Shown piece after piece: positions 1 through 64,000 of a DNA stretch of 64,000 bases. The notes under the pieces are model-generated. The model ran no database searches, was not told the DNA's origin, and saw only the letters and a list, made by a program, of their open reading frames with translations. The number at the start of each line of letters is the position of its first letter. The first letter of the stretch is position 1. The stretch is from contig NZ_QMEL01000002.1 in assembly GCF_003390885.1 (NCBI RefSeq), positions 248,001-312,000 of the forward strand. The letters run 5' to 3'. This DNA is from Pelagibacterium sediminicola (GTDB taxonomy: Bacteria > Pseudomonadota > Alphaproteobacteria > Rhizobiales > Devosiaceae). Both the position numbers and the translations under genes were made by a program.

Positions 1-439
1 CCCCGCCGATCCGCGCCGAACCCTGCGAGGCGATATAGAGCGGAAACATCATCCCCGCTTCTTCCGCGATCCCATGGGCCTCCTGCAAGGTCGTCCCCGC
101 CTCGAGCGTCATATGTCCCGCCGCCGCATCCACATGCCGCGCGCCCCTGAGCCGGGAAATGGACACGATGATCTCGTCCCCGTTGAGCGGCACCTGCCCC
201 CCGACCAGTCCCGTATTGCCCGCCTGCGGAACGACGCTCACGCCGTTTTGATACGCCCACGCCATCACCTGCCGCACCTCACCCACCTCACGCGGCAGGG
301 CGACAGCAACGGCCGGAACATGAAACCGCCGGCGCGGCTCGGAAATATAGGTCGCCATCCGCCCCGGCTCGGAAACCACGCTGTCGGGGCCGAGGATTTC
401 GGTGAGGGCGGAGACGATCTGTTTGGGGGAAAGTGGCAT
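1..439 (-). CDS. FAD-binding oxidase (GlcD/D-2-hydroxyacid dehydrogenase family), 5' part only
   Basis: The gene starts at ATG 439 on the minus strand and runs off the left edge, so only about 146 N-terminal residues are visible. Reading the reverse strand gives a start MPLSPKQIVSALTEILG and, near residues 72-80, the run AGNTGLVGG, which matches the pyrophosphate-binding loop of the PCMH-type FAD domain found in glycolate oxidase GlcD, D-lactate dehydrogenase and D-2-hydroxyglutarate dehydrogenase. Such enzymes oxidise 2-hydroxy acids with FAD as the electron acceptor. The C-terminal domain that would separate these possibilities lies outside the window, so the substrate is unknown. It is divergent from fabI, with repeat A1 in between. 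Confidence 0.8.
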   Translation of the reverse strand, partial: MPLSPKQIVSALTEILGPDSVVSEPGRMATYISEPRRRFHVPAVAVALPREVGEVRQVMAWAYQNGVSVVPQAGNTGLVGGQVPLNGDEIIVSISRLRGARHVDAAAGHMTLEAGTTLQEAHGIAEEAGMMFPLYIASQGSARIGG

Positions 440-495
440 TTTGGGAGGTCCGGGTTTGGTTGGACGCAATATGGCATGGCCGGATCACTTGGCAA

Positions 496-633
496 GCATC
501 GCTGCCCCCCTCACCCCCAACCCCTCTCCCACGGGGGAGAAGGGAGCTCGTGTGGCTACCCCTCGGTTCCCCTTCTCCCCTTGTGGGAGAAGGGGAACCG
601 GCGAAGCCGGGTCGGATGAGGGGGCAGCGATGC
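496..633. repeat. Palindromic repeat family A, copy A1
   Basis: A GC-rich element bounded by the inverted ends GCATCGCTG and CAGCGATGC. Inside are C-rich and G-rich arms and an inner CCGGCGAAGCCGG hairpin, and the arm CGGATGAGGGGG closes the element. Six more copies in this window share the same ends and arms. It fills most of the gap between the FAD oxidase and fabI. No coding role is proposed; the design is that of a small non-autonomous palindromic element. Confidence 0.85.
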
Positions 634-730
634 TGGCAGGGAGTGATAAGCGATACCGCTTACTCTAGCTTGCCCGTTTCCCGCCCCTGTGCCAAAACCA
701 CACGCAACGAGACCATATTCGGAGAAAACC

Positions 731-1531
731 ATGGCTGGTTTGATGCAAGGCAAGCGCGGGCTCATCATGGGCGTCGCCAACAACCGCTCGATCGCTTACG
801 GCATCGCCAAGGCCGCGCACGCGCAGGGGGCGGAGCTGGCCTTCACCTATCAGGGCGAAGCGCTGCACCGCCGCGTCACACCGATCGCCGAAGAATTCGG
901 CTCCGATCTCGTGCTGCCGTGCGACGTCACTGATGCGGACGCCATGGACGCGGTGTTCAATGTGTTGAAATCGAAATGGGGCAAGCTCGATTTCCTTGTC
1001 CACGCCATCGGCTTTTCCAACAAGGAAGAGCTGGACGGGCGCTATATCGACACGACGCCGGGCAATTTCGCGCTGACCATGAACATCTCGGTCTATTCGC
1101 TCACCGCGCTCGCCCGCCGCGCCGAGGCGATGATGGAGCCGGGCGGCTCGATCCTGACGCTCACCTATTACGGCGCGGAAAAGGTGCTGCCGCATTATAA
1201 CGTCATGGGCGTTGCCAAGGCCGCGCTCGAAGCCTCGGTGCGCTATCTCGCCGCCGACATGGGCCCCAACGGCATCCGCGTCAACGCGGTCTCGGCGGGC
1301 CCGATCAAGACGCTCGCCGCCTCGGGCATTTCGGGCCTGCGCGAAATGCTCAAGTGGAACGAGGAAAACGCACCGCTGCGCAAGAACGTCACCATCGACG
1401 AGGTCGGCAACGCCGCGCTCTATCTTCTCTCGGACCTTTCGAGCGGGGTGACGGGCGAAGTTCACTATGTCGATGCCGGTTACAACGTCATCGGCATGAA
1501 GACCCTCAATCACGACGAGGCGGGCGAATAA
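731..1531 (+). CDS. fabI: Enoyl-[acyl-carrier-protein] reductase (NADH), FabI
   Basis: This enzyme catalyses the last step of each fatty-acid elongation round, reducing trans-2-enoyl-ACP with NAD(P)H in the cytoplasm. The 266-residue protein is the usual FabI length. The N-terminal GVANNRSIAYGIA segment is the FabI form of the SDR cofactor loop. Tyr156 and Lys163 (YNVMGVAK) fall at the same positions as the catalytic pair in E. coli FabI, with a further tyrosine near 146. The start at 731 is chosen because GGAG at 721-724 is well spaced and homologues begin MAGLM; an in-frame codon at 689 lacks these supports. It is followed 27 bp later by a histidine phosphatase. Confidence 0.95.
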   Translation: MAGLMQGKRGLIMGVANNRSIAYGIAKAAHAQGAELAFTYQGEALHRRVTPIAEEFGSDLVLPCDVTDADAMDAVFNVLKSKWGKLDFLVHAIGFSNKEELDGRYIDTTPGNFALTMNISVYSLTALARRAEAMMEPGGSILTLTYYGAEKVLPHYNVMGVAKAALEASVRYLAADMGPNGIRVNAVSAGPIKTLAASGISGLREMLKWNEENAPLRKNVTIDEVGNAALYLLSDLSSGVTGEVHYVDAGYNVIGMKTLNHDEAGE

Positions 1532-1558
1532 CCCGCCGCAACGAACCGGTTCAACGAT

Positions 1559-2185
1559 ATGCCTTTAGTCCAGTGGCCGGACTTCTATTTCGCGCGCCAC
1601 GGCGAAACCGATTGGAACTTCGAGCGCCGCTACCAGGGTAGCCGCGACATCCCGCTCAACGTACGCGGACAAAAGCAGGCCGATTCAAACGGCGTGCTGC
1701 TGCGCTACCTTCTGGAAGAAGAAGGGGTCGACCCTGCGTCCCTCAACTGGTTCGCCTCCCCGCTCGGGCGGGCGCGCGAAACCATGGAGCGCATGCGCGC
1801 CGCTTTCGACACGCCCCTTCCCGACGTTCATTACGACCAGCGGCTGGTGGAGATTTCCTTTGGCAATCTGGAAGGCCGCCTTCACGCCGAGATCGCCCGC
1901 GAGATGGCGGTTGCCGCCCCTGGCGAGCGCGACGCGAGCTACTGGCATTTCCGGCCCGAACGCGGCGAGACCTATGACGATGTGGCAAAGCGCCTGCTCG
2001 ATTTCGCCGAGGCGCTGACCCACAATAGCGTCATCGTCGCCCATGGCGGGGTCATGCGCGTGCTGCGCCATCTGGTCGAAGGTGCGGAGCGGGCCGAAGT
2101 GGTCAACTGGGACCCGCCGCAGGGCGTCATCGCGCATTTCACAGAAGGTCACATGCGGCTGCATGCGGCGCAAAAGACATGGTGA
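1559..2185 (+). CDS. Histidine phosphatase family protein (phosphoglycerate mutase-like)
   Basis: A 208-residue member of the histidine phosphatase superfamily. The catalytic RHGET motif is at about residues 11-15, followed by a W and an R-rich stretch, and a second histidine lies in the C-terminal VAHGGVMRVL segment, completing the usual His/Arg/Glu/His active site. Family members include cofactor-dependent phosphoglycerate mutases, alpha-ribazole phosphatase and broad-specificity sugar phosphatases; the substrate cannot be read from sequence. The stop overlaps the start of the next gene (a truncated globin) by 7 bp, so the two are probably translated together. Confidence 0.85.
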   Translation: MPLVQWPDFYFARHGETDWNFERRYQGSRDIPLNVRGQKQADSNGVLLRYLLEEEGVDPASLNWFASPLGRARETMERMRAAFDTPLPDVHYDQRLVEISFGNLEGRLHAEIAREMAVAAPGERDASYWHFRPERGETYDDVAKRLLDFAEALTHNSVIVAHGGVMRVLRHLVEGAERAEVVNWDPPQGVIAHFTEGHMRLHAAQKTW

Positions 2186-2604
2186 GCGACAACCCTCTCG
2201 TCCAGCCCGGCCCGGCCCATCCCGACATAACCGACGCCTCGATCCCCAAGGTGATCGCAACGTTTTACGGTCGGGCGCGGAAGGACGACCTGCTCGGACC
2301 CATCTTCAACGACGCCGTCGAGGATTGGGACCACCATATCGCCCAGATCACCGATTTCTGGAGTTCGATCCTGTTGCGCACGGGCCGCTATTCGGGCCGC
2401 CCGCTCAACCCCCATTTGCGCCTGCCCATCGAGGGCGAGCATTTTGACCGCTGGCTCGAACTGTTCGAGCAGACCACGATCGAAATCGAGGGGAAGGAGA
2501 TCGCGGAAGCCTATCTCATCCGCGCCCGGCGGATCGCCGACAATTTCGAGATGGCGATCGGACAGATGCACGGCGAACTGCGCTCGCCGCGCCATAGCCG
2601 GTAA
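2179..2604 (+). CDS. Group III truncated haemoglobin
   Basis: A 141-residue globin-like protein. Group III features visible are the early helix with FYGRARKDDLLGPIF, the DWDHHIAQITDFWSSILL segment, the GRYSGRPLNPH stretch and the HFDRWLELFEQT helix, where the histidine is the likely haem-proximal ligand. Group III truncated globins bind oxygen or NO; their physiological role is poorly settled. The ATG lies inside the end of the upstream phosphatase gene in ATGGTGA, so translation is probably coupled. No flavohaemoglobin or reductase partner is visible nearby. Confidence 0.88.
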   Translation: MVSDNPLVQPGPAHPDITDASIPKVIATFYGRARKDDLLGPIFNDAVEDWDHHIAQITDFWSSILLRTGRYSGRPLNPHLRLPIEGEHFDRWLELFEQTTIEIEGKEIAEAYLIRARRIADNFEMAIGQMHGELRSPRHSR

Positions 2605-2612
2605 TCGGCTGG

Positions 2613-2837
2613 TCAAGCCGCAGAGCCGCTTTCAGGCACATTGCCTTCGATGACGATGTCCCCGCCCTGGCGCACCACCGCTTCGGCGGCGGCGCGGGCG
2701 GCCTGCACGGAATCAAAGACCTGCCCCTCAAGCGGGAAGACGCCGAGCTTGACCGCCATGAAGCGGAAATCGCCGCCATTGGGCACGACGACACCCTGGG
2801 GTTCTCCACGCACGGAAATAACGATTGGCTTGGTCAT
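2613..2837 (-). CDS. Small conserved-looking hypothetical protein
   Basis: A 74-residue protein starting MTKPIVISVRGEPQGVV. It has no membrane segment or known motif; the pattern of short strands followed by an alanine-rich helix (AARAAAEAVV) suggests one compact alpha/beta domain. The start at 2837 is preferred over 2861 because GGAG sits 9 nt upstream of this ATG. It converges with the globin gene, 8 bp away. Function unknown. Confidence 0.6.
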   Translation of the reverse strand: MTKPIVISVRGEPQGVVVPNGGDFRFMAVKLGVFPLEGQVFDSVQAARAAAEAVVRQGGDIVIEGNVPESGSAA

Positions 2838-3214
2838 CTTGATAGTCTCCAAAGCAACCACCCGGCGCGGGGTGGTGCTAACAGTTCAGTGTGAGGGTCT
2901 TGTGACGGGGCGGGCGACTAAAGTCGCGAATTTCGCCAGGTCCAGGAGCTACACATGTATCCCGCGCGTTTAAGCGATACGGGATAAGCGGAGACGAACG
3001 CGGTCAGGCGTGCCCTAATGGTTTGATTTTTCATTTTGCCGTGCTCCAGCCTGACCTTGTCGCGCCCCACCGGGGTGCGACAATGGATCTTCTATCAAGA
3101 GTTGAGCGGAAAATCGAGGACGAATGTGTCAAATTGACAGTCCCTTGCGGAATTTCCTGCCTGTCAACGGCCCGAACACGCACCCGGTTGCAGCATGAAA
3201 GATCGAAAAAGCGG
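2838..3214. other. Gene-free interval with small palindromes
   Basis: No credible gene is seen in these 377 bases. The interval holds a short hairpin at 2857-2876 (ACCACCC/GGGTGGT) in the leader of the small gene, a 12-bp hairpin at 3057-3083 (TTGTCGCGCCCC, loop ACC, GGGGTGCGACAA, one G-T wobble) without a T-run, and the palindrome TGTCAAATTGACA at 3128-3140, which has the look of a repressor half-site pair. What these control is not clear, since the flanking genes both read leftward. Confidence 0.45.
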
Positions 3215-3931
3215 TCAGAAGAGATCGAGTTGCCCATCTTTACCGGACGGCGCCGGCACATCTTCGATGGCCGGCGCTATCAGATCCGGCCCGTCGTTGT
3301 GGGCCGAGTTGACGCGGGTCGAGACCGGGTGGGCGATGAGCGAGCCTTCCGGGGCGGGGCGGATTACCTTTTCCGCTTCCGCCGCCCTCACATTGCGCAC
3401 GTCGAGCCAGAGATCGGCGGTCTCGCCCTCGATGAAGGCGGGCATGCGGTGGTGGATGCCGGCCAGATCGGCGTTGGCCGGCACCGTGACGAGCGCGAGC
3501 GAATCAATTTCCTCGCCCTCCGGGCCCGTCCAGGTGGCGTAAAGCCCGGCCATGATCATCGGGCGGCCATCGCGGAAGGCGATGAAATGGGGGCGCTTGC
3601 GGCCCTGTGCATCGGTTTGCCACTCATAATAGCCTGTGGCGGGCACCGCGCAGCGCTGGTGCTTGAGCGCGTCGCGGAAGGCTGGCTTTTGCGCCATGCT
3701 TTCGGCGCGCGCATTGATGATGAGGGGGAAATCGCGGGGGTCCTTCACCCAGCCCGGCACCAGCCCCCAGCGCGCCAGTTTCGCCTCCCGGCGCCCGGCC
3801 TGCTCCCAGACGGCCAGAACCGGTTGGGTCGGGGCGATATTGTATCGCGGCACGGACTCCTCTAGATTCCGCGTATTGAGCAGGGCTTGGATCGCCTCGG
3901 ACGGCAAAGTCAGGACATATCGACCGCACAT
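3215..3931 (-). CDS. SRAP-domain protein (HMCES/YedK family) with C-terminal clamp-like peptide
   Basis: A 238-residue SOS-response-associated peptidase family protein. Mature SRAP proteins use Cys2, exposed after removal of Met1, to form a thiazolidine crosslink with abasic sites in single-stranded DNA and so shield them at replication forks. Here the start is MCGRY, with the conserved PRYNIAPTQ, the WGLVPGW loop, INARAES, and later HHRMP with the active-site histidine. The start at 3931 is fixed by Cys2 and by AAGGAAAG upstream. The protein ends GQLDLF, which fits the bacterial sliding-clamp-binding consensus QL(S/D)LF. The divergent Nudix gene begins 48 bp away. Confidence 0.93.
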   Translation of the reverse strand: MCGRYVLTLPSEAIQALLNTRNLEESVPRYNIAPTQPVLAVWEQAGRREAKLARWGLVPGWVKDPRDFPLIINARAESMAQKPAFRDALKHQRCAVPATGYYEWQTDAQGRKRPHFIAFRDGRPMIMAGLYATWTGPEGEEIDSLALVTVPANADLAGIHHRMPAFIEGETADLWLDVRNVRAAEAEKVIRPAPEGSLIAHPVSTRVNSAHNDGPDLIAPAIEDVPAPSGKDGQLDLF

Positions 3932-3979
3932 GGGGCGCTTTCCTTTTTTGCTTGCGACTATATCAGCGGAGGGCCGCGC

Positions 3980-4387
3980 ATGAAGCCCAATGCGTGCTCG
4001 ATCGCGCTGATCGATGAAACGCGCGTCTTCCTGATCCAGCGCGCCTATCCCCCTTTTGCGGGCCTGTGGTCGCTGCCGGGCGGACGGCGCGAGCCGGGGG
4101 AAACCGCCGAGGAGTGCGTCAGGCGCGAACTGTTCGAGGAAACGGGCCTGCTTGTCGATGATCCCGTTCCCGTCCTTGTGGAAAAGGTCGGCGAGGGCGT
4201 CCAGACGTTCACGCTTGCCGTATTCACGGCGCGGCAGGTCTATGTCGCGCCGGTGGTCTCCCATGAAGTGGCCGATTGGGACTGGGTGGAAATTTCCGAA
4301 CTGGGCGGCTACGCGTGCACCGAGAATCTGGCCCGGATCGTAAGCGCTTGCGTGGACACGCTGCGGCTGTCATCGGAGCGCGTATGA
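3980..4387 (+). CDS. Nudix hydrolase
   Basis: A 135-residue protein with a complete Nudix box at about residues 35-57 (GGRREPGE...RRELFEETGL), which binds the divalent metal that cleaves nucleoside diphosphates linked to another group. The N-terminal strand and the LIQRAYPPFAGLWSLPGG run resemble the ADP-ribose pyrophosphatase/MutT-like group. ATG 3980 follows a GCGGAGGG ribosome-binding site; an upstream in-frame extension would overlap the SRAP promoter region and is not used. Its stop overlaps the next start (ATGA). Confidence 0.88.
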   Translation: MKPNACSIALIDETRVFLIQRAYPPFAGLWSLPGGRREPGETAEECVRRELFEETGLLVDDPVPVLVEKVGEGVQTFTLAVFTARQVYVAPVVSHEVADWDWVEISELGGYACTENLARIVSACVDTLRLSSERV

Positions 4388-4767
4388 GCTTTCGCAAATT
4401 CCTCCACCCGCTGCGCGCGGCCGTCCTGGCCGCAGGGCTCGCCCTGCCCGTCTCCGCGCTTGCCGTCGATCCGCCCTATCAGGCGCAGATGGAGCGGCTG
4501 GCCGAAATTCTGGGCTCGCTTTATATCCTGGCTCCGCTGTGCGGGCAGACGGAAATCGACTGGCGCGACCAGGTGGCCGAACTGATTGCGCTCGACGAAC
4601 CCGAGCCCGACCGGCGCGCGCGGCTCGTGGGAGCGTTCAACGCCGGATACGAGGCCTATGCCCGGTTCTACCGCACCTGCACATCGTCGGCCGAGGCGGC
4701 CATCACGCTGCTTTTGGGCGAGGGCGAAACGCTGGCGCGCGACATTCATTCGCGCTACGCCGAATGA
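4384..4767 (+). CDS. TIGR02301-family exported protein
   Basis: A 127-residue protein with a Sec-type signal (positive start MSFRKFLHPLR, hydrophobic stretch, cleavage near ALA-VD at about residue 25). The mature part shows the pattern of the alphaproteobacterial TIGR02301 family: LAEILGSLYILAPLCG, then FNAGYEAYARFYRTC and LARDIHSRY, with two conserved cysteines that could pair in the periplasm. Function of the family is unknown. The start overlaps the Nudix stop in ATGA, so the two are probably co-translated. Confidence 0.82.
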   Translation: MSFRKFLHPLRAAVLAAGLALPVSALAVDPPYQAQMERLAEILGSLYILAPLCGQTEIDWRDQVAELIALDEPEPDRRARLVGAFNAGYEAYARFYRTCTSSAEAAITLLLGEGETLARDIHSRYAE

Positions 4768-4850
4768 AGTTTCCCCAATTTTGGGTCCCGCGTTAACCAA
4801 TTGGTCATTTGTGCTTAGCGGTGACACAAAGCCGTGTTAACAAGCGTGCC

Positions 4851-5129
4851 ATGAGCACATCGCGCCCAGTTTTTCCATTCCCCACCTCCGATGCCACGGT
4901 CGAAGCCGAGCACGAAGAGCGCCAGATCGCACTCGAATATCTGGCCGATGCCTGGAACGCGGCGGATGCCGACGGCATAGACACCGGCGCGTTGGCCCAC
5001 GCCGCGCTTTTCGCGGCCATCGCAACGCTCGTCAAGGACCATGGCGAGGACGCGGTCGCCCGACTGATCGGGGAAATCCCCGAACGAATCAATCAGGGCG
5101 AATATACGCTGGACCGCACGCTACAGTAG
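4851..5129 (+). CDS. Conserved hypothetical protein (92 aa)
   Basis: A small acidic, largely helical protein with EAEHEERQIALEYLADAWNAA and an ALAHAALFAAIATLV helix, ending TLDRTLQ. It has no signal peptide, membrane segment or known domain. Similar small proteins are recalled from other Hyphomicrobiales, but no function is known to me. ATG 4851 is chosen over an upstream start at 4809 because the extra residues lie across TTAAC-rich, promoter-like DNA (4793-4841). Confidence 0.6.
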   Translation: MSTSRPVFPFPTSDATVEAEHEERQIALEYLADAWNAADADGIDTGALAHAALFAAIATLVKDHGEDAVARLIGEIPERINQGEYTLDRTLQ

Positions 5130-5210
5130 CTGCCAAAACTGTCCTTCAATCTCTCTGTCGATTTCCTCGAAAACGATCACGTGCCGGACCGCTCCTCTTT
5201 TTCCGGACGG

Positions 5211-5555
5211 TCAATGGACCACGGACTTCGAGAAGACGTTGACCACGATCACCCCGGCAACAATGAGGCTCAAGCCGATAAAGGCGGCAAGGTCGAGCTT
5301 TTGCCTGAAGACGACCCACCCCACCAGCGAGATCAGCACGATGCCCAGCCCGCTCCAGATCGCGTAGGCGATCCCCACGGGAATCGCGCGCAGGGCGAGC
5401 GAGAGGAAATAAAAGGCGGCGAGATAGCTCACCGCCATGGTCGCGGTGGGCAGCGGGCGGGTGAACTGCTGGGACGCCTGCAGCGCCGTCGTCCCGGCCA
5501 CTTCAAGGACGATTGCGGCCAGGAGGGGAAGATAGATGGCGATGAACGAAGGCAT
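5211..5555 (-). CDS. Small multidrug resistance (SMR) family transporter, EmrE-like
   Basis: A 114-residue protein with four predicted membrane helices, the standard SMR architecture. The membrane-embedded glutamate (Glu18 in IVLEVAGTT) is the proton/substrate-coupling residue of the family, and the GIAYAIWSGLGIVLISLVGW segment is very close to EmrE. It probably works as an antiparallel dimer exporting cationic compounds or guanidinium-like substrates. ATG 5555 lies just after the tdh stop (TAA at 5563-5561), so it is likely the last gene of a kbl-tdh-SMR unit; a GTG at 5567 is a possible alternative start. Confidence 0.88.
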   Translation of the reverse strand: MPSFIAIYLPLLAAIVLEVAGTTALQASQQFTRPLPTATMAVSYLAAFYFLSLALRAIPVGIAYAIWSGLGIVLISLVGWVVFRQKLDLAAFIGLSLIVAGVIVVNVFSKSVVH

Positions 5556-5560
5556 GATCC

Positions 5561-6595
<1,035 letters not shown>

Positions 6596-6629
6596 GAGCG
6601 GGGGACTTCGGATCCGACGGGTGTGGCTT

Positions 6630-6739
6630 CACCCCCCTCCCAACCTCCCCCACAAGGGGGGAGGTGCTGCATCGTGCCACTGGCTGCTCCATGCGCTCCG
6701 TAGCACCCTCCCCTAGATGGGGAGGGTTGGGGAGGGGTG
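6630..6739. repeat. Palindromic repeat E between kbl and tdh
   Basis: A GC-rich palindromic element. Outer arms CACCCCCCTCCCAACC and GGTTGGGGAGGGGTG enclose two inner hairpins (CCTCCCCC/GGGGGGAGG and CCCTCCCC/GGGGAGGG). It occupies the space between the kbl stop and the tdh start, so the polycistronic mRNA would carry a large hairpin. It resembles family A in base composition but does not share its ends. Confidence 0.7.
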
Positions 6740-6761
6740 ATTGCTCGGAGGTTGCCTGTCA

Positions 6762-7952
6762 TCAGATCACCCCCAATTCCCGCCCAGCCCCGACAAACGC
6801 GTCGATGGCAAAGCCGATATTGTCGTCGGTCAGCGCCGCCGACATCTGCGTCCGGATGCGCGCCTGATCCCGCGGGACGACGGGGAAGGAAAAAGCCGAG
6901 ACGAGTACCCCGCGATCACGCAGGGATTGCGCCATCGCCTGCGCCTTCACCGCGTCATGAAGCATCACCGGGATGATGGGGGTTTCGCCGGGGACCAGAT
7001 CGAAGCCGGCCTCGGTCATCGCGGTGCGGAAACGGGCGGTGTTGCGGGCGAGCGTTGCGCGCAGATCGTCGGCCTGTTCGGCGATCTCGATGGCCTTGAG
7101 CGCGCCTGCGGCGACGCCGGGCGGCAGGGCGTTGGAGAAAAGATAGGGCCGGGCGCGCTGGCGCAAAAGGTCGACCACCGGCTGCGGCCCGGCCACAAAG
7201 CCGCCCATCGCACCACCCAGCGTTTTGCCGAAGGTGCCCGAAATGATGTCCACACGGTTGCCCGCGCCGGTCAGCGTCGGGGTGCCCTTGCCCTTGTCGC
7301 CCAGATGGCCGGTGGCGTGGCATTCGTCGATCAGCACGGCGGCCCGGTAGTCTTCGGCGAGATCGCAGATTTCGGGCAGGTTCGCGATGAAGCCGTCCAT
7401 CGAAAAGACGCCATCGGTGACGATCAGCTTAAAGCGCGCGCCATCGTCATCGGCGGCCTGGAGCTGGAGGCGCAGATCGTCCATGTCGGAGGTGTGGAAG
7501 CGATAGCGCCGCGCCTTGGAGAGCCGCACGCCATCGATGATCGAAGCGTGGTTGAGGGTATCGGAAATGACCGCGTCCTCGGGCCCCAGTATCGTCTCGA
7601 AGATGCCGCCATTGGCATCGAAGCACGACCCGAAAAGGATCGCGTCGTCCTTTTCGAGATATCGGGCTACGGCCCCTTCCAGTTCCTTGTGCAGTTCGTG
7701 TGTACCGCAGATGAAGCGCACCGAGGCCATGCCGGACCCGTATTTTTCCGTCGCCCTGATGGTCGCCTCGACCACCTCGGGGTGGTCGGCAAGGCCGAGA
7801 TAATTGTTGGCGCAAAGATTGACCATCTGGCGCCCGGCGACCGTCACACTCCCCGATTGGGACGAGGCGATCACCGTTTCCGGCTTTTCGAGCCCGTCGG
7901 CGCGAATCTGGTCGAGGGTTGCGGAAAGGTGTTCAGCGAGGCCGTGCATCAT
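6762..7952 (-). CDS. kbl: Glycine C-acetyltransferase (2-amino-3-ketobutyrate CoA ligase)
   Basis: A 396-residue PLP enzyme that splits 2-amino-3-ketobutyrate with CoA into glycine and acetyl-CoA, completing threonine breakdown after TDH. Lys243 in GTFGKTLGG is the PLP-binding lysine, with the DECHATG motif about 30 residues earlier and CANNYLGLADHP near the N-terminus. The start at 7952 (ATGATG) follows AGGAG at good spacing; a longer reading to 8057 would translate repeat A2 and is rejected. The gene leads the kbl-tdh-SMR unit. Confidence 0.95.
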   Translation of the reverse strand: MMHGLAEHLSATLDQIRADGLEKPETVIASSQSGSVTVAGRQMVNLCANNYLGLADHPEVVEATIRATEKYGSGMASVRFICGTHELHKELEGAVARYLEKDDAILFGSCFDANGGIFETILGPEDAVISDTLNHASIIDGVRLSKARRYRFHTSDMDDLRLQLQAADDDGARFKLIVTDGVFSMDGFIANLPEICDLAEDYRAAVLIDECHATGHLGDKGKGTPTLTGAGNRVDIISGTFGKTLGGAMGGFVAGPQPVVDLLRQRARPYLFSNALPPGVAAGALKAIEIAEQADDLRATLARNTARFRTAMTEAGFDLVPGETPIIPVMLHDAVKAQAMAQSLRDRGVLVSAFSFPVVPRDQARIRTQMSAALTDDNIGFAIDAFVGAGRELGVI

Positions 7953-7981
7953 GGCGGCGTCTCCTTTTGTGCTCCCGGCAA

Positions 7982-8107
7982 GCATCGCAGCCCCCTCATC
8001 CGCCCCTTCGGGGCACCTTCTCCCACGAGGGGAGAAGGAAACCAGGGGGGTTGCCATACGAGCCCCCTTTCCCCTCGTGGGAGAGGGGCCGGGGGTGAGG
8101 GGGACGC
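7982..8107. repeat. Palindromic repeat family A, copy A2
   Basis: Begins GCATCGCAGCCCCCTCATC and ends GTGAGGGGGACGCC, in the opposite orientation to A1. Inside, CACCTTCTCCCACGAGG pairs with later G-rich arms. It lies between kbl and the Lrp-type regulator gene, both on the minus strand, and directly upstream of the kbl ribosome-binding site. Confidence 0.8.
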
Positions 8108-8152
8108 CACAAGCTCAGAGCGTCAAGCTTTTCTAGAGCTACAGCGCAACGC

Positions 8153-8614
8153 TCAGATCGGCAAGGGTGCGTCGGATTTGACTTCTTCCATTACCGGATA
8201 GGTGCGGGTTTCCGATACGCCGGGCATGGCCAACAGCACATCGCCGAGGAAGGACCGGTAATGGGCCATGTCGGTGACGCGGGCCTTGACCAGATAGTCG
8301 AACCCCCCGGCCACCATGTGGCATTCGAGGATTTCCGGCGCGCTACGGACGGCCCGGGAGAATTTATCGAAGGCGTCGGGGGTGGTCTTGTCGAGCGAGA
8401 CCTCGACGAACACCAGCAGCTCCAGCCCCAGCCGGTGCGGATCGAGGCGCGCGGAATAGCCGAGAATATAGCCCTGCTTTTGCAGGCGCTTAACCCTGTC
8501 GCTCATCGAGGTCGGCGGAATACCGGTGCGCTGGGCCAGTTCGGTGTTGGTGATCCGGCCATCGCTTTGCAGAAGTTCGAGGATGCGGCGGTCGGTCCGG
8601 TCGAGATCTGGCAT
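8153..8614 (-). CDS. Lrp/AsnC-family regulator, probable proline-catabolism regulator
   Basis: A 153-residue feast/famine regulator. The N-terminal winged helix-turn-helix spans roughly residues 3-62 (LDRTDRRILELLQSDGRI...TELAQRTGIPPTSMSDRVKRL), followed by a ligand-sensing RAM domain with the typical HMVAGGFDYLVKARV segment. It is divergent from putA with 117 bp between starts, the layout of PutR-type activators that sense proline in alphaproteobacteria; regulation of putA is inferred from that layout. A palindrome at 8635-8657 is a candidate operator. Confidence 0.88.
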   Translation of the reverse strand: MPDLDRTDRRILELLQSDGRITNTELAQRTGIPPTSMSDRVKRLQKQGYILGYSARLDPHRLGLELLVFVEVSLDKTTPDAFDKFSRAVRSAPEILECHMVAGGFDYLVKARVTDMAHYRSFLGDVLLAMPGVSETRTYPVMEEVKSDAPLPI

Positions 8615-8634
8615 GGTGTCGTATTTTTCCTCTG

Positions 8635-8657
8635 TTTTCCGGTTAACCTACGGAAAA
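8635..8657. promoter_or_regulatory. Candidate operator between the Lrp-type regulator and putA
   Basis: Perfect 7-bp inverted arms TTTTCCG and CGGAAAA flank a 9-bp centre GTTAACCTA. A second, shorter pair (CGGA...TCCG) overlaps the right arm to 8663. The site lies 21 bp from the regulator start and 75 bp from the putA start, where an Lrp-family protein would be expected to bind. Not tested; inferred from symmetry and position. Confidence 0.5.
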
Positions 8658-8731
8658 TCTCCGCAAATGACAATCGACGTACGAGGCAAGCACGCTAGAC
8701 TCCCATCGGTTCGTTTGGTCGGAGGTCGCAC

Positions 8732-11700
8732 ATGAACAAGATTGCGTCGGCATCGGGGGTGTTTTCGGAGTTTCTGGGACGGCCGCAAAGGGATGACGGG
8801 CCGTTGCGGGCGGCAATCACCGCTGCCACCCGCGTGCCCGAAATCCAATGCGTGCCGCCGCTGATCGAGGCCGCGGCGGTAACCGAAGCCCAGGCCGGAC
8901 GTATTCGCGCGCTGGCGGAAAAGACCGTCAAGGCCATCCGCGCGCAGGGCGCGGGCGCGGGCGTCGATGGGCTGATCCACGAATACGCGCTTTCCAGCCA
9001 GGAGGGCGTGGCGCTGATGTGCCTCGCCGAAGCCCTGCTGCGCGTGCCCGACAACGAAACCCGCGACATGCTGATCGCCGACAAGATCGCGCCGGGCAAG
9101 TGGCGCGAGCATCTGGGGGTCGACCGGCCTCTGTTCGTCAACGCGGCAACGTGGGGGTTGGTGGTAACGGGGCGGCTCGTGACCCCGGTGGACGAGCAGG
9201 GCCTGTCGCACGCCCTCAACCGGCTTTTGGTGCGCTCGGGCGAACCGGTGATCCGGGCTGGCGTGCGCATGGCAATGAAGATGCTGGGCGAGCAGTTCGT
9301 CACCGGCCAGACCATCGGCGAGGCGCTCAAGAACGGCCGCACCATGGAAGCCAAGGGCTTTTCCTATTCCTACGACATGCTGGGAGAAGCGGCGACCACC
9401 GCCCACGATGCAGACCGCTACATGGCCGACTATGTTGCCGCCATCCACGCCATCGGCAAGGCGGCTAAGGGCAAGGGCGTTTACGAGGGCCCCGGCATTT
9501 CAATCAAGCTCTCGGCGCTCCATCCACGCTATGCCCGCGCGCAATACGGGCGCGTCATGGGCGAGTTGCTGCCCCGGCTCAAGGAACTGGCCGCGCTCGC
9601 CAAACAGTACGATATCGGGCTCAATATCGACGCCGAGGAGGCCGACCGGCTAGAGCTCTCGCTCGATCTGCTGGAGGCGCTGGCGCTCGATCCGGCGTTT
9701 GCGGACTGGAACGGGATCGGTTTCGTGGTGCAGGCCTATTCCAAGCGCTGCCCCTTCGTCATCGACTGGATCATCGACCTGGCGCGCCGCTCGGGCCACC
9801 GGATCATGGTGCGGCTGGTCAAGGGCGCCTATTGGGACACCGAAATCAAGCGCGCGCAGGTGGATGGGCAAACCGGCTTTCCGGTGTTTACCCGCAAGGT
9901 CTATTCGGACGCGTGCTACATCGCCTGCGCCAGAAAACTGCTGGCGGCGCCCGATGCCGTCTTCCCCCAGTTCGCAACGCACAACGCACAGACCATGGCG
10001 ACGATCCACGAGATCGCCGGGCCCGATTTCGAGACCGGCAAATACGAGTTCCAGTGCCTCCATGGCATGGGCGAGCCGCTTTACGAGCAGGTGGTGGGCA
10101 AGAACAGGCTCGACCGCCCCTGCCGCATCTACGCACCCGTGGGCAGCCACGAGACGCTTCTGGCCTATCTCGTGCGGCGGCTCCTGGAAAACGGCGCCAA
10201 TTCGAGCTTCGTCAACCAGATCGCCGACGAGGATATTCCCGTTGCGCGGCTGGTGGCCGACCCGGTGGAGGTCGCCAAAACCATCTCGCCCCTCGGCAGC
10301 CCCCACCCCGAGATAAAGCTGCCGGGGGATATTCTTGCGGCGGGCCGGAAGAATTCGCTGGGGTTGGACCTGGCGAGTGAAACGGCGCTGGCGGAATTGC
10401 GGAAGGGACTGGATGAGACGGTTGGTGCCGAGTGGATTGCCGGCATCGCTGCCCCCTCATCCGACCCGGCTTTGCCGGGCCACCTTCTCCCACAAGGGGA
10501 GAAGGGAAACCCGGAAGCAGCCACACGAGCCCCCCTCTCCCCTCGTGGGAGAGGGGCCGGGGGCGAGGGGGCCAGCGATGCCAGCCGCCCCGTCCTCAAC
10601 CCGGCGGACCACCGCGATGTCGTCGGCACCGTCATCGAGCCGGGCATCGAGACCATTTCCCCGGTCATGGCGCGCGCCGTATCTGCCGCCCCCGGATGGG
10701 CGGCAACCGCGCCCGAAGAGCGTGCCGCCGCCTTCATCCGCGCCGCCGATATGATGGAAGCGCGCATGGCTACTTTCATGGGTCTTGCCATGCGCGAGGC
10801 GGGCAAGACGGCGGCCAATGCAGTGGCCGAGATACGCGAAGCGGTGGATTTCCTGCGCTATTACGGCCAGCAGGCTGCCGAAAGCTTCGACAATGCCACC
10901 GACAGGCCACTCGGGCCGGTGGTGTGCATTTCGCCGTGGAATTTTCCGCTGGCCATCTTCACCGGACAGGTCGCCGCGGCGCTTGTGGCGGGCAACCCGG
11001 TGGTTGCCAAACCCGCCGAGGAAACCCCGCTGATCGCGCAGGAGGCCGTGAACCTGCTGCATGAGGCGGGCATCCCCGCAGATGTGCTGCAGTTTGTGCC
11101 CGGCGATGGCAGGACCGGTGCGGCGCTGGTGGGCCATGAGGCCACCTCGGGTGTGATGTTCACCGGCTCGACCGAAGTCGCCCGACTGATCCGGGAGCAG
11201 TTGGCCGGGCGTACGCTTGAGGACGGCTCGCCCGTGCCGCTGGTCGCCGAAACGGGCGGGCAGAATGCGCTGGTGGTGGACACGTCCGCCCTCACCGAGC
11301 AGGTCGTGCTCGACGTGCTGGCTTCGGCCTTCGACAGCGCCGGGCAGCGGTGTTCGGCGTTGCGGGTGCTATGCCTTCAGGAAGAATGCGCGGACCGCAC
11401 CCTCACCATGCTCAAGGGCGCGACGGCTGAATTGGCGGTAGGCAACCCCGCCCGGCTATCGACCGATGTGGGCCCGGTGATCACCGCCGAGGCGCGCGAC
11501 GGCATCGAAACGCACATCGCCACGATGCGCGAGAAGGGACATGCGATCACGCAGGTGCAATTGCCCGAAGCAGCGCGGCACGGCACGTTCGTTGCCCCCA
11601 CCATCATCGAGATCGACGACATTTCGGAACTGGGCCGCGAGGTGTTCGGGCCGGTGCTGCATGTGGTGCGGTTCCGGCGTCAGGACCTCGGCGCGCTGAT

Positions 11701-12526
11701 CGACAGGATCAATGCGCTGGGCTACGGGCTCACCTTCGGGCTGCACACGCGCATCGATACGACGATCGCCGAGGTGACGGGCCGGATCAGCGTGGGCAAC
11801 ATCTATATCAACCGCAACCAGATCGGCGCGGTGGTGGGTGTCCAGCCCTTCGGCGGGCACGGGCTTTCGGGCACGGGGCCCAAGGCAGGCGGGCCGCTCT
11901 ATCTGCGCCGGCTGATCTCGACCGTGCGGCGCGACGCCTGGGGCCTGCCCCCGCGCCAGCCGGGGCCAACGCTTCTGGCGTTTGCCGAATGGGTGCGCGG
12001 CAAGGGCTATGGGGACCTCGCCGAACAGGCCATCGCCTATGGCACGAGCGCGGCAATCAACGCTTTCAGCGAATTCGACGGTCCGGTGGGCGAACGCAAC
12101 ACCTATGGCACCCACGCCCGTGGCAAGGTGCTGATCGTGCCCCAGACCGTCGCCGGGCTGGTGCACGGGCTTGCCGCCGCGCTTGCCGCTGGCAACGAAG
12201 CGATCGTCGAGACCAACCCGCTGCTGCGCGCCATGCTTTCGGACCTGCCGGCGGAATTCGCGCCGCGCATCCAGATCGTCTGTGAGGAAGTGGAGGGCGG
12301 CGAAGTGGCAGCCGTGCTGGTCGAGGGCGACAGGGACACTGTCATCGCCGCCAACCGGCGCGTTGCGGCGTGGGACGGCCCCATCGCGCTGGTTCAGGGG
12401 GCAACGGGCGACCGGCTGGCCAATGGCGAGGCGACCTATGCGGTGGACCTGCTGGTCAACGAGGTCTCGGTCAGCACCAATACGGCTGCTGCGGGAGGTA
12501 ATGCGACGCTGATGGCGCTGGCTTGA
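8732..12526 (+). CDS. putA: Bifunctional proline dehydrogenase / L-glutamate-gamma-semialdehyde dehydrogenase, PutA
   Basis: A 1264-residue enzyme converting proline to glutamate in two steps. The FAD-dependent proline dehydrogenase barrel covers about residues 130-530 ([30 protein letters not shown]). The NAD-dependent aldehyde dehydrogenase covers about 630-1110, with general base Glu840 (VAETGGQN) and catalytic Cys874 (GQRCSALR), then a C-terminal domain. There is no N-terminal ribbon-helix-helix, so it is not the self-regulating PutA type, which fits the separate Lrp-type regulator. The start at 8732 follows GGAGGT. Residues 571-617 are encoded exactly by repeat A3 and form a Pro/Gly-rich insert in the linker between the two enzymes. 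Confidence 0.96.
10442..10582. repeat. Palindromic repeat family A, copy A3, inside putA
   Basis: The element is bounded by perfect inverted ends GGCATCGCTG (10442-10451) and CAGCGATGCC (10573-10582). It is 141 bp, exactly 47 codons, and begins on a codon boundary (codon 571 of putA), so it adds 47 residues and leaves the frame intact. The translated insert is rich in Pro, Gly and Ala and sits between the two catalytic domains. Other copies in the window are intergenic. Confidence 0.9.
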
Positions 12527-12528
12527 TG

Positions 12529-12557
12529 TGTAGTCATTTTTGATTATATTGAATACA
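12529..12557. promoter_or_regulatory. Candidate parDE operator
   Basis: Three imperfect versions of one 8-mer lie just before parD: TGTAGTCA (12529-12536), then TGATTATA (12541-12548) and TGAATACA (12550-12557), the last two in inverse orientation to the first. Arm identity is 6 to 7 of 8. ParD-type antitoxins usually bind repeated short sites here; this is inference from repetition and location. Confidence 0.35.
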
Positions 12558-12579
12558 GTGTGAAAACGGAGGCTCTTCC

Positions 12580-12834
12580 ATGGCCCGCGCCACAACGCTC
12601 ACCGTTCGCCTGAACGACTCGCTGAGCGATTTCGTGACCTCCAATGTCAGCGAGACGGGATCGTATGAAAATGTCAGCGAATATATTCGTGACCTGATCC
12701 GTCGCGACAAGGAGCGCGCCGAGCAGGAAGCCTTCGAGCGATTGAGGGCTGAACTGAACGTGGCGTTTGCCGCGCCGGATTCGACCTATCAGCCCCTTTC
12801 CGCAGCAGATGTCATCGCGCGCAACAGGCGCTGA
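12580..12834 (+). CDS. parD: ParD-like antitoxin (ribbon-helix-helix)
   Basis: An 84-residue protein with an N-terminal ribbon-helix-helix: the strand ATTLTVRLNDSL, then ENVSEYIRDLIRRDKER, the typical ParD/CopG pattern. The C-terminal third is the flexible toxin-binding region. CGGAGG at 12567-12572 supports the start. The toxin gene begins three bases after the stop. It lies 53 bp downstream of putA on the same strand but has its own candidate operator. Confidence 0.85.
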   Translation: MARATTLTVRLNDSLSDFVTSNVSETGSYENVSEYIRDLIRRDKERAEQEAFERLRAELNVAFAAPDSTYQPLSAADVIARNRR

Positions 12835-12837
12835 CCC

Positions 12838-13152
12838 GTGGCCCAGGTCCGCATCCAGGAATCGGCTTCGGTCCGGCTGGACGAGATTTATCATTATACG
12901 CGCGACCGATGGGGCGAGGCGCAGGCCGAACAGTACATAACGGGGCTTTTCGCATCCTTTGGGAAAATCGAGACGCATGGCGTGACGTCACGGCCTATTC
13001 CCGCGCTCTTTGGCGTCGATGGATATTTCTTCCGCTATGAAAGGCATTTCGTTTATTGGCGGCGGCTTGCCAATGGCGATATCGGTATCGTGACGATCCT
13101 GCATGAACGCATGCACCAGATCGACCGGTTCCGGGACGATTTCGGCCTGTAG
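12838..13152 (+). CDS. parE: ParE-like toxin (RelE/ParE superfamily)
   Basis: A 104-residue protein starting at GTG. ParE features are an N-terminal strand, the helix SVRLDEIYHYTRDRWGEAQAE, the YERHFVYWRR strand and the C-terminal DIGIVTILHERM strand with HQIDRF. ParE toxins typically inhibit DNA gyrase. It follows the antitoxin gene directly and converges with the dihydroorotase gene, whose stop is only 2 bp away. Confidence 0.85.
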   Translation: MAQVRIQESASVRLDEIYHYTRDRWGEAQAEQYITGLFASFGKIETHGVTSRPIPALFGVDGYFFRYERHFVYWRRLANGDIGIVTILHERMHQIDRFRDDFGL

Positions 13153-13154
13153 AT

Positions 13155-14492
13155 TTACCCCTCCGCTTCCAATGTCTCCATGAAGCGGATGGGCTGGCCT
13201 TGGGCGGGGGTGACCAGTTCACCCTCCCACATCACCGTGTTGCCCCGGATGATGGTGCCCACCGGCCAGCCCTTGACCGCCACTCCGTCATAGGGCGTCC
13301 AGCCGGGTTTCGAGGCGACCCACTCATTGGTTATGGTCTGGGTGCGGTTCATGTCGACGATGGTGAAGTCGGCGTCATAGCCCGCCGCGATGCGCCCCTT
13401 GCCGGCAAGGTTGAACAGGCGATTGGGCCCGTGGCTGGTCATGTCGACGAAGCGCTGCAGGCTCATCCGGCCGGCATTGACGTGATCGAGCATGATGGGA
13501 ACGAGGGTCTGGACACCCGTCATCCCCGAATGGCTTTCGGGATAGGGATGATCCTTTTCCTCGCGGGTATGGGGGGCGTGATCCGAACCCAGAATATCGG
13601 CAACGCCATTATGGACGCCGGCCCAGATGCCTTCCCGATGCGCGGCATCGCGAATGGGCGGATTCATCTGCACATAGGTGCCCAGCCGCTCATAAGCGGT
13701 TTCATCGAGCGTCAGATGGTGCGGGGTGACTTCAACGCTGGCCACGTCCTTGTGGCCGGCGAGGAACTCGATTTCTTCCCTCGTCGAGATATGGAGGACA
13801 TGGATGCGCTTGCCGGTCTTGTGGGCCAGCGCGACGAGCCGTCTGGTGCTGTTCAGGGCGACCTCGGGCGAGCGCCACACCGGATGGCTCGAGGGGTCGC
13901 CGTGGACGCGCAGGCCCTTGCGCTCCTCGAGCATGATTTCGTCTTCCGAATGGAAGGCGGCGCGGCGGGAGATGGCGGAAAGGATCGCCTCCACGCCATC
14001 ATCGTCCGCCACCAGCAGCGAGCCCGTGGACGAGCCCATGAACACCTTTACCCCCGCGCAGCCGGGGAGCCGTTCGAGCACCGGCAGTTCGGCGACGTTC
14101 TCGTGCGTGCCGCCGATATAAAAGGCAAAATCGCAATGCATCCGGTTGGTGGCGCGGGCGATCTTGTCCTCAAATGTCTCGCGGGTCGTCGTCAGCGGGA
14201 TGGTGTTGGGCATCTCAAAGACGCCGGTCACCCCGCCCATGACCGCCGAGAGCGAGCCGGACTGGAGATCTTCCTTGTGCTCAAGGCCGGGTTCGCGGAA
14301 ATGGACCTGGGTGTCGATGACGCCGGGAAGGATGGTAAGGCCGGTGCAATCGATCGTCTTGTCGGCGGTGTGTGATGAAAGCGAGCCGATGGCGGCGATA
14401 CGCCCCTTGATGATGCCGATATCGGCGCTACCTATGCCATCGTGATTGACCAGCGTGCCGCCAGCGAGGATCGTATCGAAATGGCGACTCAT
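13155..14492 (-). CDS. Dihydroorotase-family amidohydrolase, possible pseudo-metal-site variant
   Basis: A 445-residue cyclic amidohydrolase of the class I dihydroorotase type (pyrimidine synthesis: N-carbamoyl-aspartate to dihydroorotate). The lysine in AGVKVFMGSSTG corresponds to the carboxylated metal-bridging residue. Later metal histidines (HVLHIST, VTPHHL) and the aspartate in DILGSDHAPH are present. The first motif, normally DxHxH, reads DTQVHFREPG, so the first histidine is Gln. Similar sequences are recalled from other alphaproteobacteria, so this may be a clade trait. ATG 14492 is preferred over the longer reading to 14573, which would reach the divergent ygfZ start. No other pyr gene is adjacent, so allantoinase or an inactive partner are alternatives. 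Confidence 0.8.
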   Translation of the reverse strand: MSRHFDTILAGGTLVNHDGIGSADIGIIKGRIAAIGSLSSHTADKTIDCTGLTILPGVIDTQVHFREPGLEHKEDLQSGSLSAVMGGVTGVFEMPNTIPLTTTRETFEDKIARATNRMHCDFAFYIGGTHENVAELPVLERLPGCAGVKVFMGSSTGSLLVADDDGVEAILSAISRRAAFHSEDEIMLEERKGLRVHGDPSSHPVWRSPEVALNSTRRLVALAHKTGKRIHVLHISTREEIEFLAGHKDVASVEVTPHHLTLDETAYERLGTYVQMNPPIRDAAHREGIWAGVHNGVADILGSDHAPHTREEKDHPYPESHSGMTGVQTLVPIMLDHVNAGRMSLQRFVDMTSHGPNRLFNLAGKGRIAAGYDADFTIVDMNRTQTITNEWVASKPGWTPYDGVAVKGWPVGTIIRGNTVMWEGELVTPAQGQPIRFMETLEAEG

Positions 14493-14575
14493 GGCAGCAA
14501 GCTCCGGGTGATCGGTTCGGGGGTCTGGCCGGTTTAGCGGAGCGGGCACGCGCAAGGCAAGGGCAAGGAACAAAG

Positions 14576-15400
14576 ATGAGCAACCAAATTCGCAAGGACC
14601 GCGTGGCCTTCCGCTTTTCCGGCGAGGACGCCACGCATCTGCTCCACGACGTTTTGACCCCGCCGGTACGCGAGGACGCCGAAGACCCGCGCTGGTTCGC
14701 GCTGCTGGCGCCGCAGGGCAAGATTCTGGCCGAAGGGCTGATCGGGTGGGCCGATGGCGCCTATTGGCTCGACGTACATCACTCGGTCGCCGAGAATTTC
14801 TTCAAGCGCATGCGGATGTACCGGCTGCGCGCGAAGATGGACATCGAAATGCTCGATGAAAGCCACCGCGTCGGCTGGAGCGCCGAGGCTCCCGCCGGAG
14901 GAATCGCGCACCGGGACGGGCGGGCCGAAGGGCTCGGCTGGCGGGTAATCGCGCCCATCGCGGAAGCGGAGAACTGGCAGGAGGGCACGGGACAGGCCAG
15001 CGCGCGCATCGCGGCGGGTATCGCCGAAATGGGCCCTGATTTCGATACCGAGGACGTCTTCCCGCATGACATCGGCATGGACCATCTGGGCGGGGTCGAT
15101 TTCAAGAAGGGCTGCTATGTGGGCCAGGAAGTCGTCTCGCGCATGCAGCATCGCGGCACCGCCCGGCGGCGGCCGGTAGTCGTCGAAGGCACGGCGGGCG
15201 CGCGGGGAAACACGATCACCATCGGCGGAAAATCCGCCGGAACGCTGGGAACGCCGGTCGGCGGCAAGGCCGTGGCGATCGCCAGGATCGACAGGGTCGG
15301 GGCGGATGGCGCCGCCGAGATCGACGGCGCAGCGGTAACGCTTGCCCTGCCCTTCTGGGCCAGCTACCGTTTTGTGGAATCGGCGGGTGATAAAGACTAA
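14576..15400 (+). CDS. ygfZ: YgfZ/GcvT-domain protein (iron-sulfur cluster assembly, IBA57-like)
   Basis: A 274-residue folate-binding protein of the YgfZ/IBA57 family, which helps mature or repair certain [4Fe-4S] enzymes. The family signature KGCYVGQEVVSRMQHRG is present with its invariant cysteine at residue 180. The N-terminal half carries the aminomethyltransferase-like fold (FRFSGEDATHLLHDVLT). It is divergent from the dihydroorotase-family gene, 83 bp apart. It is distinct from the true glycine cleavage T protein near 61 kb. Confidence 0.9.
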   Translation: MSNQIRKDRVAFRFSGEDATHLLHDVLTPPVREDAEDPRWFALLAPQGKILAEGLIGWADGAYWLDVHHSVAENFFKRMRMYRLRAKMDIEMLDESHRVGWSAEAPAGGIAHRDGRAEGLGWRVIAPIAEAENWQEGTGQASARIAAGIAEMGPDFDTEDVFPHDIGMDHLGGVDFKKGCYVGQEVVSRMQHRGTARRRPVVVEGTAGARGNTITIGGKSAGTLGTPVGGKAVAIARIDRVGADGAAEIDGAAVTLALPFWASYRFVESAGDKD

Positions 15401-15405
15401 TAGAA

Positions 15406-15546
15406 GCATCGCTGGCCCCCTCACCCCCAACCCCTCTCCCACAAGGGGCGGGGGGGCTCGTATGGCAGCCCCACGATCACCCTCCTCCCCTTGTGGGAGA
15501 AGGTGGGCTTTTGCGAAGCGAAAGGTCGGATGAGGGGGCTACGATG
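15406..15546. repeat. Palindromic repeat family A, copy A4
   Basis: Begins GCATCGCTGGCCCCCTCAC and ends GATGAGGGGGCTACGATG, with the same C-rich and G-rich arms as the other copies. It lies between ygfZ and the HD hydrolase gene and ends about 50 bp before the latter's start. Confidence 0.82.
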
Positions 15547-15597
15547 TCTGCTCGATGGGCTGGAATAGAATACTGTCTGGGGGGACAAACCTGAACC

Positions 15598-16206
15598 ATG
15601 GCGCGCATTCAATCCCGGGCGTGGCAGCGCATGCTGTCGGGGCGCAGGCTGGATCTTCTGGATCCCTCCCCGCTCGATGTCGAATTGTCCGATATCGCGC
15701 ACGGGCTGGCGCGTGTGGCGCGGTGGAACGGGCAGACGCGGGGGGATTATGCCTTTTCCGTCGCCCAGCATTCGGTGCTGGTGCTCGAGATCGCCGCGGC
15801 GCTCGATCCCGAACTCGATGACAGAGGGCGGCTTTATGCCCTGCTCCACGATGCGCCCGAATATGTGATGGGCGACATCATCTCGCCGTTCAAGGCCGCG
15901 ATGGGCGGCAATTACAAGGATGTCGAGGACCGACTGCTGGGCGCGATCCACATCCGGTTCGGGCTTGCGGCTCAGCGCCCCGGCGCGCTTACAAGGCTCA
16001 TCAAGCGCGCCGACAGGGAATCCGCGTTCATCGAAGCGGTGAACCTTGCCGGGTTCGCGCCCAAGGAGGCGCGCAAATATTTCGGCGAGCCGAGCCTTGC
16101 CGGGTTCGATCTGCCCGGTTTCGAGCGCCTGATCCGCCCCTGGCCGACCCAGGAAGCTCATGACAGGTTCTCCGAGGCGTTTGAAAGCCTTGTGGCGCAG
16201 GGGTGA
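15598..16206 (+). CDS. HD-domain hydrolase (YfbR-like)
   Basis: A 202-residue HD-domain protein. Metal ligands visible are the histidine in VAQHSVLVLEI, the HD pair in LYALLHDAPEYVMGDI and a downstream aspartate in IKRADRESAFIEA. The arrangement is that of the YfbR/HDDC group of 5'-deoxynucleotidases or related phosphohydrolases; the exact substrate is not determinable. The start at 15598 matches the domain's usual beginning; the ribosome-binding site is weak. Confidence 0.82.
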   Translation: MARIQSRAWQRMLSGRRLDLLDPSPLDVELSDIAHGLARVARWNGQTRGDYAFSVAQHSVLVLEIAAALDPELDDRGRLYALLHDAPEYVMGDIISPFKAAMGGNYKDVEDRLLGAIHIRFGLAAQRPGALTRLIKRADRESAFIEAVNLAGFAPKEARKYFGEPSLAGFDLPGFERLIRPWPTQEAHDRFSEAFESLVAQG

Positions 16207-16222
16207 GGAGCCTCTCCTATTC

Positions 16223-16316
16223 TTCGCTTCCCCGGCCCTGAGCCGGGGTCCATCCATCGGCTTTCACAGTTGTGGCTGGTTTGCTGTGGGTCCCGGGTCA
16301 AGCCCGGGACAGCGAA
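16223..16316. repeat. Inverted repeat family C, copy C1
   Basis: Arms TTCGCTTCCCCGGCCCTGAG and GGGTCCCGGGTCAAGCCCGG, closing with GACAGCGAA, form two inner hairpins within an outer inverted repeat. Three related copies occur at 33.8, 42.4 and 55.7 kb. It lies just after the HD hydrolase stop, where its transcript could act as a terminator or stabilising 3' hairpin. Confidence 0.65.
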
Positions 16317-16409
16317 AGAAGAGCGGGCACGAATAACGTTAACCCACTGAAATACCTAAAATTTTATTCAAATTTTACATATTAACCCTGCTGAACGAAG
16401 GGCTTTGTG

Positions 16410-16424
16410 TTAACGGGCCGTTAA
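16410..16424. promoter_or_regulatory. CtrA-box-like site
   Basis: TTAA, seven bases (CGGGCCG), then TTAA: an exact match to the TTAA-N7-TTAA consensus bound by the alphaproteobacterial cell-cycle regulator CtrA. It is also a near-perfect palindrome. Another TTAACCC lies 25-30 bp upstream. It sits 44 bp before the ATG of the exported protein at 16469. Binding is inferred from the consensus only. Confidence 0.5.
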
Positions 16425-16468
16425 GGTTGATAAAGGGTAACGAGCAACGCCCCGGAGTCCGTGATTCC

Positions 16469-16933
16469 ATGCCAAACACCCTCGCCTGGACCCGCAAGAA
16501 GATGCCGGTTTCCCGCCTCAAGGTCGGGGTGGCCATCGGGTTTTTGCTGGTGGCGATGGTAGGGGCCGGGGCGAGTTACGCCGATGGCATCGTGGGGTCC
16601 GATCCCGAACCGCTTTCGACCCTCGTCCGGTTCAACGACCGCGACTACGAGGTTTCGGCGGCGGACTGGGTCTCGCTCACCCCGCTGTCGTCGGTGACCG
16701 TGCGCAAGATCGGCTATGGCCGGGCGGTCGATGTGTCGGTCGCGACCACCGCCACGGGCGTCTATTCGAGCGACGGGATGGTTTCGCCCCATATCCGCTA
16801 TCCGGGGATCGATGTGCGCCCCGTTCCGCTGCGCCACATCGAGGCGTCGGTCATCTGGCATCACGTGCCCGGCACGCGCCTTTATACGATGGGGCGCATC
16901 CCCTCGAGCGTGCGCATCGTCGACCTCCGGTAA
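16469..16933 (+). CDS. Exported or membrane-anchored hypothetical protein
   Basis: A 154-residue protein with a positively charged N-terminus, one hydrophobic segment (about residues 17-35, VGVAIGFLLVAMVGAGASYA) ending in a plausible signal-peptidase site near SYA-DG, then a roughly 115-residue beta-rich domain with no motif I recognise. ATG 16469 is chosen; TTG 16427 would put the CtrA-like box almost against the start, and ATG 16502 is possible. Its gene follows that CtrA-like site, so cell-cycle control is possible. It converges with the SleB-type hydrolase gene. Confidence 0.6.
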   Translation: MPNTLAWTRKKMPVSRLKVGVAIGFLLVAMVGAGASYADGIVGSDPEPLSTLVRFNDRDYEVSAADWVSLTPLSSVTVRKIGYGRAVDVSVATTATGVYSSDGMVSPHIRYPGIDVRPVPLRHIEASVIWHHVPGTRLYTMGRIPSSVRIVDLR

Positions 16934-16939
16934 AACCGA

Positions 16940-17968
16940 TCAGCCGAACTGCCAGCCGGGACGGAACCGGTAAAAGACGTGCAGGCCCACCTGGGTCAGC
17001 CGGGTCATGTTGCGCGCCCAATGGGGGCGGACATAGGTGGCGTGGTAGTGAGTCGCGTTGGCGACTTCGGGCAGGTAGATCTCTTCGTTCAGCACTTCGG
17101 CGGTAATCTTCTGGGCCTGCGCCCAGGCGGCGACTTCCGGGGTGCGGTTGACGTTGGTCTTGCCATCGCAGGCAAACGAGAACTGGCAGGCATTGCGCCG
17201 GTGCTGGTTCTGGTAGACGACGCCACAGATGGTATCGGGATAGTTCTCGTGGGCCACCCGATTCATGATGACCTGCGCCACGGCGACCTGCCCGCGATAG
17301 CTTTCCCCGCGCGCCTCGAAATAAATGCCCGTCGCCATGCACCACTGCTCGCGTTCGGACCAATCATGCTGGGGGGTGAAATCGGTGGCCGGGGTGTTGG
17401 CGCGGCCATAGGCAAGGGTTTCGGGGACCGAGACCGGCCGCGGAATGGAGGGGTCGAGGTTCGGGCCGGCGATAGCATCGATGGCACGCAGGCCCTCGGC
17501 ATCTATGCGGGCCGGATCGATCGAGGCAACCGACATGCGCGGCCCGGTGTCCCCGGCCTCTCCCGCATCGGCGACGGCGATTTCCGGCTGGCCCCTATAG
17601 GACTGATCGGCGGCCCGCGCCTCGGCAATCGAAAGGCGCACGGCGTCGAAACTGCGGGCGAAGGTGGCGACGTCTGGAGCGGCGGCGGCGCGGTCGGTCT
17701 TTTCGGTCCGGTTGGGGCCGGCGAACATGGACGTCTCGAAGAGCGATGTGACGGAACCGGTGATGACGGGCCGGTCGTTCTCATAGGACAGCGAGGCGAG
17801 CGCGACGGGTGGCAACTCGGTTGCGGTATCGACCTCGCGATAACCGCCGGTACCGAAAGCGGTGGCTCCATATGCCGCTGCGCTCAATGACAGGGCGGCA
17901 ACGCCTCGCGCCAGAATGGACAATGCGCGGACCCCTCGGGCCCGCACCGGGGAATACCGGTACGCCAT
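16940..17968 (-). CDS. SleB-type cell wall hydrolase
   Basis: A 342-residue protein with an N-terminal hydrophobic signal/anchor (about residues 15-38), a low-complexity linker of about 150 residues and a C-terminal Hydrolase_2 (SleB) domain from about residue 205. Domain marks are CMATGIYFEARGES, with the glutamate expected for a lytic transglycosylase-like active site, GQVAVAQVIMNRV, and later CQFSFACDG and HYHATYVRPHWA. Such enzymes cleave peptidoglycan in the periplasm; in non-spore-formers they act in wall remodelling. The linker suggests reach across the periplasm. Confidence 0.88.
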   Translation of the reverse strand: MAYRYSPVRARGVRALSILARGVAALSLSAAAYGATAFGTGGYREVDTATELPPVALASLSYENDRPVITGSVTSLFETSMFAGPNRTEKTDRAAAAPDVATFARSFDAVRLSIAEARAADQSYRGQPEIAVADAGEAGDTGPRMSVASIDPARIDAEGLRAIDAIAGPNLDPSIPRPVSVPETLAYGRANTPATDFTPQHDWSEREQWCMATGIYFEARGESYRGQVAVAQVIMNRVAHENYPDTICGVVYQNQHRRNACQFSFACDGKTNVNRTPEVAAWAQAQKITAEVLNEEIYLPEVANATHYHATYVRPHWARNMTRLTQVGLHVFYRFRPGWQFG

Positions 17969-18380
17969 CGCTTACAACTTTTTACGCCACAACTACTCAA
18001 GCGCCGGCGGAACGCATGACCCCGCATTTCACATACGCACGGGACCGGTTTGTCCGGGCGATCCAGCGGTGATGCACGGTTGCAACAGCCGATAGATCAA
18101 ATGCCGACGATTTCGATGATCGGTTATTAGGGTTAGAAAGGTGTAAACAGGGAAAATTTGGTGGCGATTGGGCTGGCGTAAGGCGCGAGGGAGGAAATAT
18201 TGGGGCCAATTTTGCCAAGTGTTCACGGCTGGCATCGCTGCCCCCTCATCCGACCTCCGCTTCGCTCCGGCCACCTTCTGCCACAAGGGGAGAAGGGAAG
18301 CTCCGTGGATGTATCGGCTCTTGGGCCCCCCTCTCCCCTCGTGGGAGAGGGGCTGGGGGTGAGGGGGCTGCGGTGCTTCC
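17969..18380. other. Gene-free interval containing repeat A5
   Basis: The first 260 bases hold no convincing gene; they would contain the promoter of the SleB-type gene. The remainder is repeat A5 (18232-18376), which ends at the stop codon of the PPDK-like gene. No start codon with a good ribosome-binding site or conserved-looking protein was found on either strand. Confidence 0.5.
18232..18376. repeat. Palindromic repeat family A, copy A5
   Basis: Begins GCATCGCTGCCCCCTCATCC and ends GGTGAGGGGGCTGCGGTGC, with an inner CCGCTTCGCTCCGG hairpin. It ends 4 bp before the PPDK-like stop codon, so the 3' end of that mRNA would carry the folded element. Confidence 0.82.
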
Positions 18381-20678
18381 TCAACCTTCCGATTGCGCCA
18401 GCACCATCCGTGCCACCGGGACGCGGTAGGGCGAGCAGCTCACATAGTCGATGTTGAGACCCGAAAAGAACCGCAGGGAATTGGGTTCGCCCGCGTGTTC
18501 GCCGCAAATGCCAACCTTGAGATGCGGGTTGACCGCGCGCCCGCGTTCGATGGCCATCTGGATCAATTCCCCCACCCCCCGGCGATCGATGGTGACGAAC
18601 GGATCGACGTCGTAAAGGTTCTTGCGGTGATAGGTCGCGAGAAACGCCGGGGCGTCGTCCCGCGAGATGCCGTAAGTCGTCTGGGTCAGGTCATTGGTGC
18701 CAAAGGAGATGAAATCGACTTCCTTGGCGATGTCCCCGGCCCTGAGGCACGCGCGCGGCAGTTCTACCATCGCGCCCAGGGAAAAGCTCGCGCCGCGCTG
18801 GAAGACTTCGGCATGGCCGATATGGTCGAGGATGCGCGACTTGACCCAGGCCACCTCGCGCGCCGATGTGACGAACGGCACCATGATTTCGAGCGCGACG
18901 GGCATGTCCTGGTTGTCCATCGCGGTTTCGACACCCGCCACCAGCGCGCGGATCTGCATGGCAAGGATTTCAGGATAGGTGATGACGAGGCGGCAGCCGC
19001 GATGCCCCAGCATGGGGTTGACCTCGACCAGCCGCTGCAGGCGCGCGCGCAAGGCCTTGACCGAAAGCCCGAGCGAGGCGGCGGTATCTTCCACGTCGTC
19101 CTCGGTACGTGGCAGGAATTCGTGCAGGGGCGGATCGAAGAGGCGCACGGTTACCGGCTTGCCCTGCATGGTGGCAAAGAGCGCGGCATAATCGGCGGCC
19201 TGGTAATCCACCAGCCCTTCGAGGGCCGCCTCGCGGTCGTCCTCGTTTTCCGAAAGGATCAGGCGGCGCAGCGCCACCATGCGCTCGGCGGAAAAGAACA
19301 TGTGCTCGGACCGCGCCAGCCCGATCCCCTCCGCTCCGAACGAGAGCGCGGTGCGCACGGCGTCGATGGTTTCGGCGTTGGTGCGCACCGCGATGGTGCG
19401 GGTATCGTCGGCCCAGTCGAGCAGGCGCGAAAGCGCACCGCCGATATGGGGACGCGAGAGCGGGAGCGATCCGGCATAGATATCGCCCTCATTGCCGTCG
19501 ATGGTGATGCGCTCGCCGGCGGAAAAGGTGCGCTCGCCCATCCGGCACGTGCCGTTCTCGGGGTCGATCTGGAGCGTGCGCAGGCCCGCAACGCATGGCT
19601 TGCCGGTGATGCGCGCGACAACCGCCGCGTGGCTGGTCATGCCGCCACGCGCCGTGACGAACCCGGTCGCCGCCTTCATCCCCTCGATATCGCCGGGCCC
19701 GGTTTCCATCACGACGAGAATGCAGTGGCGCCCCCGCGCGCGGCAGCGGGCTGCGTCGTCGGCGGTAAAGACGATCTCCCCGCTTGCCGCGCCCGGCGAA
19801 ACGCCAAGGCCCGTCGCGACGGGCCTTGCGCCCTCGGGCGCGGCAAGGCGGGGGTGGAGGAGCTGCGGCAGTTGGGCTGAATTGAACCGGCGCACGGCAT
19901 CGGCGGGCGTCCAGACCTTGCTGTCGACGCGCCCGACGGCGGCTTCGAGCTGCGCGCCCGCGCTCACCTGTACGGAGCGGGCCGAAAGCATCTGCGCTTC
20001 GCCGTTTTCCACCGAGATCAGCAGCGACATGTGCTGGCCCGAGGTCGCATCGATCGTTGCCATCAGTTCCGCGGTATCGGGCGGCAGGTCCGGCATGGTC
20101 TTGCCCGGAAGGGGAAAGGGGCCCGGCGCGCCGGTCACGGTGTCGCGGGTGAGGAACTGCGCGATCCGGCCCGATGCCAGCGCCTGAACGATGACGATTT
20201 CGTTGGCGCGCGCCTCAAGCTCGGTCTCGCTCGCCCAGCCCGGCGCGGGTGGGCCGTAGGAGCGGAAGGCCGCATTGATGGCGTAGCCGAAAGGGCCGGC
20301 AGGGTCGACGGCCTCGAACTCGTCGGCGGGAGCGGTCAGCCCGACCCGGGCCGAAAGCAGCCCCGGAATATGGCGTGGGGCGGAGGTGCGCACCACCAGT
20401 TCGGGCGGCCGGGCGCCGGGGCGCACCAGCTTGAACAGCGTTGCGACCCACACCTTGCGCAGCGTGTCGCCGCCCGAGTCGCATTCTGCTTCGAGCGCTT
20501 CCCATGCGGAACGGGTGATGGCGATGGTGGGCACGACCCGCAGCCCGGCCTCGGCAGCGGTATAAAGCCAGAGTGCCTTGCCCCGCAGCAAGCGCAACTG
20601 GCTCCTGCTCAGCGAGGGCCTGCCCTGGGCCGGCGCAATCGCGAACATGTGCTGGGATGGTGCCACGGAATTTTCCAT
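18381..20678 (-). CDS. Pyruvate phosphate dikinase-like PEP-utilising protein with degenerate N-terminal domain
   Basis: About 765 residues. The central phosphohistidine domain is intact (GGMTSHAAVVAR, the swivelling His), as is the C-terminal PEP/pyruvate barrel (GAEGIGLARSEHMFF, GHRGCRL, MVPFV, SFGTNDLTQTTYGISRDD and CGEHAGEPNS with the catalytic cysteine). The N-terminal nucleotide-binding region is short, about 290 residues against about 340-390 in PPDK, and keeps only traces (LRGKALWLYTAAEAGL, VVRTSAPRHIPGL). It may use another phosphate source, or be a regulatory or inactive paralogue. Start uncertain: ATG 20678, 20693 or 20708; any longer reading would overlap ispH. Confidence 0.78.
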   Translation of the reverse strand: MENSVAPSQHMFAIAPAQGRPSLSRSQLRLLRGKALWLYTAAEAGLRVVPTIAITRSAWEALEAECDSGGDTLRKVWVATLFKLVRPGARPPELVVRTSAPRHIPGLLSARVGLTAPADEFEAVDPAGPFGYAINAAFRSYGPPAPGWASETELEARANEIVIVQALASGRIAQFLTRDTVTGAPGPFPLPGKTMPDLPPDTAELMATIDATSGQHMSLLISVENGEAQMLSARSVQVSAGAQLEAAVGRVDSKVWTPADAVRRFNSAQLPQLLHPRLAAPEGARPVATGLGVSPGAASGEIVFTADDAARCRARGRHCILVVMETGPGDIEGMKAATGFVTARGGMTSHAAVVARITGKPCVAGLRTLQIDPENGTCRMGERTFSAGERITIDGNEGDIYAGSLPLSRPHIGGALSRLLDWADDTRTIAVRTNAETIDAVRTALSFGAEGIGLARSEHMFFSAERMVALRRLILSENEDDREAALEGLVDYQAADYAALFATMQGKPVTVRLFDPPLHEFLPRTEDDVEDTAASLGLSVKALRARLQRLVEVNPMLGHRGCRLVITYPEILAMQIRALVAGVETAMDNQDMPVALEIMVPFVTSAREVAWVKSRILDHIGHAEVFQRGASFSLGAMVELPRACLRAGDIAKEVDFISFGTNDLTQTTYGISRDDAPAFLATYHRKNLYDVDPFVTIDRRGVGELIQMAIERGRAVNPHLKVGICGEHAGEPNSLRFFSGLNIDYVSCSPYRVPVARMVLAQSEG

Positions 20679-20793
20679 ATGATTCACGGCCATATTGCCC
20701 GCACGCATGGCTTGGAGCAACAGCGTCGATGCGCACGTTTGGTCACAGCATGATGGCTTGACTTGGGCAATGCCAGACCGCATGTCATGGGCC

Positions 20794-21768
20794 ATGACCT
20801 CAAAGCCCAAACTCGATATTCTGTTATGCGCGCCGCGCGGGTTCTGCGCAGGCGTGGACCGCGCCATCCAGATCGTCGATCTGGCACTCAAGAAATACGG
20901 CGCGCCGGTCTATGTGCGTCACGAGATCGTGCACAACAAATATGTGGTGGACGGGCTGCGGGCCAAGGGTGCGATTTTCGTCGAGGAACTCGAGGAAATA
21001 CCCGAAGGCACCGACGCGCCGGTGATCTTTTCGGCCCACGGCGTCGCCAGATCGGTGCCCGCCGAGGCGCGGGCGCGCAACATGTTCTATCTCGACGCCA
21101 CCTGCCCCCTGGTCACCAAGGTGCATGTGGAGGCCCAGCGTCACGCCGATGAAGGGCACGATATCGTGCTGATCGGGCACAAGGGGCACCCCGAAGTCAT
21201 CGGCACCATGGGGCAGTTGCCGCCCGGAAAGATCACGCTGGTCGAGACGGTGGAGGACGCGGAAACCTTCGTGCCGCGCGACCCGGACAATCTTGCGCTC
21301 GTGACCCAAACCACGCTTTCGGTGGACGACACCAGCGCCATCGTCATGGTACTCAGGAGCCGGTTCCCCAATATCGCGGTGCCCCACAAGGAAGACATCT
21401 GCTACGCCACCACCAACCGGCAGGAAGCGGTGAAGGCCGTTGCGCCCAGGGTAGATACGATGATCGTGGTCGGCGCGCCGAACTCGTCCAATTCCATGCG
21501 GCTGGTCGAGGTCGGGGAACGCGCCGGGTGCCGGGTCTCGGTGCTGGTGCAGCGGGCCAGCGATATCGACTGGTCGCTGTTCGAGGACGTCACATCGCTG
21601 GGCATCACCGCCGGCGCATCGGCGCCCGAAGCGCTGGTGGAAGAGGTGATCGACGCCTTTGCGGAACGGTTTACGGTCAATGTCGAGATCGCGGCGACGG
21701 CGGAAGAAAACATCGCCTTCAACATCCCGCGCGTGTTGCGCCAGCTCGAAGAGGCCAGCGGACGGTGA
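20794..21768 (+). CDS. ispH: 4-hydroxy-3-methylbut-2-enyl diphosphate reductase, IspH
   Basis: A 324-residue iron-sulfur enzyme making IPP and DMAPP at the end of the MEP isoprenoid pathway. The three cluster cysteines are in [12 protein letters not shown] (Cys18), [11 protein letters not shown] and [12 protein letters not shown]; HxH-type residues ([13 protein letters not shown]) and the proton-donor glutamate region are also present. Start 20794 (MTSKPKLD) gives the family's usual N-terminus; ATGs at 20770 and 20782 are alternatives. The stop overlaps the rnhA start (GTGA). Confidence 0.95.
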
Positions 21769-22229
21769 GCGATGCCGTCGTGATCCATACGGACGGAGCC
21801 TGTTCGGGCAATCCCGGCCCGGGCGGCTGGGGCGCGGTACTGCAATATAACGGCCACGTCAGGGAACTGAAGGGCGGGCTGGCCGAGACGACCAACAACC
21901 AGATGGAACTGACCGCCGCCATCGAAGCGCTCAACGCGCTCAAGCGCCCTTGCCGTATCGAGCTTCACACCGACAGCCAGTACGTCAAGAACGGCATTCA
22001 GGGCTGGCTGTTCAACTGGAAGAAGAACGGCTGGCGCACGGCGGACAAGAAGCCGGTCAAGAACATGGAACTCTGGCAGGCGCTCGATGCTGCGGTGCAG
22101 CGGCATGACATTTCATGGCACTGGGTGAAGGGTCACGCGGGCGATGAAATGAACGAGCGCGCCGACCGGCTGGCCAATGAGGGGATGGCGCCGTTCAAGG
22201 GGAAGCCGAAAACCCAAACAACCTTATAG
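21765..22229 (+). CDS. rnhA: Ribonuclease HI
   Basis: A 154-residue enzyme that cuts RNA in RNA-DNA hybrids. Asp10, Glu48, Asp70 and Asp134 fall at the same positions as the catalytic carboxylates of E. coli RNase HI, and the basic [21 protein letters not shown] handle is present. It starts at GTG 21765, overlapping the ispH stop by 4 bp, so the pair is probably translationally coupled. Longer in-frame upstream readings are in a different frame of ispH and are rejected. Confidence 0.95.
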
Positions 22230-22313
22230 CCCCGTCGCTGCCCGGTTTATCCTGACAATCCAGACTTTGTGGCCGCTGGGTCGCCCGGATAAACCGGGCG
22301 ACGACGGGGAGCA
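22228..22313. repeat. Isolated inverted repeat D after rnhA
   Basis: Outer arms TAGCCCCGTCG and CGACGACGGGG, inner arms GCCCGGTTTATCC and GGATAAACCGGGC. The left arm starts at the TAG stop of rnhA. It is unlike families A to C in sequence and may act as the 3' hairpin of the ispH-rnhA transcript. Confidence 0.6.
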
Positions 22314-22319
22314 GATACT

Positions 22320-22531
22320 AGATCTTTTCAGGTTTTGATGGAAACGGCTGCAACGGCGGCTGGGGATGGATCGCGCTGGATTCCGGGAACGGGTCCCGGA
22401 ATGACATTGGCGGCTTTGGCCGATATCTGCCCCATTCCCGCTTGTCACCCCGGGATTCATTCCCGGGGTCCAGACCGAGCCCGCCGCAATCAGGGGAGGC
22501 TCGACGATTCCGTCAGAACCTGAAACGATCT
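22320..22531. repeat. Inverted repeat family B, copy B1
   Basis: Complete element with ends AGATCTTTTCAGGTTTTGATG and, inverted, AGATCGTTTCAGGTTCTGAC. Inside are two stem-loops, GGATTCCGGGAACGGG..CCCGGAATGACA and TGTCACCCCGGGATTCATTC..CCCGGGGTCCAG. Together with repeat D it fills the 300-bp gap between rnhA and the DUF808 gene. Its right end forms the TAG stop of the DUF808 gene. Confidence 0.8.
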
Positions 22532-23507
22532 AGGCCCCCGCCCTTTTCTTCCGGAACATGCCCAGTATCGGGGCGATCGCATATTGGGCGACGGGGATCA
22601 GGATAAAGCCCAGTACCAGTCCCAGAAGGCCGGACAATGCGGCGGTGGTGAGCCAGCCGAGGACGCCCGGGATGGCGGGGGCGATGGCGGCCACGGTGTG
22701 CGCAATGCCCTCGACCCAGTGCTCGGGAGCATCCCAGCCCAGTCCGGCAAGCCCGTGCAGGATGATGCCGCCGCCCACCCAGACCATGGCGGCGGTTCCC
22801 ACGATCGAGAGCGTCTGCATGAAGCCGGGCATCGCCTTGACGAGCCCCCGGCCAAAGGCGCGGCCCGGCCCCGTAAAGCCGTTAGTGGCCAGATGCAGCC
22901 CGATGTCGTCGGCCTTGACGATCAGGGCGACACCGCCATAGACGACCGCCGTGATGCCGATGGCCACCAACAGGAGCACCAGCGCCTGATTGACGACGCT
23001 TCCAAGGGGGATCGTCGCGAGCGCGATGGTCATGATCTCGGCCGAGAGAATGAAATCGGTCTTGATGGCACCAGCGACCTTTTCCTCCTCGAGCGCTACA
23101 GGATTGGACGCGGAAGGCCCGACTTCGGCTTCGTGGGCGTGCGCCTGATGGGGGAACAGGAGTGCATAGACCTTTTCAGCGCCCTCATAGCACAGATACG
23201 CGCCGCCCAGCATGAGCAGGGGGTTGATGACCCAGGGCAGGAATGCGCTGAGCAGCAGCGCAGCAGGCAAAAGGATGATGAGCTTGTTGCGGATCGAGCC
23301 CAGCGCGATCTTGCCCACAATGGGCAGTTCGCGCTCGGCGGAAAAGCCGTGCACGTAGCGCGGGGTGACCGCCGCATCATCGATCACCGCGCCCGCCGCC
23401 TTGGCGCCCGCCTTCATCGCCTGCCCCGTGATATCATCGAGGGACGCTGCCGCGACCTTGGCGAGGGCTGCGACATCGTCGAGAAGTGCAAGCAGGCCAA
23501 CGCTCAT
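22530..23507 (-). CDS. DUF808 family inner-membrane protein (YedI-like)
   Basis: A 325-residue multi-spanning membrane protein of the DUF808/YedI family, starting MSVGLLALLDDVAALAK and continuing with ASLDDITGQAMKAGAKAAGAVIDDAAVTPRYVHG, the family's signature region. Six or more hydrophobic helices follow, with KTDFILSAEIMTIAL in the middle. Function is unknown. A further in-frame start at 23582 adds 25 residues but lacks the family start. The TAG stop is supplied by the edge of repeat B1. Confidence 0.88.
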   Translation of the reverse strand: MSVGLLALLDDVAALAKVAAASLDDITGQAMKAGAKAAGAVIDDAAVTPRYVHGFSAERELPIVGKIALGSIRNKLIILLPAALLLSAFLPWVINPLLMLGGAYLCYEGAEKVYALLFPHQAHAHEAEVGPSASNPVALEEEKVAGAIKTDFILSAEIMTIALATIPLGSVVNQALVLLLVAIGITAVVYGGVALIVKADDIGLHLATNGFTGPGRAFGRGLVKAMPGFMQTLSIVGTAAMVWVGGGIILHGLAGLGWDAPEHWVEGIAHTVAAIAPAIPGVLGWLTTAALSGLLGLVLGFILIPVAQYAIAPILGMFRKKRAGA

Positions 23508-23609
23508 ATCATCCGCTCCGATCAAACAAACCGCCGCGCTGACGGCACGGCGGGTTATAACGCAGAATGCGCCGGAAGCCACGAGTGTTGCGTTGCGTAC
23601 CGGACCCGC

Positions 23610-24110
23610 TTACTGGAATTTTTCCAGGAAAAGTTCTTCCATGCGGTCGTAGCTCTTGTTCATGCCGTCGGTCATGCCCGAAGCAAGCGCGCCGTCGCGG
23701 ATATCGGAATTGGCAAAGCGGATGGTGGATGTGAGCGTGGTCCGGCCATCGGATTCGACAAGGCTCAGCGTACATAGCGTCTCACCGTCCGGGCCCTCGA
23801 TCGCGCCGGGAAAGCCGTACATGTGCTCGGTGTTGACGATATATTCGGGCGCCCTGATCTCGCGATAACTGCCTTTTGCGCCGAACTGGTTATCGGCGTC
23901 GTCCTCGCGCCAGATATAGTGATAGTTCCCGCCCACCCGCAGATCGATTTCGCACAGCGGCATGTGCCAGCCATCGGGGCCCAGCAGCCATTGCTGCACG
24001 TATTCGGGCTCGGTGTGGCATTTGAAGATCAGATCCGCGGGCGCGGAGAAAACGCGGGTGACGACAATGTCGCGGTCGTTCGGCGTTTCGACCCTTACGG
24101 TAGCGCTCAT
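23610..24110 (-). CDS. SRPBCC-domain protein (AHSA1-like)
   Basis: A 166-residue START-like lipid/ligand-cavity protein. AHSA1-type marks are the opening strand DIVVTRVFSAPADLIFKCHTEPE, then WLLGPDGWHMPLCEIDLRVGG and the C-terminal helix DGMNKSYDRMEELFLEKF. GAGGAGG before ATG 24110 is a strong ribosome-binding site. Homologues often pair with an ArsR-type regulator, but none is adjacent here. Ligand unknown. Confidence 0.85.
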   Translation of the reverse strand: MSATVRVETPNDRDIVVTRVFSAPADLIFKCHTEPEYVQQWLLGPDGWHMPLCEIDLRVGGNYHYIWREDDADNQFGAKGSYREIRAPEYIVNTEHMYGFPGAIEGPDGETLCTLSLVESDGRTTLTSTIRFANSDIRDGALASGMTDGMNKSYDRMEELFLEKFQ

Positions 24111-24189
24111 GGCTTGCCTCCTCTTCCATAGCCAATCTATTTAGTAACTATACGGTTATATATGTTTCGATGCGGCGTCAAGGCGATGA

Positions 24190-24216
24190 AAGAAAACCCC
24201 GGCGCGAGGCCGGGGT
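24190..24216 (-). terminator. Rho-independent terminator of glyS
   Basis: On the minus strand, AACCCCGGC and GCCGGGGTT pair as a stem around a short CTCGC loop and are followed by a T-rich run. It lies 31 bp after the glyS stop. Confidence 0.75.
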
Positions 24217-24246
24217 TCCAATGTTCCTCTATGACGAAGGTGCCCT

Positions 24247-26283
24247 CTACCCCGCGACCTTCCCGAAATCGGCCACCAGATGCATGGTATCGCGCAGGCG
24301 GGCGAGGAGGTTCAGACGGTTGGCGCGGATCGCCGGGTCGGGATCGTTGACCAGCACCGTCTCGAAAAACGCATCGACCGGCCCGCGCAGCGTTGCGAGC
24401 GAGGCGATGGCCCCGGCATAATCGTCGGCCTCGAGCCTTGCGGCGACATCGGTGCGCGCCAGATCGATGGCGGCGGAAAGCACCGTTTCCTCGGACAGCG
24501 CCAGCGCGGCGGCGTCGAGGTCGCCAGTATAGGTCTTGCCGTCCTTTTTTTCCTCGGCCACGAGAATGTTGACGGCACGCTTGTAGCCCGCGAGCAGCGC
24601 TTTTCCGTCCTCGGCTTCGAGCAGCGAGCCGAGCGCGTTCACCCGGTTGACGATTTCGAGGATATCGTCGCTATCAGCCGAGATCACCGCATCGACGAGG
24701 TCGTGGCGCGCGCCGGCATCGCGGAGCGACACTTTCAGGCGGTCGTGGAAAAAGGACAGCAGGTCGCCATCTGTGACAAGCTGGCCGAGCGGCAGATGCA
24801 GGCCGTTGTCGGCAACGATGCGGATCACGCCGAGCGATGCGCGGCGCAGCGCATAAGGGTCCTTGCTGCCGGTGGGCTTTTCGTCGATCGCCCAGAAGCC
24901 GGTGAGAATGTCGAGTTTGTCGGCCAGCGCCACGGCGATGGAAACCGCGCCGGAGGGCACGCGGTCGGAGGGACCGAGCGGCTTGTAGTGATCCTCGATG
25001 GCCGTTGCGACCTCGGGCTTTTCGCCCTGCGCCAGTGCGTAATAGCGGCCCATCAGACCCTGCAACTCGGGGAACTCCCCGACCATGCCCGAGGGCAGGT
25101 CTGCCTTGGCGAGCCGGGCGGCGCGTCTGGCGTCGTCCACATCGGCGCCCACCAGCGGGGCGATTTTGGCGGCAAGCGTTTCGATACGTCCGACCCGTTC
25201 GTATTGCGTGCCCAGCCTGGCATGGAACACCACATCCTCGAGCTTTGGCAGATTGTCGGACAGCGGGGTCGCGAGATCTGTCTCGTAAAAGAACTTGGCG
25301 TCCGAGAGCCGCGCGTGGATGACGCGCTCATTGCCCGCGACGATCGCCGCCCCGCCATCCTCGGCGATGAGGTTGGCGGTGAGGATGAACTTGTTGGCGA
25401 GCTTCCCCGTCGCCGCATCGCGAAGGCAGAAGCATTTCTGGTTGGCCCGGATAGTGGCGATTATGACTTCCTCGGGCACTTCGAGGAACGCGGCATCGAA
25501 CGACCCCATCATCACGACCGGCCATTCGACCAGTCCGGCCACCTCTTCGAGCAGGCCTTCATCGGCGATGAGGTCCAGCCCTTGCGCAAAGGCAAGCTGT
25601 TCGGCGTCCGAGCGGATGATGTCCTTGCGCCGGTCGATATCGAGAACGACCTTCGCCTTTTCGAGCGCCTGCACGTAATCGTCGAACCGGCGGACCTTGA
25701 TGGCCTCGGGCGCCATGAAACGATGGCCGAAGGTTACGTTGGAGGATGCCACGTCCTCGATGGTGAAGGGCACGATTTCGGGGTCTTCCCCATCGGGACC
25801 GAAGGTCGCCGTCACCGCGCGCAGCGGACGGACCCATTCGGTACGGCCCGAGCCCCAGCGCATGGGCTTGCCCCAGGGGAAGGATTTGACGGCGGCGGGC
25901 AGGATGTCCTTGAGGATATCGAGGGTGGGCGCGCCCTTCCGTTCGATCACCGCGACATAGAAATCGCCTTTTTTGGGGTCCGACTGCACCTTGGCCTGGT
26001 CAATGCCTGAAAGCCCCGCCGCGCGCAAAAAACCATCGATCGCCTGTTGCGGCGCATCGGTCTTGGGTCCCTTGCGCTCCTCTTTTGTGTCCGGCGAAGC
26101 GGCGGGCAGGCTGGTGACGGTCAGCGCGAGGCGGCGCGGCGTCGCAAACGCCCCCGCGCTTTCATAAACCAGACCGTTCTCGATCAGCGCGTTGGTCACG
26201 GCCTTTTTCAGATCCGCGGCGGCACGGCGCTGCAGGCGCGCGGGAATTTCCTCGGAAAAAAGCTCAAGCAGCAATTCGGGCAT
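24247..26283 (-). CDS. glyS: Glycine-tRNA ligase beta subunit
   Basis: A 678-residue beta subunit of the alpha2-beta2 bacterial glycyl-tRNA synthetase, which recognises tRNA-Gly and supports catalysis by GlyQ. It opens [16 protein letters not shown], the family start, and contains the [11 protein letters not shown]-like and KDPYALRR segments; the latter (about residue 475) marks the HD-like middle domain. The C-terminal anticodon-binding region carries [12 protein letters not shown]. Its partner glyQ lies 3.6 kb away on the other strand. A terminator follows the stop. Confidence 0.95.
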
Positions 26284-26378
26284 GGTCGAAGGGCCTTGGC
26301 GAGGGGAGTTCTATGCGGGCCGAACGGTTAGCAGGGGCGAGGCAGGATGTCTATCGACCCGGGCACACAAGCGGTGTT

Positions 26379-26666
26379 TTATGCGACCTGCGGATCGATG
26401 CGCTGAAGCCTGATACCGCCCTTGTTGCGTATCTGGGCCAGATCGTGGGCCGCCTGCATGCGCAGCCAGTGATCTGCCGAACCCCCGATGACCTGTTCGA
26501 GCCGCACCGCCATTTCCGGGCTTATCGCAGAGCGCTCGTTCAATACCCTGTAGAGCTGCTGGCGAGTGATGCCAAGAGCGGTTGCGCCTTGCGCCACCGT
26601 CAGCCCCAGCGCTTCGAGATCATCCTTCAATCCCTCGCCGGGATGGGGCGGATTTTTCATCGGCAT
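26379..26666 (-). CDS. higA: HigA-like antitoxin
   Basis: A 95-residue XRE-type helix-turn-helix protein of the HigA/VapI group: HPGEGLKDDLEALGLTVAQGATALGITRQQLYRVLNER, then MAVRLEQVIGGSADHWLRMQAAHDLA, the family's second half. AGGAG lies 6 nt before ATG 26666. As usual for higBA, the toxin gene is upstream, with 9 bp between. It lies 95 bp upstream of glyS on the same strand. Confidence 0.88.
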   Translation of the reverse strand: MPMKNPPHPGEGLKDDLEALGLTVAQGATALGITRQQLYRVLNERSAISPEMAVRLEQVIGGSADHWLRMQAAHDLAQIRNKGGIRLQRIDPQVA

Positions 26667-26675
26667 CACAAACTC

Positions 26676-26954
26676 CTAGTGATAGTCGACCAGATCGACG
26701 TCGAGGATATGGCCATTCTCGAAGCGAAAGACCACACGCCAGTTGCCATTGACCCAAACGCTCCAGTACCCGGCATAATCTCCCTTGAGCGGATGCAGGC
26801 GGAAGCTGGGACGACTGAGATCCTCCAGCGTTTCGGCCACATCGAGCGCCGACAGGATCGTTGCCAGCCGCCGCACCTGATCGGCCCGCACCTTGCGCCG
26901 GTCGTCGCGCTCGAACAGCGCCCGCAGGCCCTTGTGGCGGAAGGACTCGATCAT
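26676..26954 (-). CDS. higB: HigB-like toxin (RelE superfamily)
   Basis: A 92-residue RelE-fold protein starting MIESFRHKGLRALFE, with LRLHPLKGDYAGYWSVWVNGNWRVVFRF in the HigB pattern (text: SFRLHPLKGD, then WRVVFRFENG) and the C-terminal VDLVDYH. Family members cut mRNA on the ribosome. The next gene is its HigA-type antitoxin. Upstream is a perfect 8-bp inverted repeat that is a likely operator. Confidence 0.88.
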   Translation of the reverse strand: MIESFRHKGLRALFERDDRRKVRADQVRRLATILSALDVAETLEDLSRPSFRLHPLKGDYAGYWSVWVNGNWRVVFRFENGHILDVDLVDYH

Positions 26955-26960
26955 CCCGCC

Positions 26961-26983
26961 ACTGTAATATGGTGCATTACAGT
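26961..26983. promoter_or_regulatory. Candidate higBA operator
   Basis: Perfect 8-bp inverted arms ACTGTAAT (26961-26968) and ATTACAGT (26976-26983) separated by 7 bp, seven bases upstream of higB. On the minus strand a TTGTAA hexamer at 26989-26984 and a TACAGT about 17 bp later could be -35 and -10 elements overlapping the palindrome, an arrangement suited to repression by the antitoxin. Confidence 0.5.
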
Positions 26984-26993
26984 TTACAAGACT

Positions 26994-28013
26994 TCAATAA
27001 GCCCGCTGCGTGCAGAACTCGGGCACATCGAAAAGGATGTCGCGTTCGAGCGAGGCGGGGAGACTCGCCAGTGCGGCGCGGGCGGCTTCGGCGTGGCGTT
27101 CGGCCTTGTCCATGGTCGCGCGCAGCGTATCGTGGTGGCCAAAGATCGAGACGACGGCTTCGACCTCCTTTTCCCCGGCGTCGGGGTTGCCGAGGGCGGC
27201 GGCAATGGCCGCCTTTTCCGCCGCCGTGCCCGCAGCCAGCGCAAGGATGACCGGAAGGGTCATCTTGCCCTCGCGCAAATCATCACCGGTGTTCTTGCCC
27301 AGGGTGCCGCGCGCGCCGCCATAATCGAGCACGTCATCGACAAGCTGGAACGCCATGCCCAGTTCGCGGCCATAGGTGGCGAGCGCCTTGCGGGCGGCGG
27401 GGTCCGCGCCTCCGGCCATCGCGCCCACTTCGGTCGCGGCCTCGAAGAGCGTCGCGGTCTTGGCGTGGATGATCTTTTCGTAGTCGGCGGCGGTGGTTTC
27501 GAGGTCGCCGGCCTTGGCGAGCTGGAACACCTCGCCCTCGGCGATCACCGAAGCGGCCTTGGCGAGAACGCCCAGTGCTTCGAGGTCCTTGCTCTCCACC
27601 ATCATCAGGAACGCCTGCCCAAGCAGGAAATCGCCCACCAGCACGGATGCCTGATTGCCCCAGATGGTGCGCGCGGCGGGGACGCCCCGGCGCATGGTGC
27701 TTTCGTCCACCACATCGTCGTGCAGCAGCGTTGCGTTATGCATGAATTCGACAGCGGCGGCAAAACGGATCTCGTTGCCGCCCGCCTGCTCAAAGGTCTG
27801 GGATGCGGCGATAGTGAGCATGGGTCGCAGGCGCTTGCCGCCGGATTCGAGCAGGTGATTGGCGACTTCGGGCACCATGTCCACCGGCGATTCCGAGCGC
27901 GAAAGAATGAGCCGGTTGACGGCCTCCATGCCCTCGCGTGTTGCCGCGATCAAATGATCGATAGCCTGTGCGGCGTCGGTCACAGGCCTTTGCGCCAAAG
28001 TTTCAACCGCCAT
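26994..28013 (-). CDS. ispB: Polyprenyl (octaprenyl/decaprenyl) diphosphate synthase
   Basis: A 339-residue trans-isoprenyl diphosphate synthase that builds the ubiquinone side chain from IPP and FPP. The first aspartate-rich motif is in LLHDDVVDESTMRRG and the second in FQLVDDVLDYGG, with the GGKRLRPML segment ahead of them. Chain length (octa- or decaprenyl) cannot be decided from sequence by eye. ATG 28013 follows GGAG and gives the family start; a reading to 28088 would extend into the space before the divergent methyltransferase gene. Confidence 0.9.
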   Translation of the reverse strand: MAVETLAQRPVTDAAQAIDHLIAATREGMEAVNRLILSRSESPVDMVPEVANHLLESGGKRLRPMLTIAASQTFEQAGGNEIRFAAAVEFMHNATLLHDDVVDESTMRRGVPAARTIWGNQASVLVGDFLLGQAFLMMVESKDLEALGVLAKAASVIAEGEVFQLAKAGDLETTAADYEKIIHAKTATLFEAATEVGAMAGGADPAARKALATYGRELGMAFQLVDDVLDYGGARGTLGKNTGDDLREGKMTLPVILALAAGTAAEKAAIAAALGNPDAGEKEVEAVVSIFGHHDTLRATMDKAERHAEAARAALASLPASLERDILFDVPEFCTQRAY

Positions 28014-28105
28014 AGGCGACGTTCTCCGCAGGACTGGCCCTATGCCGTCCGGTACGCTTGGTTTATGCTGGCAGGGCCTTTCATGCAAACAACCCCACCC
28101 AGCTC

Positions 28106-28930
28106 ATGTCGGTAAACCAGCCGCCCGGATTTGTAAAACCTCAAGCGCACACAAAGGATGCGTTTTTGGGCGGCAAATTGTCCATTATCCAGCCGGGATC
28201 GGGTTTTCGGGCGGGCCTGGATTCGGTGCTGCTGGGCGCGAGCATACCCCAGGAGGCCAGAAATCTGCTCGATCTCGGAGCAGGTGTGGGGGTGGCGGGG
28301 CTCACCGCGCTGACGCACGATCCTGCTTTGGAAGCGGTTTTCGCCGAGATCGACCCCCAAACGGCCGATCTGGCGCGTGGCAACATCGCAGAGAACGGTT
28401 TTGCATATCGCGCCACCGTTCTGACGCTCGACGTTCTGGCGCCGGGCAATACCCGCAAGGCGGCGGGCCTCGGCAGCGACCTGTTCGATGCCGTTATCGC
28501 CAATCCGCCCTATTTCGCCGCCGGGACGCTCGCGCCGGATCGAACGCGCGCCCAAGCGCGGCATATGGAAAGCGATGCTCTGGATGGCTGGGTCCGGACG
28601 GCCGTTTCCAGCGCCCATGCGCAGGGGAGCGTAATCTTCATTCACGCCGCCGAGGCGCTCCCGCAGCTTTTGGCGGCTTTTGACGCGCGAATGGGCAATA
28701 TCATGGTGCTGCCGCTCTGCCCGCGCCCCGGCATGGCAGCGAGCCGCGTGCTCGTCAGGGGGCAGAAGGGATCGCGCGCGCCGCTCACGCTGCTGCCGCA
28801 AATGTCCTTGCATGATGCGGACGGCCATGGATTTTCACCGCGGTTCAACGCTATATTTCGCGGGACGGCCCGGCTGGACTGGCATATGGCGCGTCAAGAT
28901 CCTACATCGGGCCGGACCGATTCTGTGTGA
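28106..28930 (+). CDS. tRNA1(Val) A37 N6-methyltransferase-like protein
   Basis: A 274-residue class I SAM-dependent methyltransferase. The SAM-binding strand and loop LLDLGAGVGVAGL are near residues 55-67, the second acidic residue is in VFAEIDPQTADLA, and the catalytic NPPY motif (FDAVIANPPYF) shows it is an amino-methyltransferase acting on an exocyclic nitrogen. The opening PGSGFRAGLDSVLLGASI is typical of the YfiC/TrmN6 family, which modifies adenosine 37 of tRNA-Val. Divergent from the polyprenyl synthase. Confidence 0.82.
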   Translation: MSVNQPPGFVKPQAHTKDAFLGGKLSIIQPGSGFRAGLDSVLLGASIPQEARNLLDLGAGVGVAGLTALTHDPALEAVFAEIDPQTADLARGNIAENGFAYRATVLTLDVLAPGNTRKAAGLGSDLFDAVIANPPYFAAGTLAPDRTRAQARHMESDALDGWVRTAVSSAHAQGSVIFIHAAEALPQLLAAFDARMGNIMVLPLCPRPGMAASRVLVRGQKGSRAPLTLLPQMSLHDADGHGFSPRFNAIFRGTARLDWHMARQDPTSGRTDSV

Positions 28931-28985
28931 GGCATCCCGATGAACGAGACAGCCCCCTCCACCCTGCCGCGAGCGGAGCGCTGAA

Positions 28986-29204
28986 ATGGGAATAACGCTC
29001 GTCTATATCGTCATCGGCCTTATCGTCTTTATCGGCCTGCGCACCATCCTGCGCGACTGGGGCAAACAGTTTCAGGCCGAGGACAAGGAGAAGGCCGCGC
29101 GGCGTCAGGCACAGCTCGAGCGCAACCGAAGGGAGGCCAAAAAGCCCGGCGTCGTGACGCTCAAGCGCGGCGACGATGGGGTTTACCGGCCAGGCGACGA
29201 GTGA
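28986..29204 (+). CDS. Small single-span membrane protein
   Basis: A 72-residue protein with one N-terminal membrane helix (about residues 3-20, ITLVYIVIGLIVFIGLRT) and a highly charged, helical cytoplasmic tail (QAEDKEKAARRQAQLERNRREAKK split over residues 31-53) ending VTLKRGDDGVYRPGDE. Similar small proteins near glyQ are recalled from other Hyphomicrobiales; function unknown. Here a toxin-antitoxin pair on the other strand separates it from glyQ. Confidence 0.65.
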   Translation: MGITLVYIVIGLIVFIGLRTILRDWGKQFQAEDKEKAARRQAQLERNRREAKKPGVVTLKRGDDGVYRPGDE

Positions 29205-29213
29205 GGATCGCGA

Positions 29214-29480
29214 TCAGTAATGGAACCGCAATTGCGCGATTTCCAGCGCCTGCGCCTCTCCCGAACCCGCAACGCGATAGACGAGCCGATGCTCGCGCGT
29301 GATCCGGCGCGACCACCAGCCGGACAAATCACCCTTTAGAGGTTCCGGCTTACCCCGCCCCTTGAAGGGGTGGCGTCGGCATTCGGTGAGCAGTTCGTTG
29401 ATGCGCGCGAGCATTTCGGCGTCGTTCCGCTGCCCGAACAAATAGTCTTCCCAGGCATGGCTGGAGAAAATGAGCCTCAA
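29214..29480 (-). CDS. yoeB: YoeB-like toxin (Txe/YoeB family)
   Basis: An 88-residue RelE-fold mRNA-cleaving toxin. Family marks are MRLIFSSHAWEDYLFGQ, then LLTECRRHPFKGRGKPEPLKG, GWWSRRITREHRLVYRV and the C-terminal RFHY, where the final His-Tyr pair is characteristic of YoeB active sites. The start is a TTG (29480-29478) overlapping the antitoxin stop as TTGA, so its translation is tied to that of the antitoxin. Confidence 0.92.
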   Translation of the reverse strand: MRLIFSSHAWEDYLFGQRNDAEMLARINELLTECRRHPFKGRGKPEPLKGDLSGWWSRRITREHRLVYRVAGSGEAQALEIAQLRFHY

Positions 29481-29731
29481 GGCTCGATCAACTCCCGCTC
29501 GGCGCCCTTCCCGGCATCGAGTTCGGCGATAGAGCGGCGCAGCCGTTCGGCATTGGCCGGGGTGGAAAGCAGGTGCAGGGTTTCGTTGATGGACGACCAG
29601 TCTTCGAGCGACACCACGACCACCGCCTCGCCTTTGCGGCGCGTGATGACGACCTCCCGGTGGTCGTTGATGGCCTGATCCATAATGTCTTTGAGGTTCG
29701 CGCGGGCGTCGGTGTAGGTGAAGACAGTCAT
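29477..29731 (-). CDS. yefM: YefM/Phd-family antitoxin
   Basis: An 84-residue antitoxin with the Phd/YefM fold: TYTDARANLKDIMDQAINDHREVVITRR, then KGEAVVVVSLEDWSSINETLHLLS, and a C-terminal acidic tail that would cover the toxin. ATG 29731 follows AGGA; an in-frame start at 29794 would begin upstream of the promoter hexamers and is rejected. It is the first gene of the pair and sits downstream of a TGTACA-type operator. Confidence 0.92.
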   Translation of the reverse strand: MTVFTYTDARANLKDIMDQAINDHREVVITRRKGEAVVVVSLEDWSSINETLHLLSTPANAERLRRSIAELDAGKGAERELIEP

Positions 29732-29755
29732 GCTCTTAGTTCCTGCATAGGCGCC

Positions 29756-29785
29756 TATATATGTACAATATTCTGTACATGTCAA
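29756..29785 (-). promoter_or_regulatory. yefM-yoeB promoter with TGTACA operator
   Basis: On the minus strand, TTGACA (29785-29780) and TATATA (29761-29756) are separated by 18 bp. The spacer is itself an inverted repeat with TGTACA at both ends (29762-29767 and 29774-29779). TGTACA is the known core of the E. coli YefM-YoeB operator, so autoregulation by the antitoxin-toxin complex at this site is a strong inference. Confidence 0.72.
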
Positions 29786-29888
29786 GAGACGCAACGCAGA
29801 CTGCTATTCCAGCGCGGCCCGCGCTTGACCTCCAACCGCGCCGCCACTAGGGTCGCGCCGCCTTCAACCTTCGCCGGATCGTCACGCG

Positions 29889-30815
29889 ATGAGCGACGCC
29901 TACAAGCCCCATATGGACCCGAAAAACTCATTTCAGGGGCTGATCCTTGCCCTGCAGAATTTCTGGGCGGATCAGGGTTGCGTCATTCTCCAGCCCTACG
30001 ACATGCAGATGGGCGCGGGCACGTTCCACACGGCAACGACGTTGCGCTCGCTGGGGCCAAAGCCCTGGAAGGCGGCCTATGTGCAGCCCTCGCGCCGGCC
30101 AACGGACGGGCGCTATGGGGAGAACCCCAACCGGCTTCAGCACTATTACCAGTATCAGGTGATCCTCAAGCCTTCGCCCGCCAATATTCAGGACCTCTAC
30201 CTGCAATCGCTCGCGGTCATCGGGCTCGATGCGAAAATCCACGATATCCGCTTTGTCGAGGACGACTGGGAAAGCCCGACCCTTGGCGCGTGGGGGCTGG
30301 GCTGGGAGTGCTGGTGCGACGGGATGGAGGTTTCCCAGTTCACCTATTTCCAGCAGGTGGCGGGCTTTGAATGCAGCCCCGTGCCCGGCGAGATCACCTA
30401 CGGGCTCGAACGGCTTGCCATGTATGTGCAGGGGGTAGAGAACGTCTACGATCTCAACTTCAACGGTCGCGAGGGCGACGAGAAGGTCACCTATGGCGAT
30501 GTATTCCTGCAAAACGAGCAGGAATTTTCGCGGTACAATTTCGAGGCCGCCGATACCGACATCCTGTTCCGGCACTTCAAGGACGCCGAGGACGAGTGCA
30601 AGGCGATCCTTGAAAAAGGGGCGCAAGGCAACCGGCAGACCATGGCCGTTCCGGCCTATGAACAGGTCATCAAGGCCAGCCACACCTTCAACCTGCTCGA
30701 CGCCCGCGGCGTCATCTCGGTGACCGAGCGCCAAAGCTACATCCTGCGCATCCGGGAACTCGCCAAGCTGTGCGGCGAAGCGTGGCTGCAGACAGCAGGT
30801 GGCGGCGCGGAGTAA
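29889..30815 (+). CDS. glyQ: Glycine-tRNA ligase alpha subunit
   Basis: A 308-residue class II catalytic alpha subunit of the tetrameric glycyl-tRNA synthetase. It has the family start with [36 protein letters not shown], and the [19 protein letters not shown] motif 2-like region, then [19 protein letters not shown] and GLERLAMY (motif 3). It is followed by lemA and the DUF2207 gene. The partner glyS is on the opposite strand across several unrelated genes, unlike the usual adjacent glyQS. Confidence 0.96.
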
Positions 30816-30841
30816 CGGCTTCGCGCTCTGGAACAGGCCAG

Positions 30842-30941
30842 ACTGGATTGCCGGGAATAAATGCCGGAATGACATCGGTGGTTTTGGCTGAATTTCACTC
30901 CATCTTCGATGTCGCCCCGGTATTCATTGCCGGGGTCCGGA
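30842..30941. repeat. Inverted repeat family B, copy B2 (ends not clear)
   Basis: Two stem-loops typical of family B: GGATTGCCGGGAATAAATGC..CCGGAATGACATCGG and GATGTCGCCCCGGTATTC..GCCGGGGTCCGG, in mutually inverted orientation. The AGATCGTTTCAG-type ends of complete copies are not recognisable here. It lies between glyQ and lemA. Confidence 0.7.
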
Positions 30942-31062
30942 CAGATGCTGCCGCACCACGACGCATCCGGTTGGCCTGAGTTTTCGCGGCTCCGCCCCAT
31001 TGCCAATATCCGCCCGCGGTGCCAATCTTCCGACAAATGTTCAGCGGACGGGAACAACGCTC

Positions 31063-31617
31063 ATGGAATGGGTCATTCTGGTTCTGGTCGTGGCCATCAT
31101 CGGCTATGCGATCTATGCCTACAACCTCCTGGTCAAGAACCGGCAGCTTGTTGAGGAGGGCTGGTCGGGGATCGACGTGCAGTTGAAGCGCCGGGCAGAC
31201 CTGATCCCCAACATGATGGAGACCGTCAAGGGCTATATGGGCCATGAACGCGAGACCTTGCAGGCGGTGACCGATGCGCGGGCCGCCGTGCAGGCTGCGG
31301 GCAACGCCTCGCCCGCCGAGCGTTCGCGGGTCGAGGGGCTTTTGTCGGGCGCGCTGGGGCGGCTGTTCGCCGTGGCCGAGGCCTATCCCGACCTCAAGGC
31401 CAATACGACCTTCCTCGAATTTCAGGGCGCTTTGCAGACGGTCGAGGACGAAATCCAGCTTTCGCGCCGCTACTACAACGGCGCGGTGCGCAACCTCAAC
31501 GTTGCGGTGGAATCCTTCCCCTCCAATTTCATCGCCAATATGTTCAAGTTCGCTAAAGCCGAGTATTTCGAACTGGAAAACGAAGCCGACCGCGCGACGC
31601 CGCAGGTGAAGTTCTAG
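31063..31617 (+). CDS. LemA family protein
   Basis: A 184-residue protein with one N-terminal membrane helix (WVILVLVVAIIGYAIYAYNLLV) followed by the long helical LemA domain: QLVEEGWSGIDVQLKRRADLIPNMMETVKGY, ERETLQAVTDARAA and the C-terminal SRRYYNGAVRNLNVAVESFPSNFIA. LemA proteins are membrane-anchored with a mostly outside or periplasmic helical bundle and an unclear role. The DUF2207 gene follows, a pairing common for this family. The TAG stop coincides with the left end of repeat B3. Confidence 0.92.
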   Translation: MEWVILVLVVAIIGYAIYAYNLLVKNRQLVEEGWSGIDVQLKRRADLIPNMMETVKGYMGHERETLQAVTDARAAVQAAGNASPAERSRVEGLLSGALGRLFAVAEAYPDLKANTTFLEFQGALQTVEDEIQLSRRYYNGAVRNLNVAVESFPSNFIANMFKFAKAEYFELENEADRATPQVKF

Positions 31618-31829
31618 AGCATGTCAGCGTTTGATGGAGTCGCCCGAGGCACAGTGGTTGCGGTTGCATCGCACTGGTCCCCGGTAATAAATACCGGGGT
31701 GACATTGGAGATGAGGTTGGGCTCTTGCCAAAAGCACCGATGTCATTCCGGGATTTATTCCCGGAATCCAGCGCCATGCCGCTACAATCGCCCGAGCATA
31801 CCGTTCCCAACAAAATCTGAAACGATCTA
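31616..31829. repeat. Inverted repeat family B, copy B3
   Basis: Left end AGAGCATGTCAGCGTTTGATGG is a diverged form of the family end and begins within the lemA TAG stop. The right end is TCTGAAACGATCTAG. Inner stem-loops are CCCCGGTAATAAATACCGGGG and CATTCCGGGATTTATTCCCGG. It fills the gap between lemA and the DUF2207 gene, whose ATG is 8 bp after it. Confidence 0.75.
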
Positions 31830-31836
31830 GCCGATC

Positions 31837-33735
31837 ATGCTGGCCTTCGCACGCTGCATCGCCGCACTCGCCTTTGCCTTGATCACCCTGCCCGCGTTCG
31901 GGCAGGAGGTGATCCGCAATTTCGAGACGGCGATCGCCGTCCATGAGGACGCCTCGGTGCGGATCACCGAGACGATCACGGTCAATGCCGAGGGGCGGGA
32001 TATCAGACGCGGCATATTCCGCGACATTCCAACGGTCCTGCTCGGGGAAGACGGGACGCGGATCCATAGCGAACTCGACGTCGTCTCGGTGACGCGCAAC
32101 GGAAACGCGGAGCCCTATGCCGTCGAATCGATCAGGGATGGCGTGCGCATCCGGATCGGGGACGCCGGCGCGCTACTGGCCAACGGGACCCACCGCTACC
32201 AGATCCGCTATACCATGACGCGGGCTGCGCGCATGTTCGCGGACCATGACGAGCTTTACTGGAACGCTACGGGTAATTTCTGGCAGTTCCCCATCGAGCG
32301 GGCGACGGCGGTGGTGACGCTCCCCGAGAATGCGGAGATCGTCGATCTCAACGTCTTTACCGGCAGGCAGGGCGCGACCGGATCGAACGCGCGCGCCGAG
32401 CGGCTTTCCGACCATCAGGCGCGGTTCACTCTCACCCGGCCTCTGGGGGTCTATGAGGGGATGACTGTGGCGGTCGCGTTCGGCAAGGGCGTGCTGGTCG
32501 CCCCGGAAGGGCTGGAAGGATTGAAGCTCTGGCTTTCGGACAACAGGAACACCCTCGTTCCCGCCGGGCTGCTGCTCATTGTCCTGTTTTACAATTTCAC
32601 CGCATGGATGCGCGTCGGGCGCGACCCGGAAAAGGGCGTCATTTTTCCGCGCTTTCATCCGCCCGCCAAGTTTTCCCCTGCCCTCACCCACTACGTCCAC
32701 CGCATGGGCTGGCGCAACAGTGGCTGGCTGGCCTTTTCCGCAGCGCTCGTTTCGCTCGCCACGAAAGGGCTCATCGAGATCGACAAGGAGGGCAAGAAGA
32801 CCGTCCTCTTGATGACCGGAAAATCGCCCGACGCGCCGCTGCCGTCCGGGGAGGCGGCCATCCATGCGTATCTCCGGGGCAAGCCCCGCCTCGTGATCGA
32901 CAAATCCAGCGGCCCCTCGCTCGACACCACCCGCGAGAACTTCCTCAAGGCGCTCGAAGACGAGAACCGTCGGGTTTATTTCAACAACCACATCGTCTTC
33001 GTCGTTTTCGGCGTGCTGCTGACTTTTGCCTCGGTGGCCCTGATGACCGTGATGGGCATCCTGCCCTTCGAGTTCGCGTTCTTTGCCGTTTTTGCCGCCG
33101 TTTTCGTCTCCATCTTCGGGACGGCCCTGCGCTCGATCTGGCAGAAGCAGATTTTCGGCAAGATCATAGTATTGGTCGTCATCGGCTTCATCGTCTCCAA
33201 TTCAAGCTTCCTGCTGCTCCATACCTTTGTCTTCGAGTGGCTCAGCTTTCCTTTCCTTGCCACCGTGTCCCTCGTCGCTGTCACCTTTATCTTCGGCATC
33301 CTGATGCGTGCACCGACCGTTCACGGGCGCAAGGTCATGGACGAGATCGACGGATTCAAGATGTATCTGGAGACGGCGGAAAAGGAGCGGCTGAACTTTC
33401 AGGACGAACCCGAAATGACCGTTACCCGCTTCGAGCGCATCCTACCCTATGCCATGGCGTTGGGGGTCGAAAAGCCGTGGTCCGAGCGGTTCCAGGCCGA
33501 TCTCGCGCGCAATGCGGTCAAGGATGCCCGGACCGGTTACGCCCCGCACTGGTATCGCGGCTCGTCCTTTTCTCCCGCCACCTTCTCGAAATCCATGGCG
33601 GGCATCGCAACGGGACTTTCAAGCGCCATGATAGCGGCGCAACCGGCCAAGGCATCAAGCTCGGGTTTTTCGGGCGGCGGGGGCGGCGGTTTTTCAGGCG
33701 GCGGCGGTGGTGGCGGCGGCGGCGGCGGCTGGTAG
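31837..33735 (+). CDS. DUF2207 domain membrane protein with poly-glycine tail
   Basis: A 632-residue protein: signal peptide (about residues 1-22, cleavage near AFG-QE), an extracytoplasmic DUF2207 domain (about 25-220; RITETITVNAEGRDIRRGIFRDIPT), a membrane helix near 236-252, a cytoplasmic region with LTHYVHRMGWRNSGWLAFSA, then two to four more helices (about 385-490) and a C-terminal region ending in glycine repeats (SGFSGGGGGGFSGGG, then a run of Gly to GW). The glycine tail is typical of the family. Function unknown; paired with lemA. Confidence 0.88.
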   Translation: MLAFARCIAALAFALITLPAFGQEVIRNFETAIAVHEDASVRITETITVNAEGRDIRRGIFRDIPTVLLGEDGTRIHSELDVVSVTRNGNAEPYAVESIRDGVRIRIGDAGALLANGTHRYQIRYTMTRAARMFADHDELYWNATGNFWQFPIERATAVVTLPENAEIVDLNVFTGRQGATGSNARAERLSDHQARFTLTRPLGVYEGMTVAVAFGKGVLVAPEGLEGLKLWLSDNRNTLVPAGLLLIVLFYNFTAWMRVGRDPEKGVIFPRFHPPAKFSPALTHYVHRMGWRNSGWLAFSAALVSLATKGLIEIDKEGKKTVLLMTGKSPDAPLPSGEAAIHAYLRGKPRLVIDKSSGPSLDTTRENFLKALEDENRRVYFNNHIVFVVFGVLLTFASVALMTVMGILPFEFAFFAVFAAVFVSIFGTALRSIWQKQIFGKIIVLVVIGFIVSNSSFLLLHTFVFEWLSFPFLATVSLVAVTFIFGILMRAPTVHGRKVMDEIDGFKMYLETAEKERLNFQDEPEMTVTRFERILPYAMALGVEKPWSERFQADLARNAVKDARTGYAPHWYRGSSFSPATFSKSMAGIATGLSSAMIAAQPAKASSSGFSGGGGGGFSGGGGGGGGGGGW

Positions 33736-33792
33736 TCGGTCCGGCGCTCGATGCGCCCCTCTCCGTCGTTATCCGGGTAACCCAGTGCCCAC

Positions 33793-33895
33793 CTCTCTCG
33801 CTTCTCCGGCGAACGCCGGAGTCCATACTTCGATATCCGCCTACGTTGAGACTTGGTTCTGGGTTCCGGCTTTCGCCGGAAAAGCGAGTGGAGAG
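33793..33895. repeat. Inverted repeat family C, copy C2
   Basis: Outer arms CTCTCTCGCTTCTCCGGCG and CGCCGGAAAAGCGAGTGGAG, with inner hairpins TCCGGCGAACGCCGGA and TTCCGGCTTTCGCCGGAA. It lies between the converging DUF2207 and uracil-DNA glycosylase genes and could end both transcripts. Confidence 0.68.
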
Positions 33896-33929
33896 TGCGA
33901 GGCTGCTTCGGTCAAAATCTGACCCCGCT

Positions 33930-34739
33930 TCAAGCCTCGTCCAGCGCCTTCCTGATCGCCAGTAAATCCTGCCAGGCCAGCCGCTTTGCCGCCGGTTGGC
34001 GCAGGAGATAGGCGGGGTGGAGGGTTGCGAGCGCGCGCATGGTGTGGCCGTTGACCGTCAGGTCGCGCCACTGGCCGCGGATGCGCGTGATGCCGGCATT
34101 GGTTTCGAACAGGGTCGATGCCGACGCCCCGCCCAGCGCAACCAGCACCTTCGGGGCGACCAGCTCGATCTGGCGGTAAAGGAACGGCAGGCAGACTGCG
34201 ACCTCGGATGGCGCGGGGGTGCGGTTGCCCGGTGGGCGCCAGGGAACCGTGTTGGCGATATAGACCCCGGTGCGGTCGAGCCCAATGGCTTTGAGCATCC
34301 GGTCAAGCAACTGGCCCGAGCGCCCCACGAAGGGCTTGCCCTGCAAATCCTCGTCGCGCCCCGGCGCTTCCCCCACCAGCATGACCCTGGCCTGGGGGTT
34401 GCCATCGGCGAAAACCAGATTGGTGGCCCGAAGCTTCAGCCCGCACCCGTCGAAATTTTCGAGCGCCTCGCGCAGCGCATCGAGGGTTTGGGCCCCGGCG
34501 GCAAGCTCGCGCGCCGTTTCGGGGTCGGCATCGGCCCCTGATGCGGCGATGGCCGGTTGCGGCGGCGCATCGCGCGACGCCGGGGGGACTGGAGCGGCGC
34601 TGCGCGGGGCCGCGGGCACGACAGCCGATTGCGCGAAACGGTCGACGGGCGCCTCGCCCACGGCCAGATCGACGCCCGCTGCTTCATACCATTGCAGCAT
34701 GGCTAACATTTCATCGCGATTTATGGGTCGATCTGGCAT
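33930..34739 (-). CDS. Uracil-DNA glycosylase family 4-like, partly lacking Fe-S cysteines
   Basis: A 269-residue protein of the family 4 uracil-DNA glycosylase type. Active-site motifs are VGEAPGRDEDLQGKPFVG (motif 1) and TLHPAYLLRQ (motif 2). An N-terminal proline/alanine-rich segment of about 90 residues precedes the domain. In family 4 enzymes four cysteines bind a [4Fe-4S] cluster; here the first (C in CxxC) is Phe (FDGC), the third is Trp (VPWRPPGNR), and only the second and fourth remain, so the cluster probably does not form in the classic way. Related rhizobial sequences appear to share this. ATG 34739 is preferred over 34766. Confidence 0.85.
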   Translation of the reverse strand: MPDRPINRDEMLAMLQWYEAAGVDLAVGEAPVDRFAQSAVVPAAPRSAAPVPPASRDAPPQPAIAASGADADPETARELAAGAQTLDALREALENFDGCGLKLRATNLVFADGNPQARVMLVGEAPGRDEDLQGKPFVGRSGQLLDRMLKAIGLDRTGVYIANTVPWRPPGNRTPAPSEVAVCLPFLYRQIELVAPKVLVALGGASASTLFETNAGITRIRGQWRDLTVNGHTMRALATLHPAYLLRQPAAKRLAWQDLLAIRKALDEA

Positions 34740-34802
34740 TGCGAAGTCTGTTATGTCACAGCCCAAACCTCACTTCCACCGCCATTGGGGAGGCGTTGCC
34801 CG

Positions 34803-36455
34803 ATGACCGACGCGATGACACGCGAAATCATGGAAACGGATGTGGTGATCGTCGGCGCGGGGCCGGCCGGTCTTGCCGCGTCCATCGCGCTCAAGAAAGC
34901 CGTTCCCGATCTCTCCGTCATCGTCGTCGAAAAATCCGCCGAGATCGGCGGGCACATCCTTTCGGGCGCGGTAATGGACCCCACCGGGCTCGATGCCCTG
35001 ATCCCCGACTGGCGAAACAAGGGCGCACCGGTCGGCCCCAAGGTCAACGAGGACCGTTTCGTCTATCTCACCGAAAAATCGGCCATCCCCTTCCCCGACA
35101 TGCTGATCCCGCCGATCATGAAGACCAAGGGCGGAGTAATCGTTTCACTTGGCGCGCTGTGCGGGTGGCTGGCGGGCGAGGCCGAGGCGCTGGGGGTCGA
35201 TGTATTTCCCGGCACGGCGGCGGCCGATCTGGTCAAGGGCGAGAACGGAGACATTCTCGGCATCGTCACCGGCGATCTTGGCGTTGCCCGCGACGGCACG
35301 CCCAAATCGACCTTTGCGGCGGGAATCGAACTGCGTGCGAAATATACCCTCATCGGCGAAGGCGCGCGCGGCTCGCTCGCCAAACGCCTCATCGCCGATT
35401 TTGGGCTGGCCGAGGGCCGCGCGCCGCAGAAATACGGGCTGGGCATCAAGGAAATCTGGGAGATCGACCCGGCAAAACACCAGCCGGGCAAGGTCGAGCA
35501 CTTCATGGGTTATCCGCTGGGCAACCGCACCAGCGGCGGCGGGTTCTGCTATCACGCCGAGGGCAACAAGGTCTATCTCGGGCTCGTCACCCATCTCGAT
35601 TACGAGAACCCCACGCTTTCGCCCTACGGCGAATTCCAGAAGTTCAAGCTCCACCCGAAAATCGCGGACCTGCTCGAAGGCGGCGAAGTCGTATCCTACG
35701 GCGCGCGGGCGCTGACCTCGGGCGGATGGCAGTCGATCCCCAGACTGGCCTTTCCCGGCGGAGCGCTCATCGGCTGCGCGGCGGGGTTCATGAACGTGCC
35801 GCGCCTCAAGGCCATCCACAACGCCATCCGCTCAGGAATGGCGGCGGCGGGCGAGGTCGCGGACGCCATCGCGGCGGGCCGGGCCAACGACACGCTCGAA
35901 ACGCTGGACGAGGCCGTCCTTGCCTCGGGCATTCGGGACGATCTTTATCCGGTGCGTGCCGTCAAGCCGCTCTGGAGCCGGCTGGGGACGTTGGCGGGCG
36001 TCGGGCTGGCGGGGACCGATATGTGGGCATCGAGCCTTGCCAAGATCTCGCCGCTTGGCGACATGGTTTCGGACAAGCCCGATTTCGCAAGGCTCAAGCC
36101 GATCGCCGAGGTCAGGTCCCTCGTCTATCCCAAGCCGGACGGCAAGCTGACCTTTGCGCGCTCCGAATCGGTCTATCGCGCCAACATCGCCCACGACGAG
36201 GACCAGCCGGTCCATCTCAAGCTGACCAATCCGGCGCTGCCCATACGCGAGAACCTGCCCCGTTATGGCGAACCCGCCCCGCTTTATTGCCCGGCAGGGG
36301 TCTATGAGGTGGTCAAGGAAGGGGGCAAGCCGGTGTTCCGCATCCACGCGCAGAACTGCGTCCACTGCAAGACCTGCGATATCAAGGACCCGGCCCAGAA
36401 CATCACCTGGGTGCCGCCCGAGGGCGGGAGCGGGCCGAACTATTCGGGAATGTGA
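34803..36455 (+). CDS. Electron transfer flavoprotein-ubiquinone oxidoreductase
   Basis: A 550-residue inner-membrane-associated enzyme passing electrons from ETF to ubiquinone, used in fatty-acid and amino-acid oxidation. The FAD loop is VVIVGAGPAGLAASIAL at about residues 13-29; the C-terminal 4Fe-4S region has YCPAGVYE plus CVHCKTCDIKDPAQNITW, giving all four cluster cysteines. Length matches ETF-QO. It is divergent from the glycosylase gene, 63 bp apart. It could also serve the proline and glycine routes indirectly, which is inference. Confidence 0.93.
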   Translation: MTDAMTREIMETDVVIVGAGPAGLAASIALKKAVPDLSVIVVEKSAEIGGHILSGAVMDPTGLDALIPDWRNKGAPVGPKVNEDRFVYLTEKSAIPFPDMLIPPIMKTKGGVIVSLGALCGWLAGEAEALGVDVFPGTAAADLVKGENGDILGIVTGDLGVARDGTPKSTFAAGIELRAKYTLIGEGARGSLAKRLIADFGLAEGRAPQKYGLGIKEIWEIDPAKHQPGKVEHFMGYPLGNRTSGGGFCYHAEGNKVYLGLVTHLDYENPTLSPYGEFQKFKLHPKIADLLEGGEVVSYGARALTSGGWQSIPRLAFPGGALIGCAAGFMNVPRLKAIHNAIRSGMAAAGEVADAIAAGRANDTLETLDEAVLASGIRDDLYPVRAVKPLWSRLGTLAGVGLAGTDMWASSLAKISPLGDMVSDKPDFARLKPIAEVRSLVYPKPDGKLTFARSESVYRANIAHDEDQPVHLKLTNPALPIRENLPRYGEPAPLYCPAGVYEVVKEGGKPVFRIHAQNCVHCKTCDIKDPAQNITWVPPEGGSGPNYSGM

Positions 36456-36603
36456 CCTCTCCGGGCCGACGCGGCCTTGCCGGACGCGGCGAATTGAGGA
36501 AAGGTGCAGCGCGATTTTGCAACGGCCAGCCGCAAAATGGACGCACTTGCCCCGTCCGTTGCCCATCGTCCACTGATCCGCCTATCGGGAGCCCGAAGAC
36601 AAC

Positions 36604-38307
36604 GTGCCCAAACTTTCAAAAGCCGCTTTCGGTCTTGCCGTATCCGTCTGCCTCACGCTGACGAGCTTTGCACCCGCGCACGCTCAACCGGAAACTTATA
36701 CGGTGCGCCAGGCCAGCCCGACGGGGAGTTATGTCGCGGGCATGGCCGCGCTCGACAGGCTCGATGCGAAGTCCGCTGCAAGGCTTTTGATGCAGGCCGC
36801 CGAGGCGGAATGGGACAATCCCCATTATTCGGGCCGCGCGTTTCTTGCCTATCTCCTGCTCGGGCGGGTGGCCGATGCCGCCGCGATCGCCCAGCATCTG
36901 GTCGATATCGATCCCCAGAACGAACTGGCGCGGCTGACCCTTGGGGCTGTCGCGCTCAAGCAGCGGCGCTACAATTCAGCCAGCCAGGAACTGGGGCGCA
37001 TCCCCAACGAGACGCTGATCGGGGTCACGTCAGGCATTCTCGATGGCTGGGCCCATATCGGCAACAACGATGTCGCGGGCGCTTATGGCATCATGGGTCA
37101 GCTTGGCGAATTGGGGTTCGATGAGTTCCTGATCTTCCACCGCGCGATCATGTCCGATGTCGCCGGCGACAGGGATGCCGCCCTCGGCCTCTCCCGCGCG
37201 GCCTACGAGGCCGACCCTTTCGTTCCGCGCATCGCGGAGGCCTATGTCCGCATCCTTGCCAATGCGGGGCAGTTCGATGAAGCGCAGGCGGTTCTGGCTT
37301 CCTACGCGGCGGAGGGAACCTCTCATCCTCTCCTCGACGTTCTTGCCGAACCGGTAGCCGAGGGTCGCCGCCCAGGCCTTTTTGCGTCGAGCGTTCAGGC
37401 GGGCGCCGCCGAAGTGCTCCATGGGCTCGGCTCGGCCATCGCGCGCGACGGCTCGACCGAACTGGGGGCCATCTTTCTCCAGCTTGCGCGTTACCTCGAT
37501 CCGGACGCCACCATCGTTGCCATGACGCTGGGCGAATTGCTGTCGGGGGCGGAGCGCTATGAAGAATCCAGCGAGGTTTATGCCAGCATCGCACCGGAAT
37601 CCGCACTTTACGTCAACGCGCTGGTGCGGCAGGCGGAAAACCTCGATCTCGCCGACCGGCGCGAGGAGGCCGTCACCCGGCTGCGCAACATCGTTGTGAG
37701 ATATCCCGACAATCTCGAAGCGCTCGGGGCGCTGGGCGACATCCTGCGCTATGACGAGCAATGGGGCGAGGCGTCGGACGCCTATTCTCAACTCATCGCG
37801 CAGATCGTGGGCGACCGGGCCGCCGAATGGCGCTATTTCTACGTCCGGGGTATCACCTATGAGCGTTCGGGCCAGTGGGAACTGGCCGAGGCCGATTTGC
37901 TCAAGGCGCTCGAACTCAACCCCGAGCAGCCTTATGTCCTCAACTATCTGGGCTATTCCTGGGTCGATCAGGGGCTTTATCTCGATGACGCGCTCGACAT
38001 GATCGACCGCGCCATCGCCATCCTGCCACGCGACGGCTATATCATCGACAGCCTGGGCTGGGCCTATTACAAGCTCGGGCGCGTCGACGAGGCCATCGTC
38101 GAGCTGGAACGGGCGCTGCGGTTCCTGCCCAACGATCCCGAGATCAACGACCATCTGGGCGATGCCTATTGGGTGGCGGGCCGCGAGCGCGAGGCGATGT
38201 TCCAGTGGCGGATCGCCATCGATGTCGATGAGCGGGGCGTGGTGACCGAACGCGCCGCGCCCAAGCTGATCGGCGGGCTCGACCCCGACGCCCCCATCCC
38301 CGATTGA
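36604..38307 (+). CDS. Exported tetratricopeptide-repeat protein
   Basis: A 567-residue protein starting at GTG, with a signal peptide (cleavage near AHA-QP at about residue 27). Multiple TPR-like helical pairs follow; the clearest lie in the C-terminal third, with patterns such as ALGDILRYDEQWGEASDAYSQ, YVRGITYERSGQWELAEADL, ALELNPEQPYVLNYLGYSW and GWAYYKLGRVDEAIVELERA. It is probably a periplasmic or membrane-associated protein-interaction scaffold. The stop overlaps the ispE start, so the two are co-translated. Confidence 0.85.
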   Translation: MPKLSKAAFGLAVSVCLTLTSFAPAHAQPETYTVRQASPTGSYVAGMAALDRLDAKSAARLLMQAAEAEWDNPHYSGRAFLAYLLLGRVADAAAIAQHLVDIDPQNELARLTLGAVALKQRRYNSASQELGRIPNETLIGVTSGILDGWAHIGNNDVAGAYGIMGQLGELGFDEFLIFHRAIMSDVAGDRDAALGLSRAAYEADPFVPRIAEAYVRILANAGQFDEAQAVLASYAAEGTSHPLLDVLAEPVAEGRRPGLFASSVQAGAAEVLHGLGSAIARDGSTELGAIFLQLARYLDPDATIVAMTLGELLSGAERYEESSEVYASIAPESALYVNALVRQAENLDLADRREEAVTRLRNIVVRYPDNLEALGALGDILRYDEQWGEASDAYSQLIAQIVGDRAAEWRYFYVRGITYERSGQWELAEADLLKALELNPEQPYVLNYLGYSWVDQGLYLDDALDMIDRAIAILPRDGYIIDSLGWAYYKLGRVDEAIVELERALRFLPNDPEINDHLGDAYWVAGREREAMFQWRIAIDVDERGVVTERAAPKLIGGLDPDAPIPD

Positions 38308-39182
38308 TGCGGGCCGAACCCGAAATCCTCGAAACCGCTCCCGCCAAGGTCAATCTCGCACTGCACGTGACCGGGCGGCGCGCGGACGGGTTTCACACGC
38401 TCCATACGCTGTGCGTCTTCACCGAATTGGGTGACCAGCTTTCAGCCCGGCCCGCCAACGAGGATCGCCTTACCGTTTCGGGCCCCTTCGCGGACGACCT
38501 GCCGGTTGGCCGCTCCAATCTCGTCGTGCGGGCGATCGAAAAATTCCGCGCCCGTTTTCCCGGACATATCGAGGGGGGCGTTTCCATCCACCTCGAAAAG
38601 CACCTGCCAGTCGCGGCGGGTCTGGGCGGAGGCTCGGCCGATGCGGCGGCGGTGTTGCGGATACTGGCCCGCATGGGCGCGGCCCCGGTGCCCGATGCCG
38701 AACTTTTCGCGCTGGCGGCGACGCTGGGCGCGGACGTACCCATGTGCCTTTACTCAAGGACCTGTGAGGTCCTTGGAATCGGGGAACGCATAAAGCCGGT
38801 CACGGCCTTTCCGCCCGTCCATCTGGTTCTCGTCAACCCGATGGCCCCGGTTTCGACCGCCGATGTGTTCAGGCGCCTCGAAACCCGCGAAAACCCGCCC
38901 ATGCCGCCGCTGCCCGAAGCGCTGGACCGCGCCGCCATGCTTTCCCTCTGGCTCAGCGACACGCGCAACGACCTCGAACCGCCCGCAATCGCAATCGCCC
39001 CCGCCATTGCCGGCGTCATCGAAACCATCGCCGCAACGGCAGGCTGCGCATTGGCGCGCATGTCGGGCTCGGGCGCAACCTGCTTTGGCCTTTACGGCAG
39101 CGCCGCCGCCGCACATCAGGCCGCGCACGACCTGCGCGAAAAACTTTCGGGCTATTGGGTGGCGGCAACGCCGGTGGTTTAG
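38307..39182 (+). CDS. ispE: 4-diphosphocytidyl-2-C-methyl-D-erythritol kinase, IspE
   Basis: A 291-residue GHMP kinase of the MEP isoprenoid pathway. The opening APAKVNLALHVTGRRADGFH is the family signature, the ATP loop is PVAAGLGGGSADAAAVLR (about residues 90-107), and the C-terminal motif is RMSGSGATCFGLY. ATG 38307 shares its first base with the TPR gene stop TGA, indicating coupling. The TAG stop at 39180-39182 coincides with the end of repeat B4. Confidence 0.94.
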   Translation: MRAEPEILETAPAKVNLALHVTGRRADGFHTLHTLCVFTELGDQLSARPANEDRLTVSGPFADDLPVGRSNLVVRAIEKFRARFPGHIEGGVSIHLEKHLPVAAGLGGGSADAAAVLRILARMGAAPVPDAELFALAATLGADVPMCLYSRTCEVLGIGERIKPVTAFPPVHLVLVNPMAPVSTADVFRRLETRENPPMPPLPEALDRAAMLSLWLSDTRNDLEPPAIAIAPAIAGVIETIAATAGCALARMSGSGATCFGLYGSAAAAHQAAHDLREKLSGYWVAATPVV

Positions 39183-39330
39183 ATCGTTTCAGATTTTGAC
39201 GGAAACATCCAGTTTCCGCCATCCTGGAGGACCTGTGCTGGATTCCGGCAATAAATGCCGGAATGACAATAGTATTTTCTGCCAGCTTTCCCTTCCTCCA
39301 ATGTCACCCCGGTATTTATTACCGGGATGA
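39180..39330. repeat. Inverted repeat family B, copy B4
   Basis: The left end TAGATCGTTTCAGATTTTGA includes the ispE stop codon. Inner stem-loops are GGATTCCGGCAATAAATGCC..GGAATGACA and TGTCACCCCGGTATTTATTA..CCGGGATGACA. The right terminal repeat is not recognisable, so this copy may be truncated on that side. Confidence 0.78.
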
Positions 39331-39385
39331 CATCGAAGTGAAAGGTGGGCCCACTCTCCGCATATGCGGCAGATCGCTTCGCCAT

Positions 39386-40315
39386 CTAAGCCGGGCTCGA
39401 AACCTTCCTTACATGCTGTCTTTCAAGACCCAGCCGGTGTTCGCGATAGATGATGAAGATGCCGGCGGCGGTGACGATGGTGCCGCCGATCAGCATCTCG
39501 ATGGTGGGGATTTCCGAAAACACCACGAACCCGATGATGATCGAAAGCAGCATCGAGGAATATTCAAAGGGCGCGATGGTGGTGATTTCGGCGTGCCGGT
39601 AGCTTTCGGTCAGGAGAATCTGGCCGACGCCCCCGGCGATCCCCGCGCAGACCAGCAGCAGGGTCTGTTCGAGCGAGAGCGGCACCCAGCCGAGCAGGGG
39701 AATCGAGATCAACCCCAGCACCGAACTCACGAGCGAGAAATAAATGACGATGGTCGCGCTCGATTCGGTACGCACGAGGCTCCGTACCGTGAGCATGGCC
39801 GCCGCCGCGGTCATCGATGCCGCAAAGGCGGCGATCGCCCCTTCGGTTTGCGGGCCCAGATTGGAAAGGTCGCCGGAAAAGACAGTCAGACGGGGCCACA
39901 TGATGATGACCACCCCGACGAGCCCGACGACGACGGCGCTCCAGCGGAAGAGCCTGATCCTTTCCCTGAGAAAGACCGCCGAGAAGATGACGATGAACAA
40001 GGGCGTCGCATAGTTGATCGTCGTCGCTTCGGGCAGCGGCAGACGCGTCAATCCGAAAAAGACCAGGAACATCCCCGTGGTGCCCAGGATGCCGCGCAGG
40101 ACGTGGGACGTGAACCTGCTCGTCCTGAACCCCGCGATCAATTCGCCCTGGAAGCCAAGCAGGATGAAGATGGGGATGAGCGCAAAAAACGAGCGGAAAA
40201 AGACGAGTTGACCGACGGGAACGCCCTCTGCGCCCTTGATGATCGCGCTCATGGCAATGAACACCATGACCGAAACTATCTTGAGAACGATGCCCAGCAT
40301 GGCGCCAGTGGGCAT
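39386..40315 (-). CDS. EamA/DMT family transporter
   Basis: A 309-residue protein with about ten hydrophobic helices in two EamA-type halves (GRILGTTGMF-like region and TTINYATPLFIVIFSAVFLRER in the first; YRHAEITTIAPFEYSSMLLSIIIGF and VVFSEIPT in the second). Family members export small metabolites or drugs; substrate unknown. ATG 40315 is chosen because it gives the usual N-terminal helix and has AAGG upstream, whereas the GTG at 40408 adds 31 non-hydrophobic residues with no ribosome-binding site. Confidence 0.85.
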   Translation of the reverse strand: MPTGAMLGIVLKIVSVMVFIAMSAIIKGAEGVPVGQLVFFRSFFALIPIFILLGFQGELIAGFRTSRFTSHVLRGILGTTGMFLVFFGLTRLPLPEATTINYATPLFIVIFSAVFLRERIRLFRWSAVVVGLVGVVIIMWPRLTVFSGDLSNLGPQTEGAIAAFAASMTAAAAMLTVRSLVRTESSATIVIYFSLVSSVLGLISIPLLGWVPLSLEQTLLLVCAGIAGGVGQILLTESYRHAEITTIAPFEYSSMLLSIIIGFVVFSEIPTIEMLIGGTIVTAAGIFIIYREHRLGLERQHVRKVSSPA

Positions 40316-40582
40316 GAATCGCCGGCCTTGCGGGGTGGGCGCGGGCTCAAAGGAAGCGGGGTCTGACACGGCAGGAACCAGGCTGGCGGGCCGGAAGTGA
40401 CAGGCCACGGAAATGGAGAATTTTCAATATATTCCATATGGCTAATCCGGTTGAGGGCCAAACGCAAGGCCGTGCCCGCCAATTTGGAACCATCGCCGAA
40501 GCAAGACGGTTGCGGTGTGGCAAGCCGCCGGCAAACCGGTTAGTCTGCGGCCAGCCAGAAAACGATCAGCATAGGGTCAGGC

Positions 40583-41857
40583 ATGTCGCAGGTCGTCAGG
40601 ATTTCCGCACTTTTGCTCAGCTCTGCCCTGCTGATGATTGCAGGGGGGATGCACGGGCTGATCCTTCCCGTGCGCGGGTCCGAGGAGGGCTTTTCCCTCA
40701 TCGCGCTGGGTCTGATCGGAACGGGCTGGTCGGTGGGATTCATTTCCGGGTCGATCGCCGTGCCGTTCCTCGTGCGCCGCGTGGGCCATATCCGCTCTTA
40801 TGCGGTGATGGCGTCCATCGCGTGCATGACGATCCTGTTCAACCTCATCTTCATCAACGACATGGCGTGGATCGGCCTGCGGGTCTTTTCGGGCTTCTGT
40901 TTTGCCGGGGCCGCCATGGTGGTGGAAAGCTGGCTCAACGAGGTTTCGGACAATGAGAGCCGGGGCACCACATTTTCGATCTATGTGAGCGTGACCCTGT
41001 TCGCCTCGACCGCCGGGCAAATGATCATCGCGGTGACCGGGGTGGCGGGGTATATCCCGTTCGTTCTTGCGGCCATTGCCTATATCGGGGCGGTGCTGCC
41101 CACCGCCGTTACCCTTACGCCGCAACCCGCACCGCTCAAGTCGGCGTCGTTCGATATCGGGCTTATCTACCGCACCTCGCCGGTTGCGGTCATCGCCGCC
41201 TTTTCGGTCGGCATGGCCAATGGCGCCTTCGGCACGCTGGCGCCGGTCTATGGCATCGAGCGCGGGTTCTCCACGTCAACCATCGCCTATCTGATGAGCC
41301 TTGCCATCGTTTCGGGCGCCATCGCGCAGGTTCCGCTGGGCCGGCTGTCCGACCGGATCGACCGGCGCAAGGTGATGATCGGGGTGGCGCTTGTAGGCGC
41401 GCTGGCGGGGGTCCTGCTGATGCTTTTCAACCCCGGCGAGAACGGCTTTCTTTATATCTTATTTGCCCTTTACGGCCTTGCCGCCTACTCGCTCTATGCC
41501 ATCGCGGTCGCCCATGCCAACGACTTCGCCGATGACGGAAGCTTTGGCCGGATCGCCTCCGGCATGCTGCTGGTGCTGGGGTCGGGCCAGATGCTGGGGC
41601 CCATCGCGGCTTCGTTCACCATGCAGTTCTTCGGTCCCGTGACCCTGTTCATGGTGACCGCCGTGTTTCATTCCGCGCTGGCAGGCATTGCCTTCATACG
41701 CATGCGCATGCGCTCGCGGGCCCCGGCAGAAGAACGCGCGCCCTTCCAGCCCTTCCCGGCCGAACAGACCGTCACGGCGGAAACCATTGCGCTCGATCCG
41801 CGTTCCGATGGCGAGGATTTCGAGATTCCAGACAGCGCCAACCCCGACGAGACCTAG
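40583..41857 (+). CDS. Major facilitator superfamily transporter (YcaD-like)
   Basis: A 424-residue protein with about 12 membrane helices. The loop GRLSDRIDRRKVMIG after helix 7-8 is the MFS signature, and the first half has the GTGWSVGFISGS and FSGFCFAGAAMVVESWLNE segments of the YcaD-like group. An unusual cytoplasmic C-terminal tail of about 50 residues is acidic and disorder-like. Substrate unknown. It is 3 bp upstream of moaB, so the two are probably one transcript. Confidence 0.87.
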   Translation: MSQVVRISALLLSSALLMIAGGMHGLILPVRGSEEGFSLIALGLIGTGWSVGFISGSIAVPFLVRRVGHIRSYAVMASIACMTILFNLIFINDMAWIGLRVFSGFCFAGAAMVVESWLNEVSDNESRGTTFSIYVSVTLFASTAGQMIIAVTGVAGYIPFVLAAIAYIGAVLPTAVTLTPQPAPLKSASFDIGLIYRTSPVAVIAAFSVGMANGAFGTLAPVYGIERGFSTSTIAYLMSLAIVSGAIAQVPLGRLSDRIDRRKVMIGVALVGALAGVLLMLFNPGENGFLYILFALYGLAAYSLYAIAVAHANDFADDGSFGRIASGMLLVLGSGQMLGPIAASFTMQFFGPVTLFMVTAVFHSALAGIAFIRMRMRSRAPAEERAPFQPFPAEQTVTAETIALDPRSDGEDFEIPDSANPDET

Positions 41858-41860
41858 ACA

Positions 41861-42397
41861 ATGTTTCCCACCAGAGTTGATGAATCCGTAGCCTTCGTAC
41901 CGGTCACCTTCGCGGTTCTCGCGGTCTCCGACACGAGAACGCTCGAAACCGATACGTCCGGCGCCCTGCTTGCCGAACTGATCGAGGCGTCCGGTCACCG
42001 GTGCATGGAGCGCGCCATTGCGACGGACGATGGCAAGGCCATTGCCGCCCAGGTCCAGAAATGGATCGAAGAGCCGACTATCGATGTGGTGCTGACCACC
42101 GGGGGGACCGGGTTTTCGGGGCGCGACGTGACCCCCGATGTCATAGAGCCAATGTTCGACAAGCGGATGGACGGGTTCTCGGTGCTGTTCCATCTGTATT
42201 CGGCCCAGACGATCGGCACCTCCTCGCTGCAATCGCGTGCCACCGCCGGGCTCGTCGGCTCCACCTTCGTCTTCTGCCTGCCGGGCTCGAAAGGCGCGTG
42301 CCGGGACGCATGGGAAGGCATCTTGAAGCACCAGTTCGACAGCCGCCACATGCCCTGCAATTTCATCGAGATCATGCCACGGCTCACTGAGCGGTAG
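41861..42397 (+). CDS. moaB: Molybdenum cofactor biosynthesis protein MoaB
   Basis: A 178-residue protein of the MoaB/MogA molybdopterin-binding fold. The signature VLTTGGTGFSGRDVTPDVIEPM (residues about 77-98) is complete, and the helix LPGSKGACRDAWEGIL follows. MoaB-type proteins adenylylate molybdopterin or bind it during molybdenum cofactor synthesis; MogA activity is the other possibility. No other mo gene is adjacent. Its start follows the MFS stop by 3 bp. Confidence 0.9.
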   Translation: MFPTRVDESVAFVPVTFAVLAVSDTRTLETDTSGALLAELIEASGHRCMERAIATDDGKAIAAQVQKWIEEPTIDVVLTTGGTGFSGRDVTPDVIEPMFDKRMDGFSVLFHLYSAQTIGTSSLQSRATAGLVGSTFVFCLPGSKGACRDAWEGILKHQFDSRHMPCNFIEIMPRLTER

Positions 42398-42433
42398 GGT
42401 AACGCTCTCTCCGACGATTCCCCCCACCCGCCG

Positions 42434-42519
42434 TTCGCTTCTCCGGTGAAAGCCGGAGTCCACGCCACAACCGCCAGCGTATGCGGCAGTATGGGTCCCG
42501 GCTTTCGCCGGGACAGCGA
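42434..42519. repeat. Inverted repeat family C, copy C3
   Basis: Arms TTCGCTTCTCCGGTGAAAGC and GCTTTCGCCGGGACAGCGA, with CCGGAGTCCACG and GGGTCCCGGCTTTCGCC hairpins between. Located after moaB, it could serve as its 3' hairpin. Confidence 0.68.
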
Positions 42520-42644
42520 TTGGAGAAGGGCCAGGTAAACCTCACCAATGTTCTTGTTATGTTCTAATTCTTTCGCTATCGTTAAAGGAACGGAGAAGGC
42601 GCGATTCGCCTTTTTCATATGACGCGGAAGAATGGAGCCGGACG

Positions 42645-43796
42645 ATGGCGCAGATCGGTGCAAGGGGTGACTCGCTGGACGCGCGCAGGCGGCTGTTCGG
42701 CACGCGCGATGTCGATCTCCTGAGCCGTCCGGTCATCGACACGGACCGGCTGCGCGGGCGCGGGGCGAAATCCAACGAAAGCGGGCGGTTCGAGGCGCAC
42801 CGGCGCGAGATGTTCGCCGACGGCTGGGAGCCCGAGCCCGAGGAAACCTTCGAGACGCGCGAGCATATCGAGCGCGCCAGATCCATCATCACGCGCAATG
42901 TGTCGCCCGACATCGGGTTCGACCGCTCGATCAACCCCTATCGCGGGTGCGAGCACGGATGCTCCTACTGCTATGCGCGGCCCAGCCACGCCTATCTCGG
43001 CCATTCGGCGGGGGTGGATTTCGAGCGCGATATCTATGTCAAGGTCAATGCCGCCGAACTCTTGCGCGCCGAGCTTGCCAATCCGCGCTACAGGCCAAAG
43101 CCTATCGCCATCGGCACCAATACCGACCCCTACCAGCCCGTGGAGCGCAAGCACCGGCTGATGCGCTCGATCCTCAAGGTACTGCTCGAAACGAAACATC
43201 CCGTGACCATCGTCACCAAATCGGCGCTGATCGTGCGCGATCTCGACATCCTCACCAAACTCGCCAGACACGATCTGGTCGCGGTCGGCATGTCGGTGAC
43301 TTCGATGGACCACAAGCTCTCGCGCTTCATGGAGCCGCGCGCCTCGACACCGTCGCGGCGGCTCGAAGCCCTCAAGCTTCTCTCCGAAGCGGGTATCCCG
43401 ACGCGTATCATGGCCGCACCGATGATCCCGGCGGTCAACGACCACGAACTGGAACGCATTCTCGACGCCGGCAAGGCGCAAGGGGCGGACGCGGCTTCGA
43501 TAATCCTTTTGCGCCTGCCGGGCGAGGTGCGCGACATTTTCCGCGAGTGGCTTTTGAAGACCTACCCCGACAAGGTCCGGCACGTGATGAACCTCGTGCG
43601 CGACACGCGCGGGGGAAGGGATAACGATCCGCGCTTCGGCTCGCGTTTCAAGGGCGAGGGCCCCTACGCGCTCCTGATGCAGCAGCGGTTCGAGAAGGCC
43701 ATTATCCGGCTTGGTCTAGAAAAGGGCGGGCCGGCATTGCGCACCGATCTCTTCACCCACGCGAAAAAGGACGAGCCGCAGCTTAGTCTTTTCTAG
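42645..43796 (+). CDS. PA0069-family radical SAM protein with clamp-like C-terminus
   Basis: A 383-residue radical SAM enzyme of the SplB-related COG1533 group. The 4Fe-4S motif CEHGCSYC has cysteines at residues 102, 106 and 109, next to INPYRGC and YARPSHAYLGHSAG. Downstream are IAIGTNTDPYQPVERKH and the GRFKGEG-like FGSRFKGEGPYA segment of the PA0069 group. Function is unknown; a DNA or RNA repair role is inferred from the family relation. GGAG before ATG 42645 fixes the start. It ends EPQLSLF, the bacterial sliding-clamp consensus. It heads a run with rnhB and ccrM. Confidence 0.88.
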   Translation: MAQIGARGDSLDARRRLFGTRDVDLLSRPVIDTDRLRGRGAKSNESGRFEAHRREMFADGWEPEPEETFETREHIERARSIITRNVSPDIGFDRSINPYRGCEHGCSYCYARPSHAYLGHSAGVDFERDIYVKVNAAELLRAELANPRYRPKPIAIGTNTDPYQPVERKHRLMRSILKVLLETKHPVTIVTKSALIVRDLDILTKLARHDLVAVGMSVTSMDHKLSRFMEPRASTPSRRLEALKLLSEAGIPTRIMAAPMIPAVNDHELERILDAGKAQGADAASIILLRLPGEVRDIFREWLLKTYPDKVRHVMNLVRDTRGGRDNDPRFGSRFKGEGPYALLMQQRFEKAIIRLGLEKGGPALRTDLFTHAKKDEPQLSLF

Positions 43797-43827
43797 TCTG
43801 CATTTGGCCCGATGATCGAGGCAGCGC

Positions 43828-43926
43828 ACTGGATTGCCGGGAATAAATCCCGGAATGACGATGGTGTTTTGTTCTGTATTCTCCTCACCTCCGATGTCAC
43901 CCCGGGATTTATTCCCGGGGTCCAGA
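43828..43926. repeat. Inverted repeat family B, copy B5
   Basis: Stem-loops GGATTGCCGGGAATAAATCC..CGGAATGACGATGG and GATGTCACCCCGGGATTTAT..CCCGGGGTCCAG in inverse orientation. Complete ends are not visible, though bases right after the preceding TAG stop (43794-43796) are weakly like the family end. Between the PA0069 gene and rnhB. Confidence 0.68.
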
Positions 43927-43985
43927 GCGTGACACCGCGGTCGCAGCAGCTTCCGGTTCGGAGCGGAGTCGGGCATTGTCCCGGC

Positions 43986-44618
43986 ATGGCCAGAACCGAT
44001 TCGCCCGATCAGCCGGATCTTTTCCACGAACACGCCGCGCAGGCCGATGGCGCGCGCCTTGTCGCGGGCGTCGATGAGGCCGGGCGCGGCCCCCTCGCCG
44101 GGCCGGTGGTCGCCGCGGCGGTCATCCTGGACCCAGACAATATCCCCTCCGGGCTCAACGATTCCAAAAAGCTCACCGAAGCGCGGCGCGAGGCGTTGTT
44201 CGAGACGATCATGAGCACCGCGCTGGTGGGGTTTTGCGCCGCCCCGGTTGAGGTGATCGACAGGCTCAATATCCTGGGCGCCACGATGTGGGCGATGTGC
44301 GGGGCGCTCGATGCGCTGCCCGTCCGGCCCGACCTCGCGCTGATCGACGGCAACCGCGTTCCTCCCGGCCTTTCCTGCCCCGGCCAGCATGTGATCGGGG
44401 GCGATGGCCGGAGCGTATCAATCGCGGCGGCCTCGATCGTTGCCAAGGTGGTGCGCGACCGCATGTGCAGGGTAATGGATTGCCACCATCCCCATTACCG
44501 CTTCGCCCAGCACAAGGGATACGGCACCGCGCTCCATCTCGAGGCGCTGGCCGCGCTCGGGCCCTCCGAGTTGCACCGGATGAGTTTTGCCCCGGTCATG
44601 GCGGCCCTCTCCAAGTAA
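43986..44618 (+). CDS. rnhB: Ribonuclease HII
   Basis: A 210-residue RNase HII, which nicks DNA at misincorporated ribonucleotides. Motifs are [21 protein letters not shown] (DEAGRG, catalytic Asp and Glu), then [13 protein letters not shown], and the later DGNRVPPG and [17 protein letters not shown] (with a catalytic Asp downstream in the [12 protein letters not shown] region's neighbourhood). ATG 43986 is chosen because upstream in-frame codons would translate repeat B5. The N-terminal tail carries QPDLF, possibly clamp-related. ccrM follows 84 bp later. Confidence 0.92.
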
Positions 44619-44625
44619 GCACCCG

Positions 44626-45839
<1,214 letters not shown>

Positions 45840-45869
45840 TCCCGACCTCCAATCAGTCAGGCATTCTGG

Positions 45870-45898
45870 CCCCCGAACCTGGTTCGGGGGTCCTTTTT
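45870..45898 (+). terminator. Rho-independent terminator after ccrM
   Basis: Stem CCCCCGAA/TTCGGGGG, loop CCTGG, followed by TCCTTTTTT. It starts 31 bp after the ccrM stop and is one of the clearest terminators in the window. Confidence 0.88.
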
Positions 45899-45940
45899 TG
45901 GATGATGGCCGCCGCTCAGGAATCTGCAACTTGCTCATGT

Positions 45941-46044
45941 GTCACCCCGGGATTTATTCCCAGGGTCCAGTGCGGTTCTGCCGGGGGCACAGGAGTATTT
46001 GGAACCATCGCTGTGGATTCAGGCAATAAATGCCGGAATGACAC
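45941..46044. repeat. Inverted repeat family B, copy B6
   Basis: Stem-loops TGTCACCCCGGGATTTATTC..CCAGGGTCCAG and GGATTCAGGCAATAAATGCC..GGAATGACA, i.e. the usual two modules in reversed order. Ends of complete copies are not recognised. Between ccrM and mutY, which converge. Confidence 0.68.
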
Positions 46045-46081
46045 TGCTGTGTGTGACGGTCATACAGGGATAACCACCAGT

Positions 46082-47146
46082 CTAATTCTCCACCCCCGCC
46101 ACCCTCAGCACCTTGCGGAAAACACTCGGCAATGCCTCATTGTCGAGAGCATCAATATCGGCCCACCAGCCCTCGTCCAGCGGAAGATCGCCACTGACGC
46201 TCCACACCTCCGCGACCAGATGAAAATGCGTGAAGGTATGCTCAACCGTTCCGGCCCGCCTCCATCCGGCGTCGAAGGGAAACACAGGCTCGGTCGTCCC
46301 TGACGTCCACTCGCTCCCCGGCACCTCGGTCATCTTCGCCAGCAGGCCCTTGGGCCCACGCTGGCGGAGAAAGACCTTGCCCGCGTGAACGATGACGAAC
46401 GCATGGCCGTATCGCGTGGGGCGCACCGGCTTTTGCGGCGGCACGGGAAAGGCGAGCGGGTTGCCCGATGCCGCCCCCGCGCAGTCTGGTTCGAGCGGGC
46501 AGATGAGGCAGTTGGCGCGACGCGGGGCGCAGACGGTTGCGCCCAGATCCATCATGGCTTGCGCGAAATCTCCCGCCCGTACGGGCACCGCGTGCTGCAC
46601 CGTTGCCCGCACCAGCGGCTTTTCCTCACGCACCGGGCGCGGCAGGGCGAGGTATCGCGCCACCACGCGGTCCACGTTTCCATCGACCACCGCGACCCGC
46701 TCGTCGTGGCAAATCGCGGCGATTGCCGCGCTGGTATAATCGCCGATGCCGGGAAGATCGCGCAGGGCCGCCGCGCTCGTGGGGAATTTTCCGCCATGCC
46801 GTTCCACGACCGCCCGCGCGCAGGCGTGCAGGTTCCGGGCCCGCGCGTAGTAGCCCAGCCCCGCCCATTGGACGAGCACGTCATCGAGCGGGGCCGCCGC
46901 AAGCGCTTCAACGTTTGGCCAGAGGCGCGTGAAGGCGGCAAAATATTTCCCCACCGCCGCGATGGTCGTTTGCTGGAGCATGATTTCGCTCAGCCAGACG
47001 TGATAGGGGTCGGGCCTTGCCCCCCGCGCCCTGTCGCTCGGCGAAACGCGCCATGGCAGCACGCGCGCGTGCCGGTCGTACCATGCAAGAACGGCGGCGG
47101 CGTCGATGGGGCGGGGAGAATGTTGCGCAGAAGCGTCGTGGGCCAT
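46082..47146 (-). CDS. mutY: Adenine DNA glycosylase MutY
   Basis: A 354-residue base-excision repair enzyme that removes adenine paired with 8-oxoguanine. It shows the MutY opening ALRWYDRHARVLPWR-like stretch, SEIMLQQTTIAAV (catalytic Glu), the helix-hairpin-helix LPGIGDYTSAAIAA followed by the catalytic Asp in VDGNVDRVV, and the 4Fe-4S cysteines CAPRRANCLICPLEPDC (C-x6-C-x2-C-x5-C). The C-terminal Nudix-like domain (YGHAFVIVHAGKVFLRQRG onward) recognises 8-oxoG. ATG 47146 gives the family start; a reading to 47437 would overlap the divergent DUF721 gene. Confidence 0.94.
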   Translation of the reverse strand: MAHDASAQHSPRPIDAAAVLAWYDRHARVLPWRVSPSDRARGARPDPYHVWLSEIMLQQTTIAAVGKYFAAFTRLWPNVEALAAAPLDDVLVQWAGLGYYARARNLHACARAVVERHGGKFPTSAAALRDLPGIGDYTSAAIAAICHDERVAVVDGNVDRVVARYLALPRPVREEKPLVRATVQHAVPVRAGDFAQAMMDLGATVCAPRRANCLICPLEPDCAGAASGNPLAFPVPPQKPVRPTRYGHAFVIVHAGKVFLRQRGPKGLLAKMTEVPGSEWTSGTTEPVFPFDAGWRRAGTVEHTFTHFHLVAEVWSVSGDLPLDEGWWADIDALDNEALPSVFRKVLRVAGVEN

Positions 47147-47188
47147 AATGGTTGTGGAGAGAACCTTATCCGCGAGCGGCACGCAAGC

Positions 47189-47695
47189 ATGGCCAAGAAA
47201 TCTCCACCACCCAAACGGGCCAACCGCGCCGTTCATCTGGGCGATATGCTGGGCAACACGCTCGACACCGCGCTGAGGCGGCGGGGGTTTGCCAGCCGCG
47301 ACCTGATCGCCAACTGGAAATCGATCGCGCCCACCCCTTATGACGCGATCGCGGCCCCCGACAAGCTGGTCTGGCCGCGCCGCGACCGGCCCGACCCGGA
47401 AGGGGCGGTGCTTTATCTTCGGTGCCGCGAGGGCCATGCGCTGGCGCTTTCACACGAAGCCCCCGCGATTACCGCCGCCATCAACCGCTATTTCGGCTAC
47501 CTCCTGATCTCCGGCGTCAGGCTCTCGCCCACCCCCTATACCGAGCCGCAAAAGGCGACGGACAAGCCCACCGCCGAGCTTCCCGCCGAAAAGGCCGCCC
47601 ATTTGACCGAGGCGGTTTCGGTGATAGAGGACGAAGGCCTGCGCGCCGCGCTCGAAAAGCTGGGACGCGAAGTCATGGGCAAGAGCAAAAGGTAA
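47189..47695 (+). CDS. DUF721 (DciA-like) protein
   Basis: A 168-residue protein with a DUF721 domain (about residues 15-110: LGDMLGNTLDTALRRRGF, WKSIAPTP, then AVLYLRCREGHALALSHEAPAITAAINRYFG). DciA, the bacterial replicative-helicase loading factor, carries this domain, so a role in DnaB loading is possible; alphaproteobacterial members are less studied. The C-terminus is charged and helical. It is divergent from mutY (42 bp) and leads into the DsbA-like and smc genes, an arrangement common in Hyphomicrobiales. Confidence 0.82.
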   Translation: MAKKSPPPKRANRAVHLGDMLGNTLDTALRRRGFASRDLIANWKSIAPTPYDAIAAPDKLVWPRRDRPDPEGAVLYLRCREGHALALSHEAPAITAAINRYFGYLLISGVRLSPTPYTEPQKATDKPTAELPAEKAAHLTEAVSVIEDEGLRAALEKLGREVMGKSKR

Positions 47696-47792
47696 GCAGT
47701 CCTCACCTTGAGTTGATTGTCCTGCCCACTTGCGGCCTTTGTCTCCATGTGTAGTGTGCGCCGCAATTATCTTTCGATCGGGAGTTGATCCA

Positions 47793-48497
47793 TTGCTCAA
47801 TCGCAGAAACCTGCTCGCCATGGGCTCCGGCCTCGGCATTGCCACGCTACTTTACGGGTGCAGCGACAGTTCCAACGCCCCGGACGAAGCGACCGCGCAA
47901 ACCGCCGACGCACCGGATGGCGAGGTTACGCTTTATGACGGCTCCCCTATCGAGCCGATCGACAGCCAGCCGATCAACAACCCCGACGGGATCGCCGACC
48001 GCCCGCTGGGCGGGGTCGATGCCGATGTCACCCTCATCGAATATGTCTCGCCCACCTGCCCCCATTGCGCCAATTTCCACGTCACCGTCTATCCGCGCGT
48101 CAAGCAGACCTATATCGATACCGGCCGCATCCGGTTCATCGCACGCGCTTTCCGGCGCAACGTGCTCGATCTTGCCATCTTCATGGTGGCCGAGGCTTCG
48201 GGCAACGCCTATCACGATGTGCTGGCGGCCTATATGTCCACGCAGAACCAGTGGGCCACCGCCGAAAATCCGCGCCAGGCGATCTTCCAGATCGCCCAGC
48301 AGTTCGGCTTTACACAGGAAAGGTTCGAGGAAGTCTTGACCGACGAGGCAATGTTCGCTGCACTGGAATCCATGCGCGAACAGGCCCTCGACCAGTTCGG
48401 CCTCACGGGTACGCCAACCTTCTATGTCAACGGTCAACGGCTTGAAACGGGTGCGACTTACGAAAGCCTTTCCGAGGCTATCGACGCACAGTTGTAA
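47793..48497 (+). CDS. DsbA-like thiol-disulfide lipoprotein
   Basis: A 234-residue protein with the DsbA-type thioredoxin fold: active site CPHC in ISPTCPHC-like SPTCPHCANFH and the cis-proline TGTPTFYVNG. The chosen start is TTG 47793, placed 8 nt after CGGGAG. From it the N-terminus MLNRRNLLAMGSG leads to LLYGC at residues 19-23, a plausible lipobox with acylated Cys23, followed by a Ser/Ala/Asp-rich linker. It probably acts in the periplasm tethered to the membrane. An upstream ATG-like reading at 47730 lacks a signal and is rejected. It is followed by repeat A6 and smc. Confidence 0.87.
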   Translation: MLNRRNLLAMGSGLGIATLLYGCSDSSNAPDEATAQTADAPDGEVTLYDGSPIEPIDSQPINNPDGIADRPLGGVDADVTLIEYVSPTCPHCANFHVTVYPRVKQTYIDTGRIRFIARAFRRNVLDLAIFMVAEASGNAYHDVLAAYMSTQNQWATAENPRQAIFQIAQQFGFTQERFEEVLTDEAMFAALESMREQALDQFGLTGTPTFYVNGQRLETGATYESLSEAIDAQL

Positions 48498-48521
48498 GAT
48501 CAGTCTGGCTGTCGCTGTCAC

Positions 48522-48654
48522 CGCCCCCCCTCACCCCCAACCCCTCTCCCACGAGGGGAGAGGGGGGCTCGCAAGCCGAAACATCCACGGATACCCTTCT
48601 CCCCTCGTGGGAGAAGGTGGCCCGGCGAAGCCGGGTCGGATGAGGGGGTTGCGG
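48522..48654. repeat. Palindromic repeat family A, copy A6
   Basis: Contains the family arms CCCTCACCCCCAACCCCTC and GGTCGGATGAGGGGG with the inner CCGGCGAAGCCGG hairpin; the left end (CGCTGTCACCGCC) is diverged from the usual GCATCGCTG. Between the DsbA-like gene and smc. Confidence 0.8.
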
Positions 48655-48701
48655 AGACGGCCAGTTTCGCCTGAGCCGAAATGTTTCCCCCGAGACGCCC
48701 G

Positions 48702-51700
48702 ATGAAATTCTCGCGCCTCAAGCTCACCGGCTTCAAATCCTTCACCGATCCGGTCGAACTGGTGTTCGAGCCGGGGCTGACCGGCGTTGTGGGCCCGAAC
48801 GGGTGCGGGAAGTCCAATCTGGTGGAAGCGCTGCGCTGGGTGATGGGCGAAAGCTCGTACAAGGCCATGCGGGCCTCGGGCATGGACGATGTGATCTTTT
48901 CCGGTTCGAGCAACCGGCCCGCCCGCAATTCGGCGGAAGTCGTCGTCACCCTCGATAACACCGACCGCACCGCCCCCGCCCAGTTCAACACCGTCGATAC
49001 GCTCGAAATCTCGCGCCGCATCGAGCGCGAGCAGGGCTCGGTCTATCGCGTCAACGGACGGGACGTGCGAGCGCGCGACGTGCAGTTGCTATTCGCCGAT
49101 GCCTCGACCGGCGCGCACTCCCCGGCCCTCGTGCGGCAGGGCCAGATCGGGGAACTGATCGCCGCCAAGCCCACCCAGCGCCGTGCCCTTCTGGAAGAAG
49201 CGGCGGGGATTTCGGGGCTGCATTCGCGCCGGCACGAGGCCGAATTGCGGCTTAAGGGGGCCGAACAGAACCTCGAACGCGTGGACGACATCATCGCCCA
49301 GGTCGAGGTGCAGCTTGAAACCCTCAAGCGCCAGGCGCGGCAGGCAACGCGCTACCGCTCGCTTTCGGGCGACATCCGCCGGGCCGAAGCGACCCTCTAT
49401 CACATCCGTTGGGTCAAGGCCCGGTTCGCCGAAAAGGAGACCGAGGCCGAGCAGGGGCGCCTCATCACCCAGTTGGCCGAGGCGACCCATCTCGATCTTG
49501 CCGCCCAGAAAACGACGCAAGCCGCCGATGCCGCCCTGCAGCCCCTGCGCGACGCCGATGCGGCGGCGGGCGCCGTGCTCCAGCGCCTCACCATCCTGCG
49601 CGGGCAGATCGAGGACGAATGGCGGCAGGCCAATGCGCGCCGCGCCGATCTCGAGGACCGCATCAGGCAGATCGAAACCGACAGCACGCGCGAGGCGGCG
49701 CTGATCGAGGAGAGCCGGACGATCATCGAGGGGCTCGTCGCAGAGCAAAAGGAACTCGAAAGCGCCGCCGAAACAGATCGTCAGGCAAGCGAAGTGGCCC
49801 GCAACGAGGCCGAGACGGCGCGCGCCGCGCTGGCCGAAGCCGAGACGGTTGCCCGCGCCGCCGCCGATTCCGTGGCCGAAATCCGGGCGCGCCGTACCCA
49901 GGCACAGCGCGCCGCCGAAGACGCCGCGCAGCGTCTTGCCCGGCTCGAAACCCAGATGGCCGATATCGTGCGCGACGCCGAGGCGGTGACCCGGAGCCTT
50001 GCGGCGGACCAGACCGTTGCCGAGCGGCGCACGGCGCTCGAATCCGCACAAGGGGCGGCAGCCCATGCAGAAGCCGAGACCGAACGCGCGGAACTGACGG
50101 CACGCGAAGCCCAATCGGCGCTCGATGCCGCCCAGCCCGCGCTCACCGAGCTTGAAGGCAGGCTCAATCGGCTCGAAAGCGAAGCTGAGACGCTGGCCCG
50201 GGTGCTCAATGTCGATGGCGGCGCGCTCTGGCCATCCATCGTCGATGCCCTCAAGGTCGCGCCGGGCTATGAAACCGCGCTGGGCGCGGCACTGGGCGAT
50301 GATCTGGAAGCCTCTTCGGACAACGCCGCGCCGCTCTTCTGGTCCCCCGCCGGCGACGGCGCGAACGATGCGCCGCTCCCCGATGGGGTGTTACCGCTGT
50401 CGCAATTTGTGTCCGGGGCGACGCTGTTAAAGCGCAGGCTCGACCAGATCGGGCTGGTCGATGGCGATGCGGGCGCTATGCTGATGGGTCAACTCAAACC
50501 GGGCCAGCGGCTGGTGAGCAAGAATGGCGGGCTCTGGCGCTGGGACGGGTTCGTTGCCAAGGCCGACGCGCCGACACCCGCCGCGCAACGGCTCGCGCAA
50601 CGCAACCGGCTGGCCGAACTCGATGCCGAGATTTCCGGTTTGCGCAAGGAGCGCGAGACGGCGCAGGGCGCGCTCGAAGCGCTCAAGGGCCTGCTCGATG
50701 CGGCACGGCAGACCGAGATCGGCCGGCGCGCCGAATGGCGCGAGGCCCAGCGCGCCATCGCAGCGGCCCAGGCCGGGCTCGATGCGGCGCAAAAGAACCT
50801 TGCTGATCTCGTCGCCCGCGAGGCGGCGCTCGAAGAATCGCGCCTGCGGCTCGATGAAACCATTGCCGAGGCGCGCAGCCAAAAGGACGCCGCCGACCGG
50901 ACGCTGGCCGACGCCGGGGACGAGGGCGATGCGGTGCGCGAGGCCGAGACGCGTCAGCGCGCGCTCAGCGGATTGCGCGAAGCCGCCGAGCAGGCCCGCG
51001 TGCGGCTCGCCGGGTTCGATAGCGCCGCCCAGATGCGCCAGGGCCGGCTGGGCCGGATCGCCTCCGAGCTTGGAAGCTGGGAGCGCCGCCGCTCCGCCGC
51101 CCAGAGCCAGATCGAAACGCTCAAGACCCGCCGCGCCGAGATCGGCACGCAGCTTGAAGCACTCAACGCCACGCCCGATGCCTTCGACAAGCGCCGCGAC
51201 GATCTCGACGAGCAGATTGCCGACGCCGAAGCCGACCGCAAGCGCGCATCGGACAGGCTGGCCGAGGCCCAGACCGGCTACCGCGAGGCAGAACGTGCCG
51301 CCCGGCTGACCGCCGAGGCGCTGGCCGGCACGCGGGCCGAGATCGCGCGCGTCGAGGAACGGCTCAAGGGCAATATCGTCCAGCGCCAGCAGATCGAGCG
51401 CCAGATCGGGGAAACCCTCAACATTCCCGCAAGCCGCACCGCGGAAGCGGCGGGCATCAAGCCCGAGGACGCGCTGCCCGAGGAGAGCGCCATCGAGGGG
51501 CGCGTCGATCGTCTCAAGGCCGAGCGTGGGCGGCTGGGCGGGGTGAACCTCATGGCCGAGGAAGAGGCGCGCGAGGTTCAGGACAAGCTTGACAAGATGA
51601 TCGCCGACCGCGAGGACCTGATCGCGGCCATCGCCAAGCTGCGAACCGGCATTGCGAGCCTCAATCGCGAGGGCCGTGCGCGGCTCACCGAGGCCTTCGA

Positions 51701-52160
51701 GAAGGTCAACGCCCATTTCCGCGACCTGTTCACGACCCTGTTCGGGGGCGGCACGGCCGAACTTACCTTCGTCGAGAGCGACGATCCGCTCGAAGCCGGG
51801 CTCGAAATCATCGCAAGGCCCCCCGGCAAGAAGCCCCAGACCATGACGCTGCTTTCGGGCGGCGAGCAGGCGCTGACGGCGATGAGCCTGATTTTCGCGG
51901 TGTTTCTCACCAACCCCGCCCCCATCTGCGTGCTCGACGAGGTGGACGCGCCGCTCGACGACGCCAATGTCGAGCGCTTCTGCAACCTGCTCGATTCCAT
52001 GCGCGAGCGCACCGAGACCCGTTTCATCGTCGTCACCCACAACCCCATCACCATGAGCCGCATGGACCGTCTGTTCGGCGTCACCATGCCCGAACGCGGG
52101 GTGAGCCAGCTCGTGTCCGTCGACCTGCGCACAGCGGAAAGCTTTCTCGAAGCGAGCTGA
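48702..52160 (+). CDS. smc: Chromosome segregation protein SMC
   Basis: A 1152-residue SMC ATPase that compacts and segregates the chromosome. The Walker A loop is VGPNGCGKSNLVEALRW near residues 30-46. Two long coiled coils (about 160-510 and 650-1000, rich in Glu, Ala and Arg) flank a hinge region at about 515-640. The C-terminal head has the signature LLSGGEQALTAMSLIFAVF (about residue 1050) and Walker B ICVLDEVDAPLDDANVERF. Start 48702 (MKFSRLKLTGFKSF) is the family N-terminus. No scpA or scpB is next to it. Confidence 0.96.
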   Translation: MKFSRLKLTGFKSFTDPVELVFEPGLTGVVGPNGCGKSNLVEALRWVMGESSYKAMRASGMDDVIFSGSSNRPARNSAEVVVTLDNTDRTAPAQFNTVDTLEISRRIEREQGSVYRVNGRDVRARDVQLLFADASTGAHSPALVRQGQIGELIAAKPTQRRALLEEAAGISGLHSRRHEAELRLKGAEQNLERVDDIIAQVEVQLETLKRQARQATRYRSLSGDIRRAEATLYHIRWVKARFAEKETEAEQGRLITQLAEATHLDLAAQKTTQAADAALQPLRDADAAAGAVLQRLTILRGQIEDEWRQANARRADLEDRIRQIETDSTREAALIEESRTIIEGLVAEQKELESAAETDRQASEVARNEAETARAALAEAETVARAAADSVAEIRARRTQAQRAAEDAAQRLARLETQMADIVRDAEAVTRSLAADQTVAERRTALESAQGAAAHAEAETERAELTAREAQSALDAAQPALTELEGRLNRLESEAETLARVLNVDGGALWPSIVDALKVAPGYETALGAALGDDLEASSDNAAPLFWSPAGDGANDAPLPDGVLPLSQFVSGATLLKRRLDQIGLVDGDAGAMLMGQLKPGQRLVSKNGGLWRWDGFVAKADAPTPAAQRLAQRNRLAELDAEISGLRKERETAQGALEALKGLLDAARQTEIGRRAEWREAQRAIAAAQAGLDAAQKNLADLVAREAALEESRLRLDETIAEARSQKDAADRTLADAGDEGDAVREAETRQRALSGLREAAEQARVRLAGFDSAAQMRQGRLGRIASELGSWERRRSAAQSQIETLKTRRAEIGTQLEALNATPDAFDKRRDDLDEQIADAEADRKRASDRLAEAQTGYREAERAARLTAEALAGTRAEIARVEERLKGNIVQRQQIERQIGETLNIPASRTAEAAGIKPEDALPEESAIEGRVDRLKAERGRLGGVNLMAEEEAREVQDKLDKMIADREDLIAAIAKLRTGIASLNREGRARLTEAFEKVNAHFRDLFTTLFGGGTAELTFVESDDPLEAGLEIIARPPGKKPQTMTLLSGGEQALTAMSLIFAVFLTNPAPICVLDEVDAPLDDANVERFCNLLDSMRERTETRFIVVTHNPITMSRMDRLFGVTMPERGVSQLVSVDLRTAESFLEAS

Positions 52161-52474
52161 CTGCTCAAAACTCGATTGCCCGAACAAGTCGCAGGTATCG
52201 GCCAAAGCCACCAATGTCATTCCGGGACTGGTTCCCGGCAATCCAGTGCGATCCAACCCCAACCGCCATGGCAGGCCGTTTCCATCAAGACCTGAAACGA
52301 TCTAGCGCCCCGATCTCACCGGTCCCGCCTGCCCGGAGAATCCCTTCCCGCCCCAGTCTCGACACATTGGGGGTGTTGACGCAATGCCGCACCCCTGTCA
52401 GGTCGATTTAACACACTGATTTTGCTCACAAAAACACCATACATCGCGCCTTGACTTCAAAAGGAGCCGCAACT
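52161..52474. other. Gene-free interval upstream of the atp operon, with partial repeat B7
   Basis: The interval holds repeat B7 (52213-52304: CATTCCGGGACTGGTTCCCG, then GGCCGTTTCCATCAAGACC and the right end CCTGAAACGATCTAG) and about 170 bp of leader before atpI. No second B module and no left end are seen. AGGAG at 52462-52466 precedes the atpI start. No gene was recognised here. Confidence 0.55.
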
Positions 52475-52936
52475 ATGGTGCGCGCGACTTTCAAGGCACC
52501 CTTTGCCGGGTGTTCCGCGGGGGATCAGGGCAAGGTTTTCATGGCCAAATCCAGAGACAACCCCGAAGGACACGAGCCTTCCCCCTCACGGTCCTCGGAG
52601 ACATCCGAGCTGGCCGAACGGATCAGGAAGGTTCAGGAGGCACGCGCGCTGGCTCAGGGCAGCGAGGCGGCGTCCCGGCAGGGCGACATGACGATGCTGG
52701 CGCGCGGCTTGCGCATTGCAGCGGAGTTCGTCGCGGCCATCCTTGTGGGGTCGGGTATCGGCTACCTGATCGACGAGGTTGCAGGGACGGCGCCTTGGGC
52801 ATTGCTCGGAATGTTCATTCTGGGATTTGCCGCCGGAATACTGAACGTCATCCGCGTGGTGGCGGAACTCAATACCAGATCGTCGGCGTCCTCCGGGGAC
52901 AAGGACGACGCGGACCAAAGGCGCGACGGGGTTTAG
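52475..52936 (+). CDS. atpI: ATP synthase F0 subunit I (AtpI)
   Basis: A 153-residue small membrane protein of the AtpI family, which helps assemble the c-ring and may handle Mg2+. Two hydrophobic segments (about residues 88-110 and 115-137) carry [25 protein letters not shown] and [22 protein letters not shown], the family core. Start 52475 is placed by AGGAG 8 nt upstream; ATG 52541 (MAKSRDN) has AAGG 5 nt upstream and is a serious alternative, giving 131 residues. First gene of the F0 operon; atpB begins 5 bp later. Confidence 0.83.
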
Positions 52937-52940
52937 GCAC

Positions 52941-53714
52941 TTGGCGAACGATCCAATTCACCAGTTTGTCATCAACGACATCTTTACCCTGGGCACCATC
53001 GGGGGCGACGGCACTGCCGGCAGCGGCACCACGATCGCGTTTACCAATTCCGCCCTGTTCATGGTGCTGACGGTGATTACGATCTCCGTTTATCTCCTGC
53101 TCTCCACCAGGGGGCGCTCGCTCATTCCCAACCGCTGGCAGCTCTCGAGCGAAATGACCTATGAATTCGTGGCCAATATGGTGCGAAGCAGCGCCGGCAC
53201 CGAGGGCATGAAGTTCTTCCCCTTCGTCTTTTCGCTGTTCATGTTCATCTTCATCGGGAACATGTTCGGCATGGTCCCCTATTTCTTCACCTTCACCAGC
53301 CACATCATCGTGACCTTCGCGCTCTCGATGCTGGTGATGACGGTGGTCGTGGTCTACGGCTTTCTCAAGAACGGCCCGCGCTTTCTCAAGCTGTTCGTGC
53401 CTTCGGGGGTCCCCGGCTACATCATTCCCATCGTGACGCCGATCGAGGTCATTTCGTTCCTCTCGCGTCCGATTTCGCTCTCCGTCCGTCTTTTCGGAAA
53501 CATGCTCGCCGGTCACATCACGCTCAAGGTCTTCACGGGCTTTGTGGTGTCGCTCGGCTCGCTCGGGGCCCTGGGCATCCTGGGGTCCGTGCTGCCGCTC
53601 TTCATGGGCGTGGCGATTACTGCCCTCGAATTCATGGTGTCCACGGTTCAGGCTTACGTCTTTGCCGTTCTGACCGCCATGTACCTCAACGATGCGATCC
53701 ATCCGTCGCATTGA
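52941..53714 (+). CDS. atpB: ATP synthase F0 subunit a
   Basis: A 257-residue multi-spanning subunit forming the proton half-channels against the c-ring. The essential arginine is in [13 protein letters not shown]. Further family features are [13 protein letters not shown] near the start, [21 protein letters not shown], and the C-terminal [22 protein letters not shown]. It begins at TTG 52941, 4 bp after the atpI stop, which may lower its translation relative to the c subunit. Confidence 0.95.
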
Positions 53715-53758
53715 TCGCTGACGACAATCCAATTTTCAGGCTTTGAAAGGATCATAAA

Positions 53759-53986
53759 ATGGAAGCTGAAGCCGCAAAGTACATCGGCGCTGGTATTGCC
53801 TGTTTCGGTATGGCCGGTGCAGCTATCGGCGTGAGCAACATCTTCGGAAACTTCCTCTCGGGTGCCCTGCGCAATCCGTCTGCCGCTCCCTCGCAGACCG
53901 GCAACCTGATTTTCGGCTTCGCCGTGACCGAAGCCCTGGGCATCTTCTCGTTCCTGGTTGCTCTTCTGCTCCTGTTCGCGGTCTGA
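53759..53986 (+). CDS. atpE: ATP synthase F0 subunit c
   Basis: A 75-residue hairpin of two membrane helices forming the rotating c-ring. The proton-binding carboxylate is Glu58 in [10 protein letters not shown], and the polar loop is [14 protein letters not shown] with the RNP turn. The first helix has [15 protein letters not shown]. The ribosome-binding site GAAAGGATC lies just before the ATG. Confidence 0.97.
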
Positions 53987-54101
53987 GGACCGGCGTTCGC
54001 GCTTTTACGATTTCCCGGTAGCCGGGCCTTTGGCCTTGCTGCCGGCTCTGCATGAACTGCCGTGCGGCGGTTCACTCAATTGATACCGGCGAGTGACGGA
54101 T

Positions 54102-54734
54102 ATGGCACGCATTACAATTGCGCAGGCAGGCGATACGGAAACGGTCGTTGTGACGCCCGAGTTTGACTCTGTCGGCGGCGACCATACCTTGTCCGAGGGC
54201 GCTCTGCTCGAAAGCACCGAGGCAAGCGTCGATGAGCACCACACCGAGGTGTTCCCTCCCTTCGATTCCACGACGTTCGCTTCCCAGATCCTGTGGCTGG
54301 CGATCAGCTTCGCGGCACTTTATTTCATCATGAGCCGGCTGGCGCTGCCCCGCATCGGGTCCGTGCTTGAGGAGCGGCGCGACCGGATCGAGGGTGATCT
54401 GGTCGAGGCCGACCGGCTGCGCAAGAAGACCGACGACGCCATCGCCTCCTATGAAACCGCGCTCGCCGAAGCCCGGTCCAGGGCGCATGTGATCGCCGAG
54501 CAGGCCCGTGCCGAGAGCAAGGCGCGGATCGATACCGAGCGCCAGCGCATCGAGGACGATCTCTCCAAAAAGGTCGCCGAGGCGGAAGGCCGCATCGCTG
54601 GGACCAAGCAAAAGGCGCTCGATCACGTGGGCGAAATCGCTTCGGAAACCGCGCAGGCGGTGGTCGGGCAACTGCTCGGCAAGGTGTCGATCGCCGACGC
54701 CCGCAAGGCGGTTGCAACGGTCGGCAAGGAGTAA
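54102..54734 (+). CDS. atpF': ATP synthase F0 subunit b'
   Basis: A 210-residue peripheral-stalk subunit. An acidic N-terminal tail of about 60 residues precedes a membrane helix (SQILWLAISFAALYFIMS, about residues 67-84), then a long charged coiled coil (LEERRDRIEGDLVEADRLRKKTDDAIAS and on). Alphaproteobacteria use a b/b' heterodimer rather than a b homodimer. ATG 54102 is chosen over GTG 54093. The unusually long N-terminal extension is seen in some rhizobial b' subunits. Confidence 0.92.
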   Translation: MARITIAQAGDTETVVVTPEFDSVGGDHTLSEGALLESTEASVDEHHTEVFPPFDSTTFASQILWLAISFAALYFIMSRLALPRIGSVLEERRDRIEGDLVEADRLRKKTDDAIASYETALAEARSRAHVIAEQARAESKARIDTERQRIEDDLSKKVAEAEGRIAGTKQKALDHVGEIASETAQAVVGQLLGKVSIADARKAVATVGKE

Positions 54735-54740
54735 ACGGAT

Positions 54741-55223
54741 ATGGAACTCGATGCCACGTTCTGGGCCTTTGTCGCCCTCCTGATCTTTTTTGCGATTGTC
54801 ATCGCGCTCAAGGTGCCCGGCATGGTCGCCAAGGCGATGGACGCACGGATCGCAAAGATTGCCGACGAGCTTGCCGAAGCCCGCAAGCTGCGCGAAGACG
54901 CGCAGGCCCTGCTCGATGAGTACGAGGCCAGGCGCAAGGCCGCCGAGGGCGAAGCAGAGGCAATCGTAGCCGCCGCCCACGAAGAAGCCGAACGCCTGAC
55001 GGCGGAAGCCAAGGCCTCGCTCGAGGAGATGGTCGCCCGCCGCACCAGAGCCGTCGAGGACAAGATTGCACAGGCCGAAGCCCAGGCGCTGACCGAGGTC
55101 CGGGCCCGCTCAACCGACGTCGCCGTCGAGGCCGCCCGTCTCCTGTTGGCCGAAAAGGTCCAGGAAGATGGCGGTACGCTGGTCGATGAATCGATCAAGG
55201 ACATCGCCGCACGTCTCAATTAG
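54741..55223 (+). CDS. atpF: ATP synthase F0 subunit b
   Basis: A 160-residue partner of b': one N-terminal membrane helix (FWAFVALLIFFAIVIALKVPG), then a coiled coil of RIAKIADELAEARKLREDAQALL type running to the C-terminus. It starts 6 bp after the b' stop with GGAG ahead. The F1 genes are not in this window, as is usual for rhizobia where F0 and F1 operons are separate. A terminator follows. Confidence 0.94.
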   Translation: MELDATFWAFVALLIFFAIVIALKVPGMVAKAMDARIAKIADELAEARKLREDAQALLDEYEARRKAAEGEAEAIVAAAHEEAERLTAEAKASLEEMVARRTRAVEDKIAQAEAQALTEVRARSTDVAVEAARLLLAEKVQEDGGTLVDESIKDIAARLN

Positions 55224-55245
55224 ATCGGACCACGGCTGAGTTTCC

Positions 55246-55272
55246 AACAGGCCCCGCGGGGCCTGTTTTCGT
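55246..55272 (+). terminator. Rho-independent terminator of the atp F0 operon
   Basis: Palindrome AACAGGCCCCGCGGGGCCTG forms an eight- to ten-base stem with almost no loop and is followed by TTTTCG. It begins 23 bp after the atpF stop and ends about 20 bp before the ridA start. Confidence 0.8.
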
Positions 55273-55294
55273 ATCGAACCCAAGGAGAAAGATC

Positions 55295-55645
55295 GTGACC
55301 GTCACCCGCTACCAGCCCGGCCCGCGCATGAGCCAGGCCGTCAGGCACGGCAACACCCTTTATCTGGCCGGACAGGTCGCCGCCGACGAATTCGCGACCA
55401 TCGAGGTCCAGACCCAGCAGGTGCTGGACAAGATCGACGCCCTTCTCGCCGCTGCGGGCACCGACAAGAGCAAGGCACTCTCGGTGCAGGTGCTGCTTGG
55501 CAATATCACAGACTTTGCGGCGATGAACTCGGTCTACGATCAGTGGATCGATAAATCCAATCCCCCCGCCCGCGCCGCCTTCGAGGCCAGACTGGCCTCG
55601 CCCAATTTGCGTGTCGAGATCATCGTCGTGGCAGCGGTGGAGTAG
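55295..55645 (+). CDS. RidA family protein (enamine/imine deaminase-like)
   Basis: A 116-residue RidA/YjgF protein. Family features are the SQAVRHGNTLYLAGQVA opening, the QQVLDKIDALLAAAG helix, and PPARAAFEARLASPNLRVEI, in which the arginine binds the substrate carboxylate; it deaminates reactive 2-aminoacrylate-type imines. AAGGAGAAA precedes the GTG start. This is a short RidA-like form, and the substrate could differ. It sits alone, after the atp terminator. Confidence 0.87.
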   Translation: MTVTRYQPGPRMSQAVRHGNTLYLAGQVAADEFATIEVQTQQVLDKIDALLAAAGTDKSKALSVQVLLGNITDFAAMNSVYDQWIDKSNPPARAAFEARLASPNLRVEIIVVAAVE

Positions 55646-55682
55646 AGCAACTCCTTATTTGCGGAACCACCGTCTTTACCTG

Positions 55683-55772
55683 TTCGCTTCCCCGGCGAAA
55701 GCCGGGGACCATACTTCGCGATTTGCGGTTACTGAAATTGGAGCATGGGTCCCCGCTTTCGCCGGGACAGCA
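55683..55772. repeat. Inverted repeat family C, copy C4
   Basis: Arms TTCGCTTCCCCGGCGAAAGC and GCTTTCGCCGGGACAGCAA, with GGGGACCAT and ATGGGTCCCC as further complementary parts, forming two hairpins within one inverted repeat. Beyond it, 55800-55912 contains GCCGTTTCCATCAAAATCTT, reminiscent of the family B end but degenerate. Confidence 0.68.
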
Positions 55773-55912
55773 ACCAGAGCGTTTCCAGAATAAGTGGGCG
55801 CCACTTATTCGGTTCGGCAACGCGATAAATCAAAGACCTGGAGCACCTGCTTTGATTCCATCAAAACTGGTGCTCCAAGAAAACAGCCGTTTCCATCAAA
55901 ATCTTAAACGCC

Positions 55913-56962
55913 CTAAACCCAGTCCACCCAGCGCCCGTGATAATCGGCGAGCCCGGCGGTTTCGATCTTGCCGCCCGGCCAGACGGTTTGCTTGAGGACG
56001 GCGCCGGCGGGGTGATCTTCGGCTTCCATATACATCCAGATCAGCGGCGTCTCTTCGGTCGCCGCCGCCCCAGCCACTTCAAAGGCCGCCATGATGCGGT
56101 CCTTGGTGTCTTCCGAGAGATACTGCCAGACGATGGTGTGGAAAAACACGCGGACGACACCCTCGGTGGGCGATTCGGCCAGTCTGGCCTCGACCCAATC
56201 CGCGGCGTCGGCCCGGTCGACCACATATGGCATGGAGGCGGCTGCCATCAGGGCGGCGGAGATGCGCTCGATGCGTTCGCGCTGGTCCGGCCAGATATAG
56301 GCGAGCAAGCGCTCGATGCTCTGGGGTTCATGCGGATCGAGGGGGTTGCGGTCGCAACCCGCGCGCGAAACCACCTCGAGTTCCGCCTCGAGCGGGGGCA
56401 GCGGACCGCGCCACTGGCTCTCGATCTCGACCAGCGCGTCCGATTTCCCCCATTCCCGGTCCTCGCCCAGACGATAGCGATAATTATCGAAGGCGAGATT
56501 GAGCCCGGCGCTGGCGCCGATCTCGTAAAGGGCGAGCGGCATCTTCCAGCGCTGGGCAAATTTCAGCGTCATCCCCAGCAGCGCCGAGGAACGGGAGACC
56601 TCGTTGGTCTGGGGCGGGCTGTCGAGAAAATCGTGCAGTGCGTCGTCGTGGCGGTCGATAGCGGTCTTCACCGCCTCCCACAGCACGTCGGGCCGCGTTT
56701 CGAGCGGGGGATAGAGCGCAGCAAGGTCGCGCGCCTTGCCCGAACGGGCCAGCCAGTGCAGCGCGCCGCAGGCGCGCAGTGCCAGCGCGTCGGCGCGGGC
56801 CGAATCGGGCCAGCCGATAATCCGCGCGCCGAACCGCGAAGACTCATCGAGATTGCTGAGCAGCAGCTCGCACAAATTGGCGGTGAATGGCGAGCCCAGT
56901 GTGCGGCAGGCGGCGGCCTGGAACACGAAGGTATCGGCCACATGCGGGGTCATGTGCGTCAT
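55913..56962 (-). CDS. DUF2332 domain protein
   Basis: A 349-residue protein of the DUF2332 family. The N-terminal part has FQAAACRTLGSPFTANLCELLL; the conserved core includes QTNEVSRSSALLGMTLKFA, YEIGASAGLNLAFDNYRYRLG (a SAM-like glycine loop) and GCDRNPLDPHEPQSIERLLAYIWPDQ. The C-terminus has VVRVFFHTIVWQYL. A methyltransferase-like fold is plausible from the GASAGLN loop but not established. It lies downstream of the gcv operon on the same strand, separated by an 18-bp palindrome. Confidence 0.8.
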   Translation of the reverse strand: MTHMTPHVADTFVFQAAACRTLGSPFTANLCELLLSNLDESSRFGARIIGWPDSARADALALRACGALHWLARSGKARDLAALYPPLETRPDVLWEAVKTAIDRHDDALHDFLDSPPQTNEVSRSSALLGMTLKFAQRWKMPLALYEIGASAGLNLAFDNYRYRLGEDREWGKSDALVEIESQWRGPLPPLEAELEVVSRAGCDRNPLDPHEPQSIERLLAYIWPDQRERIERISAALMAAASMPYVVDRADAADWVEARLAESPTEGVVRVFFHTIVWQYLSEDTKDRIMAAFEVAGAAATEETPLIWMYMEAEDHPAGAVLKQTVWPGGKIETAGLADYHGRWVDWV

Positions 56963-57001
56963 TGGGTGCCCTCCGACTTTTTACGTCGGGAGTTTAGGGC
57001 C

Positions 57002-57042
57002 TTTGTCGACAGGATCAATGGGGAATTGATCCTGTCGACAAA
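57002..57042. promoter_or_regulatory. Perfect 18-bp palindrome between gcvPB and DUF2332 gene
   Basis: TTTGTCGACAGGATCAAT (57002-57019) and ATTGATCCTGTCGACAAA (57025-57042) are exact inverse complements around the loop GGGGA. It lies 3 bp after the gcvPB stop. No T-run follows on the minus strand, so it is either a factor-dependent terminator or RNA-stabilising hairpin, or an operator for the DUF2332 gene starting 40 bp further on. Confidence 0.7.
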
Positions 57043-57045
57043 CTC

Positions 57046-58596
57046 TTATTCCGCCGCCTCGCGCGAGGCTTCGGGCCGAACCCATTTCAGCCGGGGCTGG
57101 CGGGCGGCACGGGTTTCATCGAGCCGGGCCAGCGGCGCACGGCGCGGGGCCGAGGTGAACCGCCCCGCATTGCCCGCCCTTGCGTCCTCCGCCAGTTCCC
57201 GCATCGTTGCGATGAATGCATCGAGCGTCTGGAGCGACTCGCTTTCGGTGGGCTCGATCAGCATGGCCCCTTGCACCACCAGCGGGAAATACATGGTCAT
57301 GGGGTGGAAACCCTCATCGATCATCGCCTTGGCGAAATCGAGGGTGGTGACCCCTGTCCCCTTGAGGAACGCATCGTCGAACAGCGCTTCGTGCATCACC
57401 GGCTGCCCGTTGAAGGGCGCCGAAAACAGGTCTTCGAGCCGCGCCTTGATATAATTGGCGTTGAGCACCGCGTCGCGCGCTGCCTGTGCCAGCCCGTCCT
57501 TGCCGTGGCTGAGCATATAGGTGAGCGCGCGGATATACATGCCCATCTGCCCGTGAAAGGCGGTGAGGCGGCCGAAACTGCCACCCTCGGCGTGCTCGAC
57601 CAGTTCGAGATGGTCCCCACCCTTGCGCACGAACGGCACCGGCGCAAAAGGCGCGAGCGCCTGGGACAGCACCACCGGCCCCGCACCCGGCCCGCCCCCG
57701 CCATGGGGGGTGGAGAAGGTCTTGTGGAGGTTGATATGCATGGCGTCGATGCCCAGATCCCCCGGCCGCACCACGCCCATGATGGCGTTGAAGTTCGCGC
57801 CGTCGCAATAGAAATAAGCCCCGGCCTCGTGGACCGCCTCGGCGATCTCGATCACCTGGCTCTCGAACAGCCCGCAGGTATTGGGGTTGGTGAGCATGAT
57901 GGCCGCCACGTCATCGCTGAGCGCGGCCCTTACCGCCTCGACATCCACCGTGCCGTGCTCATTGGCGTCGATCGATCTCACCTCGTAGCCGAGAAACGCC
58001 GCGGTCGCCGGATTGGTGCCGTGGGCGCTTTCGGGCACCAGCACAATGTTGCGGTGTGTCTGTCCGTTGGCCGCATGGGCGGCGCGGATCGCCATCATGC
58101 CGCACAGTTCCCCATGCGCGCCCGCCTTGGGCGACATGGCGACGGCCTCGGTGTTGGTCAATTCCATCAGCCAGCGGGCCAGTTCCTCGATGGCGCCCAG
58201 CGCGCCCTGTACGGTCGAGACCGGCTGGAGCGGGTGGACATCGGCAAAGCCGGGCAGCCGGGCCATTTTCTCGTTGAGGCGCGGATTGTGCTTCATCGTG
58301 CACGAGCCCAGCGGATACATCCCCGAATCAATGGAATAATTCCGGCGCGAGAGGCGCACATAGTGGCGCATGGCCTCGGGCTCGGTTAGGCCCGGCAGGT
58401 CGAGCGGGGTCTTGCGCCGCAAGCCGCCGAGCCGGTCATCGGACACCTCGACATCGGGCAGATCGACACCGGAATGGTCGCGATCGCCGATCTCGAACAA
58501 CAGCGCTTCCTCGGGCAGCAGCGCCGAGCCCGATGCCGGGGAGCCGACGGCAACGGCCTGCGGGGCGGTGGGACGGCCTTGCGTGTTCATGCTCAT
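57046..58596 (-). CDS. gcvPB: Glycine dehydrogenase (P protein) subunit 2
   Basis: A 516-residue PLP subunit of the glycine decarboxylase. The PLP lysine is Lys292 in INLHKTFSTPHGGGGPG. The opening region has RRNYSIDSGMYPLGSCTMKHNPR, and SPKAGAHGELCGMMAIRAAH and DGANFNAIMG lie between. With gcvPA it forms the split P protein that decarboxylates glycine and passes the aminomethyl group to GcvH. The start overlaps the gcvPA stop as ATGA. An unusual N-terminal tail of about 20 residues (Pro/Ala/Gly-rich) precedes the domain. Confidence 0.95.
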   Translation of the reverse strand: MSMNTQGRPTAPQAVAVGSPASGSALLPEEALLFEIGDRDHSGVDLPDVEVSDDRLGGLRRKTPLDLPGLTEPEAMRHYVRLSRRNYSIDSGMYPLGSCTMKHNPRLNEKMARLPGFADVHPLQPVSTVQGALGAIEELARWLMELTNTEAVAMSPKAGAHGELCGMMAIRAAHAANGQTHRNIVLVPESAHGTNPATAAFLGYEVRSIDANEHGTVDVEAVRAALSDDVAAIMLTNPNTCGLFESQVIEIAEAVHEAGAYFYCDGANFNAIMGVVRPGDLGIDAMHINLHKTFSTPHGGGGPGAGPVVLSQALAPFAPVPFVRKGGDHLELVEHAEGGSFGRLTAFHGQMGMYIRALTYMLSHGKDGLAQAARDAVLNANYIKARLEDLFSAPFNGQPVMHEALFDDAFLKGTGVTTLDFAKAMIDEGFHPMTMYFPLVVQGAMLIEPTESESLQTLDAFIATMRELAEDARAGNAGRFTSAPRRAPLARLDETRAARQPRLKWVRPEASREAAE

Positions 58597-59996
58597 GCCA
58601 GTTCTCCGGTTTCTTTCTGGTCGCGATCCCGAACCGGAAAACCGGTTCCCACTTTTCCTGAGATCGCTCCAAGCGCCTCGACCAACGCGGCTATGTCGGC
58701 GTCGGTGGTCAATTCGGTGGCGGCAAGAACGAGAAGGTTTTCAACTTCAGGTTTGCCCGGTTCGAGCCTCGAAACCGGCACCCCCGCAAGGATGCCCCCG
58801 GCGGCCAGTCTTTCGACCAGCGGGGCCGCGGAAACCGGAAGCCGCACAGTCATCTCGTTGAAAAATGTCTCGTTGAGCACCTCGACGCCCGGCACCGTCG
58901 CCAGCGCATCGGCAAGCGCACAGGCCCGCGCGTGGTTGAGCTTTGCGAGGCGATAAAGCCCCCGCTCGCCCAGCAAGGACATATGGATGGAAAAGGCCAG
59001 CGCGCAGAGCCCCGAATTGGTGCAGATGTTGGACGTCGCCTTCTCGCGGCGGATATGCTGCTCGCGGGTCGAGAGCGTCAGCACGAATCCGCGCCGTCCC
59101 TCAGCGTCCACCGTTTCCCCGCACAGCCGCCCCGGCATCTGGCGGATGAATTTTTCGCGGCAGGCGAGCAGCCCGACATACGGCCCCCCGAATGTCAGCG
59201 GGTTGCCGATCGACTGGCCCTCGGCCACGACGATATCCGCGCCCAGCGCGCCGGGCGCCTCGATCAGCCCCAGCGAGACGATTTCAGTCACCACCACGAT
59301 CAGCAGCGCCCCCTTGGCATGCGCCGCTTCGGCGAGCTTTGAGACGTTGCGCAAATGGCCGTAAAAATCGGGGGTCTGGATGACGATGGCGGCGGTGTCG
59401 TCATCGATATGGTCGATGATGTCGCCCTGCCCCTCCGGGGAAGGCGCGAGGCATTCGAGCCCCGAGAGCCCCGAGAGATAGGTCACCACCGTGTCGCGAT
59501 ATTGCGGGTGCAGCCCGCCCGACAGGATCACCTTGTTTTTTTTGGTGATGCGGCGGGCCATCAGCACCGCCTCGGCGGTGGCGGTCGAGCCGTCATACAT
59601 CGAGGCGTTGGCGACCTCCATGCCCAGCAGATGGGCCACCTGGGTCTGGAACTCAAAGAGCATCTGGAGCGTGCCCTGCGAGATTTCCGGCTGGTAGGGC
59701 GTATAGGCCGTCAGCCATTCGGAACGCTGGATCAGATGGTCGACGCTTGCCGGAACGTGATGGCGATAGGCCCCTGCCCCCACGAAAAACGGCCCGTCGC
59801 CCGCCGCATGGTTCTGTCTGGCGAGCGCGCGCATATGGGCTTCGACCGAGAATTCGGGCTGGTGATCGGGCAGATCCGGCGAAAACGTGTCCAGCACCGA
59901 AGCCGGTACGGCGGCGAACAATTCATCGACCGATCTTGCGCCGATCACCCCCAGCATGTGGGTGCGGTCGGCCTCGGAATGGGGGAGGTAACGCAT
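58593..59996 (-). CDS. gcvPA: Glycine dehydrogenase (P protein) subunit 1
   Basis: A 467-residue subunit opening MRYLPHSEADRTHMLGVIGA. Features are FVGAGAYRHHVPASVDHLI, YTPYQPEISQGTLQMLFEFQ, VANASMYDGSTATAEAVLMA and TSNICTNSGLCALA, all typical of GcvPA. It has the P-protein fold but no PLP lysine, which belongs to GcvPB. A split P protein is found in Gram-positives, Thermotoga and some alphaproteobacteria; many rhizobia have one large GcvP. Third gene of gcvT-H-PA-PB. Confidence 0.95.
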   Translation of the reverse strand: MRYLPHSEADRTHMLGVIGARSVDELFAAVPASVLDTFSPDLPDHQPEFSVEAHMRALARQNHAAGDGPFFVGAGAYRHHVPASVDHLIQRSEWLTAYTPYQPEISQGTLQMLFEFQTQVAHLLGMEVANASMYDGSTATAEAVLMARRITKKNKVILSGGLHPQYRDTVVTYLSGLSGLECLAPSPEGQGDIIDHIDDDTAAIVIQTPDFYGHLRNVSKLAEAAHAKGALLIVVVTEIVSLGLIEAPGALGADIVVAEGQSIGNPLTFGGPYVGLLACREKFIRQMPGRLCGETVDAEGRRGFVLTLSTREQHIRREKATSNICTNSGLCALAFSIHMSLLGERGLYRLAKLNHARACALADALATVPGVEVLNETFFNEMTVRLPVSAAPLVERLAAGGILAGVPVSRLEPGKPEVENLLVLAATELTTDADIAALVEALGAISGKVGTGFPVRDRDQKETGELA

Positions 59997-60013
59997 CGAA
60001 AATCCTTTAACGC

Positions 60014-60379
60014 TCAGACCGCGAAATCGGTATAGGCGGCTTCGTCCATCAGGCCGTCGAGCTCGCCCGCATCGGACAGCTCGAACTTGACCAGCCAGCC
60101 GTCCCCCGCCGCATCGGCGTTGACGAGGCCCGGTTCATCGGCCAGCCGCTCGTTGACCGCGACGACCTTGCCCGAGACGGGCGCATAGATTTCCGAAGCG
60201 GCCTTGACCGATTCGACGACGGCGATCTCATCGCCCTTCTTGAACTCCGCTCCAACGGCAGGCAGTTCGACAAACACGATGTCCCCAAGCTGCTCCTGGG
60301 CGTAGTTGGAAATCCCGACCGTGCCGGTCGTGCCATCGAGGCGGACATATTCGTGATCTTGAGTGTAGCGGGTGGTCAT
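60014..60379 (-). CDS. gcvH: Glycine cleavage system H protein
   Basis: A 121-residue lipoyl carrier shuttling the aminomethyl group between P, T and L proteins. Lys59 in VESVKAASEIYAPVSG is the lipoylation site. The N-terminus RYTQDHEYVRLDGTTGTVGIS and the EQLGDIVFVELPAVG strand are standard. ATG 60379 gives the usual length; a reading to 60502 would extend upstream into the end of gcvT. Confidence 0.96.
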   Translation of the reverse strand: MTTRYTQDHEYVRLDGTTGTVGISNYAQEQLGDIVFVELPAVGAEFKKGDEIAVVESVKAASEIYAPVSGKVVAVNERLADEPGLVNADAAGDGWLVKFELSDAGELDGLMDEAAYTDFAV

Positions 60380-60395
60380 GGTGAGGCTCCCTTTT

Positions 60396-61535
60396 TTAAG
60401 CTTTGCGGACGTAGCGGTGTGGAACGAAAGGTGTGGCGACGACGGCGCCGGCCACCGGCCTGCCACGCACCATGGCGGTAATCGGTGTGTCCATGGCGGC
60501 AAGATCGGCGGGCAGATAGCCCAATGCTATGGACGCCTCGACCGTGGGGGCGAAGGTGCCCGACGTGACGCGCCCGATGACGGCGCCGTTTTCATCGATC
60601 AGTTCGGCCCCTTCGCGCACCGGCTGGCGGCCCTCGAAGCGCAGGCCCACACGCCGCTCGGCCACCCCTTGCGCCAGACGGGCCATAACCGCCTCGTCGC
60701 CGATGAACCCGCCCTGGGCGCGGCGGCGCTTGCCGATGGCGAACAGCAGATTGGCGGAGACCGGATCGATGGTATCGTCCATGTCGTGCCCGTAAAGGCA
60801 AAGCCCGGCTTCGAGCCGCAGGCTGTCGCGGGCGCCGAGCCCGGCGGGTTTGACCAGCGGGTTGGCCATCAGGAGGTCGAACAGCGCGGGCGCATCCTCG
60901 TTGGCAACGGAAATCTCGAACCCGTCCTCGCCGGTATAGCCCGAGCGCGAAACGCTGGCCGGGATCGAACCGATGGTTGCGGGCAAGGTCTCCATGAACG
61001 CCAGCCGGTCGGCGACATCGGTATGGCCGCCGAGCACTTCGGCGGCGGCGGGACCTTGCAGGGCGAGGAGGGAAACATCGTCGCGCAGCGTAACGGAAAC
61101 GCCCTCCGGCAGCGCTTTTTGCATGAGCGCCAGATCGTGATGCTTGCGCGCGGCGTTGACGACCATGAATATCACACCGTCCGGCGCCTCCCCGGCGGCG
61201 GGGCGGGTGACCATCAGGTCGTCCTCGATTCCCCCTTTCGCATTGAGCAGGACCGTATAGCGCATCTGGCCGGGGGCGAGGGAAGCGAGATCCCCGGGGG
61301 TGAGGGCTTCGAGCGCGGCGATGGTCGTTTCGTGGTCCGGCCCGGTCACCACCATCTGGCCCATGTGGGAAACATCGAACAGGCTCGCCGCCTGGCGGGT
61401 GTGGTTATGCTCGGCAACAATGCCGGCGTATTGCACCGGCAGCGCGTAGCCGCCGAATTCGACCATGCGCCCGCCCGCCGCGACGTGGCGGTCATAAAGC
61501 GCGGTTTTCAGGAGGTCGGCGTTGTCCTGGGCCAA
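60396..61535 (-). CDS. gcvT: Glycine cleavage system T protein (aminomethyltransferase)
   Basis: A 379-residue tetrahydrofolate-dependent aminomethyltransferase that releases ammonia and makes methylene-THF. Motifs include YDRHVAAGGRMVEFGGYALPVQY, SLFDVSHMGQ, and ARDSLRLEAGLCLYGHDMD, which hold the folate and active-site aspartate region. The start is placed at TTG 61535, 6 nt after GGAGAG; a GTG at 61571 would add 12 residues but has no ribosome-binding site. The tandem glycine riboswitch ends about 65 nt upstream. First gene of the operon. Confidence 0.93.
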   Translation of the reverse strand: MAQDNADLLKTALYDRHVAAGGRMVEFGGYALPVQYAGIVAEHNHTRQAASLFDVSHMGQMVVTGPDHETTIAALEALTPGDLASLAPGQMRYTVLLNAKGGIEDDLMVTRPAAGEAPDGVIFMVVNAARKHHDLALMQKALPEGVSVTLRDDVSLLALQGPAAAEVLGGHTDVADRLAFMETLPATIGSIPASVSRSGYTGEDGFEISVANEDAPALFDLLMANPLVKPAGLGARDSLRLEAGLCLYGHDMDDTIDPVSANLLFAIGKRRRAQGGFIGDEAVMARLAQGVAERRVGLRFEGRQPVREGAELIDENGAVIGRVTSGTFAPTVEASIALGYLPADLAAMDTPITAMVRGRPVAGAVVATPFVPHRYVRKA

Positions 61536-61600
61536 TATGTTCTCTCCGGCATCAAGGTTTTTGGGCAGCACCGGACAACGCTTGTCGCGTCACATCCGAT

Positions 61601-61795
61601 GCCCCCTCTGTCCTTGACCTGAGAGATTTCCCGAAGCGCTCTGCTTTGCTTCGGCTACGCCCGTCGGTGGGAAGCAAAACCTGCTTCCGCTTTCCAGAGT
61701 TCCATAACGCCAGCGGTCCCTTGTGCCTGAGAGTTTCCGGGGCGGTTGCTCCTTCGGCGCCGCAACGCAAACGCTGCGATCTCTCCCGCTGACAG
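61601..61795 (-). ncRNA. Tandem glycine riboswitch upstream of gcvT
   Basis: On the minus strand, two aptamer-like units follow one another. Unit 1 has GCGGGAGAGATCGCAGC, the GCCGAAGGAGCAA core and AAACTCTCAGGCACAAGGGA; unit 2 has GGAACTCTGGAAAGCGG, the CCGACGGGCGTAGCCGAAG core and AAATCTCTCAGGTCAAGGACAGAGG. These are the conserved elements of the glycine riboswitch, and the position before gcvT is the usual one. Glycine binding would be expected to raise gcv expression. Confidence 0.94.
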
Positions 61796-61867
61796 GCGCG
61801 ACCATGATGGAAACGCCCGGTGGCGTCAATCGTCTTTGATTATTACCTGGTTCGGAGTACGCGGAAC

Positions 61868-62014
61868 CATCGCTGCACCCCTCACCCCCAACCCCTCTCC
61901 CTCAAGGGGAGAGGGGGGCTCAAGAGCCGATACACCCGCAGGATTCCCCTTCTCCCCTTGCGGGAGAAGGTGGATCGGGCCAAAGGCCCGAGACGGATGA
62001 GGGGTGCAGCGATG
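61868..62014. repeat. Palindromic repeat family A, copy A7
   Basis: Ends CATCGCTGCACCCCTCAC and GATGAGGGGTGCAGCGATG are fully matching inverted repeats, with CCTCTCCCTCAAGGGGAGAG and CTTCTCCCCTTGCGGGAGAA inside. It lies between the riboswitch and the lipoprotein gene, about 70 bp upstream of the riboswitch. Confidence 0.85.
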
Positions 62015-62035
62015 CCTGCCATAAGGCGAAGCAGC

Positions 62036-62596
62036 CTACGAATCAAACCCCACCCAGATGGTGATGGTTTCCCCACCCACGTAAGGCACCGCCACATTCT
62101 CGACCGTATGGGAGAATTCGTTGGGTGTGGATGCCGAAGCGGGAACGGCGACGTCGTAGCGTTGCGAGAAGACGGCGAGCCCGTCGCGTTCGACGGCAAA
62201 GCGCAGTGGCACCGTTACCGTGCCCCCCTGCCCCTGCGGGCCGAGAATAACGCGGCCCACGGCCCCCATGCGGACGGTGATGAGACCGTTGGCGACGGTG
62301 CAGTTACGCGAGATACGGTCGATGACGCCCTGATGGCGGAGCGCCTGGGGGTCGGCGGTGCGGTTGCCGGCAAAGACGCGATAGCTGCCTGCCCCTTCGC
62401 GCACGCGGATGGGCGGGCATTCGGTGGCGATGGCAGGGATCGCGCTGCCGGCGCCCTGCGCCACCTGAGCCGGCGTTGCCGTCACACCGGCAAGCTGGGC
62501 ATCCTCATTGCCCCCGAACATCGAGCCCATGGTGCAGGCTGAAATGGAAAGCGCCAATGCCGCTGCCCCGGCCAGTTTGAACACTGTGATACCCAT
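62036..62596 (-). CDS. Lipoprotein of unknown function
   Basis: A 186-residue protein with a lipoprotein signal: MGITVFKLAGAAALALSISAC, where the lipobox places the acylated cysteine at residue 21. The mature part has IRVREGAGSYRVFAGN, two cysteines (ATECPP and SRNCTVA) and a beta-rich segment (TVTVPLRFAVERDGLAVFSQRYDVAVP), suggesting an envelope beta-sandwich domain. Not recognised beyond that. Next to the peroxiredoxin gene on the same strand. Confidence 0.75.
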   Translation of the reverse strand: MGITVFKLAGAAALALSISACTMGSMFGGNEDAQLAGVTATPAQVAQGAGSAIPAIATECPPIRVREGAGSYRVFAGNRTADPQALRHQGVIDRISRNCTVANGLITVRMGAVGRVILGPQGQGGTVTVPLRFAVERDGLAVFSQRYDVAVPASASTPNEFSHTVENVAVPYVGGETITIWVGFDS

Positions 62597-62615
62597 CGCC
62601 TCTACCCCTTGCCGC

Positions 62616-63110
62616 TCAAAGTGTCGCCAGCGCGTCGAGTATGGCCGGAGCGCCCGAGGCTGTCACCTCCCCCGGCACATTTTCGCTGGCCAGGAATTTT
62701 ACAACGCCATCCTCGATAATGAGCGCGTGGCGGCCAAAGCGGATGCCCAGCCCACCATCGGTCAGGTCGCGCTCGAGGCCCAGTTCGCGCGCGAGCGCTG
62801 CGAGCCCGTCGGCGATGAACTCGATCCTGTCGAGCGCCTGGGTCGATTCCGCCCAGGCCTTGACGACGTGGTGGTCGTTGGCGGCGGCACAGACGATCTT
62901 GTCGACGCCCGCCGCACGGAATTTTTCCGCCGCAGCCAGATAGCCGGGCAGATGGTTCTTGTGGCAGGTGGGCGTAAAGGCGCCCGGCACGGTGAACATC
63001 ACGACCCGGCCCTTGCCCAAAACCTCGGCGGCGGTTGCATCGGCGATCCCGCTCGCGGTCACGTGCTTGATGGGAATCGCGGGGATCGTTTGGCCGGGTT
63101 GGATGGTCAT
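62616..63110 (-). CDS. Peroxiredoxin (Prx5-like)
   Basis: A 164-residue thiol peroxidase of the Prx5 group. The peroxidatic Cys49 is in VPGAFTPTCHKNHLPGYL, the family motif; AAANDHHVVKAWAES and the arginine in LGIRFGRHALI (about residue 134) complete the active site. No resolving cysteine is obvious nearby, so recycling may use glutathione or thioredoxin. ATG 63110 follows AAAGGAT; an extension to 63206 has a membrane-like start but no good ribosome-binding site. Confidence 0.9.
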   Translation of the reverse strand: MTIQPGQTIPAIPIKHVTASGIADATAAEVLGKGRVVMFTVPGAFTPTCHKNHLPGYLAAAEKFRAAGVDKIVCAAANDHHVVKAWAESTQALDRIEFIADGLAALARELGLERDLTDGGLGIRFGRHALIIEDGVVKFLASENVPGEVTASGAPAILDALATL

Positions 63111-63261
63111 GAACGCAAAATCCTTTGGAACGGGCCCGTCTTTCATCCGGGAAACAGCGGCAAGGCAACACCCGATTGCGGCCAGACCAAGACGGGATAG
63201 CCGCAAATCCGTCCTGCCGGTGCACTCTTAGTGCACTTGGCTGGTGCCGTCGAGTTTTACG

Positions 63262-64000
63262 TTAACAAACGGTGACGGACCCCGCACAGGGCGCGCCCAG
63301 CCCGAGCGGCCGGACGATCTCGTAAGGCCCGTCGGGGCCCGTGAAGGTGATGTGCACCGTTTCCCCTTCCTCCAGCCCCGATGGCGGGCGGCCGAACAAG
63401 GGGAAATGCAGAGCCCCCTCCTTGGCCACGGGCGGACCGAACAGCAGCATGCGCCCGGCGATGTCGGCAATCGCGGTCCGGGCCGGAAAGGCCAGATCAT
63501 CGAGCGCCGCGACGAGCGCGCCCGTACCGGTGTCGTATACGACGTCCCCGATCACGTCCGGCCCCGTCCAGGCGATGGGCACCTGCGCACGCGCCTGTTC
63601 GATGCGCAGCATGTTGGGGTGGTCGGGCGCGCCGGGATCGATCCTGAGCGTAAAATCCATGCTCACAGGCACGCAGACCTCCGAGCATATGCCCAGCACC
63701 GCCGCAAGTTCGACGACCGGCGCGTCCCCCTTCACCTCTATTGCGATGGGCAGGACGGTATGGCCGTAATAGGCGTGGTCGAGATAGGCTTCGTTTTCAC
63801 GACGCGTGGGATAGGGCCAGGCGATTTCATGCTCCCCGATGCCCGCCGAACCGGAAAAGTCGAATTGAGGCGGAATGCCCGATTCACCGGGTATGCGCCA
63901 ATAGGTGTTGATCGTTTCGGGCATGTCGATCTCGAGCGCGATCCAGACGCGGTTTCCGGCGTCCACCGCATCGGCAGAGATCAGCCGGATCGAAACGTCG
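63262..64000 (-). CDS. DsbD N-terminal domain protein (partial, 5' end outside)
   Basis: The 3' part of a gene running off the right edge; about 245 residues are visible, starting DVSIRLISADAVDAGN. The region has the immunoglobulin-like DsbD alpha-domain pattern: TYWRIPGESGIPPQFDFSGSAGI, then AVLGICSEVCVPVSMDFTL, where the CSEVC pair corresponds to the redox-active cysteines that pass electrons to periplasmic partners. Whether a membrane part and signal precede it cannot be seen; other genes of this type carry a signal peptide and stop after this domain, as here. Confidence 0.82.
   Translation of the reverse strand, partial: DVSIRLISADAVDAGNRVWIALEIDMPETINTYWRIPGESGIPPQFDFSGSAGIGEHEIAWPYPTRRENEAYLDHAYYGHTVLPIAIEVKGDAPVVELAAVLGICSEVCVPVSMDFTLRIDPGAPDHPNMLRIEQARAQVPIAWTGPDVIGDVVYDTGTGALVAALDDLAFPARTAIADIAGRMLLFGPPVAKEGALHFPLFGRPPSGLEEGETVHITFTGPDGPYEIVRPLGLGAPCAGSVTVC

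Follow-up and report, generated by a model that had tools for sequence, protein, structure and literature searches.

Introduction

High-copy palindromes that stand beside the gene thought to move them, a Y1 tyrosine transposase, make up the REP-RAYT and REPIN systems, and RIME is one named rhizobial repeat. Repeats that form part of proteins are also on record, in the portions of the literature covered here, from Rickettsia, Wolbachia and REP-bearing genomes. The Rickettsia palindromic elements (RPEs) are described in the relevant sections of PMC2229807 as palindromes of 105–146 bp with a stem-loop and inverted ends, which are either intergenic or fused in frame in conserved proteins, and no linked nuclease appears in those sections. 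For the intragenic REPs of the GTAG and CGTC families, the corresponding sections of PMC3733652 report that more than half of the inserts are dimers or groups, coding for 20–30 residues, and that in the recB gene of Xanthomonas different REPs are found at about the same site. These REPs are given as units of 20–40 bp that end in GTAG or CGTC, and the discussion of them extends to tyrosine transposases.

Here we describe a palindromic repeat that lies in frame in the putA gene of the source genome (called G000), that is absent from this gene in most relatives, and whose kind recurs in cobN. The window, i.e. the whole stretch of DNA that was analyzed, is 64 kb long. The repeat has in common with the palindromic elements of Rickettsia and Wolbachia that it is read in frame in conserved genes, and it is of the RPE-like kind also in being a high-copy palindrome found in putA and cobN while relatives lack it. 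Going by the published descriptions, however, repeats of the putA type are set apart from RPEs by a host that its PutA places near the Rhizobiales, by CobN sites that are hit by different repeats, and by a linked nuclease. Nor is the element a GTAG/CGTC REP, as it is 147 bp long, has GCNRGCATCGC ends and half-units that match over about 45–65 bp, and is adjoined by DUF559. The likeness to REP-RAYT and REPIN lies in high-copy palindromes beside a candidate mover gene, here with no target duplication; the difference is that the candidate is DUF559, a Vsr-like nuclease, and not a Y1 tyrosine transposase.

Pfam lists DUF559 (PF04480) as a domain of unknown function, and this domain is what the genes linked to the repeats share with EDxHD homing endonucleases and Vsr. 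In a passage of a cyanobacterium paper (PMC9403480) that contains no palindromic repeats, a DUF559 gene is assigned to the EDxHD family of homing endonucleases, and in the part of PMC12907096 concerned with Caulobacter the domain is described as Vsr-like, with a proposed repair role. Homing to one site fails to explain dispersed repeats. In the mainly open-access literature on DUF559, Vsr-like nucleases and Rhizobiales palindromes, in the portions covered, we found no link between DUF559 and palindromes. Protein-coding palindromes are thus already known from the RPEs and REPs, while the nuclease link was not found in print within these sources.

The present case adds a further group in which filled and empty sites can be compared in related species and in which hot spots are hit repeatedly. 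It also offers a small enzyme as candidate, one whose activity can be assayed. The mover of the palindromes thereby becomes directly testable, and DUF559 gains a candidate role.

Results and Discussion

The palindromic element in putA

A sequence-only reading of the window had proposed that a 141-bp palindromic repeat is inserted exactly in frame in putA. The inverted ends are indeed present, with GGCATCGCTG at 10442–10451 and its reverse complement at 10573–10582, and the 141 bp make up 47 whole codons, the first of which, at 10442, is putA codon 571. There are four exact matches of GGCATCGCTG in the window, compared to 0.53 expected, and none of 100 shuffles reaches four. The proposed span of 10442–10582 captures the core of the element but not its full extent. 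The consensus of 109 element ends, taken from copies in the same genome, is GCNRGCATCGC, and repeat finding places the inverted arms at 10439–10456 and 10568–10585. The element is therefore better drawn as 10439–10585, which also consists of whole codons (Table 1).

Table 1. Features of the window, with positions counted from its first letter.
Feature	Positions	Strand	Basis
putA, bifunctional proline dehydrogenase / P5C dehydrogenase, 1264 aa	8732..12526	+	ORF; Pfam
Palindromic element, 147 bp = 49 codons (residues 570–618)	10439..10585	+	inverted arms, fold, repeat matches, end consensus
Left terminal inverted repeat GCCGGCATCGCTG, 13 bp	10439..10451	+	sequence, arms, end consensus
Right terminal inverted repeat, minus strand GCTGGCATCGCTG, 13 bp	10573..10585	-	sequence, arms, end consensus
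Self-complementary stretch CCCGGCTTTGCCGGG of left half; copy-variable, ends mostly paired	10465..10479	+	sequence, copy comparison
Left-half hairpin CCTTCTCCC-loop-GGGAGAAGG	10483..10505	+	sequence, fold
Right-half hairpin CCCCTCTCCC-loop-GGGAGAGGGG	10533..10556	+	sequence, fold
Other element copy	496..633	-	DNA search, copy alignment
Other element copy, right end unmatched	7982..8104	+	DNA search, copy alignment
Other element copy	15406..15547	-	copy alignment
Other element copy	18232..18368	+	DNA search, copy alignment
Other element copy	48526..48653	-	DNA search, copy alignment
Other element copy	61868..62015	-	copy alignment

The element is built from two inverted half-units with strong hairpins in each. 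Its stretch has a folding energy of −95.2 kcal/mol (z −7.15), which is equaled by none of 200 shuffles. A small self-complementary stretch swaps between copies (CCGGCTTCGCCGG, TTTCGCTTCGCGAAAG, CTCCGCTTCGCTCCGG, CCCCTTCGGGG), and the paired ends are kept in most versions. A comparison with Rfam gave 11 matches, none of which reaches the gathering score and 8 of which are to microRNA families; these are regarded as chance hits on a hairpin.

In the host protein, Pfam places the domains PRODH at residues 24–70, Pro_dh-DNA_bdg at 78–189, Pro_dh at 198–496 and Aldedh at 617–1059, so that the insert is located in the PRODH–P5CDH linker, the site between the catalytic domains that had been named in the sequence-only reading. 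This linker is only 8 residues long in the PutA structure solved for S. meliloti (5KF6), and the alignment to it breaks between residues 578 and 587. In an AlphaFold model of residues 195–1064, calculated with 19 relatives, residues 577–614 have a pLDDT below 50, and the inserted segment is predicted to be disordered.

The check proposed along with the original claim was an alignment of PutA from relatives. PutA is encoded by each of the other 12 genomes in the genus, and the 47-residue segment is missing from 10 of them. The two exceptions are G006, which has a full-length copy of the element at the same place and in the same frame, with the 47 codons aligning without a gap, and G008, in which the left half of the element is found in the same frame. 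Between the W/F position and NPADH there are 54 residues in G000, 54 in G006 and 31 in G008, compared to 12–18 in the seven insert-free congeners that were counted. Among more distant PutA loci, the 80 best of the 592 matched were read by eye; all of them are without the insert, and their linker columns hold 10–30 letters versus 56 in G000. In other genera of the family, of which 20 genomes were matched, none of the 19 PutA loci read has a repeat-like insert.

Copies elsewhere in the genome

The source genome is a draft assembly of 3.24 Mb in 46 contigs. A DNA search with the element yields at least 66 matches with E ≤ 1e-3 (40 of 149 first-look candidates were scored), many of which are one place found on both strands, and the stretches fetched from the genome contain at least 70 distinct copies, some of them partial. 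It had been stated that the other copies are intergenic; this is correct for most of the copies read, but one of them is in frame within cobN. As judged from the longest frames through part of the 70 copies, putA and cobN are the only recognizable genes that host one. A Pfam scan of 10 copy-spanning frames gave no family for 8, and the remaining 2 (an RNA methyltransferase and a COX2 subunit) have their domain only after the element. With domains absent or confined to the part after the element, these copies look to be located upstream of genes or antisense to them.

No target-site duplication was detected among the 45 copies with both ends, the best excess over shuffled pairing being 0.11 at 2 bp. 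The element resembles a MITE in that it has terminal inverted repeats, no transposase gene and many copies. Related DNA is present on 50 plasmid records, 39 of Rhizobium and 6 of Shinella, and at 23 of the 25 plasmid matches listed there is no annotated feature at the repeat. This related plasmid DNA constitutes a likeness to the GC-rich repeats of Rhizobium, Shinella and Sinorhizobium.

Recurrent insertion in CobN

The cobN gene of G000 contains an element copy in frame, and the insert lies within a single Pfam CobN match. In the CobN alignment of the genus, which comprises 12 genomes (G009 was left out, being a fragment), repeat-like inserts occur at two sites. At site 1, which is unreadable in G001, they are found in 4 of 11 genomes (G000, G003, G011 and G004). 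Site 2 is filled in 6 of 12, namely G000, G003, G011, G006, G008 and G007 (short and degenerate in the last), and is empty in G005, G010, G001, G002, G012 and G004. Both sites are filled in G003 and empty in its near relatives G010 and G002.

The inserts vary in sequence, frame and orientation, and the one in G008 gives a match to the element on the opposite strand. For site 2, the fold z is −9.0 in G000 and −7.4 in G011, and for site 1 the values are −3.0 (G000), −2.4 (G003), −1.4 (G011) and −3.4 (G004). The site-1 insert of G000 (L221, 2080–2262) looks like a different type of repeat, HPTPALPIKGRG...SPLVGEVGRG. On the basis of these alignments, CobN is a protein with at least two hot spots, which bear different repeat-derived inserts among congeners.

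Across the family, 31 CobN loci were compared, some of them partial, and repeat-like inserts are frequent at sites 1 and 2 as well as in at least two other places. Insertion places beyond the two sites were noted near CobN residues 172 and 863 (loci L240, L241, L251 and L258). The inserts are not always harmless, G046 being an unclean case: its CobN reads with one TGA, and the matched repeat is in the CobN region, outside the extracted open frame (L244, about 2890–3065). Perhaps the gene has been broken by the insertion, or the draft sequence contains an error.

In two genomes from another genus of the same family, G038 and G048, site 2 contains the nuclease domain itself. The G038 protein has 231 extra residues, consisting of repeat peptides around a DUF559 domain (L300, 1270–1950), while in G048 the DUF559 domain is in frame with the repeat halves arranged otherwise (L324, about 2100–2700). 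A solved relative of the G038 domain is 3hrl, an 'Endonuclease-Like Protein' (E 8e-17). PADLOC, applied to two DUF559 sequences, returned one weak match, to DpdF (E 2e-5).

DUF559 as candidate mover

We hold with good confidence that the repeat was inserted in frame and that DUF559 is the leading candidate for the mechanism. The putA segment is most probably a non-autonomous, MITE-like palindromic repeat inserted in frame in the short PRODH–P5CDH linker. It is probably tolerated there because one frame is free of stops and encodes a coil rich in Pro, Gly and Ser. Such repeats have entered genes repeatedly, namely PutA in three congeners and the two or more CobN hot spots in many species. DUF559, as a Vsr-like nuclease, would be the mover, its genes often being flanked by half-repeats or enclosed between them, and the short elements would be gene-less versions of the DUF559 units. 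The specific proposition that DUF559 moves these repeats is held with less assurance, the balance tipping slightly in its favor.

Somewhat doubtful, yet a serious alternative, is that the repeats are moved otherwise, by a RAYT-type transposase or by replication or repair slippage at hairpins, with DUF559 being a passenger or a repair nuclease that tolerates nearby repeats. The domain is widespread, and its discussion as a Vsr-like repair nuclease in the Caulobacter part of PMC12907096 also agrees with this alternative. The two DUF559 domains within CobN speak against it, and the distribution of the genes and their flanks, considered in the following, bears on it in both directions.

In the genus, DUF559 gives 11 matches above the Pfam cut-off, in 8 of 13 genomes. 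These are exactly the genomes with at least 7 repeat matches, and the 5 that lack the domain have 0–1. G003, which is nested among DUF559-less genomes, has both the nuclease and the repeats, and G012, which is grouped with G008, has neither, which indicates that the co-occurrence reflects more than one event. In G006, the DUF559 match is partial (model positions 39–108; L266, 1501–1707) and the repeat matches number only 7, which gives the appearance of a system that is dying out.

Of 61 genomes of the family, 38 have DUF559 and 41 have the repeat, and the presence of DUF559 agrees with that of at least 3 repeat matches in 50 of them (Fisher p 6e-7, uncorrected for kinship; within-genus permutation p 0.008). 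The 11 discordant genomes, of which 8 have DUF559 with few repeats and 3 have repeats without DUF559, are in line with a different mover. A point against a different mover is that a repeat match is located 5' of all 11 DUF559 genes of the genus, three of these matches being weak (E 1e-5 to 1e-3). It is important to point out that these loci are not independent, since about 7 of the 11 look like one shared locus by their neighboring sequence. In G014 (L331), four near-identical tandem repeat peptides, PSSAPSGHLLPRGEK, were observed 5' of DUF559 and within its open frame.

Hairpins were scanned at the 31 of 34 DUF559 loci that were long enough, counting windows with z < −4. A strong hairpin is present within 250 bp on the 5' side at 17 of the 31 loci and on the 3' side at 9, with the other bins containing 0–4. 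As a control, one was found 5' of PutA or CobN genes at 1 of 38 loci (one more was skipped, and the starts were estimated from the match). At 27 of 45 loci, the two flanks of DUF559 are inverted repeats to an extent that none of 100 shuffles attains, compared to 2 of 45 and 1 of 45 at the control distances. Two flanking palindromes would satisfy this test whichever way they are oriented, so that a pass is not proof of a single unit. The 18 loci that fail include L283, where a contig end cuts the locus and the 3' flank is misplaced.

These inverted half-repeats around DUF559, which disfavor another mover, might correspond to the ends that a MITE shares with its autonomous relative. In the genus itself, however, they are seen at only 1 of 11 loci, and the remainder have the repeat on the 5' side only, which is what a different mover would allow. 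For the DUF559 gene with the nearest element in G000, there is a complete copy on the 5' side and none is matched on the 3' side.

From 42 matched plasmid records, 13 named plasmid loci from three phyla were picked for taxon spread. Repeat halves are visible by eye 5' of DUF559 in all 13 and on both sides in 10, again disfavoring another mover, and 9 of the 13 pass the inverted-flank test. The 5' hairpin has z ≤ −4.0 in 8 of the 13, all of them alphaproteobacterial. At all 5 loci from Deinococcus and Synechocystis the hairpin z is not strong (−0.3 to −3.0), with half-repeats visible by eye. On a plasmid of Deinococcus psychrotolerans (L344, 1390–1930), a single DUF559 gene whose inverted ends exceed 50 bp is located between paaD and paaZ, a site that belongs to the phenylacetate operon. 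In Sphingomonas parapaucimobilis (L337, 1400–1890), a DUF559 gene separates sufB from sufC, and half-repeats flank it on either side. In two Deinococcus species (L345 and L346), the gene is found at different places of the hpa cluster, each roughly providing the empty site for the other.

The insert in CobN and the flank of a DUF559 gene in the same genome share a repeat in 9 of 21 pairs (G038 was excluded because the two are one place there), with the caveats that the G046 match is outside the open frame and that two more pairs match outside the inserts. A comparison of Shinella with two Sinorhizobium records reveals additional DNA, made up of the repeat and DUF559, in the interval from a Zn-dependent hydrolase to hydA. 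The divergence of the spacer is too great here for a junction to be drawn, and an empty site with an exact junction for a DUF559 unit was not found.

Taken further, DUF559 genes bounded by inverted half-repeats might represent a new class of small mobile elements, in which a Vsr/EDxHD-like nuclease replaces the transposase. The abundant GC-rich palindromes of Alphaproteobacteria, with similar ones in Deinococcus and Synechocystis, would be their gene-less derivatives. Proteins would evolve as these palindromes repeatedly enter, in frame, loops that accept an insertion, the linker of PutA and the hot spots of CobN being examples, and in some cases the whole nuclease would be delivered into the host protein. 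We put this generalization forward tentatively, giving it a little less than an even chance.

History of the putA insert

We now turn to what has happened to the insert within putA. In a tree of PutA and CobN, in which G005 is poorly placed, G000 and G006 are sisters with a support of 1.0. Together with the identical junction and frame and the gapless alignment of the 47 codons, this would agree with a single insertion in their common ancestor, the peptide having since been kept by selection as useful protein. We consider this unlikely. Over the 47 codons, the inserts of G000 and G006 are 79% identical with a pN/pS of 0.95, compared to 0.22 in the rest of putA, and their differences are spread over the codon positions as 11/9/9, that is, without bias. 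No selection at the protein level is thus visible in the insert by pN/pS or codon positions in this pair.

The divergence of the insert DNA is, in addition, lower than that of the silent sites in the rest of putA (pS 0.52), which also disfavors an ancestral insert kept for its peptide. The same holds for the fact that the G006 putA copy, 82% identical to the putA copy of G000, is barely closer to it than to other G000 copies (about 79–83%). The low divergence fits with later parallel insertion, with conversion from other copies, or with a constraint on the DNA instead of the peptide. Since G012, which pairs with G008 (0.986), is without the insert, the presence in three congeners could possibly be the result of one to three insertion events.

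From the comparison of these sequences, the putA insert is most plausibly a tolerated passenger. The sequence-only reading had seen in it a repeat becoming protein sequence. This remains valid in the sense that the repeat is encoded and retained, but the pN/pS of 0.95 gives no sign of selection making it a useful protein.

Another option considered was that the repeat acts as DNA or RNA inside putA, through mRNA structure, attenuation or protein binding. The very strong predicted fold and the low divergence at all codon positions would be compatible with such a role, which we nevertheless judge to be very improbable, considering that the PutA genes of most relatives do without the repeat, that G008 keeps only half of it, and that the copies elsewhere occur in many contexts. 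Finally, an assembly artefact, conceivable for a draft of 46 contigs with many repeat copies, can be practically dismissed, as the corresponding position in G006, a separate species with a PutA 81% identical, is occupied by a full-length copy that has diverged, and the reading frame is intact on both sides of the insert.
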